Shown: positions 1 through 64,000 of the stretch, one piece after another
Position numbering within the stretch: position 1 is the stretch's first letter
Layout of the letters: each line of letters begins with the position of its first letter
Assembly: GCF_021134715.1 (NCBI RefSeq)
Contig: NC_060019.1
Coordinates: 3,782,001 to 3,846,000, forward strand
Direction of reading: 5' to 3'
DNA length: 64,000 nt
Source: Daphnia pulex
Taxonomy: Eukaryota > Arthropoda > Branchiopoda > Diplostraca > Daphniidae
Notes under the pieces: generated by a model
Databases searched by the model: none
Seen by the model: only the letters and a program-made list of their open reading frames with translations
What the model was told of the DNA's origin: nothing
Made by a program: the position numbers and the translations under genes

Positions 1-237
1 TATAAGACAATGGGATTTCTGTTTGTTTCTTTGTATGTTACTTTACGTTAATTAAACTCAGCTTTATGGACAAATCGAATCACTCGATTAAGATGTTTCT
101 TGCGATACCGATTCCCAAAATAAGCAAAATTGAATCGTGTAAGAAAAAACCTAAGCAAAACCTATTATAGGCTAACAAATAATACTTCTTTTTAGATGAC
201 ACTGGGGTAGAAAACTGTAAACGAAGTTCACTTACAT

Positions 238-354
238 TTACACAGCTATTGCGACGTTTTGCTGCACGTACCAGTCCAAAACCATCTGACGTATTTGTTG
301 ACTCTCCTTGAAGTTAACGTGAACCATTACTCGATTATTCTTTACTGCCAAACA
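238..354 (-). CDS. Exon-like fragment, unknown protein
   Basis: A minus-strand open segment of 38 codons follows a good acceptor (pyrimidine tract ending TTTTCCAG at 355-362) and ends with TAA at 238. It encodes a helical, amphipathic stretch containing the motif QQIRQMVLDWYV. A strong donor (GTAAGTG) lies just beyond the stop, so the true exon end is uncertain. I do not recognise the family. It could be the last exon of a decayed gene or part of a transposon gene, since the neighbouring sequence is repeat-derived. Confidence 0.25.
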   Translation of the reverse strand, partial: CLAVKNNRVMVHVNFKESQQIRQMVLDWYVQQNVAIAV

Positions 355-639
355 CTGGAAAAGAATTAATGAAAATCGACAGACTTGACTTTCCAGCATC
401 AACAAATGACCCAACACACAAAAAACTGTCTGAAGCAAGGATAATTAACGATGGGAAATACTTTTATTTCAGAATTGAGAATTGAATTGAATTGAGAGAA
501 GTTTGTTGACGTCTATCTCCAGAATACAGGTATTTTGCCAAAAATCTTGCGCGACAGAGTAAGTGATCATTTTAATTATGTGTGGGCAGGCCTTTACTTT
601 AAACTTCAACACAGGCAACTAGCCATTTGTGTTTGTATT

Positions 640-980
640 GTGTCAATATTTTCGTTTTGATCATCTACCGGTTTTCTACCTTCCAGCTGACCCTGTTCTT
701 CTTTTTGCTATACAGTATTTTGATGGGTAACACTCGCTTGGTCTGCTGGGTTACTGGATTTTTCCCTTTGTTTGCAGCATCCATCAACTTTTCTTCTCCG
801 TTACTTTAACTGGCCTTTTTGTGACTTGAATAGTGTTGTGATCACAACAGTATACAATTGATTACTGAAAAGGATTTTCGAATAATTTGTGGGTTTTTCA
901 TGAGAAAGGAATAACGAAGAAACTTCCTTTTCTTCAAGCCTTGAAACATAAATTTTCTTATATCCAATTAAAACTATGTC
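640..980. repeat. Dispersed repeat, copy 1 (partner at 10535-10916)
   Basis: This segment aligns by eye, in the same orientation, with 10535-10916 over nearly its whole length, with scattered substitutions and a ~30-bp deletion. The partner overlaps the 5' part of a minus-strand acidic reading frame (10331-10717), so this copy is probably a decayed duplicate of that exon plus its upstream flank. Confidence 0.6.
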
Positions 981-1262
981 TCTAAAAGTTGATTCTACCA
1001 CTTTGTTCTGCGACAATCAAAGTGATGTTCGTTTGGTGTTCAATCCTGAATTTCACAAGCGAACTAATAATCATATCGACGTTCAGCACAACTTTATTCG
1101 TGATAAGCACAATGATAGATTTCTCCACACTACCTGTCTACAGAAGAAAAGCTCGCGGAATATTTTACTACGATCCATTCCTGTTCACGTTTTGAAAAAT
1201 TGCGCTGGGAAATTGGTGTTGAAGATTTATCAGTTGAATGTAATCTCCAGTCTTCTATTTTA
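976..1262 (+). pseudogene. Copia retrotransposon RNase H C-terminal remnant
   Basis: The plus strand reads as the end of a Ty1/copia polyprotein. The motif TTLFCDNQS is followed by NPEFHKRT and HIDVQHNFIRD, the usual RNase H block (CDNQSA, then HxRTKHIDV). The later part continues in another frame with RFEKLRWEIGVEDLS, the typical Copia carboxyl end, so at least one frameshift is present. No LTR could be delimited. It abuts the dispersed repeat on its left. This is a dead fragment; only the last ~95 codons of the element remain. Confidence 0.75.
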
Positions 1263-2061
1263 AGTCCCATAATGTAAAACAATTTTTCAATATCTGTTAC
1301 GTCTCTGCAGCGTCTCTGTAGCGATTATCAATCTGTTACGGCTTTTGTAGCGTTTTCCCTTCCAATCCTAGAAGGAGAATTTAACTTAACTTAAACTTAA
1401 GAAGTATTCAAAACTCACTGACAAATGGTCTCATGCAATTTCACGTAAAATAGATATTCCTTGTTTAAGGAAGGGTGGTGAATAGACAGGGAATCAAACT
1501 TTTACAGAACGTCAACTTTCTGAGAAATGTAGGCTGTATACTATTGATGGAAGTAAAGGAAGGTAAAAACTTGAATGGTTAAAAAATAACAACTAGGGGA
1601 AATGTTTATATAATTTTTTCACAAAATGCGTTTTTGATGAATCTGATTATGTAACAATAGTCAAATAAGTTAATCGCAATGTCACCATTTTCAAAGTCCC
1701 TGGAATTTTTTACTCGGAGGAATGAATCAAGTCTTGGTCATCTAGGTACTAACAAGGTTAGATTTTTATCATGTTATTCTTTTGTGAATATTTTAAATCG
1801 CACAATATTATTAAAATATTAGAAAGTTTCCAAAATTCTACAAGAATAAGCCTTGTGATCAATCAAACATTGTCCTTGAGGTATTCAAATGAGCATAGAG
1901 GTTTGCTTGAAGTTAAAGGATATGCAAATTGTCAGTATATTTTTTTGTTTGTTTCTTAAGAATTTAAGATTCTTCTTTGTAATTTAAGATGTGTCAAAAC
2001 AATTTGGTTACGGAAAAAGCTTCAACAATCTCAAAACCTAAATAAGATAGATTAATCGTAC

Positions 2062-2139
2062 CTTTGGAAATTAAGCTCTACTGCTGGTCCTTCATTGACG
2101 TAATTTTCAGCCGAAGATATGGCATCTGCGATTTCCAAT
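2062..2139 (-). CDS. Exon-like fragment, unknown protein
   Basis: A 78-bp minus-strand segment sits between an acceptor with a T-rich tract (TTTTAAG at 2140-2146) and a donor (AAAG|GTACG at 2060-2061). It is open in one frame and contains the motif IADAISSAENYV. Composition is less AT-rich than its flanks. The family is not recognised. It may belong with the other minus-strand exon fragments across 1-12 kb. Confidence 0.3.
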
Positions 2140-2174
2140 CTTAAAAAAAAATTCAGGAAACATCAACAAGTGAA

Positions 2175-2612
2175 ATGAAGGACAGAGAAGTGAAACAGAG
2201 AAAAATTAAGATCCTGTGTGAATTGATTATTGGATTTGCTCCACAAATGCTTGAAATGCCTATGTCCTCTCCTGCAATTGAATTTTTGAAACAGATGCAA
2301 ATTGAACGTATAAAGTTACAGCAAATGTTCCCCCCTTTTCCATTCTTTGAAATGCTGCATCTTCAAAAAGTATCTGCTCAACAAAAAGTTTTCAAAAACT
2401 TTCATTAATCTTTGGCAAATTGTACCAAACCAATGGATAAGAAAATTTTGCCCTTCCTTTTTTTCTCACATCAAGACACTGCTCTTAAATTGATTTTTCA
2501 AGAAAGGGAAGATTCCACTTATAGATCTTTAATATTTAAACCTTTTATTTTTGACATTATCTTTCATCAACATTTTTTGAAATATCTTGTTACGTTGCAT
2601 TCTGGTCGATGA
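2175..2612 (+). pseudogene. Two consecutive reading frames, possible remnant
   Basis: Two plus-strand open stretches (2175-2408 and 2412-2612) lie back to back in the same frame, divided only by a TAA stop. The first is helix-like (motif AIEFLKQMQIERIKLQQ). The arrangement suggests one older coding region broken by a stop codon. I recognise no domain, and chance is possible in this AT-rich stretch. Confidence 0.2.
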
Positions 2613-2619
2613 AATGATA

Positions 2620-3758
2620 ATGGAAAAATCTGCTAAGAAACCTTAATTTCGTTGGCTCTTTGTCACAAAAAAAACTAACTCTCTCATTACCAAGAGAATT
2701 CTTCGATAGCAGAGCCGCGATTAACCGATCTTAAGTAACTTTTTTTCCTTCAAGTGTCGTAGGTAAGTGAAAAAATGTTGGTTTGTTTTTAAATACGTTT
2801 TTAAAAGCTGTTAATTATTGATTGTATAACTCTTTCGAACTCATTGATAAGATTGATGGGAGATTATTGTTAATGGATGCGTAAATTTCTAGCAATAAAG
2901 ATTGGTAAATTCCTGTCGTTAATTTACTTGACCTTCGAAACAGTCCGAATTCGTCGAAATTTGGAATATTTCAACATTTTCCCTTAGAGTGAGGATAACA
3001 TGAATAATATATATTATTCTAGTTCTGATGTCAATAGGACATTAAATAATTTTTGTCTTAAATGCATTAGAATTAGAATATTCCATGCAAAGAATTAGTT
3101 ACAAGTTTCGCGGAATAAACCAGAAGTATTTTTAATTTTCAAAATTGAGTCTTCTTACACAAGGCACGAGAGATAAAAATTTTAGTTATAGTAAATACAT
3201 GCAACTCAGCATCCAATTCAGGTCTATATCATTAATTCGAAATATTCTTTTTTTTTCAAATTCAGGGTCTAAATAAGTTGGAGCAATGGCGTCAAGTATC
3301 AAAATTTGGAATGGGCTTACTAAGGATTTTGTGAAATTCCTGGAAATACAATTTATCTTAAGCATTTTTTAAACTTGGCAACGTCGCTCTTTTCCTCCAA
3401 AAAAATGAGTAGTGCAGTTGGTCTTGAATCGCTGGTCCAGCAAAGACACGATTTATGTCGCTCTTAATATGTTTGTGTTAATTCTGCATAGAAAACTACA
3501 CAAATATTCAAGAATTAAAATATTGACAATAATACCAATTTTAACAGTAATAATATGGGTATAATTGGGATATTTGAAGAAATATAAAGGGAAAACTAAT
3601 TGTAAATGTTATGAAGGATTGCATAGATTTCTTATTCATTTTAGGTTAAAATCCTTTGTCTCACTCTTTGTGTACAGTTTGTTACAAATCCATAAATAAT
3701 ATCTATAATTCTTTGTGTGTGATCAAGAAAACCCTGTAAATGTTTCCACTATAAGTTT
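2620..3758. other. AT-rich spacer
   Basis: I see no coding segment, repeat pair or structured element here. The sequence is AT-rich and full of stops in all frames. Confidence 0.5.
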
Positions 3759-3943
3759 CTACTTCTTGAATCGCTTCTCAATGACATTAAATGTCTCTTT
3801 GAGATCACGTTCGCAGTTGGCCGTCTTTTTCATATAGAATTCCCAGTCCTTTGCGCTGAAGTTGACGGCCTCAGTGACGTTGGAGCCCGAATTCATCACA
3901 AAATGAAAAGCCGACGGGAAAGTGATACAAACTCTCCCGCCGA
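3759..3943 (-). pseudogene. JmjC domain C-terminal exon (fragment)
   Basis: A minus-strand exon follows an acceptor with a long C/T tract (the poly-C run at ~3966-3979) and ends with TAG at 3759. It encodes 60 residues with the JmjC signature ITFPSAFH followed by SGSNVTEAVNF. In KDM4/KDM5/JARID2 proteins the equivalent FPxAYHxGFNxGxNxxEAVNF block ends the JmjC barrel; its His is the third iron ligand and is kept here. The remaining JmjC core (the HxD half) was not found nearby, and a transposon sits just upstream in transcript order, so the gene is probably broken in this haplotype. Confidence 0.55.
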
Positions 3944-4042
3944 CTGTATCAAGGTGTGAAATAGAATGGGGGGGGGGGGGATTCTGCGCAAGTTGTTTGA
4001 GCTCTCTCACGCGAGTAGTTGATTTTTAGTTTTAGTTTTTTT

Positions 4043-4190
4043 GTATAAATCAGTCTAAGTAGTAATTCTGACAAAAGCAACTTACAGTTAGGTCAACAGG
4101 AACCCTTGTCCTTGGTCCACCCCTCTAGTCAAACCAACTTCCACTTGTTCTTCATCTTCCTCCTGTCTTTGGTCCTCCACCAGTTAGACA
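4043..4190. repeat. Partial tandem duplicate, unit 1 (partner 5647-5812)
   Basis: This aligns in the same orientation with 5647-5812, including the shared start ATCAGTCTAAGTA and the later ACCAACTTCCACTT. The partner covers the acidic tail of the JmjN exon, so this is a truncated duplicate of that exon end. Confidence 0.6.
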
Positions 4191-4336
4191 ATTTCCCATA
4201 GGGATACGAAATTCCGTTGGCTGTGGAGTTTTTACTGCAGCTGCTAATCTTCAGTTAGATATGCACCGAAGGTTTTCCGCAAATTTGGTAAATACCTGCA
4301 CGAAAGAACTACGACAATTCTTACTGCAAATTATCC

Positions 4337-5130
4337 CCCAGATAGCACACTGCAGTCCCATAGACTTCCAAAACACGTCACTTTGAGACGTCTGAGATGT
4401 ACTTGGCACATAGCAGATTCCCAAGTTTACATTCCTAGGACGTCTTTTACGTATGGCCAATGTCCGCTTCGCCGAGATCTCATAGCGGTCCTTATCCCGT
4501 CCCATGGGATGGACTTTAGACGTACTTGGGACGGAAAAAGGATCTCAAGAAGTCATTAACAATAAATATTTTTCTGGACTCTGAATTTCGTTCCTTTTTT
4601 CTTTCCTCTTCTTTTTCTTATGAGTGTTTGCTGTGCCGACATTTTTTTCACGAACGGGGATCCGGATATCCGGACAAAGTTTATTTGTCAGAGTATGCAA
4701 AGGGTTACCAGGCACACATCATAATTCGACTGCATATAACCAATCATAGTTGAAGAAATATGGAACCTGACCCGGGGATCGAACCCGGATCGTCGTGGTG
4801 AGAAGCCAGTACTATACAGATGGGCCACGAAATCATATCTGAGTTTTGAAGATAAAGCTAATAATGGAATTTTAGAATCCAACTTTGCCGCGAAAAGACA
4901 AAGACAGTTTCTCCGAAATTTCCTAAGTGTCGAGAAGGAGCCAAAAAATAAAAACGGTACGCACCAGAGACTTCTACGAGAGGGGGTAAAAAATGACGTA
5001 TCCGACAAGATTAAAATGAGTAACGTGTTCAAATAAGGGCTCGCCATGGGACATCTTAGAGATTCCCCTGTGCCCCTCGCACCATCCGCACGGCTTTGGT
5101 CCCGCCTTGGGACAAGAATTCCTATCTGGG
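4337..5130 (-). mobile_element. Non-autonomous DNA transposon carrying tRNA-Glu-like core, copy A
   Basis: The element is bounded by CCCAGATAG on the left and CTATCTGGG on the right, a short perfect terminal inverted repeat. It is 794 bp and is the reverse orientation of copies at 12243-13037 and 16697-17507. The internal order is shared: a GGGAC/ACGTC-rich subterminal part, a run of A-rich sequence, and a tRNA-Glu-like segment. Flanks read CC on both sides, compatible with a 2-bp target duplication. It encodes no transposase. It splits the duplicated JmjN/JmjC remnant. Two-base duplications and CCC termini are compatible with a CACTA/EnSpm-type mobiliser, but that is inference. Confidence 0.75.
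4763..4832 (-). pseudogene. tRNA-Glu(CTC)-like sequence inside element copy A
   Basis: Read on the minus strand, a D-arm-like segment is followed by an anticodon loop TTCTCAC (CTC) and a B-box/T-arm GGGTTCGATCC with pairing GG..CC stems. The acceptor stem does not close and the anticodon stem pairs poorly, so it is not a working tRNA. The same core recurs in copies B and C. Confidence 0.55.
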
Positions 5131-5164
5131 CCGGGCTGTCCTTGGGGAACAGCGTCCACATCAA

Positions 5165-5430
5165 TAAAATAGTGCGGAAATTTCCTTCGTCTCTTCTTCT
5201 TGGCGTTGGCTGCCATTAGACGTAAGGCAGCCGACCAGAAAGATTTGCTGCCATTGAAATCTAACTTGCCTGTTCTTTCCTTGTCGACCACCATTGATTG
5301 GTTTTCGTTTTAAAAATCCTCAACTGTCAACGATGGCCTCGCCTTCTCCTTTTTTTCTAATTCCTCCAGTCCCTTCTCCTGCACCAGCCCCCTTCGGCAG
5401 TCCGCGAGGTCTACAAGAACCGACTTCTCC
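5165..5430. repeat. Partial tandem duplicate, unit 1 (partner 6132-6400)
   Basis: This aligns in the same orientation with 6132-6400: shared TAGTGCGGAAATTT, GGCAGCCGACCAGAAA and CCTTCTCCTGCACCAGCC. Together with 4043-4190/5647-5812 it shows a local duplication of part of the minus-strand gene, older than the insertion of copy A. Confidence 0.65.
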
Positions 5431-5599
5431 CTTCAAAGATTTCGTCGAATTGGATTTTTTTTTAAGATTCCTAGTAGAAATGTTTGAATGGTATTTAAAT
5501 AATAATTACAGGTGGTCCGGCCAAGCCAGCAATGTCTCTTAAAGTAGCAGGGTCAGGGGTTCCTTTGCTTCCTCTTCCTCCTTTTTTGCCAACGCGAAC
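5165..5599 (-). pseudogene. Coding-like remnants of the JmjN/JmjC gene region
   Basis: Three minus-strand pieces look exonic. 5510-5599 has an acceptor and a donor and the motif PATLRDIAGLAGPP. 5320-5470 has an acceptor (CTACTAG), is rich in Lys/Gly and ends in TGA. 5165-5294 contains MAANAKKKRRRKFP, a basic stretch that could act as a nuclear signal. The pieces do not join in one frame by the splice sites I see, which supports decay. Placement between the JmjN and JmjC exons suggests they came from the same chromatin-protein gene. Confidence 0.35.
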
Positions 5600-5646
5600 C
5601 TAATTGAAGGGAAATTTAGTTGATTTTTGTTATTGTTTTTTTTTTA

Positions 5647-5812
5647 ATAAATCAGTCTAAGTAATAATTCAGATAAAAGCAACTTACAGTTGGGTCAACA
5701 GGATTCGGCGCAATTTTTCAACACAATCCCTGTCCTTGGTCCACACCCTTAGCCAAACCAACTTCCACTTCTTCTTTCATCTTCATCTTCCTCCTCTCTT
5801 TCTTCCTCCACA
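5647..5812. repeat. Partial tandem duplicate, unit 2 (partner 4043-4190)
   Basis: Partner of 4043-4190. It contains the acidic tail of the JmjN exon and its downstream flank. Confidence 0.6.
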
Positions 5813-6050
5813 AGGTGAACCCCCACTGTGTTGTTGGCCGGTGGTCTGTAAACCTGTTTGTTGGGATTTACTTTCAACTGGTTGAGCTGCTCTACCAACG
5901 ACTGGTTTTCCTTCAACGGTGTTGGCGGGATTACCAAGATGCCACCGTGAGTAGCCCAGTGTTCGGCATAAGTAATTTCTACATATCTAATTAAATCAGA
6001 AAACTCCGATTCTGATGGTTTCAGAGTCAGACCGGAATGATCTGGTACAT
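5749..6050 (-). pseudogene. JmjN domain exon (fragment)
   Basis: The exon starts after CGTCCAG (acceptor at 6051-6052) and runs to TAA at 5749. Residues 8-45 match the JmjN pattern: LTLKPSESEFSD, then a YVE...YAEHWATHGGI helix, then VIPPTPL. This corresponds to the family's PxFxPTxxEFxDPxxYI...GICKIIPPxxW. A Glu/Asp-rich tail follows and ends at the stop. JmjN pairs with JmjC in histone demethylases (KDM4, KDM5) and JARID2; the JmjC end lies 1.8 kb downstream at 3759-3943. The stop right after JmjN, the duplications and the transposon between the parts argue for a broken gene. Confidence 0.55.
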
Positions 6051-6131
6051 CTGGACGTTTAAAAATGAAAATAGGGCAGCATTAACATTTCTTATCATTT
6101 ATTTAAATTGATTTGATTACAAATGATGTCT

Positions 6132-6400
6132 AGTGCGGAAATTTGGGTGATTCGGGCTTCCTCTTCCATTCCGCTGCCTCTTCTTCTTGACATTGGCTGC
6201 CATTAGCGTAAGGCAGCCGACCAGAAATGTTTGCTACCTTGCCTATGTTTTCCTTGTCGGCCGCTATTGACTGGAACATGTAAATTTTAGTCCTCAACTT
6301 TTAATGATGGTCTCGCCTTCTCCTTTTCTTTTCTTATTCCTCCAGCCCTTCTCCTGCACCAGCCACCTCCGGCAGTCCGAGAGGTCTACAAGGCGAAGTA
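6132..6400. repeat. Partial tandem duplicate, unit 2 (partner 5165-5430)
   Basis: Partner of 5165-5430, more diverged. In the minus-strand frame it keeps a Pro/Gly-rich stretch but has lost frame continuity. Confidence 0.6.
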
Positions 6401-6737
6401 AAGAAAAAACAATTTTGTTATATAAAAACGCAGTATATGGTACTTTGCATGAACTTCTTTCGTCGATTGTATCAACCTTTTCGAGGAAGTACACGTCCAC
6501 ATTTCCCGAAGTATCAACACTGATTTTTATTTTATTTGATGATACGTTTGGGATAATTTGGTAAAATTGTTCTTCCTCTTCGGTCGTTTTTTGTCTTTGG
6601 TTGACTTGTTTCTGCTAACGATGATTTGGTCAATTTTTCCAATTCTAAAAAAAATTAAGGAAACGATTTCCTAGAAACGATCTTACTAATGAGTTATAAT
6701 AATAATAATATATAAAAATTTAAATACCGATCAACTT

Positions 6738-7119
6738 TCACTTTCCTTCGATTGTCCCCAAAATGGAATTCTCGTGGGGAACGGTAGGGATATCAATATC
6801 CAATCGATCCATTTTGTGAATGGCTTTACATGCACTTTGTGCCTGAACTTCCTGTTAAAGTGTAAGTTAAATATCATTAACGAAGTCGCTAAAACGGAAG
6901 TTGAAAAATAATTACCTTTTCCCAAAACTTAGAAGACACATCCCGCAACACTTTATGGGTGACGGGCATTGGCTGCAAAGCCGAATGAATAATATTGTAT
7001 GCTTTTACTGCTTCATCTGCCATTATCAATAGTGCTGTTCTAATGGAGTTGGACGTCAAAATTTGTCTTTTTGCCCTTATATTTTTTATTTCAGAACTAA
7101 TTTTCTTTATTTCATCCAT
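6738..7119 (-). CDS. Small helical protein, two exons, unknown function
   Basis: Exon 1 is 6916-7119 (68 codons from ATG at 7117-7119) with donor AAG|GTAATT. Exon 2 is 6738-6851 (acceptor TTTAACAG, stop TGA). The 64-bp intron keeps phase 0 and gives 105 residues. The first half is a predicted helix/coiled coil (MDEIKKISSEIKNIR); the second half contains KMDRLDIDIPTVPHENS. An acceptor (TTTTTCATATACAG) lies just before the ATG, so another exon may precede it. I recognise no family. It could be a host gene or a transposon accessory gene, as the surroundings are repeats. Confidence 0.4.
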
Positions 7120-8620
7120 GTTAAGATTTTCTGTATATGAAAAAAGTTATAACATTATTAATTGTCAAAATCATTAAAGCTGAACAGACTAACCACACTG
7201 TCCCGTCTCAGGATTCTAAAACGTCCAGTGCTCTTCGGTTTATTGAAACACATGAAAACAACAATGGTTGGAATGTCGTTAGTTAAGAGAACCATGCCAA
7301 TCTTACCCCGCAGTTCGACGCAACTGCACTGCTAAGGACAGAGAAGTAAAGTTCAATCTTGAGTTCATGTTGCTCCAAAAAAGGTTAAACAAGATCTAGG
7401 AATAAAAGATATTGCAATAAAAACGAACGTGAGAAAGAATGAAGATGCATAACATACATTACGAACGCGGAATCTATTCTAGGGTGTACGGTCGCTCCTA
7501 CTAGTAGCGATAGATATGTGGCCCGTCGGTCTCTGGCAAAGGAGGAAGGCAAAAGCAAATAATCCCGGTCAAAACTTTATTAAAATATTCACACACACAT
7601 ACACACAGCAGTAAAACCATCTACTGACAGGCACATACTTGGGCAGAGGTTCCACCCGGAAAATTAAAAAAAAGTTTGAAAAGTGTATTGAAGGGAGTCA
7701 AGGGACAAATATTAATATGAAAGTGACAAGGTCAAATAAGGTAAGAAGTCTCGGAGTGGTTAAGGTGTGAAGAAATGTTAACTTGGGTTTCAAGTTTTCT
7801 ACGAGGTTAATCTTCTTTTGAAGGCCATGATAAAGTAGATCGACCTTGCTCTGTTTGTTGGCGATAAGTGTATTCTCACATATGTAATAACTTTGAGTAG
7901 TCGTTTGGTTAACTTGTGTTTTTCTTATCAAATGTGATCTTCCAAGTATTTTAGCTAAGATCAGACTGCTCCTTTCCAAACATGAGGTTTTCTTCCTCGT
8001 CTTGATCCGATCATCTGGTGGCGAGCCATTTCAATGGCACATATCTTAACTGGTGCTAATTTATTTGCGTCGGCATGGGCACAGCTAAAAAAAGTACGGC
8101 AATCCAGCCTTTCTAATTATACCGCGTAACTAACACCTCTACTCCACATCGCAATGGCCTCATTTACAATTAAGGAAAATATTATAACCTGAAAAAGTGT
8201 ATTCGTGTTTAAAATTTAATGAAAGTCAACCTTTACATCCCTCTTGCTCAATTTCAATGTTCACAGGATTGTTATAAATTAAAAATTTCATTTCGTTTTT
8301 CAGTTCTTCATTACAGACTAAACGAATGTAAGAAGACAATCATTGATATGTTTAAAAAAATTAGTTCCAAAAACTACTCAGGCTGTTCGCAGACTACTCG
8401 TCGATCCTTCATCAATCATCTAATTGTTACAACCCATCTGTTCTGTACCTTATGCGCAAATGAATTAAATGCAATTGAACAAATACACAAATTTGGTGAA
8501 ATGTTTCTTTATTTTAGTGTTCAATACTTATATGTACAAATTTTTAACTGATTCCTTAATCAAACTGGAAGTTGATGATACTACAACAACTACAACTACT
8601 ATATGATGATACTACAATAA
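7120..8620. other. Spacer with weak open frames only
   Basis: Two unsupported open frames occur: a 93-codon one on the minus strand (7698-7979) and a 110-codon one on the plus strand (8219-8551). Neither shows a recognisable motif or clear exon borders. A short tandem ACTACAACT-type repeat is seen near 8576-8630. Confidence 0.35.
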
Positions 8621-8854
8621 CTACAAGAAACCCAGACAATCTTGAAGCAAGCGATTAATTCTCCTGATTTCTGAACGCATTATAAAAGTTTTTACATGGA
8701 CGAATAGATCATCAAATTGCACGAGATTTTCAGATTGTTCTTCCAACTTCTTTTTTGCGTCCATCAGGCTACAATGAAATCTCTTCATAATTTCTTCCTC
8801 CACCTGCACAATCTCTTCCTTGCTTCTGGCTGCAAGCATATATCCACGCATCAA
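8621..8854 (-). CDS. Coiled-coil exon, unknown protein
   Basis: The segment follows an acceptor (CAATTTAG at 8855-8862) and runs to a stop at 8621. The 77 residues are strongly helical with regular charged and leucine spacing (KEEIVQVEEEIMKRF, DAKKKLEEQSENLV, RRINRLLQDCL). An ATG occurs at codon 2. It is less AT-rich than its flanks. Similar helical style links it to 6738-7119, but I see no direct sequence match and no known domain. Confidence 0.35.
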   Translation of the reverse strand: MMRGYMLAARSKEEIVQVEEEIMKRFHCSLMDAKKKLEEQSENLVQFDDLFVHVKTFIMRSEIRRINRLLQDCLGFL

Positions 8855-10330
8855 CTAAATTGAATTTTTCTTTAAAAGAGACTGACATTTTAAAAGTCAG
8901 TCAATTAGTTGGTTTACTAATTTGTATAAATTGATTTTGTTTTCATACTCTTAATCAATCAAGCGTTGATCAACAATACACACAAGAATGAAAAGTTATT
9001 GTATTCTGTAAACGTTTTTATATTTAATCCCTAGATTCAAACGATTTAATACAATAATCATTACAAACTAGTTATCAAAAAGGCACACTCTAATGGACAA
9101 GTCGACTCATATAGACTAGTCGATAAGAATTGGCTTTCCACAGTAGAAAAGTGACGGTGCGATTCGTCGCTAAGGATCGACGAGTTGTCTGCAACCATGT
9201 TAAAACTATAGCCGTATTTGAAATGGCAAAAGCAGAAGTGATTTCGAATAACATGCCATCATCAGTTAGTACAAATATTATTTTCTTTTAGAATCAACTT
9301 TTTAGGTCTGCAGGTAAAAATGTGATGTGATAATTACATCCTTATTTTATATTTTGAGTACATAGTTACCATGGGCCATTTTAGTACGTACTTCACTATG
9401 TTGGAAGTACATAGTTAGTATCTCAGATAACTATGCTAACTATGCTAGAAGTGACAAACTTAATATAAGAGCATAGTTACTACATAATTATTTTAGTTTT
9501 AACAAGCATGCTTCGAAAAAATAAAATACAAGAAAATCATTGCAAGATAAGTTGTATTATATCAAGATTTTTCTTGATCTGACCACAAAAACAATGATAA
9601 CTATGATTATTTTCGAGGTTAAGCAGTATTAATAAACTTATGTGTGATTGCTCGGCGTATTTTTGTAGGTTGGGAAGATGGGTGGAAATCAGGCCCCTTT
9701 TTGACGTGATCTGAAAAAAAAATAAGAGTTGTAATACAGAAAACAACTTATCAATGAAAAGAAACTTCCATATGATAATATTGAGATCTTGTTCATTCTT
9801 GGCTCCTTATCTCCGTCTCCCTTACTTGTCATTTTGTCTTTTCCAAACACTATATGAAGAGAAGATTCCCAGTCCAAACGGAAATGTTGACCCCGACGTA
9901 TCAGTTTAGAATGTTTTCTTCTATAAATGGACCATCCTAATCCTGAATGATATGAAAATAGTTAGATAATTACAATACAAAATCGTAGTAATCGTAAACT
10001 TACATTGAACTTCTTAGTCTCTAAAGCAATGGGTGTTGAACAGGGGGAGAATTATCCGATATAAAGGTTCGGGGGAATGAAATTTTCTGCCGGCTTATTC
10101 TCAGTTGTAAGAGGAGAAGTAGCAGTTCGAAACGATAAAGACAAATTCCGCTTTGGAGATCCTTAAGATTGTTCAGGTAAAAAAAAATATATAAAATAAT
10201 TATCATGATTTTTTTATTCTTATTTATGTTGAATTCACAAAAACTAACTCTTTTACAAATTAAGCTCATCCTGCGGCATCTTCAGAAGATGAATTTTGTC
10301 TTCGCAGCATTGACAATGAATTGTCTTTGA
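8855..10330. other. AT-rich spacer with small inverted repeats
   Basis: No supported gene. Around 9360-9480 the motif CATAGTTA and its complement recur several times, forming small potential hairpins. Minus-strand segments near 10030-10160 and 10260-10332 stay open and have splice-like borders; they may be later exons of the frame at 10331-10717. Confidence 0.35.
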
Positions 10331-10717
10331 CTAATAGAAACAAATAAATATGGAATAACAATCAGCATATGAGTATTTTCTGACAGTATCGCAAAGATAT
10401 TTTACCTGTAGTGCAGTGTCCTTCACAACATCAATAGTATTGCTTCTATCAGGAGGAAAGACATTCTCGTGTTCAAAATCACCTTCATCTTCACTGGTGC
10501 TGCTTTCAAGATCTGGCATGGAAGCAGACACATAACTGCTATCAGATTTTTTTTCGTTCTGATCTTCTATCGGCTTTCTACCTTCCAGCTCCCCCTGTTC
10601 TTCTATTTGCTTTATAGTATTTTGATGGGTAATACTCTCAAGCTTTCTTTTGGATTGCACTCGCTTGGTCTGCTGGGTTTCTGGATTATTATTCCCTTTG
10701 TTTGCAGCATTTATCAA
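10331..10717 (-). CDS. Acidic, low-complexity protein exon, probably transposon-derived
   Basis: A minus-strand frame with no ATG at its start encodes a polar, disordered region (many Gln, Asn, Lys) and an acidic stretch, SSTSEDEGDFEHENVFPP. A good donor, CTACAG|GTAAAAT, lies at ~10405, so the exon is probably 10406-10717 and the last codons are intronic. Its 5' part is duplicated at 640-980. It lies directly downstream, in transcript order, of a CACTA-like transposase remnant, which suggests it belonged to such an element. No catalytic motif is seen. Confidence 0.35.
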   Translation of the reverse strand: MINAANKGNNNPETQQTKRVQSKRKLESITHQNTIKQIEEQGELEGRKPIEDQNEKKSDSSYVSASMPDLESSTSEDEGDFEHENVFPPDRSNTIDVVKDTALQVKYLCDTVRKYSYADCYSIFICFY

Positions 10718-10916
10718 CTTTTCTTCTCCGTTACTTTAACTGGCCTTTTTGAGACTTGAATACTGTTGTGATCACAACAGCATACAATTGATTACTGAAA
10801 TGGATTTTCGAATACTTTGGGGGGTTTTCATGAGAAAGAGAATAACATAGACACTATTTATTTTCTTAAAGACTTGAAACATAAATTTTCCCATATCCAA
10901 TTAAAACTACGTCTCC
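10535..10916. repeat. Dispersed repeat, copy 2 (partner at 640-980)
   Basis: Partner of 640-980, same orientation, with the palindromic GTTGTGATCACAAC block conserved in both. Confidence 0.6.
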
Positions 10917-11825
10917 TAATCTTCAATACTGTTTTGTATTTATTGAAAGTGCAAGCAACTGATTTTTAATTTTAAAGAAATCTAAGACATTATGCTATGA
11001 GAGTAGGTTGGGTAAGAATTCTCATAAACAAAAGATGATGTTAGAAATTTTGAACAATTTGGTTACTTACTTTTTGAGTTCCATTGGATATTTGTAATGA
11101 CTTGCCATGAAAATCCTCAAATGTATATGCCTAGTTACCCCAAAGAGTCAAGTTCCATACGCAATTAGCAACATGTAACAGCACATTAAAGTACATATTT
11201 TCAAGTCAATGTGTGCTTTTTCGAGCTTCGCATATAACGGAAGGAGATATTTCAGTCCCAGAAAGAATTTATATATTGCTCCACTGAGCCACATAAATGC
11301 TGGTAGTATCTGGTGGGAAGTATACCTTGAAAAAAAGGACTATAACACAGTAACGTTTTTCTCCATTCAGACGACTTCATATTCGGTCGTTGGTTCAAGT
11401 CAAGAGTTAGCCTTTTTATGTTCGATAGTGGAATTACGATAGCAAGTTTAGCATTCCATCTTTGAACTTCATCAAGACCAAAATACCGGTCAATTTCCGA
11501 ATATATGGAATCCAGCCACAAACCAACTAGTTGTTTTACGACTCCCATGTCAAGTCCATGCGTCGAGTCAGTTACAAATACAATATAAAAAATGTAGCTC
11601 TCTTAAGATTGAAAATTCTTGGACATCCATGACGGGAAGAACGTACTGTTCTGCTCGAGAAGCATAGCTACACTTTCTATCGTCCTTAAGTGAAAACAAC
11701 TATATTCATGAACGTGAGTGTTATTCAAATGAATTCTAGGATTTTCTCACTAAGCACACCCAAAATACCTTTCAATTGCAAAAAGAGAAAAAAAAGTGAA
11801 GTGGTGCATGGGAAACTCTGTTGAG

Positions 11826-12042
11826 ACTGGAGTATGCCGGGACACCGGGTCAAGTGGGACAGTAGGGGGAAAAATAGTAGATTATAATAAACCAAAACTT
11901 TTTTAGTATGTTTTTAGATACATGCCAAATTAGCTGGCATACTAATAAAGTTCATTCTAAAAAAGTTTTGAATTTTATTAAAATATACTATTTTCCCCCC
12001 TATTGTCCCTCGTCTTGACCCGGTGTCCCGGCATACTCCAGT
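11826..12042. mobile_element. 217-bp foldback MITE
   Basis: The ends are inverted repeats (ACTGGAGTATGCCGGGACAC on the left, its complement on the right at 12023-12042). Pairing continues inward with mismatches for most of the length, so the whole unit can fold on itself. It holds no gene. A clear target duplication was not found. Confidence 0.7.
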
Positions 12043-12242
12043 ATCCCCTACATTTGTGAGATCTACTGTTATGATTTCGTTATTTAATGAAAAATTGAAG
12101 CCCATTTATGGAAAGATCTTTAATTTCGTTCACAAAATCTCTTAGCATCAAAGCAAGATCGGGTTTCCCTTTCCCTACCCACAAAACGCATGCCATCCTA
12201 TATTTTCTTCTGAGATTTAGGGGCAATTTATTCATGGACATA

Positions 12243-13037
12243 CCCAGATAGGAATTTTTGTCCCAATGCGGGACCAAAGCCGTGCGGCTGGTGCGGTGGG
12301 CACAGGGGAATCTCTAAGATGTCCCATTGCGAGCCCTTATTTGAATGCGTTACTCATTTTTCATCTTGTCGGATACGTCATTTTTTACTCCCTCTCGTAG
12401 AAGTCTCTGATGCGTCCCGTTTTTATTTTTTGGCTCCTTCTTGACACTTAGAAAATTTCGGAGAAACTGTCTTTGTGTTTTCGCGGCAAAGTTTGATTCT
12501 AAAATCTTATTATAACCTTTATCTTCAAAACTAAAAACATGAATTCGTGGCCCATCTGTATAGTACTGGCTTCTCACCACGACGAACCGGGTTCGACCCC
12601 CGGTTCAGGTTCAATATTTCTTCAACAGCGCTGTTAGTATGCAGTGGATTTATGTAGTGTGTCCGGTAACCCTTTACATACTTTGACAAATAAACTTGTT
12701 GTCCGGATATCCGGATCAGCGTTCGTGAAAAAATGTCGGCACAGCAAACACTCATAAGAAAAAGAAGATTAAAGAAAAAGGAACGAAATTCAGAGTCCAG
12801 AAAAAGATTTATTATTAATGACTTCTTGAGATCCTTTTTCCGTCCCAAGTACGTCTAATGCCCATCCAATGGGACGGGATAAGGACCGCTATGAGATCTC
12901 GGCGAAGCGGACATTGGTCATACGTAAAAGACGTCCTAGGAATGTAAACTTGGGAATCTGCTATGTGCCAAGTACATCTCAGACGTCTCAAAGTGACGGG
13001 TTTTGTGCGTCTATGGGACTGCAGTGTGCTATCTGGG
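12243..13037 (+). mobile_element. Non-autonomous DNA transposon carrying tRNA-Glu-like core, copy B
   Basis: Bounded by CCCAGATAG and CTATCTGGG, 795 bp, flanked by TA on both sides (2-bp target duplication). It is the same family as copies A and C and shares their internal order throughout. It is inserted into the CACTA-type transposase remnant, whose motifs resume on either side. It has no transposase gene of its own. Confidence 0.8.
12541..12612 (+). pseudogene. tRNA-Glu(CTC)-like sequence inside element copy B
   Basis: A TTCTCAC anticodon-like loop is followed by GGGTTCGACCC, a near-consensus B box, and a pairing CCGG stem. Anticodon and acceptor stems are defective. The core is shared with copies A and C. 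Confidence 0.55.
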
Positions 13038-13160
13038 TAGATACTTGCTACATAGAAACTTTAGAAGAATTATACACGGGAAACCCATCAGTGCTCTTAA
13101 GTAAGGGAATAACAAACATAAATTCTAGAAGTTTTCCAGCTCACTCCAAAATTCATATAT

Positions 13161-13484
13161 TGTCGCGTACAGTTTAACACAATCGTCGATCAACGAGACG
13201 ATTCTGGGAAACGACGATAAGGGGACGACTGTACTTAGATGATGATGATGACATAAGGTCACCTTGGGTTCCCCTACATTTAAGACGACCCCCCCTAGTA
13301 GACGTAAGGTTGAGTCGAGTTGGGACCTGTCTGGTGTGTGGGTCTCTGTTAATTGGTGTTGGGCACTGTCGTCCGTTTTCGTGTGTTGGGAGTGACGGCA
13401 GTGCATGTGCTTTGGTGGAGGCTGGGCTCGTGCAATCACGGAGCCAGCTCCGTTAAACTACACCACTGGTCGGCCACAGCAACG
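13161..13484 (+). repeat. 5' LTR of non-autonomous element
   Basis: Direct repeat identical by eye to 15375-15698. It contains a GAT-rich run and starts TGTCGCGTAC. If the LTR ends in CA it stops at 13481 rather than 13484. Confidence 0.75.
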
Positions 13485-14844
13485 AAGGAGAACTTCCATC
13501 AGTCATCGATGGATAATGGCCTGCGTACCGCAGCCAAAGAATAAGTTTCTCTTAATTTATTGTTCGAAGTGTTGATCTGAGGGCAACGGGAATGTCGAGG
13601 CGTTGAATGGGCCGTTGTAATTTTGTGATAATTTGGGGCTTGAGTATTTACGACTGATTCGAAATGGCGAATCTAGAGACCGTTGTACCGTCTGGGAGGG
13701 AGTCGTAGTACCCTTGTATTTAGTGCCGTGTCGTATCAAAATCGATTTGGTTGATTACAACCTAGAGTGCTATTTAACATTGCCATGCCTGAAATTGCAT
13801 TAATCTGAGGCTGACTATTTTGAAAATTCTATTGATCTGTTTGCCCTCTCGATTTACGGAAGCGTGTAGAATTGCTGGTAGCTAACCGTACTTTTTCTGA
13901 ATCCATGCCGGACCAATAACCGCCAGTAGCTAGCCAATTGCGCCAATCGTATTTGATTTTGCCCTTGTAAATTGTAATCTGTGCAACGCTTTGTGAGTTA
14001 AAATTGGTTTAAAAAAAAATGGGATGCTTTAACTGTTGATGTTGCTAGCAAGTCGGGATGACTGAAAACAATAATGAGCATCAACGGCGTGAACTTAATT
14101 ATTTCGAATCGCATTCGCATTTGTTTAAGTGAACCCTGGAATCGCAGCTAGAGGTAGGAATTAGAATTATTGGGTGTTTGAGTGTGTCACAGGGTTTGGG
14201 CATTTTTCGGGAACTGATGATCTTGGGCTCAACGTGGGACATTCGTTATGCGCGTATGATTTCTATTCGTCCTTGTAAAGAATAAGACCCCCGTATGTTT
14301 AGAAAAGGAAGAAGCGTAGACTACCGTAGGGAAAGTTCGTTATACCAGAGATGATTTGGGGAATCGAAATTAACTTTTTGTTGAGTATCGAGAGCATTTT
14401 TGCTAATAGCAGATAACCGAGTCGTCGTCGAAATAAAAGTACCATGGTCAAAATTGACAATTAACGGAAAAGAAGAGGGTGATGTGAAATGCGCAACTCA
14501 TGTGATGTTGATGTATGAGTCAAGTGGGCCTAACGTTATGTGATTCAAAGATTGTAAATTTGTCGTGAATTGAGCTAGTCAGCTAGATTGTGTAGGCCTA
14601 AGTTGCTAATAACGAAAGACACCAGTGTTGTTGAGTCTGTTTCAGGTACATTGAAAGTGATGGGGCCAGATCTGAGCGACCTGCGGCCGATCGAGATAGA
14701 CCTGAGGTGAATCGGCTGGACGGCCAGTGACAACCGGAATGTGCCGGAACGGATCTTGAAGAACCAAGGAGCCGCCGGATCGAGATCGCAAAAGAACAGC
14801 CCAAACGAAGTCGTGGTTGAGTTGAAGTGAGGGTCGTGTTGGAG

Positions 14845-14945
14845 CACAGTGCAGAGCGCGGAGCAAGTCGCAGAGCGCAGAGCACAAGCGTGCAGAGCGC
14901 AGAGCGCAAAGCAGGGCGCAGAGCACAAAGCTGAACACGGAACCC
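14845..14945. repeat. Degenerate GCAGAGC tandem repeat
   Basis: About ten irregular copies of GCAGAGC/GCAGAGCAC occur inside the non-autonomous LTR element. They produce long but meaningless antisense open frames rich in Ala, Leu, Cys and Arg. Confidence 0.7.
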
Positions 14946-15374
14946 AGAACTGAGTACAGAGCTCGAAAGAGATTGTGGCCACCAAGCGCGTCGCGAACCT
15001 CGGTTGAAAATGGTTGAGAGGCGACCACAGTGTTGGGCAAGAATCGCGAGATTGTAGCTAGCGTGCCGTGCGAAAACCCGATATCGGAAAATTGTCGAAT
15101 AAGAAGCGAGCGTCGTGGCGTCAAACAAGAAGAAAACGAACCGCGAGCGTCATTGCGCACCCATCTCGGGTGATTAGTTTGCGAATTAAAGAATTGCGCT
15201 TGAAAGGTCGTCGCCATGCGAGTCAAACGAACAGCCGAATTTGACAACTGCGAAGCGTTGCGTATTGCGTCGTCATGCGTGGCCATAGCGTAAATTTGAA
15301 TCCGCCGCCGATATCTTTGACCTTCGGATAAGTTCGATGATCGAGGGCGATCATTCCATTAAGGAGGGGGAAAA

Positions 15375-15698
15375 TGTCGCGTACAGTTTAACACAATCGT
15401 CGATCAACGAGACGATTCTGGGAAACGACGATAAGGGGACGACTGTACTTAGATGATGATGATGACATAAGGTCACCTTGGGTTCCCCTACATTTAAGAC
15501 GACCCCCCCTAGTAGACGTAAGGTTGAGTCGAGTTGGGACCTGTCTGGTGTGTGGGTCTCTGTTAATTGGTGTTGGGCACTGTCGTCCGTTTTCGTGTGT
15601 TGGGAGTGACGGCAGTGCATGTGCTTTGGTGGAGGCTGGGCTCGTGCAATCACGGAGCCAGCTCCGTTAAACTACACCACTGGTCGGCCACAGCAACG
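15375..15698 (+). repeat. 3' LTR of non-autonomous element
   Basis: Second copy of the 324-bp direct repeat, directly after the polypurine tract. Confidence 0.75.
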
Positions 15699-16696
15699 TG
15701 AAGCCCGCACTGAACCGCCCGTGACAATATGCAAACCCATTAGAAAGGTCAGTGATTTGACCAATAAAATTATGCCAGTGGCTTTTTAAAATGGCACCTA
15801 TCGTTAATATATATATTTTTTTCATCACCATTCGTCATTGGTGAGGGCTGTATCACGATCTGCAGTAATGACGATCTATATGATCGTCTATTACGTCATC
15901 AGTAAAAGAAGAGCCCGTTTCTGTAGGATCACCAACTTATTCTAAATATTGATCTTTATTATAGTAGGAAAAGCTATGACATATGAAAGGTTTATTGATT
16001 AGCGAGTTAAATTATGTCTCAAAAGATTTCTGATTTGAACCTCAGTTCAAACACATACTTTTTGTCAATTTAAAAAAAATTTTAAATATAAACCCACAAG
16101 AAAAAGTAAGTTGTAACTCACAAAAAACGTTCCCCCTTCCCCCCCCCCAAAAAAATAGTCAAAACCTTTGAAAATACAATAACAGTTTTAACAGTGGCAT
16201 GCTATCAGATGACAATAAAAAAAGAAAAGCAACCTTCAGAGTGGAATTCTTCATTTTCTTAATGACATTTCTTGGCTTGATTAAACACCGTATGCCTCCG
16301 TATGGTTGGGTTACTATCTTTTAGGAGATATTGCTTGTATGGCTCACGCTTATTTCGATTCATGTTCATTTAAATAGTACGAAATAGCACACATACAACT
16401 TTAATGCGTAGCAAGCAGAACATATATAATCGAATGACAATATTTGAAGACAATCGAATTGAAAATTCCAGTCGAAACAAAATAGTTTAATCAGCGTCAA
16501 AAACTGATTCTAATAATATTTATTTCAAAGGAATCCCTTATACATGCACCAACCCTATTGACATTAAAATAACCAATAAAAACTGCTTTCGAGTGAAAAA
16601 AGTTAGACTCTAAGCAATGGAAACTTCTTTTTCAAAATGAATCAGATTGGAAAAAATCAGAATTTGAAACTGGGGGAACTGCTATTATGGTAGCAG
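15699..16696. other. AT-rich spacer
   Basis: No coding segment recognised. An imperfect inverted repeat around GATCTATATGATC occurs near 15867-15898. A poly-C run lies at ~16135-16148. Confidence 0.4.
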
Positions 16697-17507
16697 CCCA
16701 GATAGGAATTCTTGTCCCAAGGCGGGGCCAAAGCCGTGCGGGTGGTGCGGTGGGCACAGGGGAATCTCTAAGATGTCCCATTGCCAGCCCTTATTTGAAC
16801 ACGTTACTCATTTTCATCTTGTCGGATACTTCATTTTTTACTCCCTCTCGTAGAAGTCTCTGATGCGTCCCGTTTTTATATTTTGGTGCCTTCTCGACAC
16901 TTAGAAAATTTCGGAGAAACTGTCTTTGTCTTTTCGCGGCAAAGTTTGATTCTAAAATCTTATTATTATCTTTATCTTCAGAGGTACAAACAAGAATTCG
17001 TGGCTCATCTGTATAGTATTGGCTTCTGACCACGACGATCCGGGTTCGATCCCCGAATCTAATAACATATTTATTCAACTTTGTTCAACATATTCAACAT
17101 TATTCAACATCTAGTTGATTTATAATGTGACCGGTAGCATACCGCATTGCATACTCTGACAAATAAACTTGTCGTCCGGATATCCTGATAAGCGTTCGTG
17201 AACAAATGTCGGCACAACAAACAATCATAAAAAAAGAGTAAAGAAAAAAGGAACGAAATTCAGAGTCCAGAAAAAGATTTATTATTAATAACTTCTTGAT
17301 TTCCCTTTTCCGTCCCAAGTACGTCTAAAGTCCATCCCATGGGACGGGATAGGAACCGCCATCGGATCTCGGCGAAGCGGACATTGGCTAGACGTAAAAG
17401 ACGTCCAAGGAATGTAAACTTGGGAATCTGCTATGTTCCAAGTACATCTCAGACGTCTCAAAGGGACGTGTTTGGGACGTCTTTGGAACGGCAGTGTGCT
17501 ATCTGGG
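16697..17507 (+). mobile_element. Non-autonomous DNA transposon carrying tRNA-Glu-like core, copy C
   Basis: Bounded by CCCAGATAG and CTATCTGGG, 811 bp, flanked by AG on both sides (2-bp target duplication). Same orientation and internal order as copy B, with a short expansion after the tRNA-like core (repeated TATTCAAC near 17071-17108). No coding capacity. Confidence 0.78.
16994..17060 (+). pseudogene. tRNA-Glu-like sequence inside element copy C
   Basis: Same core as in copies A and B, with the anticodon-like loop changed to TTCTGAC and a B box GGGTTCGATCC kept. The 3' half diverges after the T-arm. Confidence 0.5.
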
Positions 17508-18250
17508 AGTGGTCAATCTTGTATCACCCGGAACATATAATTTAACTATGTCTGAGGCTTTTAAGCTTTTTACTTCAAAATTGCATTGATAAAATTTGTG
17601 TTTTCATGCCTTCAATGGAAGAGTTGTACCTCCGATAGTTGATAAGTGTTGAAAATCAGTATTTCAATGTGATGGAAATATTGGTCAGAGACGTCAGGAC
17701 CTCATTGTCAATCATTTCATAAATTTCTTTAATAATTAATGATAGTTTCAATCAATATTAACAAAATCTCCTTGTTGTAAGATAAACGAGGTTTCAAAGT
17801 TTGAGGGAGTTCCGTCTTTCTTGTCATACCTGTACTGGTATAATTTTTATTTTCATCTCAAAACTGGTTATTGCCTTATGAATTTAATATTTTAATTTAG
17901 GTACCAATGGTCGCATATTACCCCGTATCGCCTTATATGTTACGAATGTTTCTTTTTAGTAATTAACTTGGTGCCCGTATTACATGAAGTTCGTGGTTTT
18001 TTAACAATGATAATTTTTTAAATAATAGCTTTCAAATAAATTGTGATAATAAAATATTAGAAAAAAAAGAAAAGATTTCATCGCAGCAATCATTGCAAAA
18101 TATAAAACAGTAACTCTTCAAGTAAATTGTGGTAATTAAATATTACGGCAAAAATTACCATATTGAATTTTCCAACGCCGCATTTATTTTTAAATCCTTA
18201 AGTTACAGCCAGTTAAGCATCATGTAAGAATGTTGCTACAACCTCCATTT
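17508..18250. other. AT-rich spacer
   Basis: No gene, repeat pair or element recognised. Confidence 0.45.
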
Positions 18251-18254
18251 TTTA

Positions 18255-18540
18255 GCTTTACTTGGAAAAACCTGATGCTCTCTTAGTGGAATTTACAGCA
18301 GGAAATACGGATATGAAACTTTCAACAACCTAAGGTTTGCCAAAGATGCCATGAACATAAAGAACAAGCTAATCGCCAATCAGGACTCGAATCTACTGAA
18401 CTGCCCAAAACCAGCAGCTCTTTGGCTTAAAGCGAAGATCTTCGTGTACAACTCGAGTCTGCTGCCGATGTATATGCACGACAAGATCATTATTTAAAAT
18501 CGGTTTTGAAGGAGTTGGCTCAACTTAAAGAAGCTTAAGT
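18255..18540 (+). pseudogene. Possible kinesin motor-domain remnant
   Basis: After an acceptor-like CATTTTTTAG the plus strand carries, in one frame, ETFNNLRFAKDAMNIKNKL. This resembles the end of an N-terminal kinesin motor (pattern TLxFAxxAxxIKNKxxxNxD, best like kinesin-12/KIF15). In another frame further on, a coiled-coil-like piece (VQLESAADVYARQDHYLKS) ends in TAA. The frame change and an in-frame TAA between pieces indicate decay. The match rests on one short block, so chance resemblance remains possible. Confidence 0.35.
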
Positions 18541-18579
18541 ATAATTCAAGTGTAATAAAAGTTTTTGTAGATTCAAAGA

Positions 18580-18709
18580 AAAAGAATCTGCGCGGCCCCG
18601 CTGTGGCGGCCTCCTTCAAAAAGATCAATGCCTCGCACCGGCAACATCCACAAAAAAGAGCAAGGTCCCTGCTCCGGCGACCCCCACTTCAGTGACCTCC
18701 AATACAGTG
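18580..18709 (+). CDS. Exon-like GC-rich segment, unknown
   Basis: A GC-rich island between an acceptor (ATTCAAAG) and a strong donor (CAGTG|GTAAGAAG). One frame is open across it and ends in a Pro/Ala/Thr/Ser-rich stretch (KVPAPATPTSVTSNTV). It could be a later exon of the same broken gene as 18255-18540. No domain is recognised. Confidence 0.3.
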
Positions 18710-19432
18710 GTAAGAAGATGTGAAAAATTTCTTTGAGACTGGGTTATTTAATTTTGGACCTAGACGCCCGTGAAAACAGTAAAAATTTTCAGACATTTAA
18801 GGAGATTTTTTTAACTAACTTTCATATTTAAAGTTCCCACATAATTCAAATTTTGTAAAACAAATTTGTGGGCTTTTTCAGTCATAATTTCGACTAAAAC
18901 TATATAATCAGAACCTTCGCTTTGATTAGTGTGTAATTAGTTATTGTAGTAATACAAATACAGCATCATCACAACCCGGAAATGAAATAGATTTTTCATT
19001 TTTATTTACGTGAATTTATGAGTATTGATTATTCGGTCTGACTTTAGCAACGGTTCGACAAATATAAAGAAAGCTTTGGAACCCGCTTCAACCATGGAGG
19101 CAAGACTAATCCATAAATTTTGTCATCGTGTTTTAAGTCCAGCTAATAACTAATGTCTCACTGGAACTAGTACCAGAATATTAACCCCAAATCTTTCTTA
19201 AGTCAAATGGTGTAAAATCTCTAATAAACTTCATAATTACTCCCTAATAAAATCTCGAACATACTCCTCAGTTAAACATCAAAGCTCAATATTGCATTGC
19301 TAACATTGGGTACAGTACGTGAAAGTATATGTGGAATCCGAATTGTAATTAGAGTTCGGCATTTGCGTATTGTTTTATTCACCTCAAACAGGTTTCCCAC
19401 AGGAAATCAATTGTCTTTCCACTTTAAAAAAT
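18710..19432. other. AT-rich spacer left of the BEL element
   Basis: No gene seen. The last five bases (19428-19432, AAAAT) are the left copy of the BEL target duplication. Confidence 0.5.
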
Positions 19433-19761
19433 TGTTGGGAACGAAAGGCATCCCCAACGGCCGACGACTAGATCCGGCCGGACGACCCGGATTCCAGCTC
19501 ACCTACGAGAATTCGATCTTCGGGGCCCCCGATAGGTGGCCCCTTGTTACCCGCCTGACTGTGTAAATTCTTTGTGCCCCTTCCCCCCCTGGTGTCAATG
19601 TAATGTTCCAGAGGGGGTCGGGCCCTCGCTGTCTTAATCTATTCGTACAACGAGTCAGGCTCAATACAATCAGTCTTGCAAATCTAAAATCAGTGTCATC
19701 TTTAATCATTTCAACTATTCGGTAAGGTAAAAAGTCTGACACACTACTTTCCTGCCGAACA
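19433..19761 (+). repeat. BEL 5' LTR
   Basis: 329 bp, TGTTGGGAACG...CTGCCGAACA, identical by eye to the right LTR. No consensus AATAAA is present. Confidence 0.95.
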
Positions 19762-19779
19762 TGGTCCTTCGTAACCTCA
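19762..19779 (+). other. BEL primer-binding site
   Basis: Starts TGGTCCTTCGTAACC directly after the LTR's final CA, so it would pair with the CCA end of a tRNA. I cannot name the tRNA without a search. The last A of the LTR plus TGG creates an ATG here, which is a by-product of the junction. Confidence 0.7.
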
Positions 19780-20052
19780 TTTTTTTGAACCAAAATTTCT
19801 GTGTAACTGATTGTAACGAGAACGCTTCCCAGCAAAGTGTTCGGGTCTTTTTGGCAACAAAAGACCCACTGACTCTCTCTCATCAACAAACTGTGCTTCC
19901 CTATCAATTCAAACTGTCCCTTTCTAGTAAAATCTCAATCAATTTAGTTAAGTGTGTATGTGTGTGTGAATTCCGACATTTCGTCTAGCCGTCATCGCCA
20001 TTTTTTTGAGAAACCGCGTGGCGGCCTGGGGCGTCAGAAAATCTGAGCGCCT

Positions 20053-20073
20053 CACACACACACACACACACAC
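20053..20073. repeat. (CA)n microsatellite in BEL leader
   Basis: About ten CA units within the leader; a GT-rich run lies ~100 bp upstream at 19949-19968. Confidence 0.9.
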
Positions 20074-20358
20074 TCAACAGTAAAATCCTTCTCATTTCTT
20101 AAAAGTAAAAGCATTTCACTCTTCCTTTTTGAATTTTCTTAGATCGTAAAAACATTGATATTAATTAACTCACTCTCTTCCTTTCCTTTTTTTGACTATT
20201 CTAAAAAGCAAAAACATTTGAAACTCTTTCTTCCTCTTAAATTAAAATTAAAATCAGATCGTAGAATAATTAATCTCCCTGCTCTTCTTGCGTTGATAAA
20301 TTTTTCTTTTTTTTGTCTCTGGCTCTACTTTTTTTCACATTTATTTTTCACAACTTAA

Positions 20359-21126
20359 CCTCTCTCGTCCTTTCTTTCAACGCTCCACTTTAGCGGAGCT
20401 CCAAAAGCGGGCTCCTTTTCCAAAGCAAAAATTAGGCCCGAACAGAAACGCAAGCGGCACCAGCTCCGCCTGGAGGGGAAGATCGCTCCATGGACGGGCC
20501 CAATTCAAGACCCGCTCTTTAAAAATACGAGAGAAGGAAGACGAGAGGCATACCGAAGAAGACCAATCGTCCCTTGCGCCGTCGTAAGCAACGACCCGGT
20601 CCTTCCGGTTCCATCACCGGAACAAGACGCAGCCAACTTCCGTCGAGTCTTAGACCGTCTCAACGCCGCTACACCCCCTCCAAGAAATTTCTTCCCGACG
20701 CCAGCCCAGGTGGCCGAATTTCAACAACAAATTTCGGAACGTCCCGCCCAAGACTACAGGATCACCAGGGGGCTGTTTACCGGCCCCAAACAGCATCGGA
20801 CGATCGAGCCAGCCCAAGCAGCCGCCGAAGTGGAAGAGGAGGGAGCCGTTGGCGGAACAGAGGAAACAGAAGAAGGAAAATTTGGAGGTGATTTCAGCGA
20901 CGACGACACTCTGCAGGTGCTCTGCGACAGCCTGTCACTAGAAGAGCAGACACCAGCCCCTATCCCGCCAACACCAATACAAGCAGAGCCAACACGGCAA
21001 GGCCGCTCAAGAGGGAGGGGGCTGCTGATGTACACGCGGGAGAGTCTCAAAGAAGCCTTCAAGGAGAGACCAAGGGAGCGATCCAAATCCAGGATCGCCT
21101 GGATCAGAAAACTAGAAGAGCAATAA
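20359..21126 (+). CDS. Accessory leader open frame of BEL element (no ATG)
   Basis: One frame stays open for 255 codons from 20359 to the TAA at 21124-21126, but contains no ATG near its start. A pyrimidine-rich tract ending CCACTTTAG at ~20393 looks like a strong 3' splice site, so the frame could be an exon of a spliced RNA taking its start codon from further 5'. The product would be basic at the amino end, Pro/Glu/Ala-rich in the middle (EEEGAVGGTEETEEGKF), and basic helical at the end (RGRGLLMYTRESLKEAF). It is not part of gag-pol, being in another frame and ending 494 bp before it. The base composition is GC-richer than the surrounding leader. Function unknown; an accessory or regulatory protein is possible. 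Confidence 0.5.
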   Translation, partial: PLSSFLSTLHFSGAPKAGSFSKAKIRPEQKRKRHQLRLEGKIAPWTGPIQDPLFKNTREGRREAYRRRPIVPCAVVSNDPVLPVPSPEQDAANFRRVLDRLNAATPPPRNFFPTPAQVAEFQQQISERPAQDYRITRGLFTGPKQHRTIEPAQAAAEVEEEGAVGGTEETEEGKFGGDFSDDDTLQVLCDSLSLEEQTPAPIPPTPIQAEPTRQGRSRGRGLLMYTRESLKEAFKERPRERSKSRIAWIRKLEEQ

Positions 21127-21620
21127 GAAATTAAATTTCTCATCACTGTATTCCTAGGGATGTCGTATTTTCGATAAATACAGGATGCACCACTCTTCAA
21201 TTATCTCACTCTAACTTTTCAATCTCAAAAAAAAAAAACATTCTTACATCAAACGGGAGACAAGCCAAAGGCCGACCTCCATAATAAAAACTTTTTTTCT
21301 TTTCCTCTCAACAAACAGGAACGCAGCATTCCAAAGGTGATTAGGTGAACGAGGGTCGAGCCAAAACTCAGCCGACCCACCGCTCATCACGCCATCTACT
21401 GAGAGGAAGGAGAGACGAAAAACTTTCACTCTCCAACAACACCGGCAGAGGCGCTGCAGTCAAACTTGAAGCAGCCACTCTCCAACAACACCGCAAGAGG
21501 CGCTGCAATCAAACTTGAAGCAGACACCTCAAGCAACCAAACAAACAAACAGGCTCAACAATTAATAATTAAACAAAAACAAACTAATCTAAAACCCTTT
21601 CTCTTTCAAAAACAATCAAG

Positions 21621-24600
21621 ATGACTACTCCGACAAGCGAAGCGTCACGGAGAGGCATGAAAGGACATGTCACTCGCTGGATCAATAACATCCAGCAGTA
21701 CGACAACGTGCAGATGGATCGCACAATCCACAACCTAGTGCTGGGAGCCGAATCCAACTTACGCAACATGTACAGCAAATACAAGCGACTCTCAGAGGGG
21801 GTCGCCAAAGACATGGAGCAAGCAGGAGCGACCCAAGAACAATTTCAAGCGGAAATCGACAGCCAAATCCAAGTTGAAGAGGATGTCGGTGACGCACTCA
21901 TGATCGCAAAACGAAAAAGAGAAGAATTCAAAGAAATGCAAGACGCTGAAGAAAGAAAACGGCATGATCAGACGCTACTGCTCATGCTCCAGACGCAACA
22001 AGCAGCAGCGGACGCCACCAGGGCCCAGGAAAAAGCCGATCAAGATGCAGCCAGGGCCCAGGAAAAGGCCGATCAAGACGCTGCCAGGGCCCAAGAAAAA
22101 ATCGACGAAGACGCTGCAAGAGCACAGGAAAGAGCAATCCGTCAACAAGAAAATCTGGATCAACAGAACTTGTTCCGACAACTGATTGCCGCCATTCCAG
22201 CAGCAGCTGCACCAGGAGCGCCAGCAGCTGCAGCAGCAGTTGCGTCAACTAAACTGCCAAAACGTCAAATCAAGCCGTTCAAAGGGGACGTGCTCGAATG
22301 GACAGCCTTCTGGGAAGGTTACAACGCAGCCGTCCACGAATCGGCCATTCCGGCGGTTCAAAAATTTGGATACCTTAAAGATTACTTGAAAGGTGAAGCA
22401 CAACTGTGCGTGGAGAACCTGGAGCTGACAGACGCCAACTACACCGTCGCAATCACCCTCCTGAAGGCAAGATATGGCAAAACGGACGTCCTAATCGAGG
22501 CCCACACACAGAAATTGGACACGCTGCAACCAGTAAAAGACGTAGCTGATACCGCGGCACTCAGGTGCTTCCAGTTGACTATCCAGTCACACATCAATGC
22601 GTTGGAGACACTGGGAGTAGCAAGAGCCAGCCACGGGTGTCTCCTTGGATCAAGAATTTTGCGCTCGATCCCACTCAAACTTCAAGCAGAGTGGGCCAAA
22701 TCAGCAACGAACAAGGTAACTGACATTGATCAAGTACTAAATTTTATCGAAGAGCAAGTTGAAGTCGCAGAGCGACTCAGCCGTCTGAGAGCTTCAACAC
22801 AAAAGCCAGCCCAAAATTCTCAACAGCCGGCAAAATCAACACCACCTACTACACCGACAGCCTCTCAGCTCGGAGTCAGCAGCAAGCCGACTCCACAATC
22901 GAAACATTCAAGCAAAACAAGAAGAAATGGCAGTCCACCACCAAGGAGAGAGGCGACAGCATCATCTCCAAAAAAGCCAATGCTGCCATGCGTGTTCTGC
23001 AAGGAGATGCATTGGGCTATCAATTGCCCAATGGAGCTGAAAGAGAAAAAAGCAGTCATCACAAACGAAAAAAGATGCTCTAATTGTTTTGGTCATCACG
23101 AGACCACTGTTTGTTTTAATCCACACAGGTGCCAACGATGCCGAGCCAAGCACCACACATCCTTGTGTGCCGAGAAAGATACCAGATTCGGATCCTCAAC
23201 GATAATTCCAAGCAAACCGGTCGCTGGGAGCAGCTCAACAACAGCATGTGCAAGCTCCTTTGGTGAAGTCATCCTAAAAACAGCAACCGTTTACATTACA
23301 GGCACGAATGGAAAACAAATCCGAGCGATTCTCTTTCTCGACGATGGCAGCCATAGAACATGGATTAAAAGGCAGATTTCGAAAGAGCTTCAACTAAAAA
23401 TCATCCAAGTGGAACAGATCGCGACCAGGGCCTTCCGGCAGACAGAAGCCCCTCCAGCAGAAACACACAATGTGGTCGAGATGACGGTGCGGGGCACCTG
23501 GCCAGGAGCCCCAACGGTGCGTATTGAAGCTCTAGAAGCAACCGACAAAGTTGGAAGCACCGGCCCGTACCAAACCACAGAATTTGCAAGAAAGCTGTGG
23601 CTGGAGAATGAAAATTTGGCAGACGACCGATTCGAACGTGAAGGTGGAGACGAGGACGTTGGAATTCTTGTTGGAATGGACCAGATGTTCAACATCATGT
23701 TCAACGAACCAGCAACTATCAGCCCGTGCGGACTCAGAGCCTACACGTCCAAACTTGGGAAAGTCATCGGCGGTCCATCGCAAGAAAAATCATCGAAACA
23801 AAATCAAACAATTGTCAGTCAACTTCTAATCAATTCAAATCGCTCTCTTCCACAGATCACTTCACAGCCATCGAAATCCATCCAATCAAACAAGTCGGAA
23901 AGCAGGGAGACAGGAAATTCCAGTCTCCTTTCACTACCAGAAAATTCTGAACAGATCTGCTTTTACGACACAACAAAAGAAAACAAAAGGTTTGAAATGG
24001 AGAAATTGAATTTTGATCTCTCATTATTTTGGCGTCTAGAGAATTTTGCCAATCTGAACGACTGTGTTGCTGTGGAGAAGGACGATCAATTCCGCTCCTT
24101 CTGCAACGAAATCACACGATTCGAAGACGGCAGGTATTGCACGCCAATCCCGTGGACGACAGACAGATGGAGACTGGAAATCAACCACCAGATGGCAGCT
24201 ACAAGATTGAGAAGCATGCTGTCCAAACTACGCAAATCTCCAGTCGACTTGGCCAACTACACCAAAGAAATCAACCAACTGATAACAAACGGATTCGTAG
24301 AAGAGGCTGATTTCAATTACGATGGCCTCCACACCTATCTACCGCATCATCCAGTCTACCGGACGGACAAGGCCACAACAAAAATCCGCCCAGTTTTCGA
24401 CGGCGCCGCAAGATCCAAATATGGGCCGAGCCTCAACGATGTTTTGGAGACCGGACCGAATCTAAATCCTGATCTCCTCTCGGTCTTAATGCGCTTCCGG
24501 ATGAACCGGATCGCCTGGATTGCGGATATTGAAAAAGCCTTTCTCAACATCGCGCTGCAACCCGAAGACGCCGAAGCGGTCAGATTTTTATGGCCGAAGG

Positions 24601-27600
24601 AGCCGAAAAATCCCGACTCCGAATTCATCGCGTACAAATGGAAAAGAGTGCCATTTGGGCTAAGTTCAAGTCCATTTCTTTTAAGAGTGACCATTAATAA
24701 ACATTTGCTCTCAGTCAAACCCAGATTTCAGAAGACAGTCGAGCAAATTGAAGAGCAGCTTTACGTAGACGACTACCTCGGAGGTGCAGACATCGTGCCA
24801 ACAGCAATAACCACAGTGGAAGAAACCGTCACGTTATTTTCAGAGGCCCAACTCAACATGAGGAGCTGGGCAACAAACAACAAAGAGCTCCGTGACTTTC
24901 TCACCGAAAAAGAAATGTCGAACCAGATAGTCGGAATCCTTTCTCCCACAATTGACGGACAGCACAAGGCACTGGGTCTTAGATGGGACACGAGCTCCGA
25001 CTCATTTAAATTTGACCCTACATCTATAATGGAAGCAGCCGTGGAGATTGGAGAAAAAATCACCAAAAGGAAAATTCTAAGCATCTCAGCAAGAATATTC
25101 GACCCAATTGGTTTTCTAGCTCCCACAGTTTTACTCTTAAAAATAATCTATCAAAAACTTTGGGAAGGAGACATAGGTTGGGACGATGACGCCACACCCG
25201 AAGTGAAGAACACCTGGAGCAGCATCATGAAAGGACTGAAGGATCTACATAATTTGGAGATCCCACGATGGATCGGCTATTCAAAACCTTCCATCGTCTC
25301 CGCAGAAATTCACGTGTTCGGCGATGCATCAGAGGCAGCCTACGGAGCAGTAGCCTACGCACGGCTCCAACTGGAGAACGGAACTCCTTACACCATCCTC
25401 CTAGCCAGCAAAACGAGAGTGGCGCCTCTTCCAAAAAAGAAAGTAACGTTACCCAGACTCGAACTACTAAGCTCTTTGTTAGCAATCCGTTTAGGAGAGA
25501 AAATTCGAACCTCCCTTCACACCGAGTCGTGGAAAACGATCTACTGGACAGATTCCCTCGTCACACTCGGATGGATTAGAGGAGATCCTTATCGTTGGAG
25601 ACCATTCGTACGAAATCAAGTAGAAACAATCAGAAAATTTTCAAAAGCGGAGTGGTGGAGACATTGCCCCGGATTGGAGAATCCAGCCGATCTCGCTTCG
25701 CGGGGAGCGCCAGCGCATGCGCTGGTAGATTCGAAACTCTGGTGGCACGGACCAGCCTGGCTAACAGAAGAAGAAAGCGAATGGCCGAATTCTCCAGAAA
25801 ACCATTCCACCGAAACTCAAGAGAAAATCGAGGAAGAGGAGACGAAGAAAACGGCGACCGTCTCCTTTGCAGCGATCGAAACCGCCCAGCCAATTGAATG
25901 GCACCTCGAAAAGATCTCTACATGGACAAAACTACTCTTCAGAACAGCTTGGATCAACAGAGCGGTCAACCGTATGAGGAAAAGAACGCGCGGTCCAGGA
26001 CTCGAACTAAAAGAAATAATCACAGTCGCCGGAACAGAAATCACAATCGACAAGATAGTCACCGAAGAGCTGAACGAAGCGGAGCTAGCCATCTGCAGAC
26101 AGCTCCAAGTCGAACGCTATCCCAAAGCCTTTTGGACACTCCAGCACGGACTGGAGATTCACCCAAAGGAGAAAATCGCATCGCTCCGACCGGTCTGGGA
26201 CAATCGAGATCGACTCATCCGAGTCACTGGAAGAGTAGCGCTCGCCCTCAGGGATCGAGACATTCAACCACCGATCCTTCTCCCAGCAAATCACCCGGTC
26301 GTAACTATGTTGATAATTAACAAACATGTATTCAATTCACACACAGGAGTAAAAACAACACTGTCAGAACTAAAAGAAAAATATTGGGTCGTGAAAGGAC
26401 GCCAACAAGTGAGAAACGTTTGGTACACCTGTGTGAAGTGCCAGAAGCTGACTTCACCTCCTTTCCGACAAATAGCAGCGCCGCTACCAGCCAACCGACT
26501 CCGCGATGCCAGGGCATTTGAAATAACCGGAACCGATTTCGCTGGCCCGCTGTACTACAAAAACGCTACTCCGAAAAAGAAATCCAAATCGGCACCATCC
26601 GTCGAACAAGTCATTCCGGAACCTCCACCAGAAGAAGAGAACCCGGATGCAGCGGAGCTTCCCACCGAAGAAGCTCCCGAAGAAGAAGACGATGGCGACC
26701 AACCGGATCCAGCGCAACCAATCAACAAAAGGCAACCAAAAAGTTACGTGTGCATCTTTACTTGTGCCGTGACGAGAGCGATTCATCTGGAGCTGACCAA
26801 AGACATGACGGCTCGCTCCTTTCTATTAGCTTTCCGTCGATTCTCCGCCAGAAGAGGCCCAGTGTCAGTGATGTACAGTGACAACGCCCAAACATTCCGC
26901 TGTGTGTCTCGATTTCTTAAAAACATTCGATCCGACCCATCCGTTCACGACCTCCTCGCCATGAGAAGAACCAGCTGGATCTTCTCCGTTAGCCTCGCTC
27001 CATGGTGGGGCGGATTTTGGGAGAGAATGGTGAGGATCACGAAAGATCTCTTGAGACGATCCAACGGGCGTGCATGCCTCGCGTATGACGAACTGGAAGT
27101 GAGTTTAATCGAAACAGAAAGTGTGATTAACGCGAGACCGTTGAACTACATTGGAGAAGGAGCGGACGATCCGCTCCCGATCACTCCGAATCAGTTTCTC
27201 AACAATCGTCGTTCAACTTGTGCTACGCCGGAGCCAGCAGTCAACCTATTGGCTCCCGATTCAACAAGTGAACTACTCAAGAAAATGGATCAGAACAGGC
27301 GTGATTACGTCAGTGACTTGTGCTCGCGGTTCGTCTCCGATTACCTGATGCAGCTGGATAATTTTCACGCAAAAGGATCGTCAGGCAGAAAAATCCGCGT
27401 CGGAGAAGTCGTCGTAATCCACGACAAACTTTCCAAACGGCTCATGTGGGAGACGGGAGTAGTTAAAGAATTACTCCCCAGCTGCGACGGCCTAGTCCGA
27501 TCCGCAATAGTTAAATTCCCAAACGGTAAATTATTAACCCGAGCCATTCAATGTTTATATCCCGTAGAATTGAGAGAAGATCAACCGGAAGATGTGGAGA

Positions 27601-27896
27601 TCGCAGACGGTGCGTTGAATCCGGAGCCAGCTGAAGCAACTGCTCCGCAAATTCCAAATCCACCCGATCCGGCTCCACTCCCATTGCTCCCGATCGATCC
27701 AGCTGCCGTCGAAGAAGAAAATCCTGTGGCCAATCCGGCCGCAACTGACGTCGGCGAGGTCGAGTCCCAAGGCATGGGCTCTGGTGGGGAGTATGTTGGG
27801 AACGAAAGGCATCCCCAACGGCCGACGACTAGATCCGGCCGGACGACCCGGATTCCAGCTCACCTACGAGAATTCGATCTTCGGGGCCCCCGATAG
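21621..27896 (+). CDS. BEL/Pao gag-pol polyprotein
   Basis: 2091 residues in one frame, starting at ATG 21621 (context CAAGATGA). Residues ~90-190 are charged helix with an 11-residue repeat. Residues ~210-360 match the DUF1759 gag core (FKGDVLEWTAFWEGY). Residues ~456-517 hold Cys/His zinc-knuckle motifs. The aspartic protease has D574-D-G-S where most have DSG or DTG. Reverse transcriptase runs from ~900, with YVDD at 1048-1051. RNase H begins near D1235 (VFGDASEAAYGA). Integrase has an HHCC zinc site (~1569-1610) and catalytic D1639, D1754 and E1801, with a ~60-residue acidic/Pro-rich insert between the first two Asp. The frame runs past the purine tract and ends 103 bp inside the right LTR. 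No stops or frameshifts are seen. Confidence 0.95.
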   Translation: MTTPTSEASRRGMKGHVTRWINNIQQYDNVQMDRTIHNLVLGAESNLRNMYSKYKRLSEGVAKDMEQAGATQEQFQAEIDSQIQVEEDVGDALMIAKRKREEFKEMQDAEERKRHDQTLLLMLQTQQAAADATRAQEKADQDAARAQEKADQDAARAQEKIDEDAARAQERAIRQQENLDQQNLFRQLIAAIPAAAAPGAPAAAAAVASTKLPKRQIKPFKGDVLEWTAFWEGYNAAVHESAIPAVQKFGYLKDYLKGEAQLCVENLELTDANYTVAITLLKARYGKTDVLIEAHTQKLDTLQPVKDVADTAALRCFQLTIQSHINALETLGVARASHGCLLGSRILRSIPLKLQAEWAKSATNKVTDIDQVLNFIEEQVEVAERLSRLRASTQKPAQNSQQPAKSTPPTTPTASQLGVSSKPTPQSKHSSKTRRNGSPPPRREATASSPKKPMLPCVFCKEMHWAINCPMELKEKKAVITNEKRCSNCFGHHETTVCFNPHRCQRCRAKHHTSLCAEKDTRFGSSTIIPSKPVAGSSSTTACASSFGEVILKTATVYITGTNGKQIRAILFLDDGSHRTWIKRQISKELQLKIIQVEQIATRAFRQTEAPPAETHNVVEMTVRGTWPGAPTVRIEALEATDKVGSTGPYQTTEFARKLWLENENLADDRFEREGGDEDVGILVGMDQMFNIMFNEPATISPCGLRAYTSKLGKVIGGPSQEKSSKQNQTIVSQLLINSNRSLPQITSQPSKSIQSNKSESRETGNSSLLSLPENSEQICFYDTTKENKRFEMEKLNFDLSLFWRLENFANLNDCVAVEKDDQFRSFCNEITRFEDGRYCTPIPWTTDRWRLEINHQMAATRLRSMLSKLRKSPVDLANYTKEINQLITNGFVEEADFNYDGLHTYLPHHPVYRTDKATTKIRPVFDGAARSKYGPSLNDVLETGPNLNPDLLSVLMRFRMNRIAWIADIEKAFLNIALQPEDAEAVRFLWPKEPKNPDSEFIAYKWKRVPFGLSSSPFLLRVTINKHLLSVKPRFQKTVEQIEEQLYVDDYLGGADIVPTAITTVEETVTLFSEAQLNMRSWATNNKELRDFLTEKEMSNQIVGILSPTIDGQHKALGLRWDTSSDSFKFDPTSIMEAAVEIGEKITKRKILSISARIFDPIGFLAPTVLLLKIIYQKLWEGDIGWDDDATPEVKNTWSSIMKGLKDLHNLEIPRWIGYSKPSIVSAEIHVFGDASEAAYGAVAYARLQLENGTPYTILLASKTRVAPLPKKKVTLPRLELLSSLLAIRLGEKIRTSLHTESWKTIYWTDSLVTLGWIRGDPYRWRPFVRNQVETIRKFSKAEWWRHCPGLENPADLASRGAPAHALVDSKLWWHGPAWLTEEESEWPNSPENHSTETQEKIEEEETKKTATVSFAAIETAQPIEWHLEKISTWTKLLFRTAWINRAVNRMRKRTRGPGLELKEIITVAGTEITIDKIVTEELNEAELAICRQLQVERYPKAFWTLQHGLEIHPKEKIASLRPVWDNRDRLIRVTGRVALALRDRDIQPPILLPANHPVVTMLIINKHVFNSHTGVKTTLSELKEKYWVVKGRQQVRNVWYTCVKCQKLTSPPFRQIAAPLPANRLRDARAFEITGTDFAGPLYYKNATPKKKSKSAPSVEQVIPEPPPEEENPDAAELPTEEAPEEEDDGDQPDPAQPINKRQPKSYVCIFTCAVTRAIHLELTKDMTARSFLLAFRRFSARRGPVSVMYSDNAQTFRCVSRFLKNIRSDPSVHDLLAMRRTSWIFSVSLAPWWGGFWERMVRITKDLLRRSNGRACLAYDELEVSLIETESVINARPLNYIGEGADDPLPITPNQFLNNRRSTCATPEPAVNLLAPDSTSELLKKMDQNRRDYVSDLCSRFVSDYLMQLDNFHAKGSSGRKIRVGEVVVIHDKLSKRLMWETGVVKELLPSCDGLVRSAIVKFPNGKLLTRAIQCLYPVELREDQPEDVEIADGALNPEPAEATAPQIPNPPDPAPLPLLPIDPAAVEEENPVANPAATDVGEVESQGMGSGGEYVGNERHPQRPTTRSGRTTRIPAHLREFDLRGPR
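22014..22135. repeat. 33-bp in-frame tandem repeat in gag
   Basis: About 3.5 copies of a 33-bp unit encode ARAQEKADQDA-type repeats, part of a long charged helix upstream of the gag core. Copy number may vary between element copies. Confidence 0.85.
27783..27793 (+). other. BEL polypurine tract
   Basis: GGTGGGGAGTA immediately before the right LTR; it also encodes part of the polyprotein's carboxyl end. Confidence 0.7.
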
Positions 27897-28122
27897 GTGG
27901 CCCCTTGTTACCCGCCTGACTGTGTAAATTCTTTGTGCCCCTTCCCCCCCTGGTGTCAATGTAATGTTCCAGAGGGGGTCGGGCCCTCGCTGTCTTAATC
28001 TATTCGTACAACGAGTCAGGCTCAATACAATCAGTCTTGCAAATCTAAAATCAGTGTCATCTTTAATCATTTCAACTATTCGGTAAGGTAAAAAGTCTGA
28101 CACACTACTTTCCTGCCGAACA
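27794..28122 (+). repeat. BEL 3' LTR
   Basis: 329 bp, identical by eye to 19433-19761. It supplies the last 34 codons and stop of the polyprotein. Confidence 0.95.
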
Positions 28123-28155
28123 AAAATTATGTTTCCATGAAGGCTTCTTCTTAGG

Positions 28156-28344
28156 CACATGTGCACAAGTTTTAACACTGATGTCAACACACTAGTGGAA
28201 TTCCCATGGCCCAATAACATTCCGCAATTGCAACGTGACGCTATTACAATATGGCCATCTCTACCAGAAAACACGAAAGAAAGATACATCAAGAGAGCGA
28301 AGTACGAGTTTTTTCTCTATACAGGCAAAGTCATGGAAAATGAG
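28156..28344 (+). CDS. Exon-like segment right of BEL, unknown
   Basis: After an acceptor CTTCTTCTTAG an open frame of ~62 codons runs to TGA. The motif IWPSLPENTKERYIKRAKYE weakly resembles the third helix of an HMG box (WxxLxxxxKxxYxxxA). A donor (GA|GTGAAC) near 28342 could join a second open piece at ~28398-28524 (contains LLKKLQRPPQQLRVVYEED), but the reading phase does not fit cleanly. The BEL element may have inserted into an intron of a gene spanning this point. Function unknown. Confidence 0.3.
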
Positions 28345-28397
28345 TGAACATGAAATTATTTCAATATCTAATCCAATTGCATACGATTTAAAAAACA

Positions 28398-28524
28398 GGA
28401 TCCAACGAAGGTGATGACATGGTCGACGAAATTCTACTGAAGAAGCTGCAGCGACCACCTCAACAATTAAGAGTTGTGTACGAGGAAGATTTCTTAACGG
28501 AGAGAAAAAATTGCGTTAAAAATT
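28398..28524 (+). CDS. Second exon-like segment right of BEL, unknown
   Basis: Follows TTTAAAAAACAG at 28386-28397 and stays open to TGA at ~28524. It encodes a charged stretch with MVDEILLKKLQ. The intron-sized gap to the previous piece (~56 bp) is typical of this genome. No family recognised. Confidence 0.3.
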
Positions 28525-28741
28525 GAATAACGCTTAAAAATTCTCATGTTCTCTTTTCTTGAAAAATAAACGCAACTTAAGCTTTGAATTAAAAAGTGAC
28601 CTTTTTAAATTTTTTTATGTGCGGCAAATCATTCATCTTCATTTTTTTCCGCTCCGACGCCTCGACATCCGGGTGAACAGCAAAATCGAATGTCGGTACG
28701 GCAACGAAGTTTCAGTAATCACCGGCTATCATTATACTCAC

Positions 28742-28799
28742 CAATAGGTCTCGTGCGCCGTCCGGTCCTTGTGGTCCAGCCTGCCCTGGTGGTCCCGGT
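28742..28799 (-). pseudogene. Collagen-like Gly-X-Y fragment
   Basis: On the minus strand a short run reads GPPGQAGPQGPDGARDLL and ends at a good donor (CTATTG|GTGAGTA). An in-frame stop lies just upstream, so only about six Gly-X-Y triplets survive. It is probably a remnant of a cuticular-type collagen gene; the match is short. Confidence 0.4.
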
Positions 28800-29440
28800 T
28801 ATGCTATCGGGTTTGTTGTCATTTCGTCGTCTGTATGATGGGTAATCTTCTTGGGTTGTTGATAGATTTTTATCGTATACAGGGGCTTCTCTTGGATTCC
28901 TTTCGAATATTTCTTTTTTAAATTTTTTTTAAACGTCCCTACGGTGTTTACAAAAAAATATCGCCATTTCCTGCCCCAAGGGAAGAATGGAAAGAAGAGA
29001 CGAAGGAATAAACTAAGAGGGGACAAAGGGGTGTGCGCGGGGTTCTCTTTCCTCGGGGCAGGATATAGTCTTTGAAAAAAAAATGCCTTTTACTTAAAAA
29101 TTAATAATAAATAAACTACAATGACTATCGAGGGGAAATAAAAATTAAAAGATTATCTGATAACTAATGAGTGTAGTTATCCAATTATTAACGGGAACTG
29201 GAGACGACTGAAATGGTAAACATAAAACTAATACTGACACCGGCAAAACTCCATAAGCCGCCATGAAAAAACTGTTACTAGTTCACGTCCAATTTTTTTT
29301 CACAATTTCAGCGAACTGGAAACTTCGGACGTTAGCCAACTCTATTAAGTATTTCCTTTATATGTTTCTTCTCTGAATGACCAATCGTCACCTAATTTTG
29401 TACAAAATTCTGTCAAAATTTGATACGTGGAATATATAAT
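28800..29440. other. AT-rich spacer
   Basis: No gene or element recognised. Confidence 0.4.
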
Positions 29441-29446
29441 AAACAA

Positions 29447-29547
29447 AAGAACAAAGGAGTAAGCACGTACTAAACAAAGGAGTACGAGCTTACTCCTTTG
29501 AGGAAACACGTTCTTAACAAAGGAGTAGTGCTTACTCCTTTGTTCTT
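29447..29547. repeat. Inverted repeat with ACAAAGGAGTA units
   Basis: A perfect 20-bp inverted repeat (29447-29466 and 29528-29547) encloses further copies of ACAAAGGAGTA in both orientations, five in about 100 bp. The whole can form nested hairpins. No gene. It may be a tiny foldback element. Confidence 0.75.
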
Positions 29548-29730
29548 ATTCCATGATCTTTGAAAATACATGCCCGCATCTGCTTCTCCACGCTACGTTG
29601 CCAGATAAAACGGCTAAATAAAACAGGCCCCGAAGAGCCCTATCCATATATAATAAAAGAACAAGCTTTTTTGGGAGGAGCTTATTCATGTGCCTATGAG
29701 AGCACGCTGTGATTGGTCAGTCCAGTCGCC

Positions 29731-29779
29731 CATCAAGAGGGGTGAAAACCGCCGCAGGTTTTCACCCTCCTTGCTGATG
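29731..29779. repeat. GC-rich hairpin
   Basis: An 11-bp perfect stem (GGGTGAAAACC, 29740-29750, with 29757-29767) closes a 6-base loop. Pairing extends outward to CATCA/TGATG. It is not followed by a T run, so nothing points to a terminator. Confidence 0.75.
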
Positions 29780-30187
29780 GTCAAATAGGGGGGATTGCTG
29801 CAAAGGGGAAAGGGGGGAAAGACAATGGGGTAAATTTCCGCGCCGTTGCAAATAGAAGGGTGGGTACTGGCTCACACTCACAACGCAGTACGTGCATCGA
29901 TTTCTACGCGGCAAATATCGATATGTCAAATAGCACCAAATTCAAATCGGCATTTCTGTTCGAAAAATACTGTTTTCCGCCCCCCTCCCCCCATAGATTT
30001 CCCCTCAGATCAAGTCACGTCTTATTTAAAGTTAAGCAATTGATGCAATTTTTTATCACGCGAAAATGTAGTTATTGGCGGGTAGAATAACGAATAGGAA
30101 CCCACGGGCAGAATAACTTTGGACGAGATATCCACGGAATGATTTAAAATTTAAAAATATAGGTAGAAAATGACAATCTGTTGACTT

Positions 30188-30694
30188 GGCACGGGCAGAT
30201 TTTTCAACGAGAAAAATTGGCGGGCAGATGGTAAACGGACATATCTGTCTTATAAAAAGAAATCAACTGAATTCCAATCGGCAGGCACCAGGCAGAAAAC
30301 GAATAATTATCGAAATCACAACAATAGAAGAGCCTGTCACTACGCATGAAAAAAATTTCTTTTGTCTGGGAAGGGGCAGATTTCTACGATAACATTGGCA
30401 CGGGCAGATGGGCAACGGCCCATGAGAATTTAGTAGTAAATGATCCATATTTATAATTTACCCATTTTGCTTAACAACCTGGGAAATAATCATAGGAAAT
30501 TAATTAGTCGCAATCAAATTACATGGTTAAGTAATACGAATTGCTATCACAAGGCAACTACCTATGAAGAAACGGACGTTGCCAAAAAAGATTACATTTG
30601 AAGAAAAGCCTCCACGCAAGACCAAAATATCTATTGACTGGGCAGGGGCAGATTTTCACGAGAAAAATTAACAGGGCAGGTGGTCAACGGGACT
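30188..30694. repeat. Three degenerate GGGCAGA repeat units
   Basis: Units at 30188-30240, 30366-30421 and 30636-30694 share the order GGCAGATTT, ACGA, a GGGCAGATGG-like block, then CAACGG. Spacing is ~180 and ~270 bp. Weaker GGGCAGA copies extend left to ~30070. No coding frame is shared. Confidence 0.65.
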
Positions 30695-30699
30695 ACTTT

Positions 30700-32443
30700 T
30701 ATGTTCACTATAGAAATTAGGAACACAAGTGAAAATTGCTGATCATTTTATTAGTGAAAGTTGCATCCATCGTTTTTGTTCTTTACGTTCGACACTCACG
30801 TTCCCTTACGTTCATTTCCTTTAAAAAAGGTGAAAAGCAAATGAGTTCAAATTTAAGCTAGACCTAAGTTCCCCGGTCTCGACCGGGCCCAAGTTACTAG
30901 TAGGAAAAGATAATAGAGGCACGCTGTCGACACAGATAAAGACCACTGGATGATTCTCTCCAAAAGAGAATTAACATGGCCAACTGTCGCCAACATTCTT
31001 GCTACCCTTCCTCCGATTTCTCCAATCTTGGACTACTTGTCCTGCCCTCTAGTGTTCGTTTTCATATCTACACTCTGCTTAATTCTATTCAATTGCAATG
31101 ATTCAATTGATTTCTCTGCTTTTTCAATTGGAAAACGTCAAAATTAAATACAATATGAATTCTTAATAAAAATTTTCATGAAAAAATTACCTAGGACTTT
31201 TAAACGCCGGCAAAGAATTTTACCAAAACAGAAGGAAAACAATCTTCGTCTGCAAAACCCTTCGTAGCCTCGGTGCAGTACAGTACTTTATCCGCTAGAG
31301 GCACTACAAGCACTCCAAGAACTCGGGGCAGTAGGGATAGGGCTAAAAGGATAGCACATAATCAACCAGTCGTCTTTATCTATGCTGTCGAATTCGGCCA
31401 TAAGGCTTCGTCCCAGCTTCTTTTTTTTTTTTTAAGTTGAGAAAAAGGGTGAGATCACCCCCCCCCCTCCCCCTATATTATTCGAATGAGACTAATGAAG
31501 TTCAATTCTGCTAGAAAGACGCTGCAACAGGTTTTGGTCGTTTTCATATGGAATCACCCTCTTGGTTAAAAGGGGCTGGATGTTAAATTGACAAATTTTT
31601 ATTGGATGTATCTATCTGAAAAGGTACGCTCAAATTATAGCTAGTAATTTTCGCAACAAAGTATTGTTATGATTCGGGTTTTTTCTGTGAAATGTAGATA
31701 CGACGTCAGTATTTCAAAGAAAGAAATGTCTTCCCGTCGTGGGAAGAGAAAGGAGAAGGAGAAGAAAGGGGATTGCGAGGCAGAGAGAGACGAGTAGGGA
31801 AGAGGAATAGTCGGGAATAGTTTCCCAATTTGGGGGCTTGTGGCTCGTTACGATGTGGCGCGTAACAGTATTGTCACGTAGCTATGGTATACAGGTCACA
31901 GTATGGTAACCTATCCTAACCAAACCTATAACCTATCCTAACATTTTCACCTTGCGGCTTGCGCGCGCTCGCGCATTCTAGTAGGACCATAAATGTAAAA
32001 TGTTACCTCCTGAATCCTTGCCTGTGAGTCTGTTTGGAATGGAACCTATGTTCCGTTTGGTGTTGGGCTCTGTCTCTCTTACAGTATTATTATTACTTGC
32101 ACTTTTTTAAGAATGTTTGTCATCTCATCATTTTAATTGTAATCAGTTAATTAATTTTTAATGGATAAGATAAGAAAAACCCCATTTTTTGGTAATGTGG
32201 TTGGTTAACGAACAAGAACAGTTCTTTTTTAGTTTTTCCGTTAATCCAAAGGTGTATACACACACACAAGAACCTTGCTAATACTCCTAAAACTTACAAA
32301 TAAAAGAAACAGTCGTTGAACATTTAACTATTTATTAATTTTCTAAAGATGTACAGTTGGTGATGCAACAAAAGTGACTGAAGTATGAGTGAGTCACTCC
32401 CGTTGGTTTTATGATGCGAGGTCTAACCACTTCGCTAGTTACT
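30700..32443. other. Intergenic region, no gene supported
   Basis: Contains homopolymer runs (poly-T ~31422-31433, poly-C ~31459-31472), a purine-rich stretch (31741-31800), and a twice-repeated ACCTATCCTAAC (31909-31942). One short minus-strand open stretch near 31290-31420 has balanced codons but no recognisable motif. Confidence 0.4.
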
Positions 32444-33112
32444 TTAAAGGCCAGGTAGAGCAGAAGGGCAGCAAAGTACTTTGATGCCAGTCAAACATCT
32501 TTCTCCATCCCCAGTTGTGCTTGTGTCACGAACAACATGACCCTTTACGTTGCAACCTCCATCGCAAAATGGAGATGTTCCTTTCCAAACGCATCCATCA
32601 CCTATAAAATAATTAGTTAAGCAGATTGAATTTTAATAATTCAAATAATAACCAAATTTCATAAGAAAATCATTGTAAAGGCTTCATTGGCCATTGGCCC
32701 CCCTAACCTAACCTAAACTAAAATCACTAGATCCCCTAGCGACAGGTACCAAGAGCTATGAATTCTCTATTAACACCCGGATCATTTTCATTTAAAATAA
32801 TAAAAACTTATAATACTAATTTTTACATACGTGAATTAAAAACCTGGGCTACTTTATCTGTAACGGAAAAAGAGATTTTGTTATTAGTTGTTAAAAACTA
32901 TAGTATAGACATTAAAGTTTTTTTAAAATGATTACCTAAGGTACTTTGAATATCAGATTGCGGTTTTGCAGCAATCAATACAGCCAAGGACAATACGGTG
33001 AAAAAGAAAACCTAAAACAACACATAATGAAATAAAGTTTAAAATGTTTGTGTTTTACAAAACAGAGCATGGCAGCTGCCGTTATTCCTACCGCGAAACG
33101 CGTGAAATGCAT
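32444..33112 (-). CDS. Small secreted cysteine-rich protein, four exons
   Basis: Exons on the minus strand: 33092-33112, 32936-33011, 32831-32857 (27-bp microexon) and 32444-32601. All have GT-AG borders and agreeing phases, giving 93 residues ending in TAA. Residues 1-22 form a signal peptide (VFFFTVLSLAVLIAA). The mature part has six Cys: C45-V-W-K-G-T-S-P-F-C54-D-G-G-C58, then C77, C85 and C86. The CxWxGTxPFCxGxC block followed by GDGExCxTGxKxxC is, as I recall, a pattern in small secreted proteins of invertebrates and fungi; its role is unknown to me. Disulfide pairing and extracellular location are inferred. It lies ~2 kb downstream of NPC1 on the same strand with its own promoter-like sequence. 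Confidence 0.75.
32700..32716. repeat. Short CCTAA telomere-like run
   Basis: Three CCTAA units, the complement of the arthropod telomere unit TTAGG. Too short to mean more than chance or an old interstitial trace. Confidence 0.4.
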
Positions 33113-33749
33113 GATCAAAGCGTTGTATATGTTATTCGACTCCGCTCAACAAAGACAAGATGTATACTGATGCCAAACTGCGCAGGTTCCACGGCTTTTG
33201 TAGTTTTTCCTACGTGAGAGAATCACCATATTTAGAAAAAGAAGGCCAACAACCAACCAAGCTATAGTTGTTATAATAAGCCCGCCGTATGTTCTAAATA
33301 CATTTTTCGGGGAGAGGCTATCAGATGAAGGTTGCTTGTAGTTAGCTGTAAATTCAAGGCAATGAATCTAGATACGCTTCCCTGTAAAGTTTCTAAACCT
33401 TGACAATTTATGTCATCTTCGTTTATTATGTCTTTTCTACTTCTATTTTCGTTTATGAAAATTCAACATTTTATCATTCATGCCACCTTTTTTTCTAAAG
33501 GTTGCACGATATAGGCCTGTAATAATGTGTGACTCAAATTTGAAATGTTTTTGCTGAATAAAACGAAGTCTGCAACAGGTCGTAATAAAACATCTTAAAC
33601 AAGAATACGACGCCCATTTCAAAGGTAGGAACTAGGAAGGCATGATTAAACTTTTTAAATTGTTAAAAGAATTCGCATATCAGCTTCTCTACATATAAAG
33701 CATGTAGGCCAGAAATGGAATCCTAAAGCTTATTCATTATTTTCTACAG
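33113..33749. other. Spacer upstream of secreted-protein gene
   Basis: Apart from the candidate promoter, nothing recognised. Confidence 0.4.
33166..33202 (-). promoter_or_regulatory. Candidate core promoter of the secreted-protein gene
   Basis: On the minus strand TACAAAAG (33195-33202) lies ~34 bases before the A of TCAGT (A at 33168), an arthropod initiator match. The predicted start would give a ~56-base 5' UTR before the ATG at 33112. Confidence 0.4.
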
Positions 33750-33920
33750 ATTTTAAATTAATATGGAATTTTGTTTTTATTGTCCTGGCCTTCTCCCTTC
33801 TCTTATGCAAACGCCATAGTAACCATAAGAAATGTGAGCACCTCTTGCGTGACCATCCTCCAGGCACAAGCTATTCCAAGGTCACAATGCGAGATTATTA
33901 TTTGTCTTTACAGTTCCAAG
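33750..33920 (+). CDS. Exon-like segment with membrane helix, unknown
   Basis: Lies between TTTCTACAG and CAAG|GTAATG, open in one frame for 56 codons with matching phase 1 at both ends. It encodes a hydrophobic helix (NFVFIVLAFSLLLC) followed by basic and polar residues (YSKVTMRDYYLSLQ). This would suit a signal anchor of a type II membrane protein, but no partner exons were identified within the window and no domain is recognised. Confidence 0.3.
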
Positions 33921-34512
33921 GTAATGATATTTATTATTATTACGCTGCCGTGTCTCACCGCAAACATTTTCGTTGAGGACCAGAGAAAAGGTGTTGAGGA
34001 CGTTGAGTATTTGTGCGTATTTGTGTCTGGGTGACAATCAATCGCTGACTCATGTTCAAGGCCAACTCGATTGCAAGTACGTTTTTTTCTAAATGTTAAT
34101 TATAAAAATTTCATGTTAAAAAACAAGTTTCATTACATTAAATTTATTCCGGAAAATTCCATAAAAAACGCGCAATGCATCCTTGAAAATCCAGCGTATT
34201 TTTCGTGATTTTAGAAGAAGGAACAACGCGTAAGAATGAAGGAAAACCCAGGTTGAGCAATAGGGAAAAAAAAAACTTGATTGTTCAGTTGCACAATTCA
34301 AATTAAGACGTGAATTCCAGAAAAGTTTTTGGTATACTAGAGAAAACCCAATGATTTTATAAAATATAAAAAAAACTCCTTGATTTGATCAGAAATGAAC
34401 TTTAGTGGATTTTTATTACTCAAACATTAATGATGGGCCTAATTTACCTAGAAGCTGCCTAGAAGCGAATTACCAAAATTCTGAGCCTATACTATCGAGG
34501 TGAGTCACTGCT

Positions 34513-34554
34513 GTATACTAGCATAGACTATTATCATAGTCTATGCTAGTATAC
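34513..34554. repeat. Perfect 19-bp hairpin
   Basis: GTATACTAGCATAGACTAT pairs perfectly with its complement across a 4-base loop (TATC). It lies between the secreted-protein gene and NPC1. It may be a foldback remnant or a cruciform-prone site. Confidence 0.85.
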
Positions 34555-34986
34555 TAGACTATACATACTAGCTTGAATGAATTCCCAAACGTGTTTTTAA
34601 GTTGTTGCTAAATTGCTTGAAGTAATTTTTCGGCGACTAGGTACGCCCACAAATATCGGGATATTTTTTTTTCTTTACACATTGAATCTCAAATTATTAT
34701 AGATATTGTAGATATTCCACGAAGAGAAGAAAAAAAAACAATTTCAAATGACGGGAATGTTAAAAAATTAACCCCTCAGAAATGAAAAATCAGGCGATAA
34801 AATGAAAAAAAAATAATCAAAAAGAGGAGGAATACTTTCTTGTTGAGTGACATTTACCGTCCACACTTGGAACATAAGTGAGGCAGGGTATACATTTAAG
34901 GTGACCGTAAGGGCGTAAGGAAAAAGAAAATTACAATAGCAACTAATCACCACATGCACGAAGACATGTGACATACAGAACAACGT

Positions 34987-35045
34987 ATGGGGGGGGGGGA
35001 GGGGAGACGTGAACGAGGAGAGTGAGGGGGGGGGGGGGGAGGGTA
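34987..35045. repeat. Poly-G tracts downstream of NPC1
   Basis: Several runs of 8-13 G, interrupted by GA-rich sequence, ~90 bp beyond the NPC1 stop. They could form G-quadruplexes on one strand. Confidence 0.8.
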
Positions 35046-35617
35046 GATAAGACAAGCGACAGAAATGGATATCGAGCTCAAAGCCAGATTCACATTCCAT
35101 CCATCAACGACAGAGTCTGGAACGAACGACGATTATGAGGGAGGATGTGGATGCGACGCCTTGGCCACATCAGTCTCGCTATGAACATCAACCCTGGCGT
35201 TATGGCGGTGGATCTCATCCTCATGTCCCTCGTTCGGAATATCAGAAAATTGCGGATAACTTAGATTTTGCGTCGGCGACGGAGACACGTTGCCCGATTT
35301 ACAATTTTTCAAAAACAGCTTGTGACGATTTACGCCAGGTCCTGCCAATTTAAAAATAAAAATTTGTTAATTCACGTTGAAGTAGTCAACTGTCATCACC
35401 ACCACAACAAGAAGAGAAAATAAGAAAACAAAACTGAGGAGAGAAAAGAAGCGAGCACAACACGAATCCAAATACCTCAACCCCAGTCAACTGTCGTGAA
35501 GAGTTTAACGAAATGAAGGATCGACACATTTAAAAAAAAAACGGAGCAAATCAGCGTTAATAAGGACCAAAGTAATGAAGTGTGTGAGTAATGGAAAAAA
35601 GTTTTATAGATTTAAAA

Positions 35618-35640
35618 AAAATAATAATAATAATAATAAA
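35618..35640. repeat. (AAT)n microsatellite in NPC1 last intron
   Basis: About seven AAT/ATA units after an A run. Confidence 0.85.
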
Positions 35641-35654
35641 AACGCAGGCAGAGT

Positions 35655-35809
35655 TCAAACGACTAAAACATGAAACAGCAGGCATGAAGTTTTGGAGTCT
35701 GAGAGCCTTACGTTATTCTCGGTTTCAGCTTGGCTGAGTGTTACGTGAACGGTTCGTCGTTGTAAGGAGACGCTGTGCTGCCACGCCTTCAGCTTATTTT
35801 GAGGGGGTC
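35655..35809 (-). CDS. NPC1: Possible alternative last exon of NPC1
   Basis: After an acceptor (CGTTTTCAG, 35810-35818) the frame continues in the same phase as exon 20 and starts GPPQNKLK. The annotated last exon starts GPGVNRHK, and the mammalian protein has GPSVNKAK at this point. So two segments begin with the same family motif. The alternative runs 51 codons to TGA at 35655, or could splice at AAC|GTAAGG (35710-35711) into the downstream exon, where it would stop after three codons. No transcript evidence is available here; an exon duplication with different tails is the simplest reading. Confidence 0.45.
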
Positions 35810-38800
35810 CTGAAAACGCGACCATACGGTGATTCACCAGTTAGACAAAACGGAACGAACACAAACCCGAGTAAAAATAAAGAAACATGACAAACATCAT
35901 CCCGCAAATAGAACATCGACATGGCGATGTGACGAAACTACCAGTCTATCTCTTCAGTTCGCAAAGACAAATGTTGTTACTATCCCTTGGAAACAAACCC
36001 CTAGGTAATGGACTCGTGTTATGTCACGACTTCCGTATACCATCGGAATATTCTCGTATGTTTCGCAATTGAATAGAAAGTCAAGAGACAAATCGACGGA
36101 AAATACAGCGACAAAAACTACACCAGACTAGAAACGCATCATTTCGTACGCAGATAGAAAATGAAGTTCTTACCGATGAACGACAGCAAAACGGGCAAGA
36201 AGATGAGACCGTGGGCGGCGCCAATCAAGACGATACCCAAGTACATGCGGAAGTAAAAGACCTGGAAAATCTGCGATTTGGCAAATGCCAAGACGACTAT
36301 TCCTCCGAATTTGGTCAGCGTGATGCCAGACAGAACCTGAGTTAAAAATAGATCTTTGAGTAATCAATTGTGCAGCCTAAAAACTGGGGAGGAATGTGGT
36401 TTACCGAGCTTCCCATTCTGACGAGAGACTCTTTGGATCTTGCGATACGAGTAGGTTCAATCGAAACGGCAAAGGCACGGACGATGTGACTGCAAAACTC
36501 GACAGAAATACCGACAGCCTATTCAAATGAAACAAATTGAATTAAACCGCGTAGGGTTAAAATCTGTAGAGAACCTTACCATGACAAGGTTGACGAGAGA
36601 CACCGCATTGAGGGTAATGTCCCACAAGTACATAAGGCCAAACAGGTCGACCAAAATCATGATGATTGTGATGAGGACAACAACGGCTGAGTGGATGTCA
36701 AGACCAAGAAGGATAAACGTTACCACGAAGACAGCACTGATCGAAATGCTGAGACTGACCAGCACATCGCGCCACATGGTCAAGTATTGCTCGTAGTAAA
36801 CGTAGAAAATACTGTAGGGGAACACCTCCACTTTGCTGTTGGTAATATTCGACAGTGTTTCTGAAATGCTGTCGGCAATGACTCGGGCTTCAATCAGGGA
36901 CGAATAGAAATCTTTGGACGTCCTGAGGATTGTATGGTACGTCATAAAGTAATTGGCACCAACCACCTCTGTTACATTGTCGTATTGCACAGCCTGAAAT
37001 TCAAAAAACAAAATATACGTTTAGGTTGCTAGTTTTGTCACACGCTAATTCGTATGGTACCTGTCCGTAAGCTGCGTGGCCACCCTTTGGACAATTTTCA
37101 CAAGGGTTATCTTTCAAAAAATATGGCAACCAAAAGTTAAATGTATTTGGATCGGGCCAAAGGTTTTCCTCGTCGATGAAGGTCTTGTTGCATTCGTTGC
37201 AGTCCAAGAAAGGATCTAATTAATTTAGAAAATAAAAGCACCGTTAAAATATGAATGCGAAATGTTGCCAATAAAATAAGCGCACCAGGTTGGAAGGCGG
37301 GACAGAATTCGAATTCTCCGTGTTCGTCAAGTTTAGTTTTGCAACACTCTGAGATTCTGAACCAATCAAGGTAGTCATCGATCCAAGAGGCGGGCGTAGC
37401 GGCGATGTATGAGCGACTCTTGTTCTTGGATGCCAAATAGATTTGAGTGACGAGAGAGTCGGCGTCGCAGCCACGACCACCACACAGTTTTTGCTGCGCC
37501 AGCTGATCCGTGTAGTTGAACTGGCTTTCCTTGACGACGAAGTAAACGGGAGCACCGACAGACAGATACTTGGCAAGATACTGTCGACGTAATCAAAATA
37601 CAATTTTAGTTTTGGGCATTTCAATTCACGTAATTGAGTGGAGACTTACGCTAAAGTAATCCAACATGTACGAGTCTTCAGGCATTGAAAGTTCCTGATC
37701 GAGTCCGACTTCAACTCGCGGAGTGAGAGCCACCGACGCGCACAACCAGCCAAAGAAAACGACCATGACAATGGCTCGCATAGGTTTCGACAAGATGAAA
37801 GGAGCGTAGGCATCCTGGAAAAGTTTGTAGAGGGCTCCTTCGGCGGCCGCAGCATATTTTGGATCGTTCTTCTTACCAACTTGAACGCAACAGCAAATGT
37901 CCAAGCGATTACTCTGTCGGCAGTCAGGTCAAATTGATAAGTTGAGGAAAACCGGGAAAATGTTTTAAAAACAGATGGAAATTTACCTCCTGTCTGGCTG
38001 TATCGAGGGAGAACAATCCGATAAAGCAAGTCATCTGGAGCAAAAAGTCAAGCAGTAGGGCCATGCCAGCATAAAGGGCGAACGCTTTCACGGCGGGCAT
38101 ATCCGATAAAGCACCTTTTGAAGAATAATAATATTAATTTGGATATTCTAAATTAAGGAAATGAGAAATTATTCACCGAGGAAAAAGCAAAAGGCTTCGG
38201 ATATCGAAGAGAGCAACATGGAAGGTGCCACTTCACCGACAATTCGGCCAATATGCTCTTCGTGCGTCTCGTTGGCGCGACGGGGTTCACGTTGGTACGT
38301 TTGAACCAGGATGAAAATATTGTCAACACCCACGGCCAACACCAAGAAGGGGATGACTTCGATAATGATCAGAGTGGCGGGCACACCGACGTAACCGTAA
38401 AATCCGATAGAGGCGACGACAGACAGAAGCACAATAATGACACCTCCGATACCCAGCGTAATCTTGCTGTCAACCTGTAATTTAAAATAAAAATTTCGTT
38501 AAATTAAGCCGACCAAACACTTGAAAACAACAGTTAAATGTCTCACCAAAAGTCTGGAAAAGGATCTAGCTTGACCAAGAGCGATAGCAATATACGCAAA
38601 CATGATGCAGTAAGAAATGGCGATGGTGATGACGTCCGACTGGCTGGCCCGCGTCAATTCGTCTTCGATGGAACGCTCCGCCATGTAAGCCACCGACATG
38701 TACTTTGGCATCTTGTTCTCCTTCCAGAATTTCATGTATTCCAAAAATCTAGAAAGAAAAGGCAGAAAGGTTAAATTAGATCTCGCACTAAAGTCTTCTT

Positions 38801-39992
38801 TGAAGGCATTACTTTTTTTCCCAGTCTTTAGCCGGACCTAATTGGTCTTTGTCTGCAATGTTTTGGACGATAAAGGTCAAAATAAGAGCAGTAGCGTTCA
38901 TGTAGAGTGATTCGTCAGTAACGGATTCGTTTTCTCCGTTTCGGAAACCACCCAGGACGACGTACGGGAATGCCGGACCACCATATTCTGCCAAACAACC
39001 AATTTGTTCCAACGCACCCGTGGTTTCATTTTGCCATTTAAAGTTATTATCGTAGGGCATCAGTGGATTTCTGAAATAAAAGATAAACAAAACATTAGTT
39101 GGGTTTTAAAAAATCGAAATGTTCGTGTCCATACTTGGAGCAGTAAATGGCGTGATCCAAATACGTGTAGTTGTAACCATTCGTTGTTCCAACAACTGAT
39201 TTGAGCAAATAGTCTTCGCGGCCCTGCCACCAGCCCAGCACGCTTTGAATGGTACATTCGTTGACATCGGGTTTCATGGGCATGTAGCAAATGTCATTCA
39301 AACGTGTGCCGTTATCTCCCATCAACTGTGTTCAAAGAAAATCAAACTTTAGATGACTGATGCAATCCAACAGTGGCAAAACACTCACCGCTTCGATATC
39401 GTGTTGCAAGTGCAAAGCTTCCAGAAGAAAGTCGAGTTGAAATGCGGGTCCAAACGTTTTATTCCCCGACAGTGTTTCATATTCAAACTGAAGGAAGATA
39501 AAAATAAATATATTAATTGAAGTTTTTAATTGTCACCATTTTTCCTTTTGGTAAACTTACGCCCTCAATTCCTTCGGCGTGAAGGATAACTTGTTCGGTA
39601 CGGTAGAACGGGGTGAAACTTTTGTCGAAATAATCCTTTTCTTGACGAGAGCGACTCTCCGGGGAAGCCCACAACTCAACGGGATCGATCGTCACTTCAA
39701 GGAAGACAACGCCCACGGTTAGGGCGGCGGCAACCGACAAACCGAAAATGAGCACCATCCACGGCCACCTGGCACAGACTGTCAAACCACAAAATGTTAT
39801 TCACTGAAAAGTATCATTAGCCAATTCACAATGACTTACAAGTTCCCCAGGCGGTGAAGAAGGATTCCAAAGCCTTTTCCATCGATGCTCCAGCTCGTTC
39901 CATAAAAGATCCCTCGACGTATTCATATTGGGAGTCGGTCGATGACGTGGTAGAGATGGTAGGCTGCAACGAACGACGTTTGACTCCGCGCG

Positions 39993-41973
39993 CTAAATTC
40001 AAAAGCAAGACGTCAAGCACAGTTTGGAAACACAGAATTAAAAGTCTTCAATCAAACTTTCGCTCGAATCCAATCGACTTGCAAAACATCGCCACACCAA
40101 TTTATTACCGGGGACCGTTCTAATAAGTCCCACGTGTTACACTATCGGCTTGTAAATAAGTCGGAAGGCGTGGCGATGCTTCGGGTCGTCGAAATGGAAA
40201 GTGAAAGTTTGATGAAGCAATATTATCCAAGTTTAAAAACTTGTTGCGGAATGATCAGGTTGTAAGGAAAGAAATAGGGGGTTGGATCAAACAAAATTAG
40301 ATTATGTTGAAACAATCGTAAAAGCAGTCGACGCATAGTGTTGCCGTAATACCGTGTAAAGCTCACGGAGCGCAATCAAGCAGATGAAATCAAAAAAAAT
40401 ATCCCAGATAAAAAATAGTGTAGAAATAAAACAGAGAAAGATGAAGACAACACTAAAACACTACGTAGAAATTTAAAAAAAAAAAGATTTCATCAAAACC
40501 TCAAGCTATTAACCAGTGCATGCAGTAATCGTGGGACGGTGATTCGTCAATTATGAAGCTTCTTCTTTTTTTTAAAAGACAAGTGAAACAATCAATCGCC
40601 ATGACGTCAACGACTAAAAGAAACGCGAAATAGATCACAGGGGGAAAAAAAAAGTGAAAATAGATAACAAAAACCACCGATTAAACATTATACAATTATG
40701 CTTGCCGATGTGCTCCGATCTGAAAATAAGGCCGCGTTGGAATTTCCAAAGAAAGAAAAGTCTACACCGCGCCACCCATAGACGATACGTAAAAGATACT
40801 AATACTAATAATAAGGCGAACTGGCTTTTCTTCAAGTGGGTCAGTAGGTTTCGTTCGTTCCGTCGGCAAGCAAACGGCGGGCATAAACAAAACAAGGCCT
40901 TCTCTTTTCTCTTTTCCGTCTCTCCGCTATCCATCGTAATGACACGCAGCAGCAACCGCCAGTCAGCACAAACACACACACAAAACGAAGCATATCAACA
41001 CACACACACACTCATAACTACGAGAATCGACACAAGAAAAAATATCAAAATACGTGCAAAAACTCAATCGATATCTCTGGAGATCCAGCGGAGATCCTAG
41101 TTGGCAAGTGTGATGGGGTTTCAGGTTGATAAGAAAAGGTATAAAGAGAATAGATAGAGAGAGAGAGAGAAGGAGGCTTAAAAGTAAACCGGCGGATCCA
41201 CCTACAATGACTGTTTGGGTGTTGAGCTGGTCCTTGGCCAGAAGAAGCTTGTGTCGCCGAGGTGGGAGTTGCAGTGGTGGTTTTAGGTGGGTGCAGTGGT
41301 TCTATTTCGTCGTCGAGTGCTGGTAGCGAAAGGGTATGAGTGGCGGCGCCGGCAAGGCGTCTCCCCACCGAATCCCACCCTCGGCTGATCGTCTCCAGCC
41401 CGTCGTCCAGAATGACTACACGTACACACCGGACCGTTATACATACACAAGCTTGGTGTCTTTTGGTTTTGGCACAAAAGACATTGGGGGGACAATACGA
41501 TCAATAACAACAGATGCGGACACCATCATAACGACCCAACGGAGTGTGACCCTACCCGAGTTCAATCATTTTACAATTTCTTACAGTTCCCTCATTTAAT
41601 TGACATATTCCCCACACAGAAAAAAGCCCTGCACGGGTCGTGAGATTTTTCTTTAATTAAAATAATAAAAAAAAACAAGACGATAACCCAGCAAACATAC
41701 ACAATGGATGGGGCAATACGGGAGGAGCGACGACTAAATGGGACCCCTGAATGGAACAAGCGATTCCTTTGGTATGTGGAAGGTGTTGTTGTTAATCAAG
41801 TCCCACAGTTACGTCATATGTCAGTGTCTTTTCATAAAACACGGCATGTCCATTTCTTTGACCAAGTCTTTGGTGCCCCCATTATCCCAGTCGTTGTGAA
41901 TTTTTTGGGGCCAACGAAAGTGTCGTCTCAGTCCACCGCAGGCGATTATATAAATTCAGATGAAATGACTTAC
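39993..41973. other. NPC1 intron 5
   Basis: The longest native NPC1 intron seen (1981 bp), holding a (GA)n run at 41156-41171 and CA-rich stretches (40970-41010). No exon-like segment with matching phase was found. Confidence 0.6.
41156..41171. repeat. (GA)n microsatellite
   Basis: About eight AG units inside NPC1 intron 5. Confidence 0.85.
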
Positions 41974-42999
41974 CGACTCGGTCCACGTGCCACTTCCAGA
42001 AAACAGTCACCAAGAAGGTGCCAGAAACTGCAAGGAAGACCATCAACATGACGAAAGAGACGCCGTACATGGAACCGATGGTCCACGGCTCAGGCAGAGG
42101 GGGCCACGGCTTGGGAACCGGGCAACTGCCAGTACAATCGACGCAAGAGCAGGTTCCACTCGAGTTCTAAAGAAATGCAAAAGCATATTATAATTTCAAA
42201 CCAAAAAAGAAAATAATAATTCGACGTTGATATTTACACTAATAGCTTCGTAGCAAGGGATAGCTGGAGGAGCAAAAGGTTCGACAACATCGGTGACAGT
42301 CTCTCCGTCAGGAATGTACTGGAAGTAGATGTCAAAGGGCGAGAATCCTTGATTGGCCATGCCAAGTCCCATGAAATCCAACAATCTACAGACAAAATTA
42401 TATGAAAGGTGATTTTTATGAAATGGATTCAAAATAGACTTTTCATACCTGTGAGGAGAGCAGTCCTCGCCCCACTGGCCACAAATGGTCGGCATAACAA
42501 GACTGTTTGAAGATGGATTTGTAACTTCCTTGCACGAGTCGTACATCTCAGTCACATAAGTATCGGAGATGTAATATTCCAAAGCTTTGACGACTACGGT
42601 AGAATTGGTAATCGGTTCAGGTGTTGAATGCTCTTCTGTCGTGTTGTACGAGAGGAATCGACTGTGATGCGGATCGCAGGTCATGGTACAAAAGATCATC
42701 CGCAAGTTGCGGGCGCAACTCGGGCATCGTCCCACCAAATTGAGGGCCTGTCCAAAGTTGACAATCAAATCGTTGATTTGCCTTGAATCACAACAAAAAT
42801 GCGGTTCTTCTCCAGGACCTGATTTAAAAAGAAATCCAGTTATTTGGCATCAAGTGGTGAAAACTTAACTGTTAATTTACCAAATTGATCAAAGAGTTCG
42901 GGACACACTGAATAGAGTGCTGCATGATCAGTGTCTGCTATTGGCATAGCTTCACCTGAGTAGGCATAATTGTAGGCGTAGTCACAGTCGCTGCAGGTG

Positions 43000-43212
43000 T
43001 GTTATAGTCTCCGCCTAGGCCCTGTCTCCCCCTCCGTCGTAGCTCGACATCTGAGCCCCCTTGCGGCTCATGTCGGCCCTACTTCCTTCCGGCCATGGGC
43101 CAGTCAGTCTTGCCTTAGTGTTCTGCCTGTACGGTACTCCCATCCCGTCGTTCAATACAGTTTGGTTAACTCGGACCTCGGTTTGTTTGTCGATCCTCGT
43201 TAGATCATAACA
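43000..43212 (+). repeat. Gypsy 5' LTR
   Basis: 213 bp, identical by eye to 47833-48045. Confidence 0.95.
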
Positions 43213-43230
43213 TGGCGCAGTTGATAACTT
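43213..43230 (+). other. Gypsy primer-binding site
   Basis: TGGCGCAGTTG directly follows the LTR; its first eight bases match the tRNA-Ser-primed sites known from 17.6/297-type elements. The tRNA assignment is from memory of the family. Confidence 0.6.
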
Positions 43231-43385
43231 AACCACTTATTTCGACTCGAGTGCTACAATTCTACTTTGCTAAAGTGGGTGCTTTCTGAGAGCATTTTCC
43301 CCTCGTGGCTCACGTGTTGGCCGCCATCTTAGACAGTTTTTGATCTCGTGTTCCCTGTGTGGTTTATCCGTCCTCATCTGCCAAA

Positions 43386-46300
43386 ATGTCTGTCATCGGC
43401 AGTATTGGCGATATGCCACGAGACTATATGATCATTGACATTCCTGACGATGAAATCCAGCACCTCTCTCACGCCCAACTCATCGCTTTGGTGCACGAGC
43501 AAAGTCAGAAATTCCGAACGGCCATGGAACGCGAAAGGTCGGCTCATGACTCAGAGCTTGAGGCTCACATGGAAGAAGATCGCCTTCGTCGATCCGATGT
43601 TCGTCCCAGAAGCCATAGTGAAGTGCCGGACGAACTTGACCGTGATCGCCATCGCGAACGTCGCCGCCCAATCAACGTGTCGTGCATCGATAAAATGGCG
43701 GGTGATATTTCTTACCGTGACTTTTTGACTTGGCGCAACAAGTGGGACGATTTTTGTTATCTTCAACGGATTGCTGAATATCCGATACGTGAACAAGCTG
43801 CTGCATTGCGTATGACTCTGTCCTTGGAAATGCTGCAGACGGTCGAGATGGTACTTGATATCTCTCCTTACGACCTTTTATCGGCAGATGAAATTCTTGC
43901 ACAGATCGCACATTACATTCGGAAGAAACGCAGTGTAGCTTTAGATCGCGTCGAGTTTGAAGAATATCGTCAAGACCACGGCGCCACTTTCGACGAATTT
44001 TATATTGGACTGCAACGCATCGCCAAGTGTGCTGATTTATGCCAACATTGCTTTGATCAGCGTATGACAACGCGTGTCATGAGTGGCATCTGTGACCAGG
44101 AGGTGCGTAAAAAACTGCTCGCTATCACACCGTTCCCATCGCTACAGACCGCAGTTGATCTATGCCGCAGTGAAGAAGCGGCCGGCAAAAACGAATCTTT
44201 GTTGAGCCGTTCTGGTGCGACTTCAGTGAACGTGGTAAAACAGCCGGAGGAAAAGGGAAATCGATCCCGCACGCATTTTCACCGCCGTGGAGAACACAGG
44301 GATGGACTCAGGTGCGGAAATTGTGGCCACCCCCCTCATGATTCGGGCAAAGATTGCCCAGCTAAAGGTAGAGAATGTCATAATTGCGGCAAGCCGGGTC
44401 ATTTTTCGACGGTTTGTGACAAGCATAAAGCTAGGAGCGAGAAACAGGACTCAAGCGTCAAGAAACTCGCAAGCATTCGCCTTGCACACGTCGCAGCTGC
44501 ACGTCGTGCCCCAACCATCCAGATCGGTATTCATAATCGGTCGGGTGGACACCTCTACACCGCCACCGCTATTCCGGACAGCGGCGCGGAAGCAACGGTA
44601 GCCAGTATGGCAATTCTTCGATTGATGGGTGAAGACGTCAATAATCTGTTGCAGAACGGTGTCGATAGCCTGACAGCGGCCAATAATTCGTCACTGGAAT
44701 GTGCCGGTCGTCTCGAACTGCAGTTACGCTACAGAGGCCGATCAGTTACTACATCCATCTTGTTCAGCCCCGAGCATGACGGAATGCTGCTTTCTTGGTT
44801 CGTGTGTGTAGAACTAGGCCTTCTTCCACCCTGCTATCCGGAACCCATCATGATAAATACAATTGCCACCGCCTCTCCACCTCCAATCGACATGTCAGAT
44901 ATCCCAGCTTTGGAACAAAAGCTCTTGTCTGACTTTGAAGATGTCTTCGACGTGGAAGGCCCATTGAAAACGATGGCGGGCCCGCCAATGTCAATTGAAT
45001 TACTGCCGGACGCCGTTCCGTTTGCAGTAAGCGGCGCTAGGCCAATTCCATATGCCTTGCGTGATAGGGCTAAGCAAATGCTGGATGACATGGAAGCCAA
45101 CCAAATCATTGCCCCTGTCACCGAACCAACGCTGTGGACTCATCCAATGGTAATCGTCGAAGAGCCGAACGGAAAATTGCGGTTCTGTGCTGACCTGACG
45201 AAACTCAACCAGTACGTGAAACGCCCTTATTACCCGTTAGTTTCGCCAAAAGACGCTGTATCAAGCATCGCCAGCGGTGCAAAAGTTTTTACCACGTTCG
45301 ACGCCCGACATGGATATTGGCAGATTCCGCTGGATGAAGAGAGCCAACTCCTGACCACCTTTATCACCCCGTGGGGGCGATTCAAATTCTTACGTGGACC
45401 AATGGGCCTCTCATCAACAGGCGACGAGTTCTGCCGTAGGATGGCAGCAGCACTAGGTCATTTGCCAAATCTTCATTGCGTCGTCGACGATTTGTTAGCC
45501 GCCCATGCTGATCTACCGACTCACTACAATGCTGTCCGGGAGATTCTGACCGCATGCCGAGAAAATAAAATCACCCTCGGCGCGGCCAAATTCAAGTTCG
45601 CGGCCAACTCGGTCCCTTTCGCCGGATATGTTGTAGGCAGTGACGGCATTGCTGCTGACCCAGAAAAGCTATCGGCGATTGCTGATTTTCCACGCCCGGT
45701 CAATATCACTCAGCTGCGATCATTTCTCGGTTTGGTCGGTCAGCTGGCCGACTTTTCCGATGAAATTTCAGCTGCCGCCGGTCCATTGCGGCCGCTCCTA
45801 CGCCAAGGCAATCAATTTGTGTGGTCAGCTGACCAAGAAAAAGCTTTTGAGACCGTCAAACGCGCTTTAATATCCCCTCCCGTCTTGGCGAACTTCGACC
45901 CATCAGCTGAAACAGTTCTGCAGACGGACGCATCAAGAAAAAATGGCCTCGGATACGTTTTGTTACAACGCCAGGGCGACCATTGGAAGCTCATTCAGTG
46001 TGGTTCGAGATTTGTTTCAGATACCGAGAGCCGCTATGCTATGGTCGAACTGGAGCTGTTGGCGGTTGTTTGGGCTACAAAAAAGTGCCATCTTTACCTG
46101 GTCGGCCTCCCGAAATTTACCCTCGTCGTCGATCATCAGCCGTTAGTAACGATCTTGGACCGTTATACACTGGATTGTGTCGAGAACCCCCGTCTGCAGC
46201 GTCTAAAGGAGAAGTTACAGCGCTACGTCTTCCAAACCGTTTGGCGCCGTGGTAAAGACCACGCCATCCCTGACGCGCTTTCCCGCGCGCCCGTTGCTGA

Positions 46301-47747
46301 CCCAATGCCGGACGATATGTTAATTCGAAGTCTTGACGACCAGGCACGCGTCACAATTTTCAACATCGTTGCAGCTATCGAATCAGATGAAGACGTTGAA
46401 CCAGCCTCACACTTGCCAGATCCCCTGCTGGCCGATCTACGTTCCGCAGCGTCGTCCGACGATGAATATTGCGCCTTGATAGCCGCAGTCCAAGACGTGT
46501 TCCCTTCGCGCCAAGAAGAGTGGCCGATTTCAATCCGCGGATTCTGGAAGATCCGCAACGATCTGTGGACCGATGACGGCCTAGTGTTGTACAACAGCCG
46601 TATAGTGATCCCCCCCTCCAGACGTGCCGAAACATTACGCAAATTACATTCTGCGCATCAGGGCATAGAGCGCACAAAACGTCGTGCCCGTCAACTCGTC
46701 TATTGGCCAGGCCTAACCAGCGACATCACCAACATGGTGAGAGCGTGTGAAACATGCCAAAAGGCGTTACCAAGCCTCCAACGCGAACCTCTCATGTCTG
46801 ATCCCAGCCCGACGCGCGTGTTTGAGGACGTCTCCGTCGACATTTTTTGCCACGCCGGCAACCATTATTTGATCTATGCTGATCGGTTATCGGGTTGGCC
46901 GGCAGTGTTCGAATTCGTGAAACGTGACCTTTGTTCCCGCGACGTGATTCGGTCGTGCATGCGGTGCTTCGCTGATTTCGGTGTTCCCGTCCGAGTACGT
47001 TCTGATGGTGGCACCAACCTGACATCGGCTGAAATCCTAAATTTTTTCAAGAACTGGGGCGTAATTTCCGTCAATTCGACACCCCATTACCCTCAATCTA
47101 ATGGCCATGCAGAAGCGGCCGTCAAGGCTATGAAGAATCTGGTCCAAAAAGCAGCCCCAAACGGCCATCTGGACACCGACGCCTTCCAACAGGGCCTATT
47201 GGAGTGGCGCAACACTCCCCGTGAAGCTGGTCTATCGCCGGCCGAAATTGTCTTCGGCCATCCCATCCGATCCATTCTGCCGGCACATCACACCGCTTTT
47301 GCCAACAAGTGGCGCGAGCTGATGGACCTATCGGACCGCCTGGGCGATCAAGCCGAACGTGTGAAAGCCGCATACGACCAGCATGCACGCCCATTACGTC
47401 CGCTACGAGTTGGTGACTCTGTCCGTGTCCAAGACGCTGATTCTAAGCGCTGGGACAAGCAAGGCATCATTGTGTCAATCGGCGAAAGCCGCGACTACCG
47501 CGTCAAAATGCAAAGTGGCCGGATTTACTGGCGAAACAGAAAATTCCTCCGCCTTGTTTACCCCCCGCTCGCCACCGATGCCGACCCAGCTGCCCCGTCA
47601 CCCGCAATCGACACGAATCCGGAGGAGCCCGGTCCACTGCCTCCGCCGGATCATTCGTCAAACCAGCGCCGCCGTCGGATTAATTTTGATCTCCCCCCTC
47701 GTCGCAGCAACCGTAACAGACACCCCAAAGTGCCTCACGATGCTTAA
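43386..47747 (+). CDS. Gypsy gag-pol polyprotein
   Basis: 1453 residues from ATG 43386 (context CCAAAATGT); upstream in-frame codons start only with GTG. Gag occupies about the first 300 residues, followed by zinc knuckles from C310 ([15 protein letters not shown], then [14 protein letters not shown]). Aspartic protease: D398-S-G-A. Reverse transcriptase has [12 protein letters not shown] and the catalytic box VVDD (699-702), where Val replaces the usual Tyr/Phe. RNase H starts near [13 protein letters not shown]. Integrase has an HHCC zinc domain (~1085-1125), DIF (D~1152), SDGG (D~1206) and HAEAAVK (E~1242). The tail is Pro-rich and basic. No chromodomain or env seen. The frame is intact, so the copy may be active. 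Confidence 0.95.
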
Positions 47748-47822
47748 ATTGATTTCCCTATTGTCATTTGATCCTGATCGCGAAAATTTTGTGTTTGTTA
47801 AGTTGTCATGTAATGAAAACTT

Positions 47823-47832
47823 GGTGGGGAGC
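47823..47832 (+). other. Gypsy polypurine tract
   Basis: GGTGGGGAGC directly before the right LTR. Confidence 0.7.
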
Positions 47833-48045
47833 TGTTATAGTCTCCGCCTAGGCCCTGTCTCCCCCTCCGTCGTAGCTCGACATCTGAGCCCCCTTGCGGC
47901 TCATGTCGGCCCTACTTCCTTCCGGCCATGGGCCAGTCAGTCTTGCCTTAGTGTTCTGCCTGTACGGTACTCCCATCCCGTCGTTCAATACAGTTTGGTT
48001 AACTCGGACCTCGGTTTGTTTGTCGATCCTCGTTAGATCATAACA
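47833..48045 (+). repeat. Gypsy 3' LTR
   Basis: 213 bp, identical by eye to 43000-43212. Confidence 0.95.
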
Positions 48046-48718
48046 AGGTGCCATACCAGACACAGTGGCCCTGTTTATCTTTGCTGCTTTTGGCTACTGT
48101 TTTCGGTGACCAAATGCTGTGGTGTTGAGCTTCAGAATCATGGAATAACTGAGCAATCCATAATGAAAGAGGAAAAACAAATGCATAAAAAGTTTGTACG
48201 AGATCATAACTTCTGCATATTACTGAATCAGCAAAACTAGTGACACATACATTTGCCAACATTTAACACCCATTGCAAAACCTGAAAATCAGTGAATTTA
48301 AATCCCTTTCGAACTTTCTAATTTATTGTACTGACAGCCTGCTTACAGTAAGAGCAGATGGTTGGTCTGATAAATCCTTCTAGAATGTAGACGTTGTAAC
48401 CGCCTCATTGTTTACTACTTCGTTGGGCAGTATCAGGGCAGGGATCTTAAACAACACGACACTCATATGGTGCCATAAACCCTTTAGCTAATGTTAGAAT
48501 TATCGCGAGAGCAAACCAGTCCTGACAACAAATTTATGAATTGGTGAAATTATTTCACTTACCTCATTATCGGCAGTTTCAGAGGTGACTTGGCCGTGCC
48601 AAATCGAGAACAGGAACAACATGAAGACGAAGGTCACGTCTCGCCTCATTTTGTTGTTCCTGTTTCACTCGAAAAAATTACAAGTGTTTCTGACCATTTA
48701 TTTGGACCTGACAGACGT

Positions 48719-48730
48719 GACCACGTGACA
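48719..48730 (-). promoter_or_regulatory. CLEAR-like E-box upstream of NPC1
   Basis: Read on the minus strand, GTCACGTGGT contains a CACGTG core (48722-48727) 73 bp upstream of the NPC1 start codon. TFEB/MITF-type factors bind GTCACGTGAC (CLEAR) at lysosomal gene promoters; eight of ten bases match. Regulation by such a factor is inferred. Confidence 0.4.
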
Positions 48731-49048
48731 GTACAGTAGGCCTTCAGCAATTGAATTAGAGTACGAACAGATTCGTTGAAAGATTTTTGCTGGATTTTTG
48801 CACACATCGGATGCTGAGTTGTTTCCAAAACCGCTTTAACCATATAAAAAATTTTCCAAAAGAATTTAAATTAGAAAAGAATATAAAATTAAAATTATGG
48901 CACGCCGAAAGGGTAAAAAAAAGTTTTAAAAAAATATATAAAAAAATTTGGGGAAAAAAAGAGAGAGAACCGTGGCCGCGTGGCGCCATTTAGCGAACGG
49001 AGATTAGTCAGAAGATGAAAAGCGTTTTTGTTGTTTGTTTTGTTTTTG

Positions 49049-49999
49049 GGGCGTCCCTAAACTGCGAAAGCGAAACGCGAAACGCGAAACGCCTAAAATG
49101 CGAAACAGCTGTGCGAAACGGACCCAAAAGTTGGGACCCTGTTTCGCATTTTAGTCTTTGGTCCGTACTAAACTGCGAAATCGGTGTGTGCGAAACGTGA
49201 CAAACGTCGCAGTGTAAACGTCTTGGTAGCAGACGACAATGGACTCAACAAACAAATTGTTAGAGTTTAAATGTTTCGAGACTTCGAGTTTCGTGCAGTC
49301 GTGCACCTTATATGGCCGGTCTATTTGTGTGTTGACCATGAATACGGAATACCTTGAATGCAATAGGTGTTTTTAATTAAAAGATTGGTATAAAAAAATT
49401 AATGGGAAATTAAATTCATGTATCAGTCATTAACATTCTTAATTTTAAGGAAAGTTTTAGCCGATTAAATTTTAGCTTGATTTGGAACATGGGAGCTTTG
49501 ATTTTTAGCTTGATTTAAGACACTCATGGCCGATTTTTGTCGTGATGGCCGATTTTTCTTTGTGCACGTAGCCTACTAGTTGATTTAAATAATTTAATGT
49601 AATGTATAGTAATCCCTGTGCCATTATCTAATATATTATTATTTACAAATATAAATATCACCATACCGTGCTGCTCTATGTCTTTTATTTGTTTAATCAT
49701 AAGATGCGCATTAAAACATACAGGGGTAGTGGCGAAGAAATCGAATTTGATTGCCCCCCTTCCTCCTTTAAAGCCTCATCATAGCGGGAGACAATGAAAA
49801 ATGGCGGCAATCTCCGTCAATTTGGACCTCTGTGGGGAAAAGGAAAACTTTTTGTTTCGCAAGATGTTTCGCTCTTTAGTATGCCCTCCGGCATTTGGTC
49901 CCGCGAAACGGTCCCAAAATTTTGGTCCGTTTCGCACAGCTGTTTCGCATTTTAGGCGTTTCGCGTTTCGCGTTTCGCTTTCGCAGTTTAGGGACGCCC
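49049..49999. mobile_element. MULE-like non-autonomous element with long terminal inverted repeats
   Basis: A 951-bp unit starting GGGCGTCCC and ending GGGACGCCC, flanked by the 9-bp duplication TTGTTTTTG (49040-49048 and 50000-50008). The termini pair perfectly for ~76 bp and imperfectly to ~100 bp. Subterminal sequence is packed with GCGAAAC units. Long inverted repeats and a 9-bp duplication are typical of Mutator-like elements. No transposase frame is present. It lies between the divergent NPC1 and pyridoxal kinase genes, ~210 bp before the latter's ATG. Confidence 0.85.
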
Positions 50000-50209
50000 T
50001 TGTTTTTGCGCCAAAACGCGCCACAACCATGCCATCTAGTGAATTTTTTAAGATGTATAGCAGACGACAGGTATCGTACAGAATGCAGTGAAAATAAGCA
50101 AGAATAAATATTTCGTAGTTTTTTTATTAGTGTTTATCATCTTCACCCAGCAGATAGATTACCTAATCGAAATCTACTCTTCGTGATTTTCATTTTACTG
50201 TTGTTCAAA

Positions 50210-51639
50210 ATGGACTTTTCTGAATCATCACCACAAGTTTTATCCATCCAAAGTCATGTCGTGGCTGGTTATGTCGGTAACAAAAGTGCCGTCTTTCCCC
50301 TAAATGTAAGTGAATTAGTATTAAATACTTCATCTTTCAGTGGGAACAAGCAGCATTTTGTTATCTTGCATAATACTGGTATTCAGTGCATTTAAGAGTT
50401 GACCTACATTTTAATTTTTACGATGCAGGTTCTAGGCTTTGAAGTTCATTCCATTAATTCTGTGGAGTTTTCGAATCATACTGGTTACGGAAAGTGGAAA
50501 GGTCATGTGTTAAATGCCAAAGAATTAGGTAAGATTAATACTATACATCAGTTTAGTTATCATTCTCTGAATAATTTTTAACTTGACAGCTGAATTGATG
50601 TCTGGATTGCAGATCAATGACTTAGACAACTTCAGCCATTTGTTGACAGGATATGTGGGTTCTGCATCATTCTTAGAACAAGTATATGAGAATGTCAAAC
50701 AGCTCAAAGAAAAGAATCCTAAGCTTGTTTATGGTATGAAATGTGCAATTAAATTGCAACAAAATTTAAACTTTGTAAACAAACTTACAAAATATTTTTC
50801 AAAAAATTCTACCAATAAAATATCTTGCTTTTCATTTTAGTTTGTGATCCTGTCATGGGTGACAATGGTCAAATGTATGTTCCTAAAGAACTTCTCGAAA
50901 TTTATCGTGATAAACTAATTCCATTAGCAGATATAATCACACCAAATCAGTTTGAAGTTGAGTGAGTAAATTAGCCCTCATTATCTAAACCAACATTTTG
51001 ATTTAAAAAAAACTTTGTAACAGACTTCTAACTGGAAAGACTATTACCAATGAAGCTGATGCTATTGAATGCATGGAAATGTTACATCAAATGGGAGTTA
51101 AAGTTGTGATTATCACAAGCTCAGTACTTGGTCCCAATGGAACTCTAACAGCTTTTGGAAGCACTAGTAAATATGACGTTTATTTTCATCTATCAAAGGA
51201 TTGTGTACGTTTTTCGTTAGGTTAGCAATCCACATATCTACTATTTTCATTCAGAAGGAGCAGATTCCACGGAAGTTTGGAAGCTGGACATTCCACGCCT
51301 ACCTCATCTATTTACTGGAACTGGAGATTTATTTAGTGTAAGAATTCAGCTTTTGTATACTTTTTGATGCACTACTATTGCATTGGCTCACTATATTCGT
51401 GTGGAATCTAGGCTTTGCTTCTAGCCTGGTTACATATCAGCGGCGGAAATTTATCGCTAGCCATGGCTAACAGTCTCGGCAGTTTGCAAGGTGTCTTGCA
51501 TCGAACGTCAGCTTATGCCGAAGAGCAGGTCAAACAAGGGAAACCCTACGGTCCCAAATTACTGGAACTTCGACTGATTCAAAGTAAAGAAGACATCGAA
51601 AAACCACCCCAAACCTTCAAAGCTATCCGTCTGACATGA
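50210..51639 (+). CDS. Pdxk: Pyridoxal kinase, seven exons
   Basis: Phosphorylates pyridoxal, pyridoxine and pyridoxamine with ATP, the salvage step to pyridoxal 5'-phosphate in the cytosol. Exons: 50210-50305, 50429-50528, 50590-50733, 50841-50961, 51024-51166, 51255-51337, 51412-51639. GT-AG borders and phases agree, giving 304 residues (human enzyme 312). Motifs in order: [15 protein letters not shown] near the amino end (substrate side), TGYG and a GYVGS block, [26 protein letters not shown], and the anion hole/catalytic [14 protein letters not shown] near residue 220-235, whose Asp is the ribokinase-fold base. It is divergent from NPC1. The first five introns are short (61-123 bp). No defects seen. 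Confidence 0.95.
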
Positions 51640-51906
51640 GGGAAAACGACTGCTGTCATCTTAGTGCACAAGTGATGCAGCGACGATGGGGAAAACACGG
51701 AGGAGGACCAATAGCGACAATAATTTTGTCTAAGTCACAATATGTCAGGAGACATGTATATGATGTAGTATTATATTAGTTCCGTAGACTATGAATGAAA
51801 AACTCGACATAGATATTATTTTACGTAGTGTAATATTTTTGCTGGAGCTGTCTTGTTTATTGTCTGTCTTGTACAATCTTGGCGTTGCTGTTTTCCAAGT
51901 AAAAAT

Positions 51907-51912
51907 AATAAA
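51907..51912 (+). terminator. Polyadenylation signal of pyridoxal kinase
   Basis: AATAAA 268 bp after the stop codon, in an A/T-rich stretch. Confidence 0.55.
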
Positions 51913-52398
51913 TACAGTTGGATAAATACATTAGACTTGAATTATTGACATTTTTAGACAAATTATGTAAATGGGTAGGATGAAGGTTATTTGTGATTAG
52001 GCAATGGTGATAACATGATTAGAAATACCTAACTGATATAATTAATAATTTGATTGCAATAAAAGTGGGTTTATGATTTCCAGTATACCATTATTTCATC
52101 CTGCCTTTTAAAGTTACATGTTACCAATTCTTAAAAAAGACAAAACATCATTAAAAGGCTGAATCAAAGTGAACGGAAGGAAAGTTAGCTACTGCCTATC
52201 CGTTGCCCATTATTAATAAATGGTATCCAACCTCTTGCTGTTCATCAATCATGTCTTTCATAATGGAGTTCGAAAAAGTCAAGATTTTCATGTTCTCTGG
52301 AGCGTTTCCCACTATAATCGACTGGTAGACGGTCTTTCGTGGAGGGAGGCGCCATTAAAATACCAACCGTTTTGAAGATTATCAGCTATAACAGGTAG
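51913..52398. other. Spacer downstream of pyridoxal kinase
   Basis: AT-rich; no gene recognised. Confidence 0.4.
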
Positions 52399-52752
52399 CG
52401 ACACATCATCATTAGGCTTTTTACTCATTCCCAAGAGAATGCTCCTCCTTTCAAAGCTCTTTCGCGGGATCCAAGTTTCCATCTTGCCCTCAAATGTGGA
52501 TTTCCTCTTCGTCGAGTTTCAGTTATTCTCCAAAGTCCAGTTGGATCGGAAGCAATATTCTGGTCGCGATCTACTCGATTTACATTCACAACACACGAAT
52601 TGGGCATTTCCACATACGTTCAAGTCGTTGCGTCGAAAGGTACATTATTGATTAACTGCGAGAGTGTCATTTTACTGATTCTAGAAAAGGGTGAATTACC
52701 AGACCAAAAATCTATACTGGGTCAATACCATTTGTTTAACTACTTGTTTTAA
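52399..52752 (+). CDS. Exon-like open frame without ATG, unknown
   Basis: After ACAGGTAG a frame stays open for 117 codons to TAA, with composition less AT-rich than the flanks in its first 240 bp. It includes FPLRRVSVILQSPVGSEA and a donor-like AAAG|GTACATT near 52637, so the true exon may end there. There is no initiating ATG in this frame. I recognise no family. It may be an internal exon of an unfound gene or chance. Confidence 0.25.
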   Translation, partial: RHIIIRLFTHSQENAPPFKALSRDPSFHLALKCGFPLRRVSVILQSPVGSEAIFWSRSTRFTFTTHELGISTYVQVVASKGTLLINCESVILLILEKGELPDQKSILGQYHLFNYLF

Positions 52753-53775
52753 CACACAAACTCGCTACTTTCTTTAAATTGCATAATTAACGATACGTTC
52801 AAATTCTTATATTCGGATCCTTATTTGTATTGAATATAAAAGTCCTTGTAGAAATACGATCTCATTAATCCATTCCAAAAACGAATCGGCTAAAAAATGT
52901 CTTAGTTTTACATCGGTCTTTTGATGTATTGATTTTCTCTATCTTGGTCCCATTTTTTTTAGGAAAAGTAGGTACTAACATTTGTTTCAATAAAATTCTT
53001 CGCATTTATATCCAGAATTTACTTGAATATTATTATTAAGAGCAACTGACTAATGTTACAAGATTACATATCAAACGGGAATTGTTTTTTCTTGTGCAAC
53101 CCTCACGTTACTCGATCCATATTAGCTACTGTATTATTTATCCTCCTACTTTTTTATACTGTTAAATGTCAAGCTTCTCCTACTTCTGTACTACGTAGAC
53201 TAGAAGTCAAACTTCGCCATTTCACTACATAAATTTTTTAAAAAGCTATGACGGTTGCGGATTATAGGGAAAACGCATTCAAATTTCAAAGACACCCAGT
53301 ATTATTGATATGTTGTTTCTAGGCGATTTCATCCACCCAACAGAGGCAATAATAATAACAACAACCAAAAAATTGAAAATTCAAATGCCAAATCTACTTC
53401 TGTACTTCAATCGATAAGACTACAGTAATTTGATATCCGCGTATAGGAATTTCAGTCAAAAATATATGCGCAGCTGTATATACAGTATAGCCGGGGATAT
53501 ATTGGTGTTGACTCTGGTATAATGTGATACACATCGGATGAAATGTAGGAAAACGGCGCAGGGCTGGAAGTGCGCAAGCGTCTCTTGTGAGCTTTTGACG
53601 GAGCCAGTTTCCATCAAGTCGAGATGACAAGTGCTCAGCTTTATAGCTCCAGCAGCAGCGTTGAGAAATTGCGAAGTTGTGACATTTGTGATCGTCAAGA
53701 TCCGTGAAGGCCCGCAGGAAAAGTAATGACCTGCTGAACTTGTCTTTTGGCACTTCATAACTTATAGGTAATAAT
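52753..53775. other. Upstream region of the SLC16-like gene
   Basis: No coding segment supported; probably promoter and 5' UTR of the gene starting at 53776. A long antisense open frame (53394-53930) covers its first exon but shows no motif. Confidence 0.4.
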
Positions 53776-54160
53776 ATGGATGACAAACGATTGCCGCTAG
53801 TTGCTGCTGCCAACGGGAATTTTGATAATGCACCGACCATGGTCACGCGAGCTGCCCTGACACTCTGGTATATATATTCCCACAATCTTAATAACTTTTT
53901 ATCAATTGAATTTATCTGGTGTGTGTACACTGTCTCTAATTTGCACTATACCCCAATTGGCCCATTTGAACTCGTCTGCTACCTGATGGCAACTCGTTTT
54001 TATATTAGGTGCCAATACTACTTAGAAGGGGGTTGGGGTTGGGTAGTGCTGGGCGCCAGCGTCGTTTCGACGATGCTAACATTCGGTTGCCAATGGACGA
54101 TCGTCGATTACTTGTCTCGCACTCCCGCCGTCGTCTGCAACTCGTCCGCCGTTCAAAAAG
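53776..54160 (+). CDS. SLC16-like (monocarboxylate-type) transporter, first two exons
   Basis: Exon 1 53776-53867 (ATG, donor CTCTG|GTATAT), exon 2 54009-54160 (acceptor ATATTAG, donor AAAAG|GTAAGT), phases 2 and 1. The 81 codons visible give a short polar amino terminus and then YYLEGGWGWVVLGASVV, the conserved [D/E]GGWGWVV start of TM1 in monocarboxylate transporters of the major facilitator superfamily. The remaining eleven or so helices must lie beyond the window or in exons I cannot see. Substrate unknown; SLC16 members carry lactate, pyruvate, ketone bodies, aromatic amino acids or thyroid hormone. Confidence 0.75.
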
Positions 54161-57100
54161 GTAAGTTGGCGCCATTTTTGCTACTATCTCAGACCTCCTG
54201 TCAAGGGTCAAACGGCTCGTAAAAGAAAATAAGGCCTAGAGGCCTACTACATAGACCACCAAACTCGCAACGGTCGACGCAAAACCCACATCAAAAAGGT
54301 GCGCAAGTGAGCATCGTGCATCTCGACAACCACCGTTCAGAAAAATCGAAAAAAATGTGTCCTCTTTTGAATGACGAAACATTTCCATTTTGACACACGT
54401 CGATCGCAGCGTGACACGTCACGCCACGAATATTGAAATCCGGCTTAGCTATATCAGATTTTCGGGAAAAAATACTTTTCGTTCAGCGAGAGCCAAAACT
54501 TTTCAGGTTTCACTGAGCGTATACATACAACATACCCCGCAAGGCCCGCATAGACTATTGGGCGATGTAAATACATACATCAGTTTTGCGCGCGTCTCTG
54601 CATAAAGTCACATGCCAAACCAAAAACTGCAGCATCGGAAATTGGAATTGCTAATATGCCCAGTGCTGGCGTCTCTGTTCTTTTTTTCCCAAACAATGCT
54701 TTTTTTTTCGTATACAGTGTATATGTATACATTATATACATCTTGTTCGTTATGTGTGTCGTACGCAGACGTCGAAGCAACTCTATTTTCTTTTTTTTAC
54801 CCCGAAACCTTTTTGTTATATAAGATTCATTCGGTTGGAAACGTGCTGATCGCTAAGCTAACCCCCCAAAAAAGCCAACGCAATTTTCGCGTTGGCGTTC
54901 ACATCCGAGTGGGCGCCGCTTTGGCTTATAATTCGGTTACGTATATACCGGCACATATTGCGCACGCTCCCATCTGATTACGGTCGGATATGAGTCGATG
55001 GCACCGTTTTTCTATAGACGTGCATGCGCGACTGATTGGCACACACTTTAGGCAAGTGCCTTGATTTGATCTCCGCGTTCCTAAAGAATAACAAAAAAAC
55101 AAACAAGGAAAATGGAAAGTAATTTATGCTTTATTTGTTTCCATGCCAACATCTCTACGGAATAATGCAGCCGACGCTGAGCGAGAGCGCAAAAGTTGTT
55201 CGGGGGTATATGCGGCCTATAGGAGATATATGCGTGCGATTGACGCAGTGGCATCATTCGAACGCGGTACACGCATTGTGTAGCAGCAAGACCCCAATAA
55301 CCAGCGTGCACTCGACGTTCTAAGTCAACAAAGTTCTATACGTTTAGAAACTCGTGTGAGAAAAAGATCGGAAATGTTGGGCACGTTGCTTTGGCGGCTT
55401 AGCATGACCCCCCCCCCCCATCCGACACAGACGAGAGAAGGAATAATAGTAAGTCGCTGCTTTGAGAAGCAGAGAGAGAGTCTATATAAACCGGTACGTA
55501 TACAGAAAAAAGAAAAAAGGAAAAAAATTTCCCATCGTTTTGCCCACCAACTAGATATGAAGGAGTTCCGCGTTCTGAAAATAAATGTGTCTCCTGCCTC
55601 ATTGGGTATGCGTCCAGGATCACGACAAGTCGTGATGTTACCAGGATGTTACCCAGTACACCCCCCTCCCATCTACCACCAAAGAAAAAAAGAGCCATGA
55701 CAAAAGGCACACAGAGTTCCAGGATAGTTTTGGGACTGACGGCTGCTGGCGTGCGACTGGCGTTCAAAACTGCCATGTGAAAAAGAGATCCCGCACTTGG
55801 AGCTGCAGCGCCACGCCCACCGAGAAAAAGAAGAAGAAGACATTGAGAGGTGTCACGATATTCGACTGCGGTAATTTACAGATGTCGAGTGAAACTATGC
55901 GTCCGTAGGAGAACTCTATGAGTTTAGTGGGCCACAAGGGGGGAATGACGGACGGACGGTCGGCCAGTGATGATAATACATCAGGCTTGTTAGCGCTGTG
56001 TTGCCCTCGGAATGTCTATAGATACGACTTACGAGAGAGCAGAGAGAACAGACTTCCTCCAGCATTCAAACAATTGCAATAACAACCTCAGCAGCAGCAT
56101 TCTCTGGCGCTGCTGTTGTATATTTTTAAAAACGCTATCCCGCGACAAATTTACGATGCTGATGTAATATTCTTTCTCGGTTCCTTTGGCAAAGCTTTGT
56201 TTTCCTCCCAACCAGCGTTCTCTCTCTGTCGATATCCTTGCTGTCGCTCTTTAAATCACGGCATTTTTGCATACATGTGTATACATAACATGTAAACGTG
56301 TGGTTATTACATATTGGAAATCGCATCCTGTTCGACATCGCCAAAGGTCAAAACGACGAGTCGTTCGACCTTCAATGCTATTTAACCTTAACAATAATAT
56401 GTTATACCTTTATATTCTAGCTATTAAGCGTGTGGATAAATGTGAGTTGCATACACTATAGCGTCAATGTTATGATATTAATTTCTCTTGATTTTATTCA
56501 ACTCTGATTATATCGTCTGTTGAACTTTACACGACTGGTGAGCGAATTCAGCGTTTTCATTTTAAAAAAAATACGAAGAAATAGAGAAGAATGTCAATAC
56601 TTAATCGTGAATTATTCCTGTGTCGTCAAGGAAAAAGAGCATTAGGCCATTAGCATCTGCCCCTTTTTTTCTCCGCTCCGTTCACTAACTGGATTTGCGT
56701 GAATATTCCAGGAATATTCAATGATTCGGTTATCGCAGAGGCTGCCGATATGAATACTAATCATTTGAATACCATTATATATATATTTGTTTATCGACAT
56801 TCTTTCTCTCTACCACACACACATGTTCTGGGCTCCCGTCTTATTATACCGGTCTTATATAACTTTGGTCGCCTCACGAACCTCAATTCACGCGACAGAT
56901 GTTCGCTAGCTGCCGGCCTGCCGCTGCTGCCTGCCGTCTCATACACAGACGATAAAGAAATGCATAGCCAACCGATTAACTATAGTCTCGATTTTGTCTT
57001 TTACAAATGGATGACACCGTTAGATTGCGTATAGACACAAGACAGGAGGGAGAGAGAGAGAGAAGCACACCACAGATCGGTGCTGGTCCATCTCGAAGTC

Positions 57101-60100
57101 ACCGTGAAAGGGGTTCTACCAGAATAGGCAGCAGGTCTCTCTTATATACACACGTGTCGTGATTTTCCAATATTATTATTATTCGCCGGCCTTTGTTATA
57201 CGGCTGGAAAATGCCGCCTTTCATTTGCATTGCCGTTTAATCTTGCCCCAACATTGATATCAGATCACAGTGTGTGTGTTGGAATGCAATGCTCATCCCT
57301 ATATACATTGCTATAGCGGTCTTTTTTCAGCCCTATTCGGGTCATCGCCGATGGACAATCGCTGCTATTCTTTTCTCTTCTTCTTCTGATATCGGCAACC
57401 TTGCATTCAGCTGGAAGATTTTGAAAAAAATGTTTTAAAAATCAAATAATCTTCTTCATTTCCTCGTTTGTCCCGGCGATTGACTGGGCAGCTAAGCTTT
57501 CGCCGGTGTCCATATTATAGTTGAAGTCATATTTCGAGAGAGGGCGCTCTTAATGAAAGTACACGCTCCTAATATATTCACGCACTCATCAAGAAAATGA
57601 AACGAAAAAAGAAAAGAAAAAGAAAAAGTGTAGAAATAAACATTTTGTTTTCTTTCTTCCAGCACACGAGCAACTTTCTATCTCTTATCTGAAAACTGCT
57701 GTCGCCCCCCTCGTCCTATATTTATTTCGTGAATTTCTTCTTCTGATTAAATTCTTCTTCAGTGTGATGCTTGTGAAATCGCACGTACATGTTGTCATCG
57801 ACACCCTGCTGGCTTTTTCCTGGCGGGTGTTGACGTCACCTCCTCGCCGGCCAGATCGCGGCCCGTTGGCTCGGCACACGACGAGAGATTGGCCGCTGCT
57901 GGACGCGACGAGATTGAAAACACAAGAGCCAGCAGCATTGTTTCATCTACCATTTAACATCGCCTTAAATATTCTCTTTTTGGGAAAAAAAAACCCCCAA
58001 CGGAATAACAACAATCGCAGATGGATGCGGACGATTGGGATCTATTCCGCAAGTTGATGGATTACCGTGGGTTTTGCGCCGCAACGTGTGGGTTGCACGA
58101 CCTGTCTACCCCCCCTATTTTCCATTCGTCATTTTTCTGGGGGATATATAGAATAAAAAAAGCTCCGAATAGTTGAGCTCTGGACTCGGTCTACTCAACG
58201 GGCGGCTGATAAAAGGTACATAAATATACTTATACTTTTAGTACATCTATAGCAATATGAAAAGGAGAAGGAGGAAAGAAATTGCTGGGCATCATGATGT
58301 ATGATGGACCGCCTCCGCCGCGACCTAACTATCATCATGATGGATCTCTCTCGGAAGCTTGTTCGTTAAATTGGCAAATGGTTTTTGCTTTTCTTTCCCT
58401 TTTTATTTCTAGACCCATCATCATTTGACGAGAAAGTCAATATGCACCATGTCTAGATCAGCCGGCCAACGCGAGAGGTTCATCTGCTATTTTTGGGGGG
58501 TTCCAGGTTCACCAAACTTTCGACTGAACAAATAAGGCAGGAAAAAATACATCAATTCCCCCCTCTGCGACAATATTGACAGGGCGACAAACTGGGTGGC
58601 CAGCAGCAGCGATGGACACAGTGTATCACAGTCGAGATGGCAGCAGCAACCAACCCGAACGCCCCTTGAATAACAATCAAATACTTGGAAATCAAAAAAA
58701 GAAAAAAAGGAGAATCAATATGTGTTCTTATCAATCAAAGTCGCAACAACAACAAGAGAAAAGGAGTTGCCCTTGCTGTGCGCTCAGCGCGTTGCGTGGT
58801 CCTGTTATTTCAACAGCCCGTTTTGTCTATTTATTCTCCCGTTACACAAACTCTTAGAGCTGCTTTTTGCCAGGCGAGTTATATAGACCTCTCGGCTAGC
58901 TAGATCAACTCTATCTCCAATGGATGGTTGAATTCTCTCAAACAAATGAATCACACGCGTTTGTTTGCCTGCATTTCTTAGTTGGCACTTGACTGTATAG
59001 TCATGCTGGTCGTCGATCGCACGTCGAGCGGGAGAAGAATTCGACTTTCAACATCTCTGCTGGCGCTGCTATAGCTGCTGGGTCGTAAAAAAAAAAACTT
59101 AAAAATATATTATAAGTGCTGATGTATGTCTCCTATAGTTCGATAGTGCTGTTTGCCCTCCTTTGTCTAATCTGATCTCTTGTAACTGGCTGCGCGAAAT
59201 TCCCCTTTTCTCGACTCGAATTATTCACGCGCGTTTTGGCTTATAATCGCTGATAGTGTGTGTATATATATATAGAAATTCTGCTTGGAAAGTGCCGAAT
59301 TTGGTCTTACCACATTCCTGATTGATCCTGAAATTTCTATTCTGGGTTTTATTTAAAATACGTAACCACGACTTGCTATACATTTTGGCAATCTGCGATG
59401 GTGATGCAAGACGAATCAAACGCCATAAAAAGATAAGCAACATATGCTATCACCATCGAGTGTTTCTATCTTCAGCTGCCTCGTATATTTCACGCGTGAA
59501 AGCTTTCACGGACGGGAGTAAAAAAAAAAAAAAAGGAAAAGAAAATAACCGGGCTTGTAACGCAACTGACAATATCGCATGATATATTGGCAGAGTCAAG
59601 AGAGGGCACCGGGTCCGGACAAGTAACAAGCGTAACAAAACCAGCAGAAATTTAAATATCTATTCAAAAAAGCTAACTTACTGTGCAATAAAAAAAAAGA
59701 CATAGTGTCCGTGTCCGGCGGACTATGAACATATTCCGGAACATTCAAAACTGTATAAATCTGAAGATATGATTACATTTAAGTCTGCTGTTTGTCGTCA
59801 CATGGATTGCTGGTTGCTGGTCGTTTTGATTTTAACGAACAACCTCAAATATCTCGAGCAGGAGTTTCTTTCGCCCGACTCTTTCTCTACTACTATTATA
59901 TGAACTATTATACCGGGAGGACTTTTTACGACACAACAGTTAAATACCGACGCGCTCAGTTCGAAAAAAAAAAGAAAAAAAACCTTGGCCGTTGGCCTTT
60001 TTGTTCGTCGATTTTTACGATCGCTCCAGATTGGTGGCTGGCGATTGGTTGCGTGACAATTTCGGCTTCTTCCGCCATTATTTCGTCTCCAGTCCAGGAT

Positions 60101-62663
60101 TCGACTATATATATTTCTTCTGTTCTGTATTCCCCATTTTTTTTTTTACTTTTGATCTTCTGAATCTTCCTGCTCTTTTTTTATGATTTGTCGCTCATTT
60201 CAATATCCCGACAAGAGAATACACACGCAATGAAAAGGGGGAAAAAGTGAACGACGATAGGAAGCGAAAGGGTGACACTGTTATATGCTGTACGTATTCG
60301 ATGGATTATTGCAGATATTAAACGGCGTGACCTGCTGCGGCTGTCCTCGTTCCGATTCATGACTTCTGACTTTGCTCCCAGCGGTACATCAATCAGTGTC
60401 TAGCTGCTCTTTTTTTCCCCTCTCCCAAGGCTTTTTTTATTTTTTTCATTTGTGTCTGTGGTTCAACTTATTCGACTGAATCCTCTCAACTGTTTGATGG
60501 TGGTCATATACATCAGCAGGTAGTGATTGGGGTAAACGGGGCTTTTAGACTCGAGATTGTACAGCATTTTAAACACACATGTAAAATATATATCTACACA
60601 CAACAGTAGCCATTGTGATTATACGTGTAACTGCTGCGTGTTTTTGGTTTGTTTAACTCTTGCGAGTTACTACACCCAATATACTCTCAGACAGGAGGGG
60701 AGAGAAGAAAATCAGAGCGGACACGACGACAAACGCGTGTCATGTAAGAAACTCTTGTTTCTGCCTTTGAAATACAAAAAAGGGGAAGCAGTTGATGGAC
60801 GGTGGTGTCGTGAAACTGTCGCTCAACTGGAAATGACACCTCCACTTGACGAGCTGTCGTGTGTGTCTGCAACAACAAATCAAGTCATCCAGCTCTCACA
60901 CACACAAGACACAACGGTCGAAAAGAAAAACCAAGAATGTCAGTTCAGACTTTTAGTGATGGGGGTCTGGAATAAACAACACGGCTGGCCAGTTGTTTTG
61001 CTACTTGGCTTTGTGAAACACGACGCTGTCGGTTTGGTTCTCAAATTCAAAATCGGTTTTACCTGCTTCTAGCTGGTGAGTTGGTGGTGAGCTCCTGCAT
61101 GCAAACGAGCCATCGAAAATAGATCACGACGTTGACAGTGACGTTTGGTTTTTCGGCTATCTGCGAATATATTTAGAGTCAACAAGCCAAACTAGATAAT
61201 ACTATACGTAATCGGAAAAATGTTTAGAAAAAATCCTGTTTTCCCATTTTATTACGCCATCATCCCTAGAGGCGCTGAGGACTCCTTCTGGCGTTATATA
61301 TTGCGTATATATAATAGTCTAGAAGGTCAATAAAAAGTTCACACAGATGTCAAGTGTTGCGTTATTTGTATCGTAATCAGCACTGCTGCGATCACGACAC
61401 TTCTGCTCGCTTTCTTTCTTTACCTTTTCTAGAAAAATCGTTCGTCTTTTATTTTTTTGAAGGTTTCTCGCGCCAGCTTCATAGTTATAGACCACCGCCG
61501 ACGAAGGCTTTTTATAAGTGCCGCCGTTTTTGGGAGGTTCCACATTTCTCAGAATCGATGGGGCCAGGAAAAAAGAAAATCAAAAGAAAAAATATGTCAA
61601 CTTAGAGAAAACCCTGAATAAAATATATACACAGCGGTATATGTGTGCTGTGCACCCACTTGAGAGCTGTAAGGGTTTACAGCAGCCACACCCTTTTCAG
61701 TCCCACTATGTAACACCCGGTGGACCGGTCGTTATTGGCATCAGCATTTGTGATTTTGAGCGATCGATATTTGAACTGATTAAGCGAGACATTATCAGAT
61801 GGGGATAATAATCAAAATATCTAATGGCAGGTAAATTATAACAAGGTTAGATGTTGTTATACAAAAGACTTTTGGGTTGTGCGATCGATACAAATATTAT
61901 AGGAGAGAGAAGCCGCCAAAAGGAACAGCTCCGGGATTGTTCTCCACTCGACTTGACACATTTGATATTCTTTTTAAAGGGGGGAAAAAAAGAAAAGAAA
62001 AGCTTTGCTTTGATTTATGTCATAAAGCACTCTTAAAAGGGCGCGCGCTTCGGTTATATAATTCGCCGCTCGGGCGATATGGTGTAGATATGTGTGTGAG
62101 TGCCATCTTCTTCAGTCCTCCTCTCTCATCCAGACCAGAATCCAGAATCTCATATTCCGGTCCAAAGTGGAACTTTTCGGCCTTTTATTTCATTTTTTTG
62201 GGGGTCTAAGTTTTTGAAAAGAGATGGGCGGTTGATTTACAACTGTCGGTCTGATTCATCCAGCGCCCAGCTCTAGCTGCGCCTTCTGCGTTGGTGCTGA
62301 CAGTCTGATGTCTCTCTGCTCTCTTCACAACAACTTACGGAAGACAAACCCCCTGGAAGAAAGAAGAAAAACGCACATTCCCGTGATTCCCTTGCGCGGC
62401 TCTGATTCCGAACGAGCCGCCGAGCCTGGCCCATAATCGCGCCCCAGTGCCCCAATGTCTCTATACAAGAGAGACTGAAAACGGCGTCTATAATCTATAG
62501 AGATGAGTCTATGGGTCGAAAAGAGAAAGAAAGAAATAAAAAAAAATAAGAAAGAAAGAAGAAGAAAATGGGCAGCTAGAGCAACAGCCTCGGCGGCAGC
62601 CAAAGGAGAACTCGGTGGGATGTGGATAGCCAAGTGCTTCGGAACAGACCGAAATAAACATAA

Positions 62664-62684
62664 AACACACACACACACACACAC
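62664..62684. repeat. (AC)n microsatellite
   Basis: About ten AC units. Confidence 0.9.
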
Positions 62685-63315
62685 GCCCACAAATAGCGAA
62701 AGGCGCCCACATGCAACAGAAACTCGCCAGTTTTATTGTAATAGAAAAAAGTCAAAAAAAATCTCCTGACCGACGACCTGACCCGACCAGAAGACGCGAC
62801 GTAGTGCAATTCAAGCCAATCAAATAAATTCCCAGAAAAGAATGTCTAGAAATAATCAAAATAAATCATTCAGCCCGCAGATATATAAATACATATATAT
62901 AGCTGGGACGATCATCACATCGGTTAGAAATTTTGGGTTTCTTATTGTGTGGCCCTGCTGCAGGGCGGGGTGAAATTGTTTGTTATTTTTTTAAAGCTAT
63001 ATACACCCAAAAGACTTGATGGCTTTTCTTTATTTTTTCTTCTTTTCAGACATCCCTTTTATGTTTTGTGTTTGTGTTTTTTTCGGGAGGTTGATGAAAA
63101 TGAATTTCCATTTGTTATCCTATTCTCGATTTGGGATTTGAGGTTTGTTTTTCCAGGTATACCAGTTTGTCCGGTTTTATTTGTTGCTTTTTCCATTTCG
63201 TGGTCGTCGAAATTGTTTAGCAATCGAACGTGCCCGCGCTAAGAATTCGAACAAACTCAAAAACGACGAATTTAGAACAGAAACTATACTATACACACAG
63301 ACACAATGTGTGTAT

Positions 63316-63335
63316 TATATATATATATATATATA
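63316..63335. repeat. (TA)n microsatellite
   Basis: Ten TA units. Confidence 0.9.
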
Positions 63336-63679
63336 CGTGCACACATTCCGACTATAAGCAACACTCACGCAACCCACAAAAAAAACGAGTGATGGAAAGA
63401 CAAACAGAGCTGGATGGGTGGGCCGGCCAGCCAGCAGCAGCACCGCCGTGTGTTTTTCCATTTAAAAACAAAAAGTGAGCGCCGCTGTAAAACTACATCA
63501 GCTAAGAAAATAGCTGCAAATGTCCTCCTCTCGCTAAAAAAACGAAGTATTAGTAGAAGAAGAAGAAGACCCTTTTTTCCAATCTGCTGGTGTTTGTGTG
63601 CACACGCATCACGGAGATGAGGTGTTGTTTGTGCCGGGCTTCATGCTGCACGCGCGCTATACGCAATAATGGCGTCACA

Positions 63680-63723
63680 ACTATATATAAGACTTTCTCT
63701 TCAACAGTTGCTTAACCTCATTC
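63680..63723 (+). promoter_or_regulatory. Candidate TATA/initiator pair
   Basis: CTATATATAAG (63681-63691) is followed ~30-36 bases later by CTCATTCT (63717-63724), which contains the arthropod initiator TCATTC. This could be an internal promoter for a shorter transcript of the SLC16-like gene or of a gene beyond the window. Confidence 0.35.
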
Positions 63724-64000
63724 TGCCACTTTTTCCTCCTATACCCATTTTTCGTCGTGTTATAAAGGAGGAGTATCTGAAGGATTTTTCAGAAATCAAA
63801 TATACCTATAGCCATTTTTCTATTTCTATTTGATTCTTTTCTTCCATCTCCAAAGGCGGACGGGTGAGAATATAACGAATAAGGCTCACTAACTATTGCT
63901 TATTCAACTTGCCAACTGCTGCTGGTGTCGAGGACTTTGGTCTCCCTGGGGGCGAGTAGAGTCTCGCAGCGCAGTCGGGTGACGGACTGCGCAGTTAGGA

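Follow-up and report, generated by a model that had tools for sequence, protein, structure and literature searches.

A Ty3/Gypsy insertion in a coding exon of Daphnia pulex NPC1 lies at or near the edge of a tract shared with a second NPC1 gene

In the mouse, NPC1 has a retrotransposon insertion allele, and flies and maize offer examples of transposon insertions removed from transcripts by splicing. In Daphnia, Gypsy is given as the most abundant LTR superfamily in PMC8594854, and a gene named NPC1b is measured in D. magna in PMC5443554. The D. obtusa case in PMC12926508, cited here for mechanism, is one between alleles, in long tracts, and not between paralogues. The titles and abstract openings surveyed contained no description of the NPC1 insertion reported here or of a Daphnia conversion edge bounded by a transposon. 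The window considered here (the whole stretch of DNA that was analysed, 64,000 nucleotides of D. pulex contig NC_060019.1) holds an NPC1 gene, NPC1-B, interrupted by an element that has in common with the Ty3/Gypsy (Metaviridae) elements of Daphnia its LTRs, a 5-bp target duplication and the order reverse transcriptase (RT), RNase H, integrase.

The interrupted gene and its element

NPC1-B lies on the minus strand, and in a 20-exon model its second exon is cut after the first base of codon 64. The parts of the gene are as follows, with differences counted against copy A, the second NPC1 gene described below.

48563..48649, minus strand: NPC1-B exon 1, 87 bp, with 13/87 differences from copy A
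48046..48148, minus strand: NPC1-B exon 2 upstream of the insertion, with 7/103 differences from copy A
42881..42999, minus strand: NPC1-B exon 2 downstream of the insertion, including one AGGTG copy, with 0 differences from copy A
35655..42818, minus strand: NPC1-B exons 3-20 of the model, an open frame

When the element and one AGGTG are left out, ...CVWYGT joins CSDCDYAY... in frame and QGHCVWYGTCSDCDYAYNY is restored, bearing out the claim of an earlier note on this DNA that the insertion lies in a coding exon at codon 64. With the element present the frame reads ...CVWYGTLL-stop, a stop being met two codons into the element, and NPC1-B is predicted to be a null allele, as the same note had proposed, with loss of function the likely consequence. 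Skipping of exon 2 was considered as a rescue and rejected, the exon being 103 + 114 = 217 bp long, such that its omission shifts the frame. Past the cut, the open frame with the following exons matches Pfam NPC1_N (2e-40), the frame at 38169-38498 matches the sterol-sensing and Patched domains (PF12349, 2.2e-33; PF02460, 1.5e-18), and the frame at 36523-37020 has no Pfam match.

The inserted element is full length (5,046 bp), runs antisense to NPC1 and comprises the following features.

43000..48045, plus strand: Ty3/Gypsy LTR retrotransposon, with LTRs, target duplication and Pfam RT, RNase H and integrase
43000..43212, plus strand: 5' LTR, TGTTAT...ATAACA, 213 bp, no difference from the 3' LTR
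47833..48045, plus strand: 3' LTR, 213 bp
42995..42999: target site duplication AGGTG
48046..48050: target site duplication AGGTG
43213..43230, plus strand: putative primer-binding site TGGCGCAGTTGATAAC..., directly after the 5' LTR
43344..47747, plus strand: one uninterrupted gag-pol frame, 1,467 aa stop to stop (coordinates include the stop)

The LTRs are direct, begin with TG and end with CA, and agree at 213/213 positions (0 differences), the identity that the earlier note had reported by inspection; the 5-bp AGGTG duplication is perfect and stands on both flanks. Judged from its position adjoining the 5' LTR, TGGCGCAGTTGAT is a putative tRNA primer-binding site. Within the gag-pol frame, Pfam places RVT_1 at residues 641-763, RNase H at 827-961 (two RNase H matches), H2C2 at 1089-1141 and rve, the integrase core, at 1177-1250 with a match that falls under the curated Pfam cut-off, and this pol order of RT, RNase H and integrase is that of Ty3/Gypsy. 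Errantivirus-like Gypsy elements have an env gene, whereas no env ORF follows pol in the NPC1-B element, because the gag-pol stop is just 85 bp from the 3' LTR.

A search of the genome with the LTR gave at least six matches, two of them the element's own LTRs. Three of the four others were inspected (87-92% identity) and proved to be two solo-LTR-like sequences and one LTR joined to 179 bp of internal sequence; the fourth, at C3:5052065, is 72% identical. A DNA probe from the RT region gave at least three other matches, at 74%, 74% and 84% identity, the last over 55 bases. No second full-length copy of the element was found in this genome by the LTR and RT-region searches, with counts that are lower bounds, and since the matches were solo-like, partial or diverged, the source copy appears not to be visible in the assembly.

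A second NPC1 gene and its resemblance to the interrupted copy

Among three ways out of the predicted loss, the earlier note had proposed that a second NPC1 gene might exist elsewhere and could be sought in the genome. Such a search with the NPC1 exon 3-4 frame found two loci, and a genome search for the NPC1_N family, with five candidates scored, likewise gave NPC1-B and one other locus, copy A (C3:3594733-3595125), with no further NPC1_N locus beyond these two. Copy A lies on the same contig ~230 kb from NPC1-B, on the opposite strand and thus inverted, and in the 20-exon model it is open over all 1,373 codons and the stop, as is copy B, insertion apart. It holds the uninterrupted empty site GGTATGGCACCTGCAGCG, an independent control for the insertion. 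The N terminus of copy A, MGRDVAFVF..., is shared with the RefSeq protein 'NPC intracellular cholesterol transporter 1-like isoform X2' (Daphnia pulex), and its protein aligns with PDB NPC1 chains from the HCVWYGTC motif onwards. Copy A is intact and could supply NPC1 function, and for this reason function need not be lost even with a homozygous insertion; there is no further need to expect harm from the homozygous state. A heterozygous null allele in a single-copy essential gene was also considered and is no longer necessary now that a second intact NPC1 gene has been found; a heterozygous null, or assembly of the mutant haplotype, may apply as well. The second gene may cover for the first, which offers an explanation for a tolerated coding-exon hit in a sterol-transport gene.

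On the downstream side of the insertion, the two copies align in a single megablast match of 8,378 columns at 98.8% identity, which stops at 42999, immediately ahead of the 5' LTR. The element itself imposes this end, and what is informative is the host sequence across the insertion. Upstream, beyond the exon differences listed above, the ~200-bp 3' end of intron 1 has 58/187 aligned sites substituted and 46 gap columns, and neither the remainder of intron 1 nor the DNA ahead of exon 1, up to 51000, has a significant match in the copy A stretch searched. At the protein level, A and B differ at 17 amino acids, 13 of them in codons 1-63, ahead of the insertion. Upstream of the insertion, A and B are an old pair. 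Downstream, 83 of the 8,372 columns of the untrimmed alignment are substituted, and two layers can be distinguished.

40479..42999, minus strand: near tract, almost identical to copy A, with 0/1,696 differences outside modelled exons and 3/825 inside
34720..40478, minus strand: far, mosaic homogenised tract, with 37/2,625 substitutions and 16 indels outside modelled exons and 25/3,107 inside, clustered

Outside the modelled exons, a category that takes in a little coding sequence because the exon model lacks an alternative exon of the RefSeq protein and differs in the C-terminal tail too (the insertion site is unaffected), the near and far tracts are distinct (0/1,696 vs 37/2,625; Fisher p = 1.2e-8), and in coding sequence alone the difference is not significant (3/825 vs 25/3,107; p = 0.24). 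The 81 events between A and B lie in tight clusters with a longest identical run of 2,104 bp, and 20,000 uniform placements, made with one rate for exon and intron, never gave a gap variance or a longest run as large as those observed; columns past 34720, the tail of the alignment, enter neither this test nor the exon and outside counts. A three-site island of differences stands at 42582-42592, within the near tract. One tract is far more alike between the copies than the homologous sequence next to it, and the mosaic resembles the pattern left by repeated gene conversion, which we consider its probable cause. The residues at the four downstream amino-acid differences in a related protein that lacks the N-terminal part (P0002), compared by eye, gave no direction of conversion.

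Order of insertion and probable conversion

The reading that we favour, with a probability of roughly 0.58, is that a young insertion disabled copy B and that gene conversion between the paralogues later stopped at the insertion. It would begin with two old NPC1 genes, inverted and ~230 kb apart on one D. pulex contig. A young Ty3/Gypsy element would enter exon 2 of copy B, with a null allele as the predicted result, the 3' parts of A and B would be repeatedly homogenised by gene conversion, and the latest conversion would run up to the 5-kb insertion and end there, because A and B cease to be homologous where the inserted DNA begins, and any tract that ran across would remove the element. Since a crossing tract erases the element, surviving insertion alleles would be expected to show such an edge. 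The order of the two events, with conversion after insertion, is one that we infer. A stronger form of this reading, held tentatively, is that integration of the element fixed, or even started, the conversion edge between A and B, the insertion being a wall that ends homogenisation and the 3' body of the dead copy B being kept in repair by copy A, which needs A as the donor.

The absence of differences between the LTRs (0/213) allows up to 1.4% divergence (95%). Were the LTRs as old as the far layer, the probability of no event in 213 bp would be 0.05 for substitutions and 0.014 with indels included, and these low values make it probable that the insertion postdates the far layer. Under the D. 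pulex mutation rates given in PMC12926508 (2.30e-9 to 4.53e-9 per site per generation), the insertion is at most ~1.5-3.0 million generations old (95% limit) and the near tract at most 0.19-0.38 million. The suggestion of the earlier note that the insertion is very recent is plausible with zero LTR differences, but with so wide an age limit it is not shown by the LTRs alone.

A two-rate change-point model of exon 2a and the next 401 bp, chosen after two wider versions had been seen, has its peak for the edge at -30, 30 bp upstream of the junction (95% interval, -48 to +18); relative to this peak, the likelihood of an edge precisely at the junction is 0.063. The wider models, one with intron 1 and one with 3 kb downstream, peaked at -106 and +2516 and gave hardly any weight to positions close to the junction; they mix exon, intron, near and far rates, which are unequal, and were not used further. 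The position of this peak, upstream of the junction, lends some weight to the alternative that conversion came first, from exon 2 downwards, and that the element later landed near an existing edge by chance; conversion edges would also tend toward drops in homology, and intron 1 is strongly divergent. Against such a chance placement, a random insertion would fall within 31 bp of the edge at 63/8,879 positions (0.7%) of the 8,879-bp empty gene, or at 2.1% if any of three tract edges is allowed, and we regard conversion before insertion as doubtful, though the main competitor. Weighed by hand, post hoc and for one gene pair, the evidence favours a causal link between insertion and edge by some tens to one. 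If the 30 bp upstream of the junction were truly converted, that conversion would predate the insertion; these 30 identical bases encode QGHCVWYGT, of which CVWYG also aligns with human NPC1, and constraint on the conserved QGHCVWYGT may be an alternative cause of their identity.

It is unlikely that insertion and tract arose in one event, by repair from copy A of the break made at integration, such that the tract starts at the junction and has the same age as the insertion. This special case of the favoured reading, which overlaps with it, fits both a tract start at or near the junction and the zero divergence of the LTRs and of the near tract outside modelled exons, but nothing separates it from a later conversion and the three-site island at 42582-42592 suggests that there was more than one tract.

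An assembly artefact, in which the element links the upstream part of B to a haplotype resembling A, or B was overwritten with A during polishing, is quite improbable. The target site is common to both copies, so a chimera would show a matching AGGTG too, and the far-layer divergence of 1.4% is about that expected from Daphnia allelic diversity. However, there are zero N across the 270 kb that span both copies, and there is no extended homology between A and B past 34634; copy-specific DNA flanks the 8.4 kb at either end, which means that an artefact would take two false joins, and a simple misjoin is unlikely. Polishing, for its part, could not plausibly make an edge between strongly divergent and identical sequence. 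Splicing of the element out of the transcript, which is compatible with any reading of the edge and would leave NPC1-B working, recalls the cases from flies and maize and could draw on an acceptor-like CACCTGCAG at the junction, but rescue of copy B in this way is unlikely, indeed very much so, as nine frame-keeping donor/acceptor pairs lie in exon 2 and the element and the best of them reaches 5.2 bits, whereas the 19 introns of the gene model score 12.3 to 24.9, a contrast somewhat inflated by a splice matrix built from the same introns.

Comparison with known systems

If the insertion caused the edge, as the favoured reading of a conversion halted at the element would have it, the locus would be a clean natural case of a transposon ending the concerted evolution of duplicates at near base-pair scale. 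The reference carries a broken NPC1-B with downstream exons nearly identical to those of copy A, which may confuse read mapping and expression counts. The locus resembles the mouse NPC1 insertion allele in that a retrotransposon disrupts NPC1, and differs from it in that the D. pulex genome has a second, intact NPC1 gene. With interlocus (ectopic) gene conversion between paralogues it shares mosaic identity, sharp edges and a duplicate pair; unlike in the usual interlocus conversion, one edge of the NPC1 tract coincides with a transposon insertion.

Comparison of the two NPC1 copies

Within the 2.5-kb stretch adjoining the insertion (42999-40479), the intact inverted paralogue (copy A) and the interrupted gene (NPC1-B) differ only at 42582-42592, where three synonymous differences fall in 11 bp, a cluster representing either an unconverted island or a single multi-base mutation. 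The long intron 5 contains the following:

41048-41500, alternative NPC1 exon

Copy A's RefSeq isoform X2 includes the translation of this exon. Between both NPC1 copies, the region C3:3.61-3.73 Mb is matched by several patches of window positions 1-31360 (71-93% alike), a similarity which suggests that this region holds further local duplicates.

Repeats in the window and relatives of the element

49049-49138 and 49910-49999, inverted repeat, 90-nt arms (97% complementary), spacing 771 nt
21427-22243, tandem repeats, units of 49, 33 and 12 bp
C10:9995949-9996159 and C6:5783738-5783957 (L033, L035), solo-LTR-like relatives of the Ty3/Gypsy element

The inverted repeat (49049-49999) lies a short way upstream of NPC1-B; each of its arms carries arrays of heptamers (AAACGCG / GCGTTTC), and it is possibly a small foldback element. 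The tandem-repeat stretch is GC-richer, with a strong skew of A over T. At the two solo-LTR-like loci, the flank bases match at 4/5.
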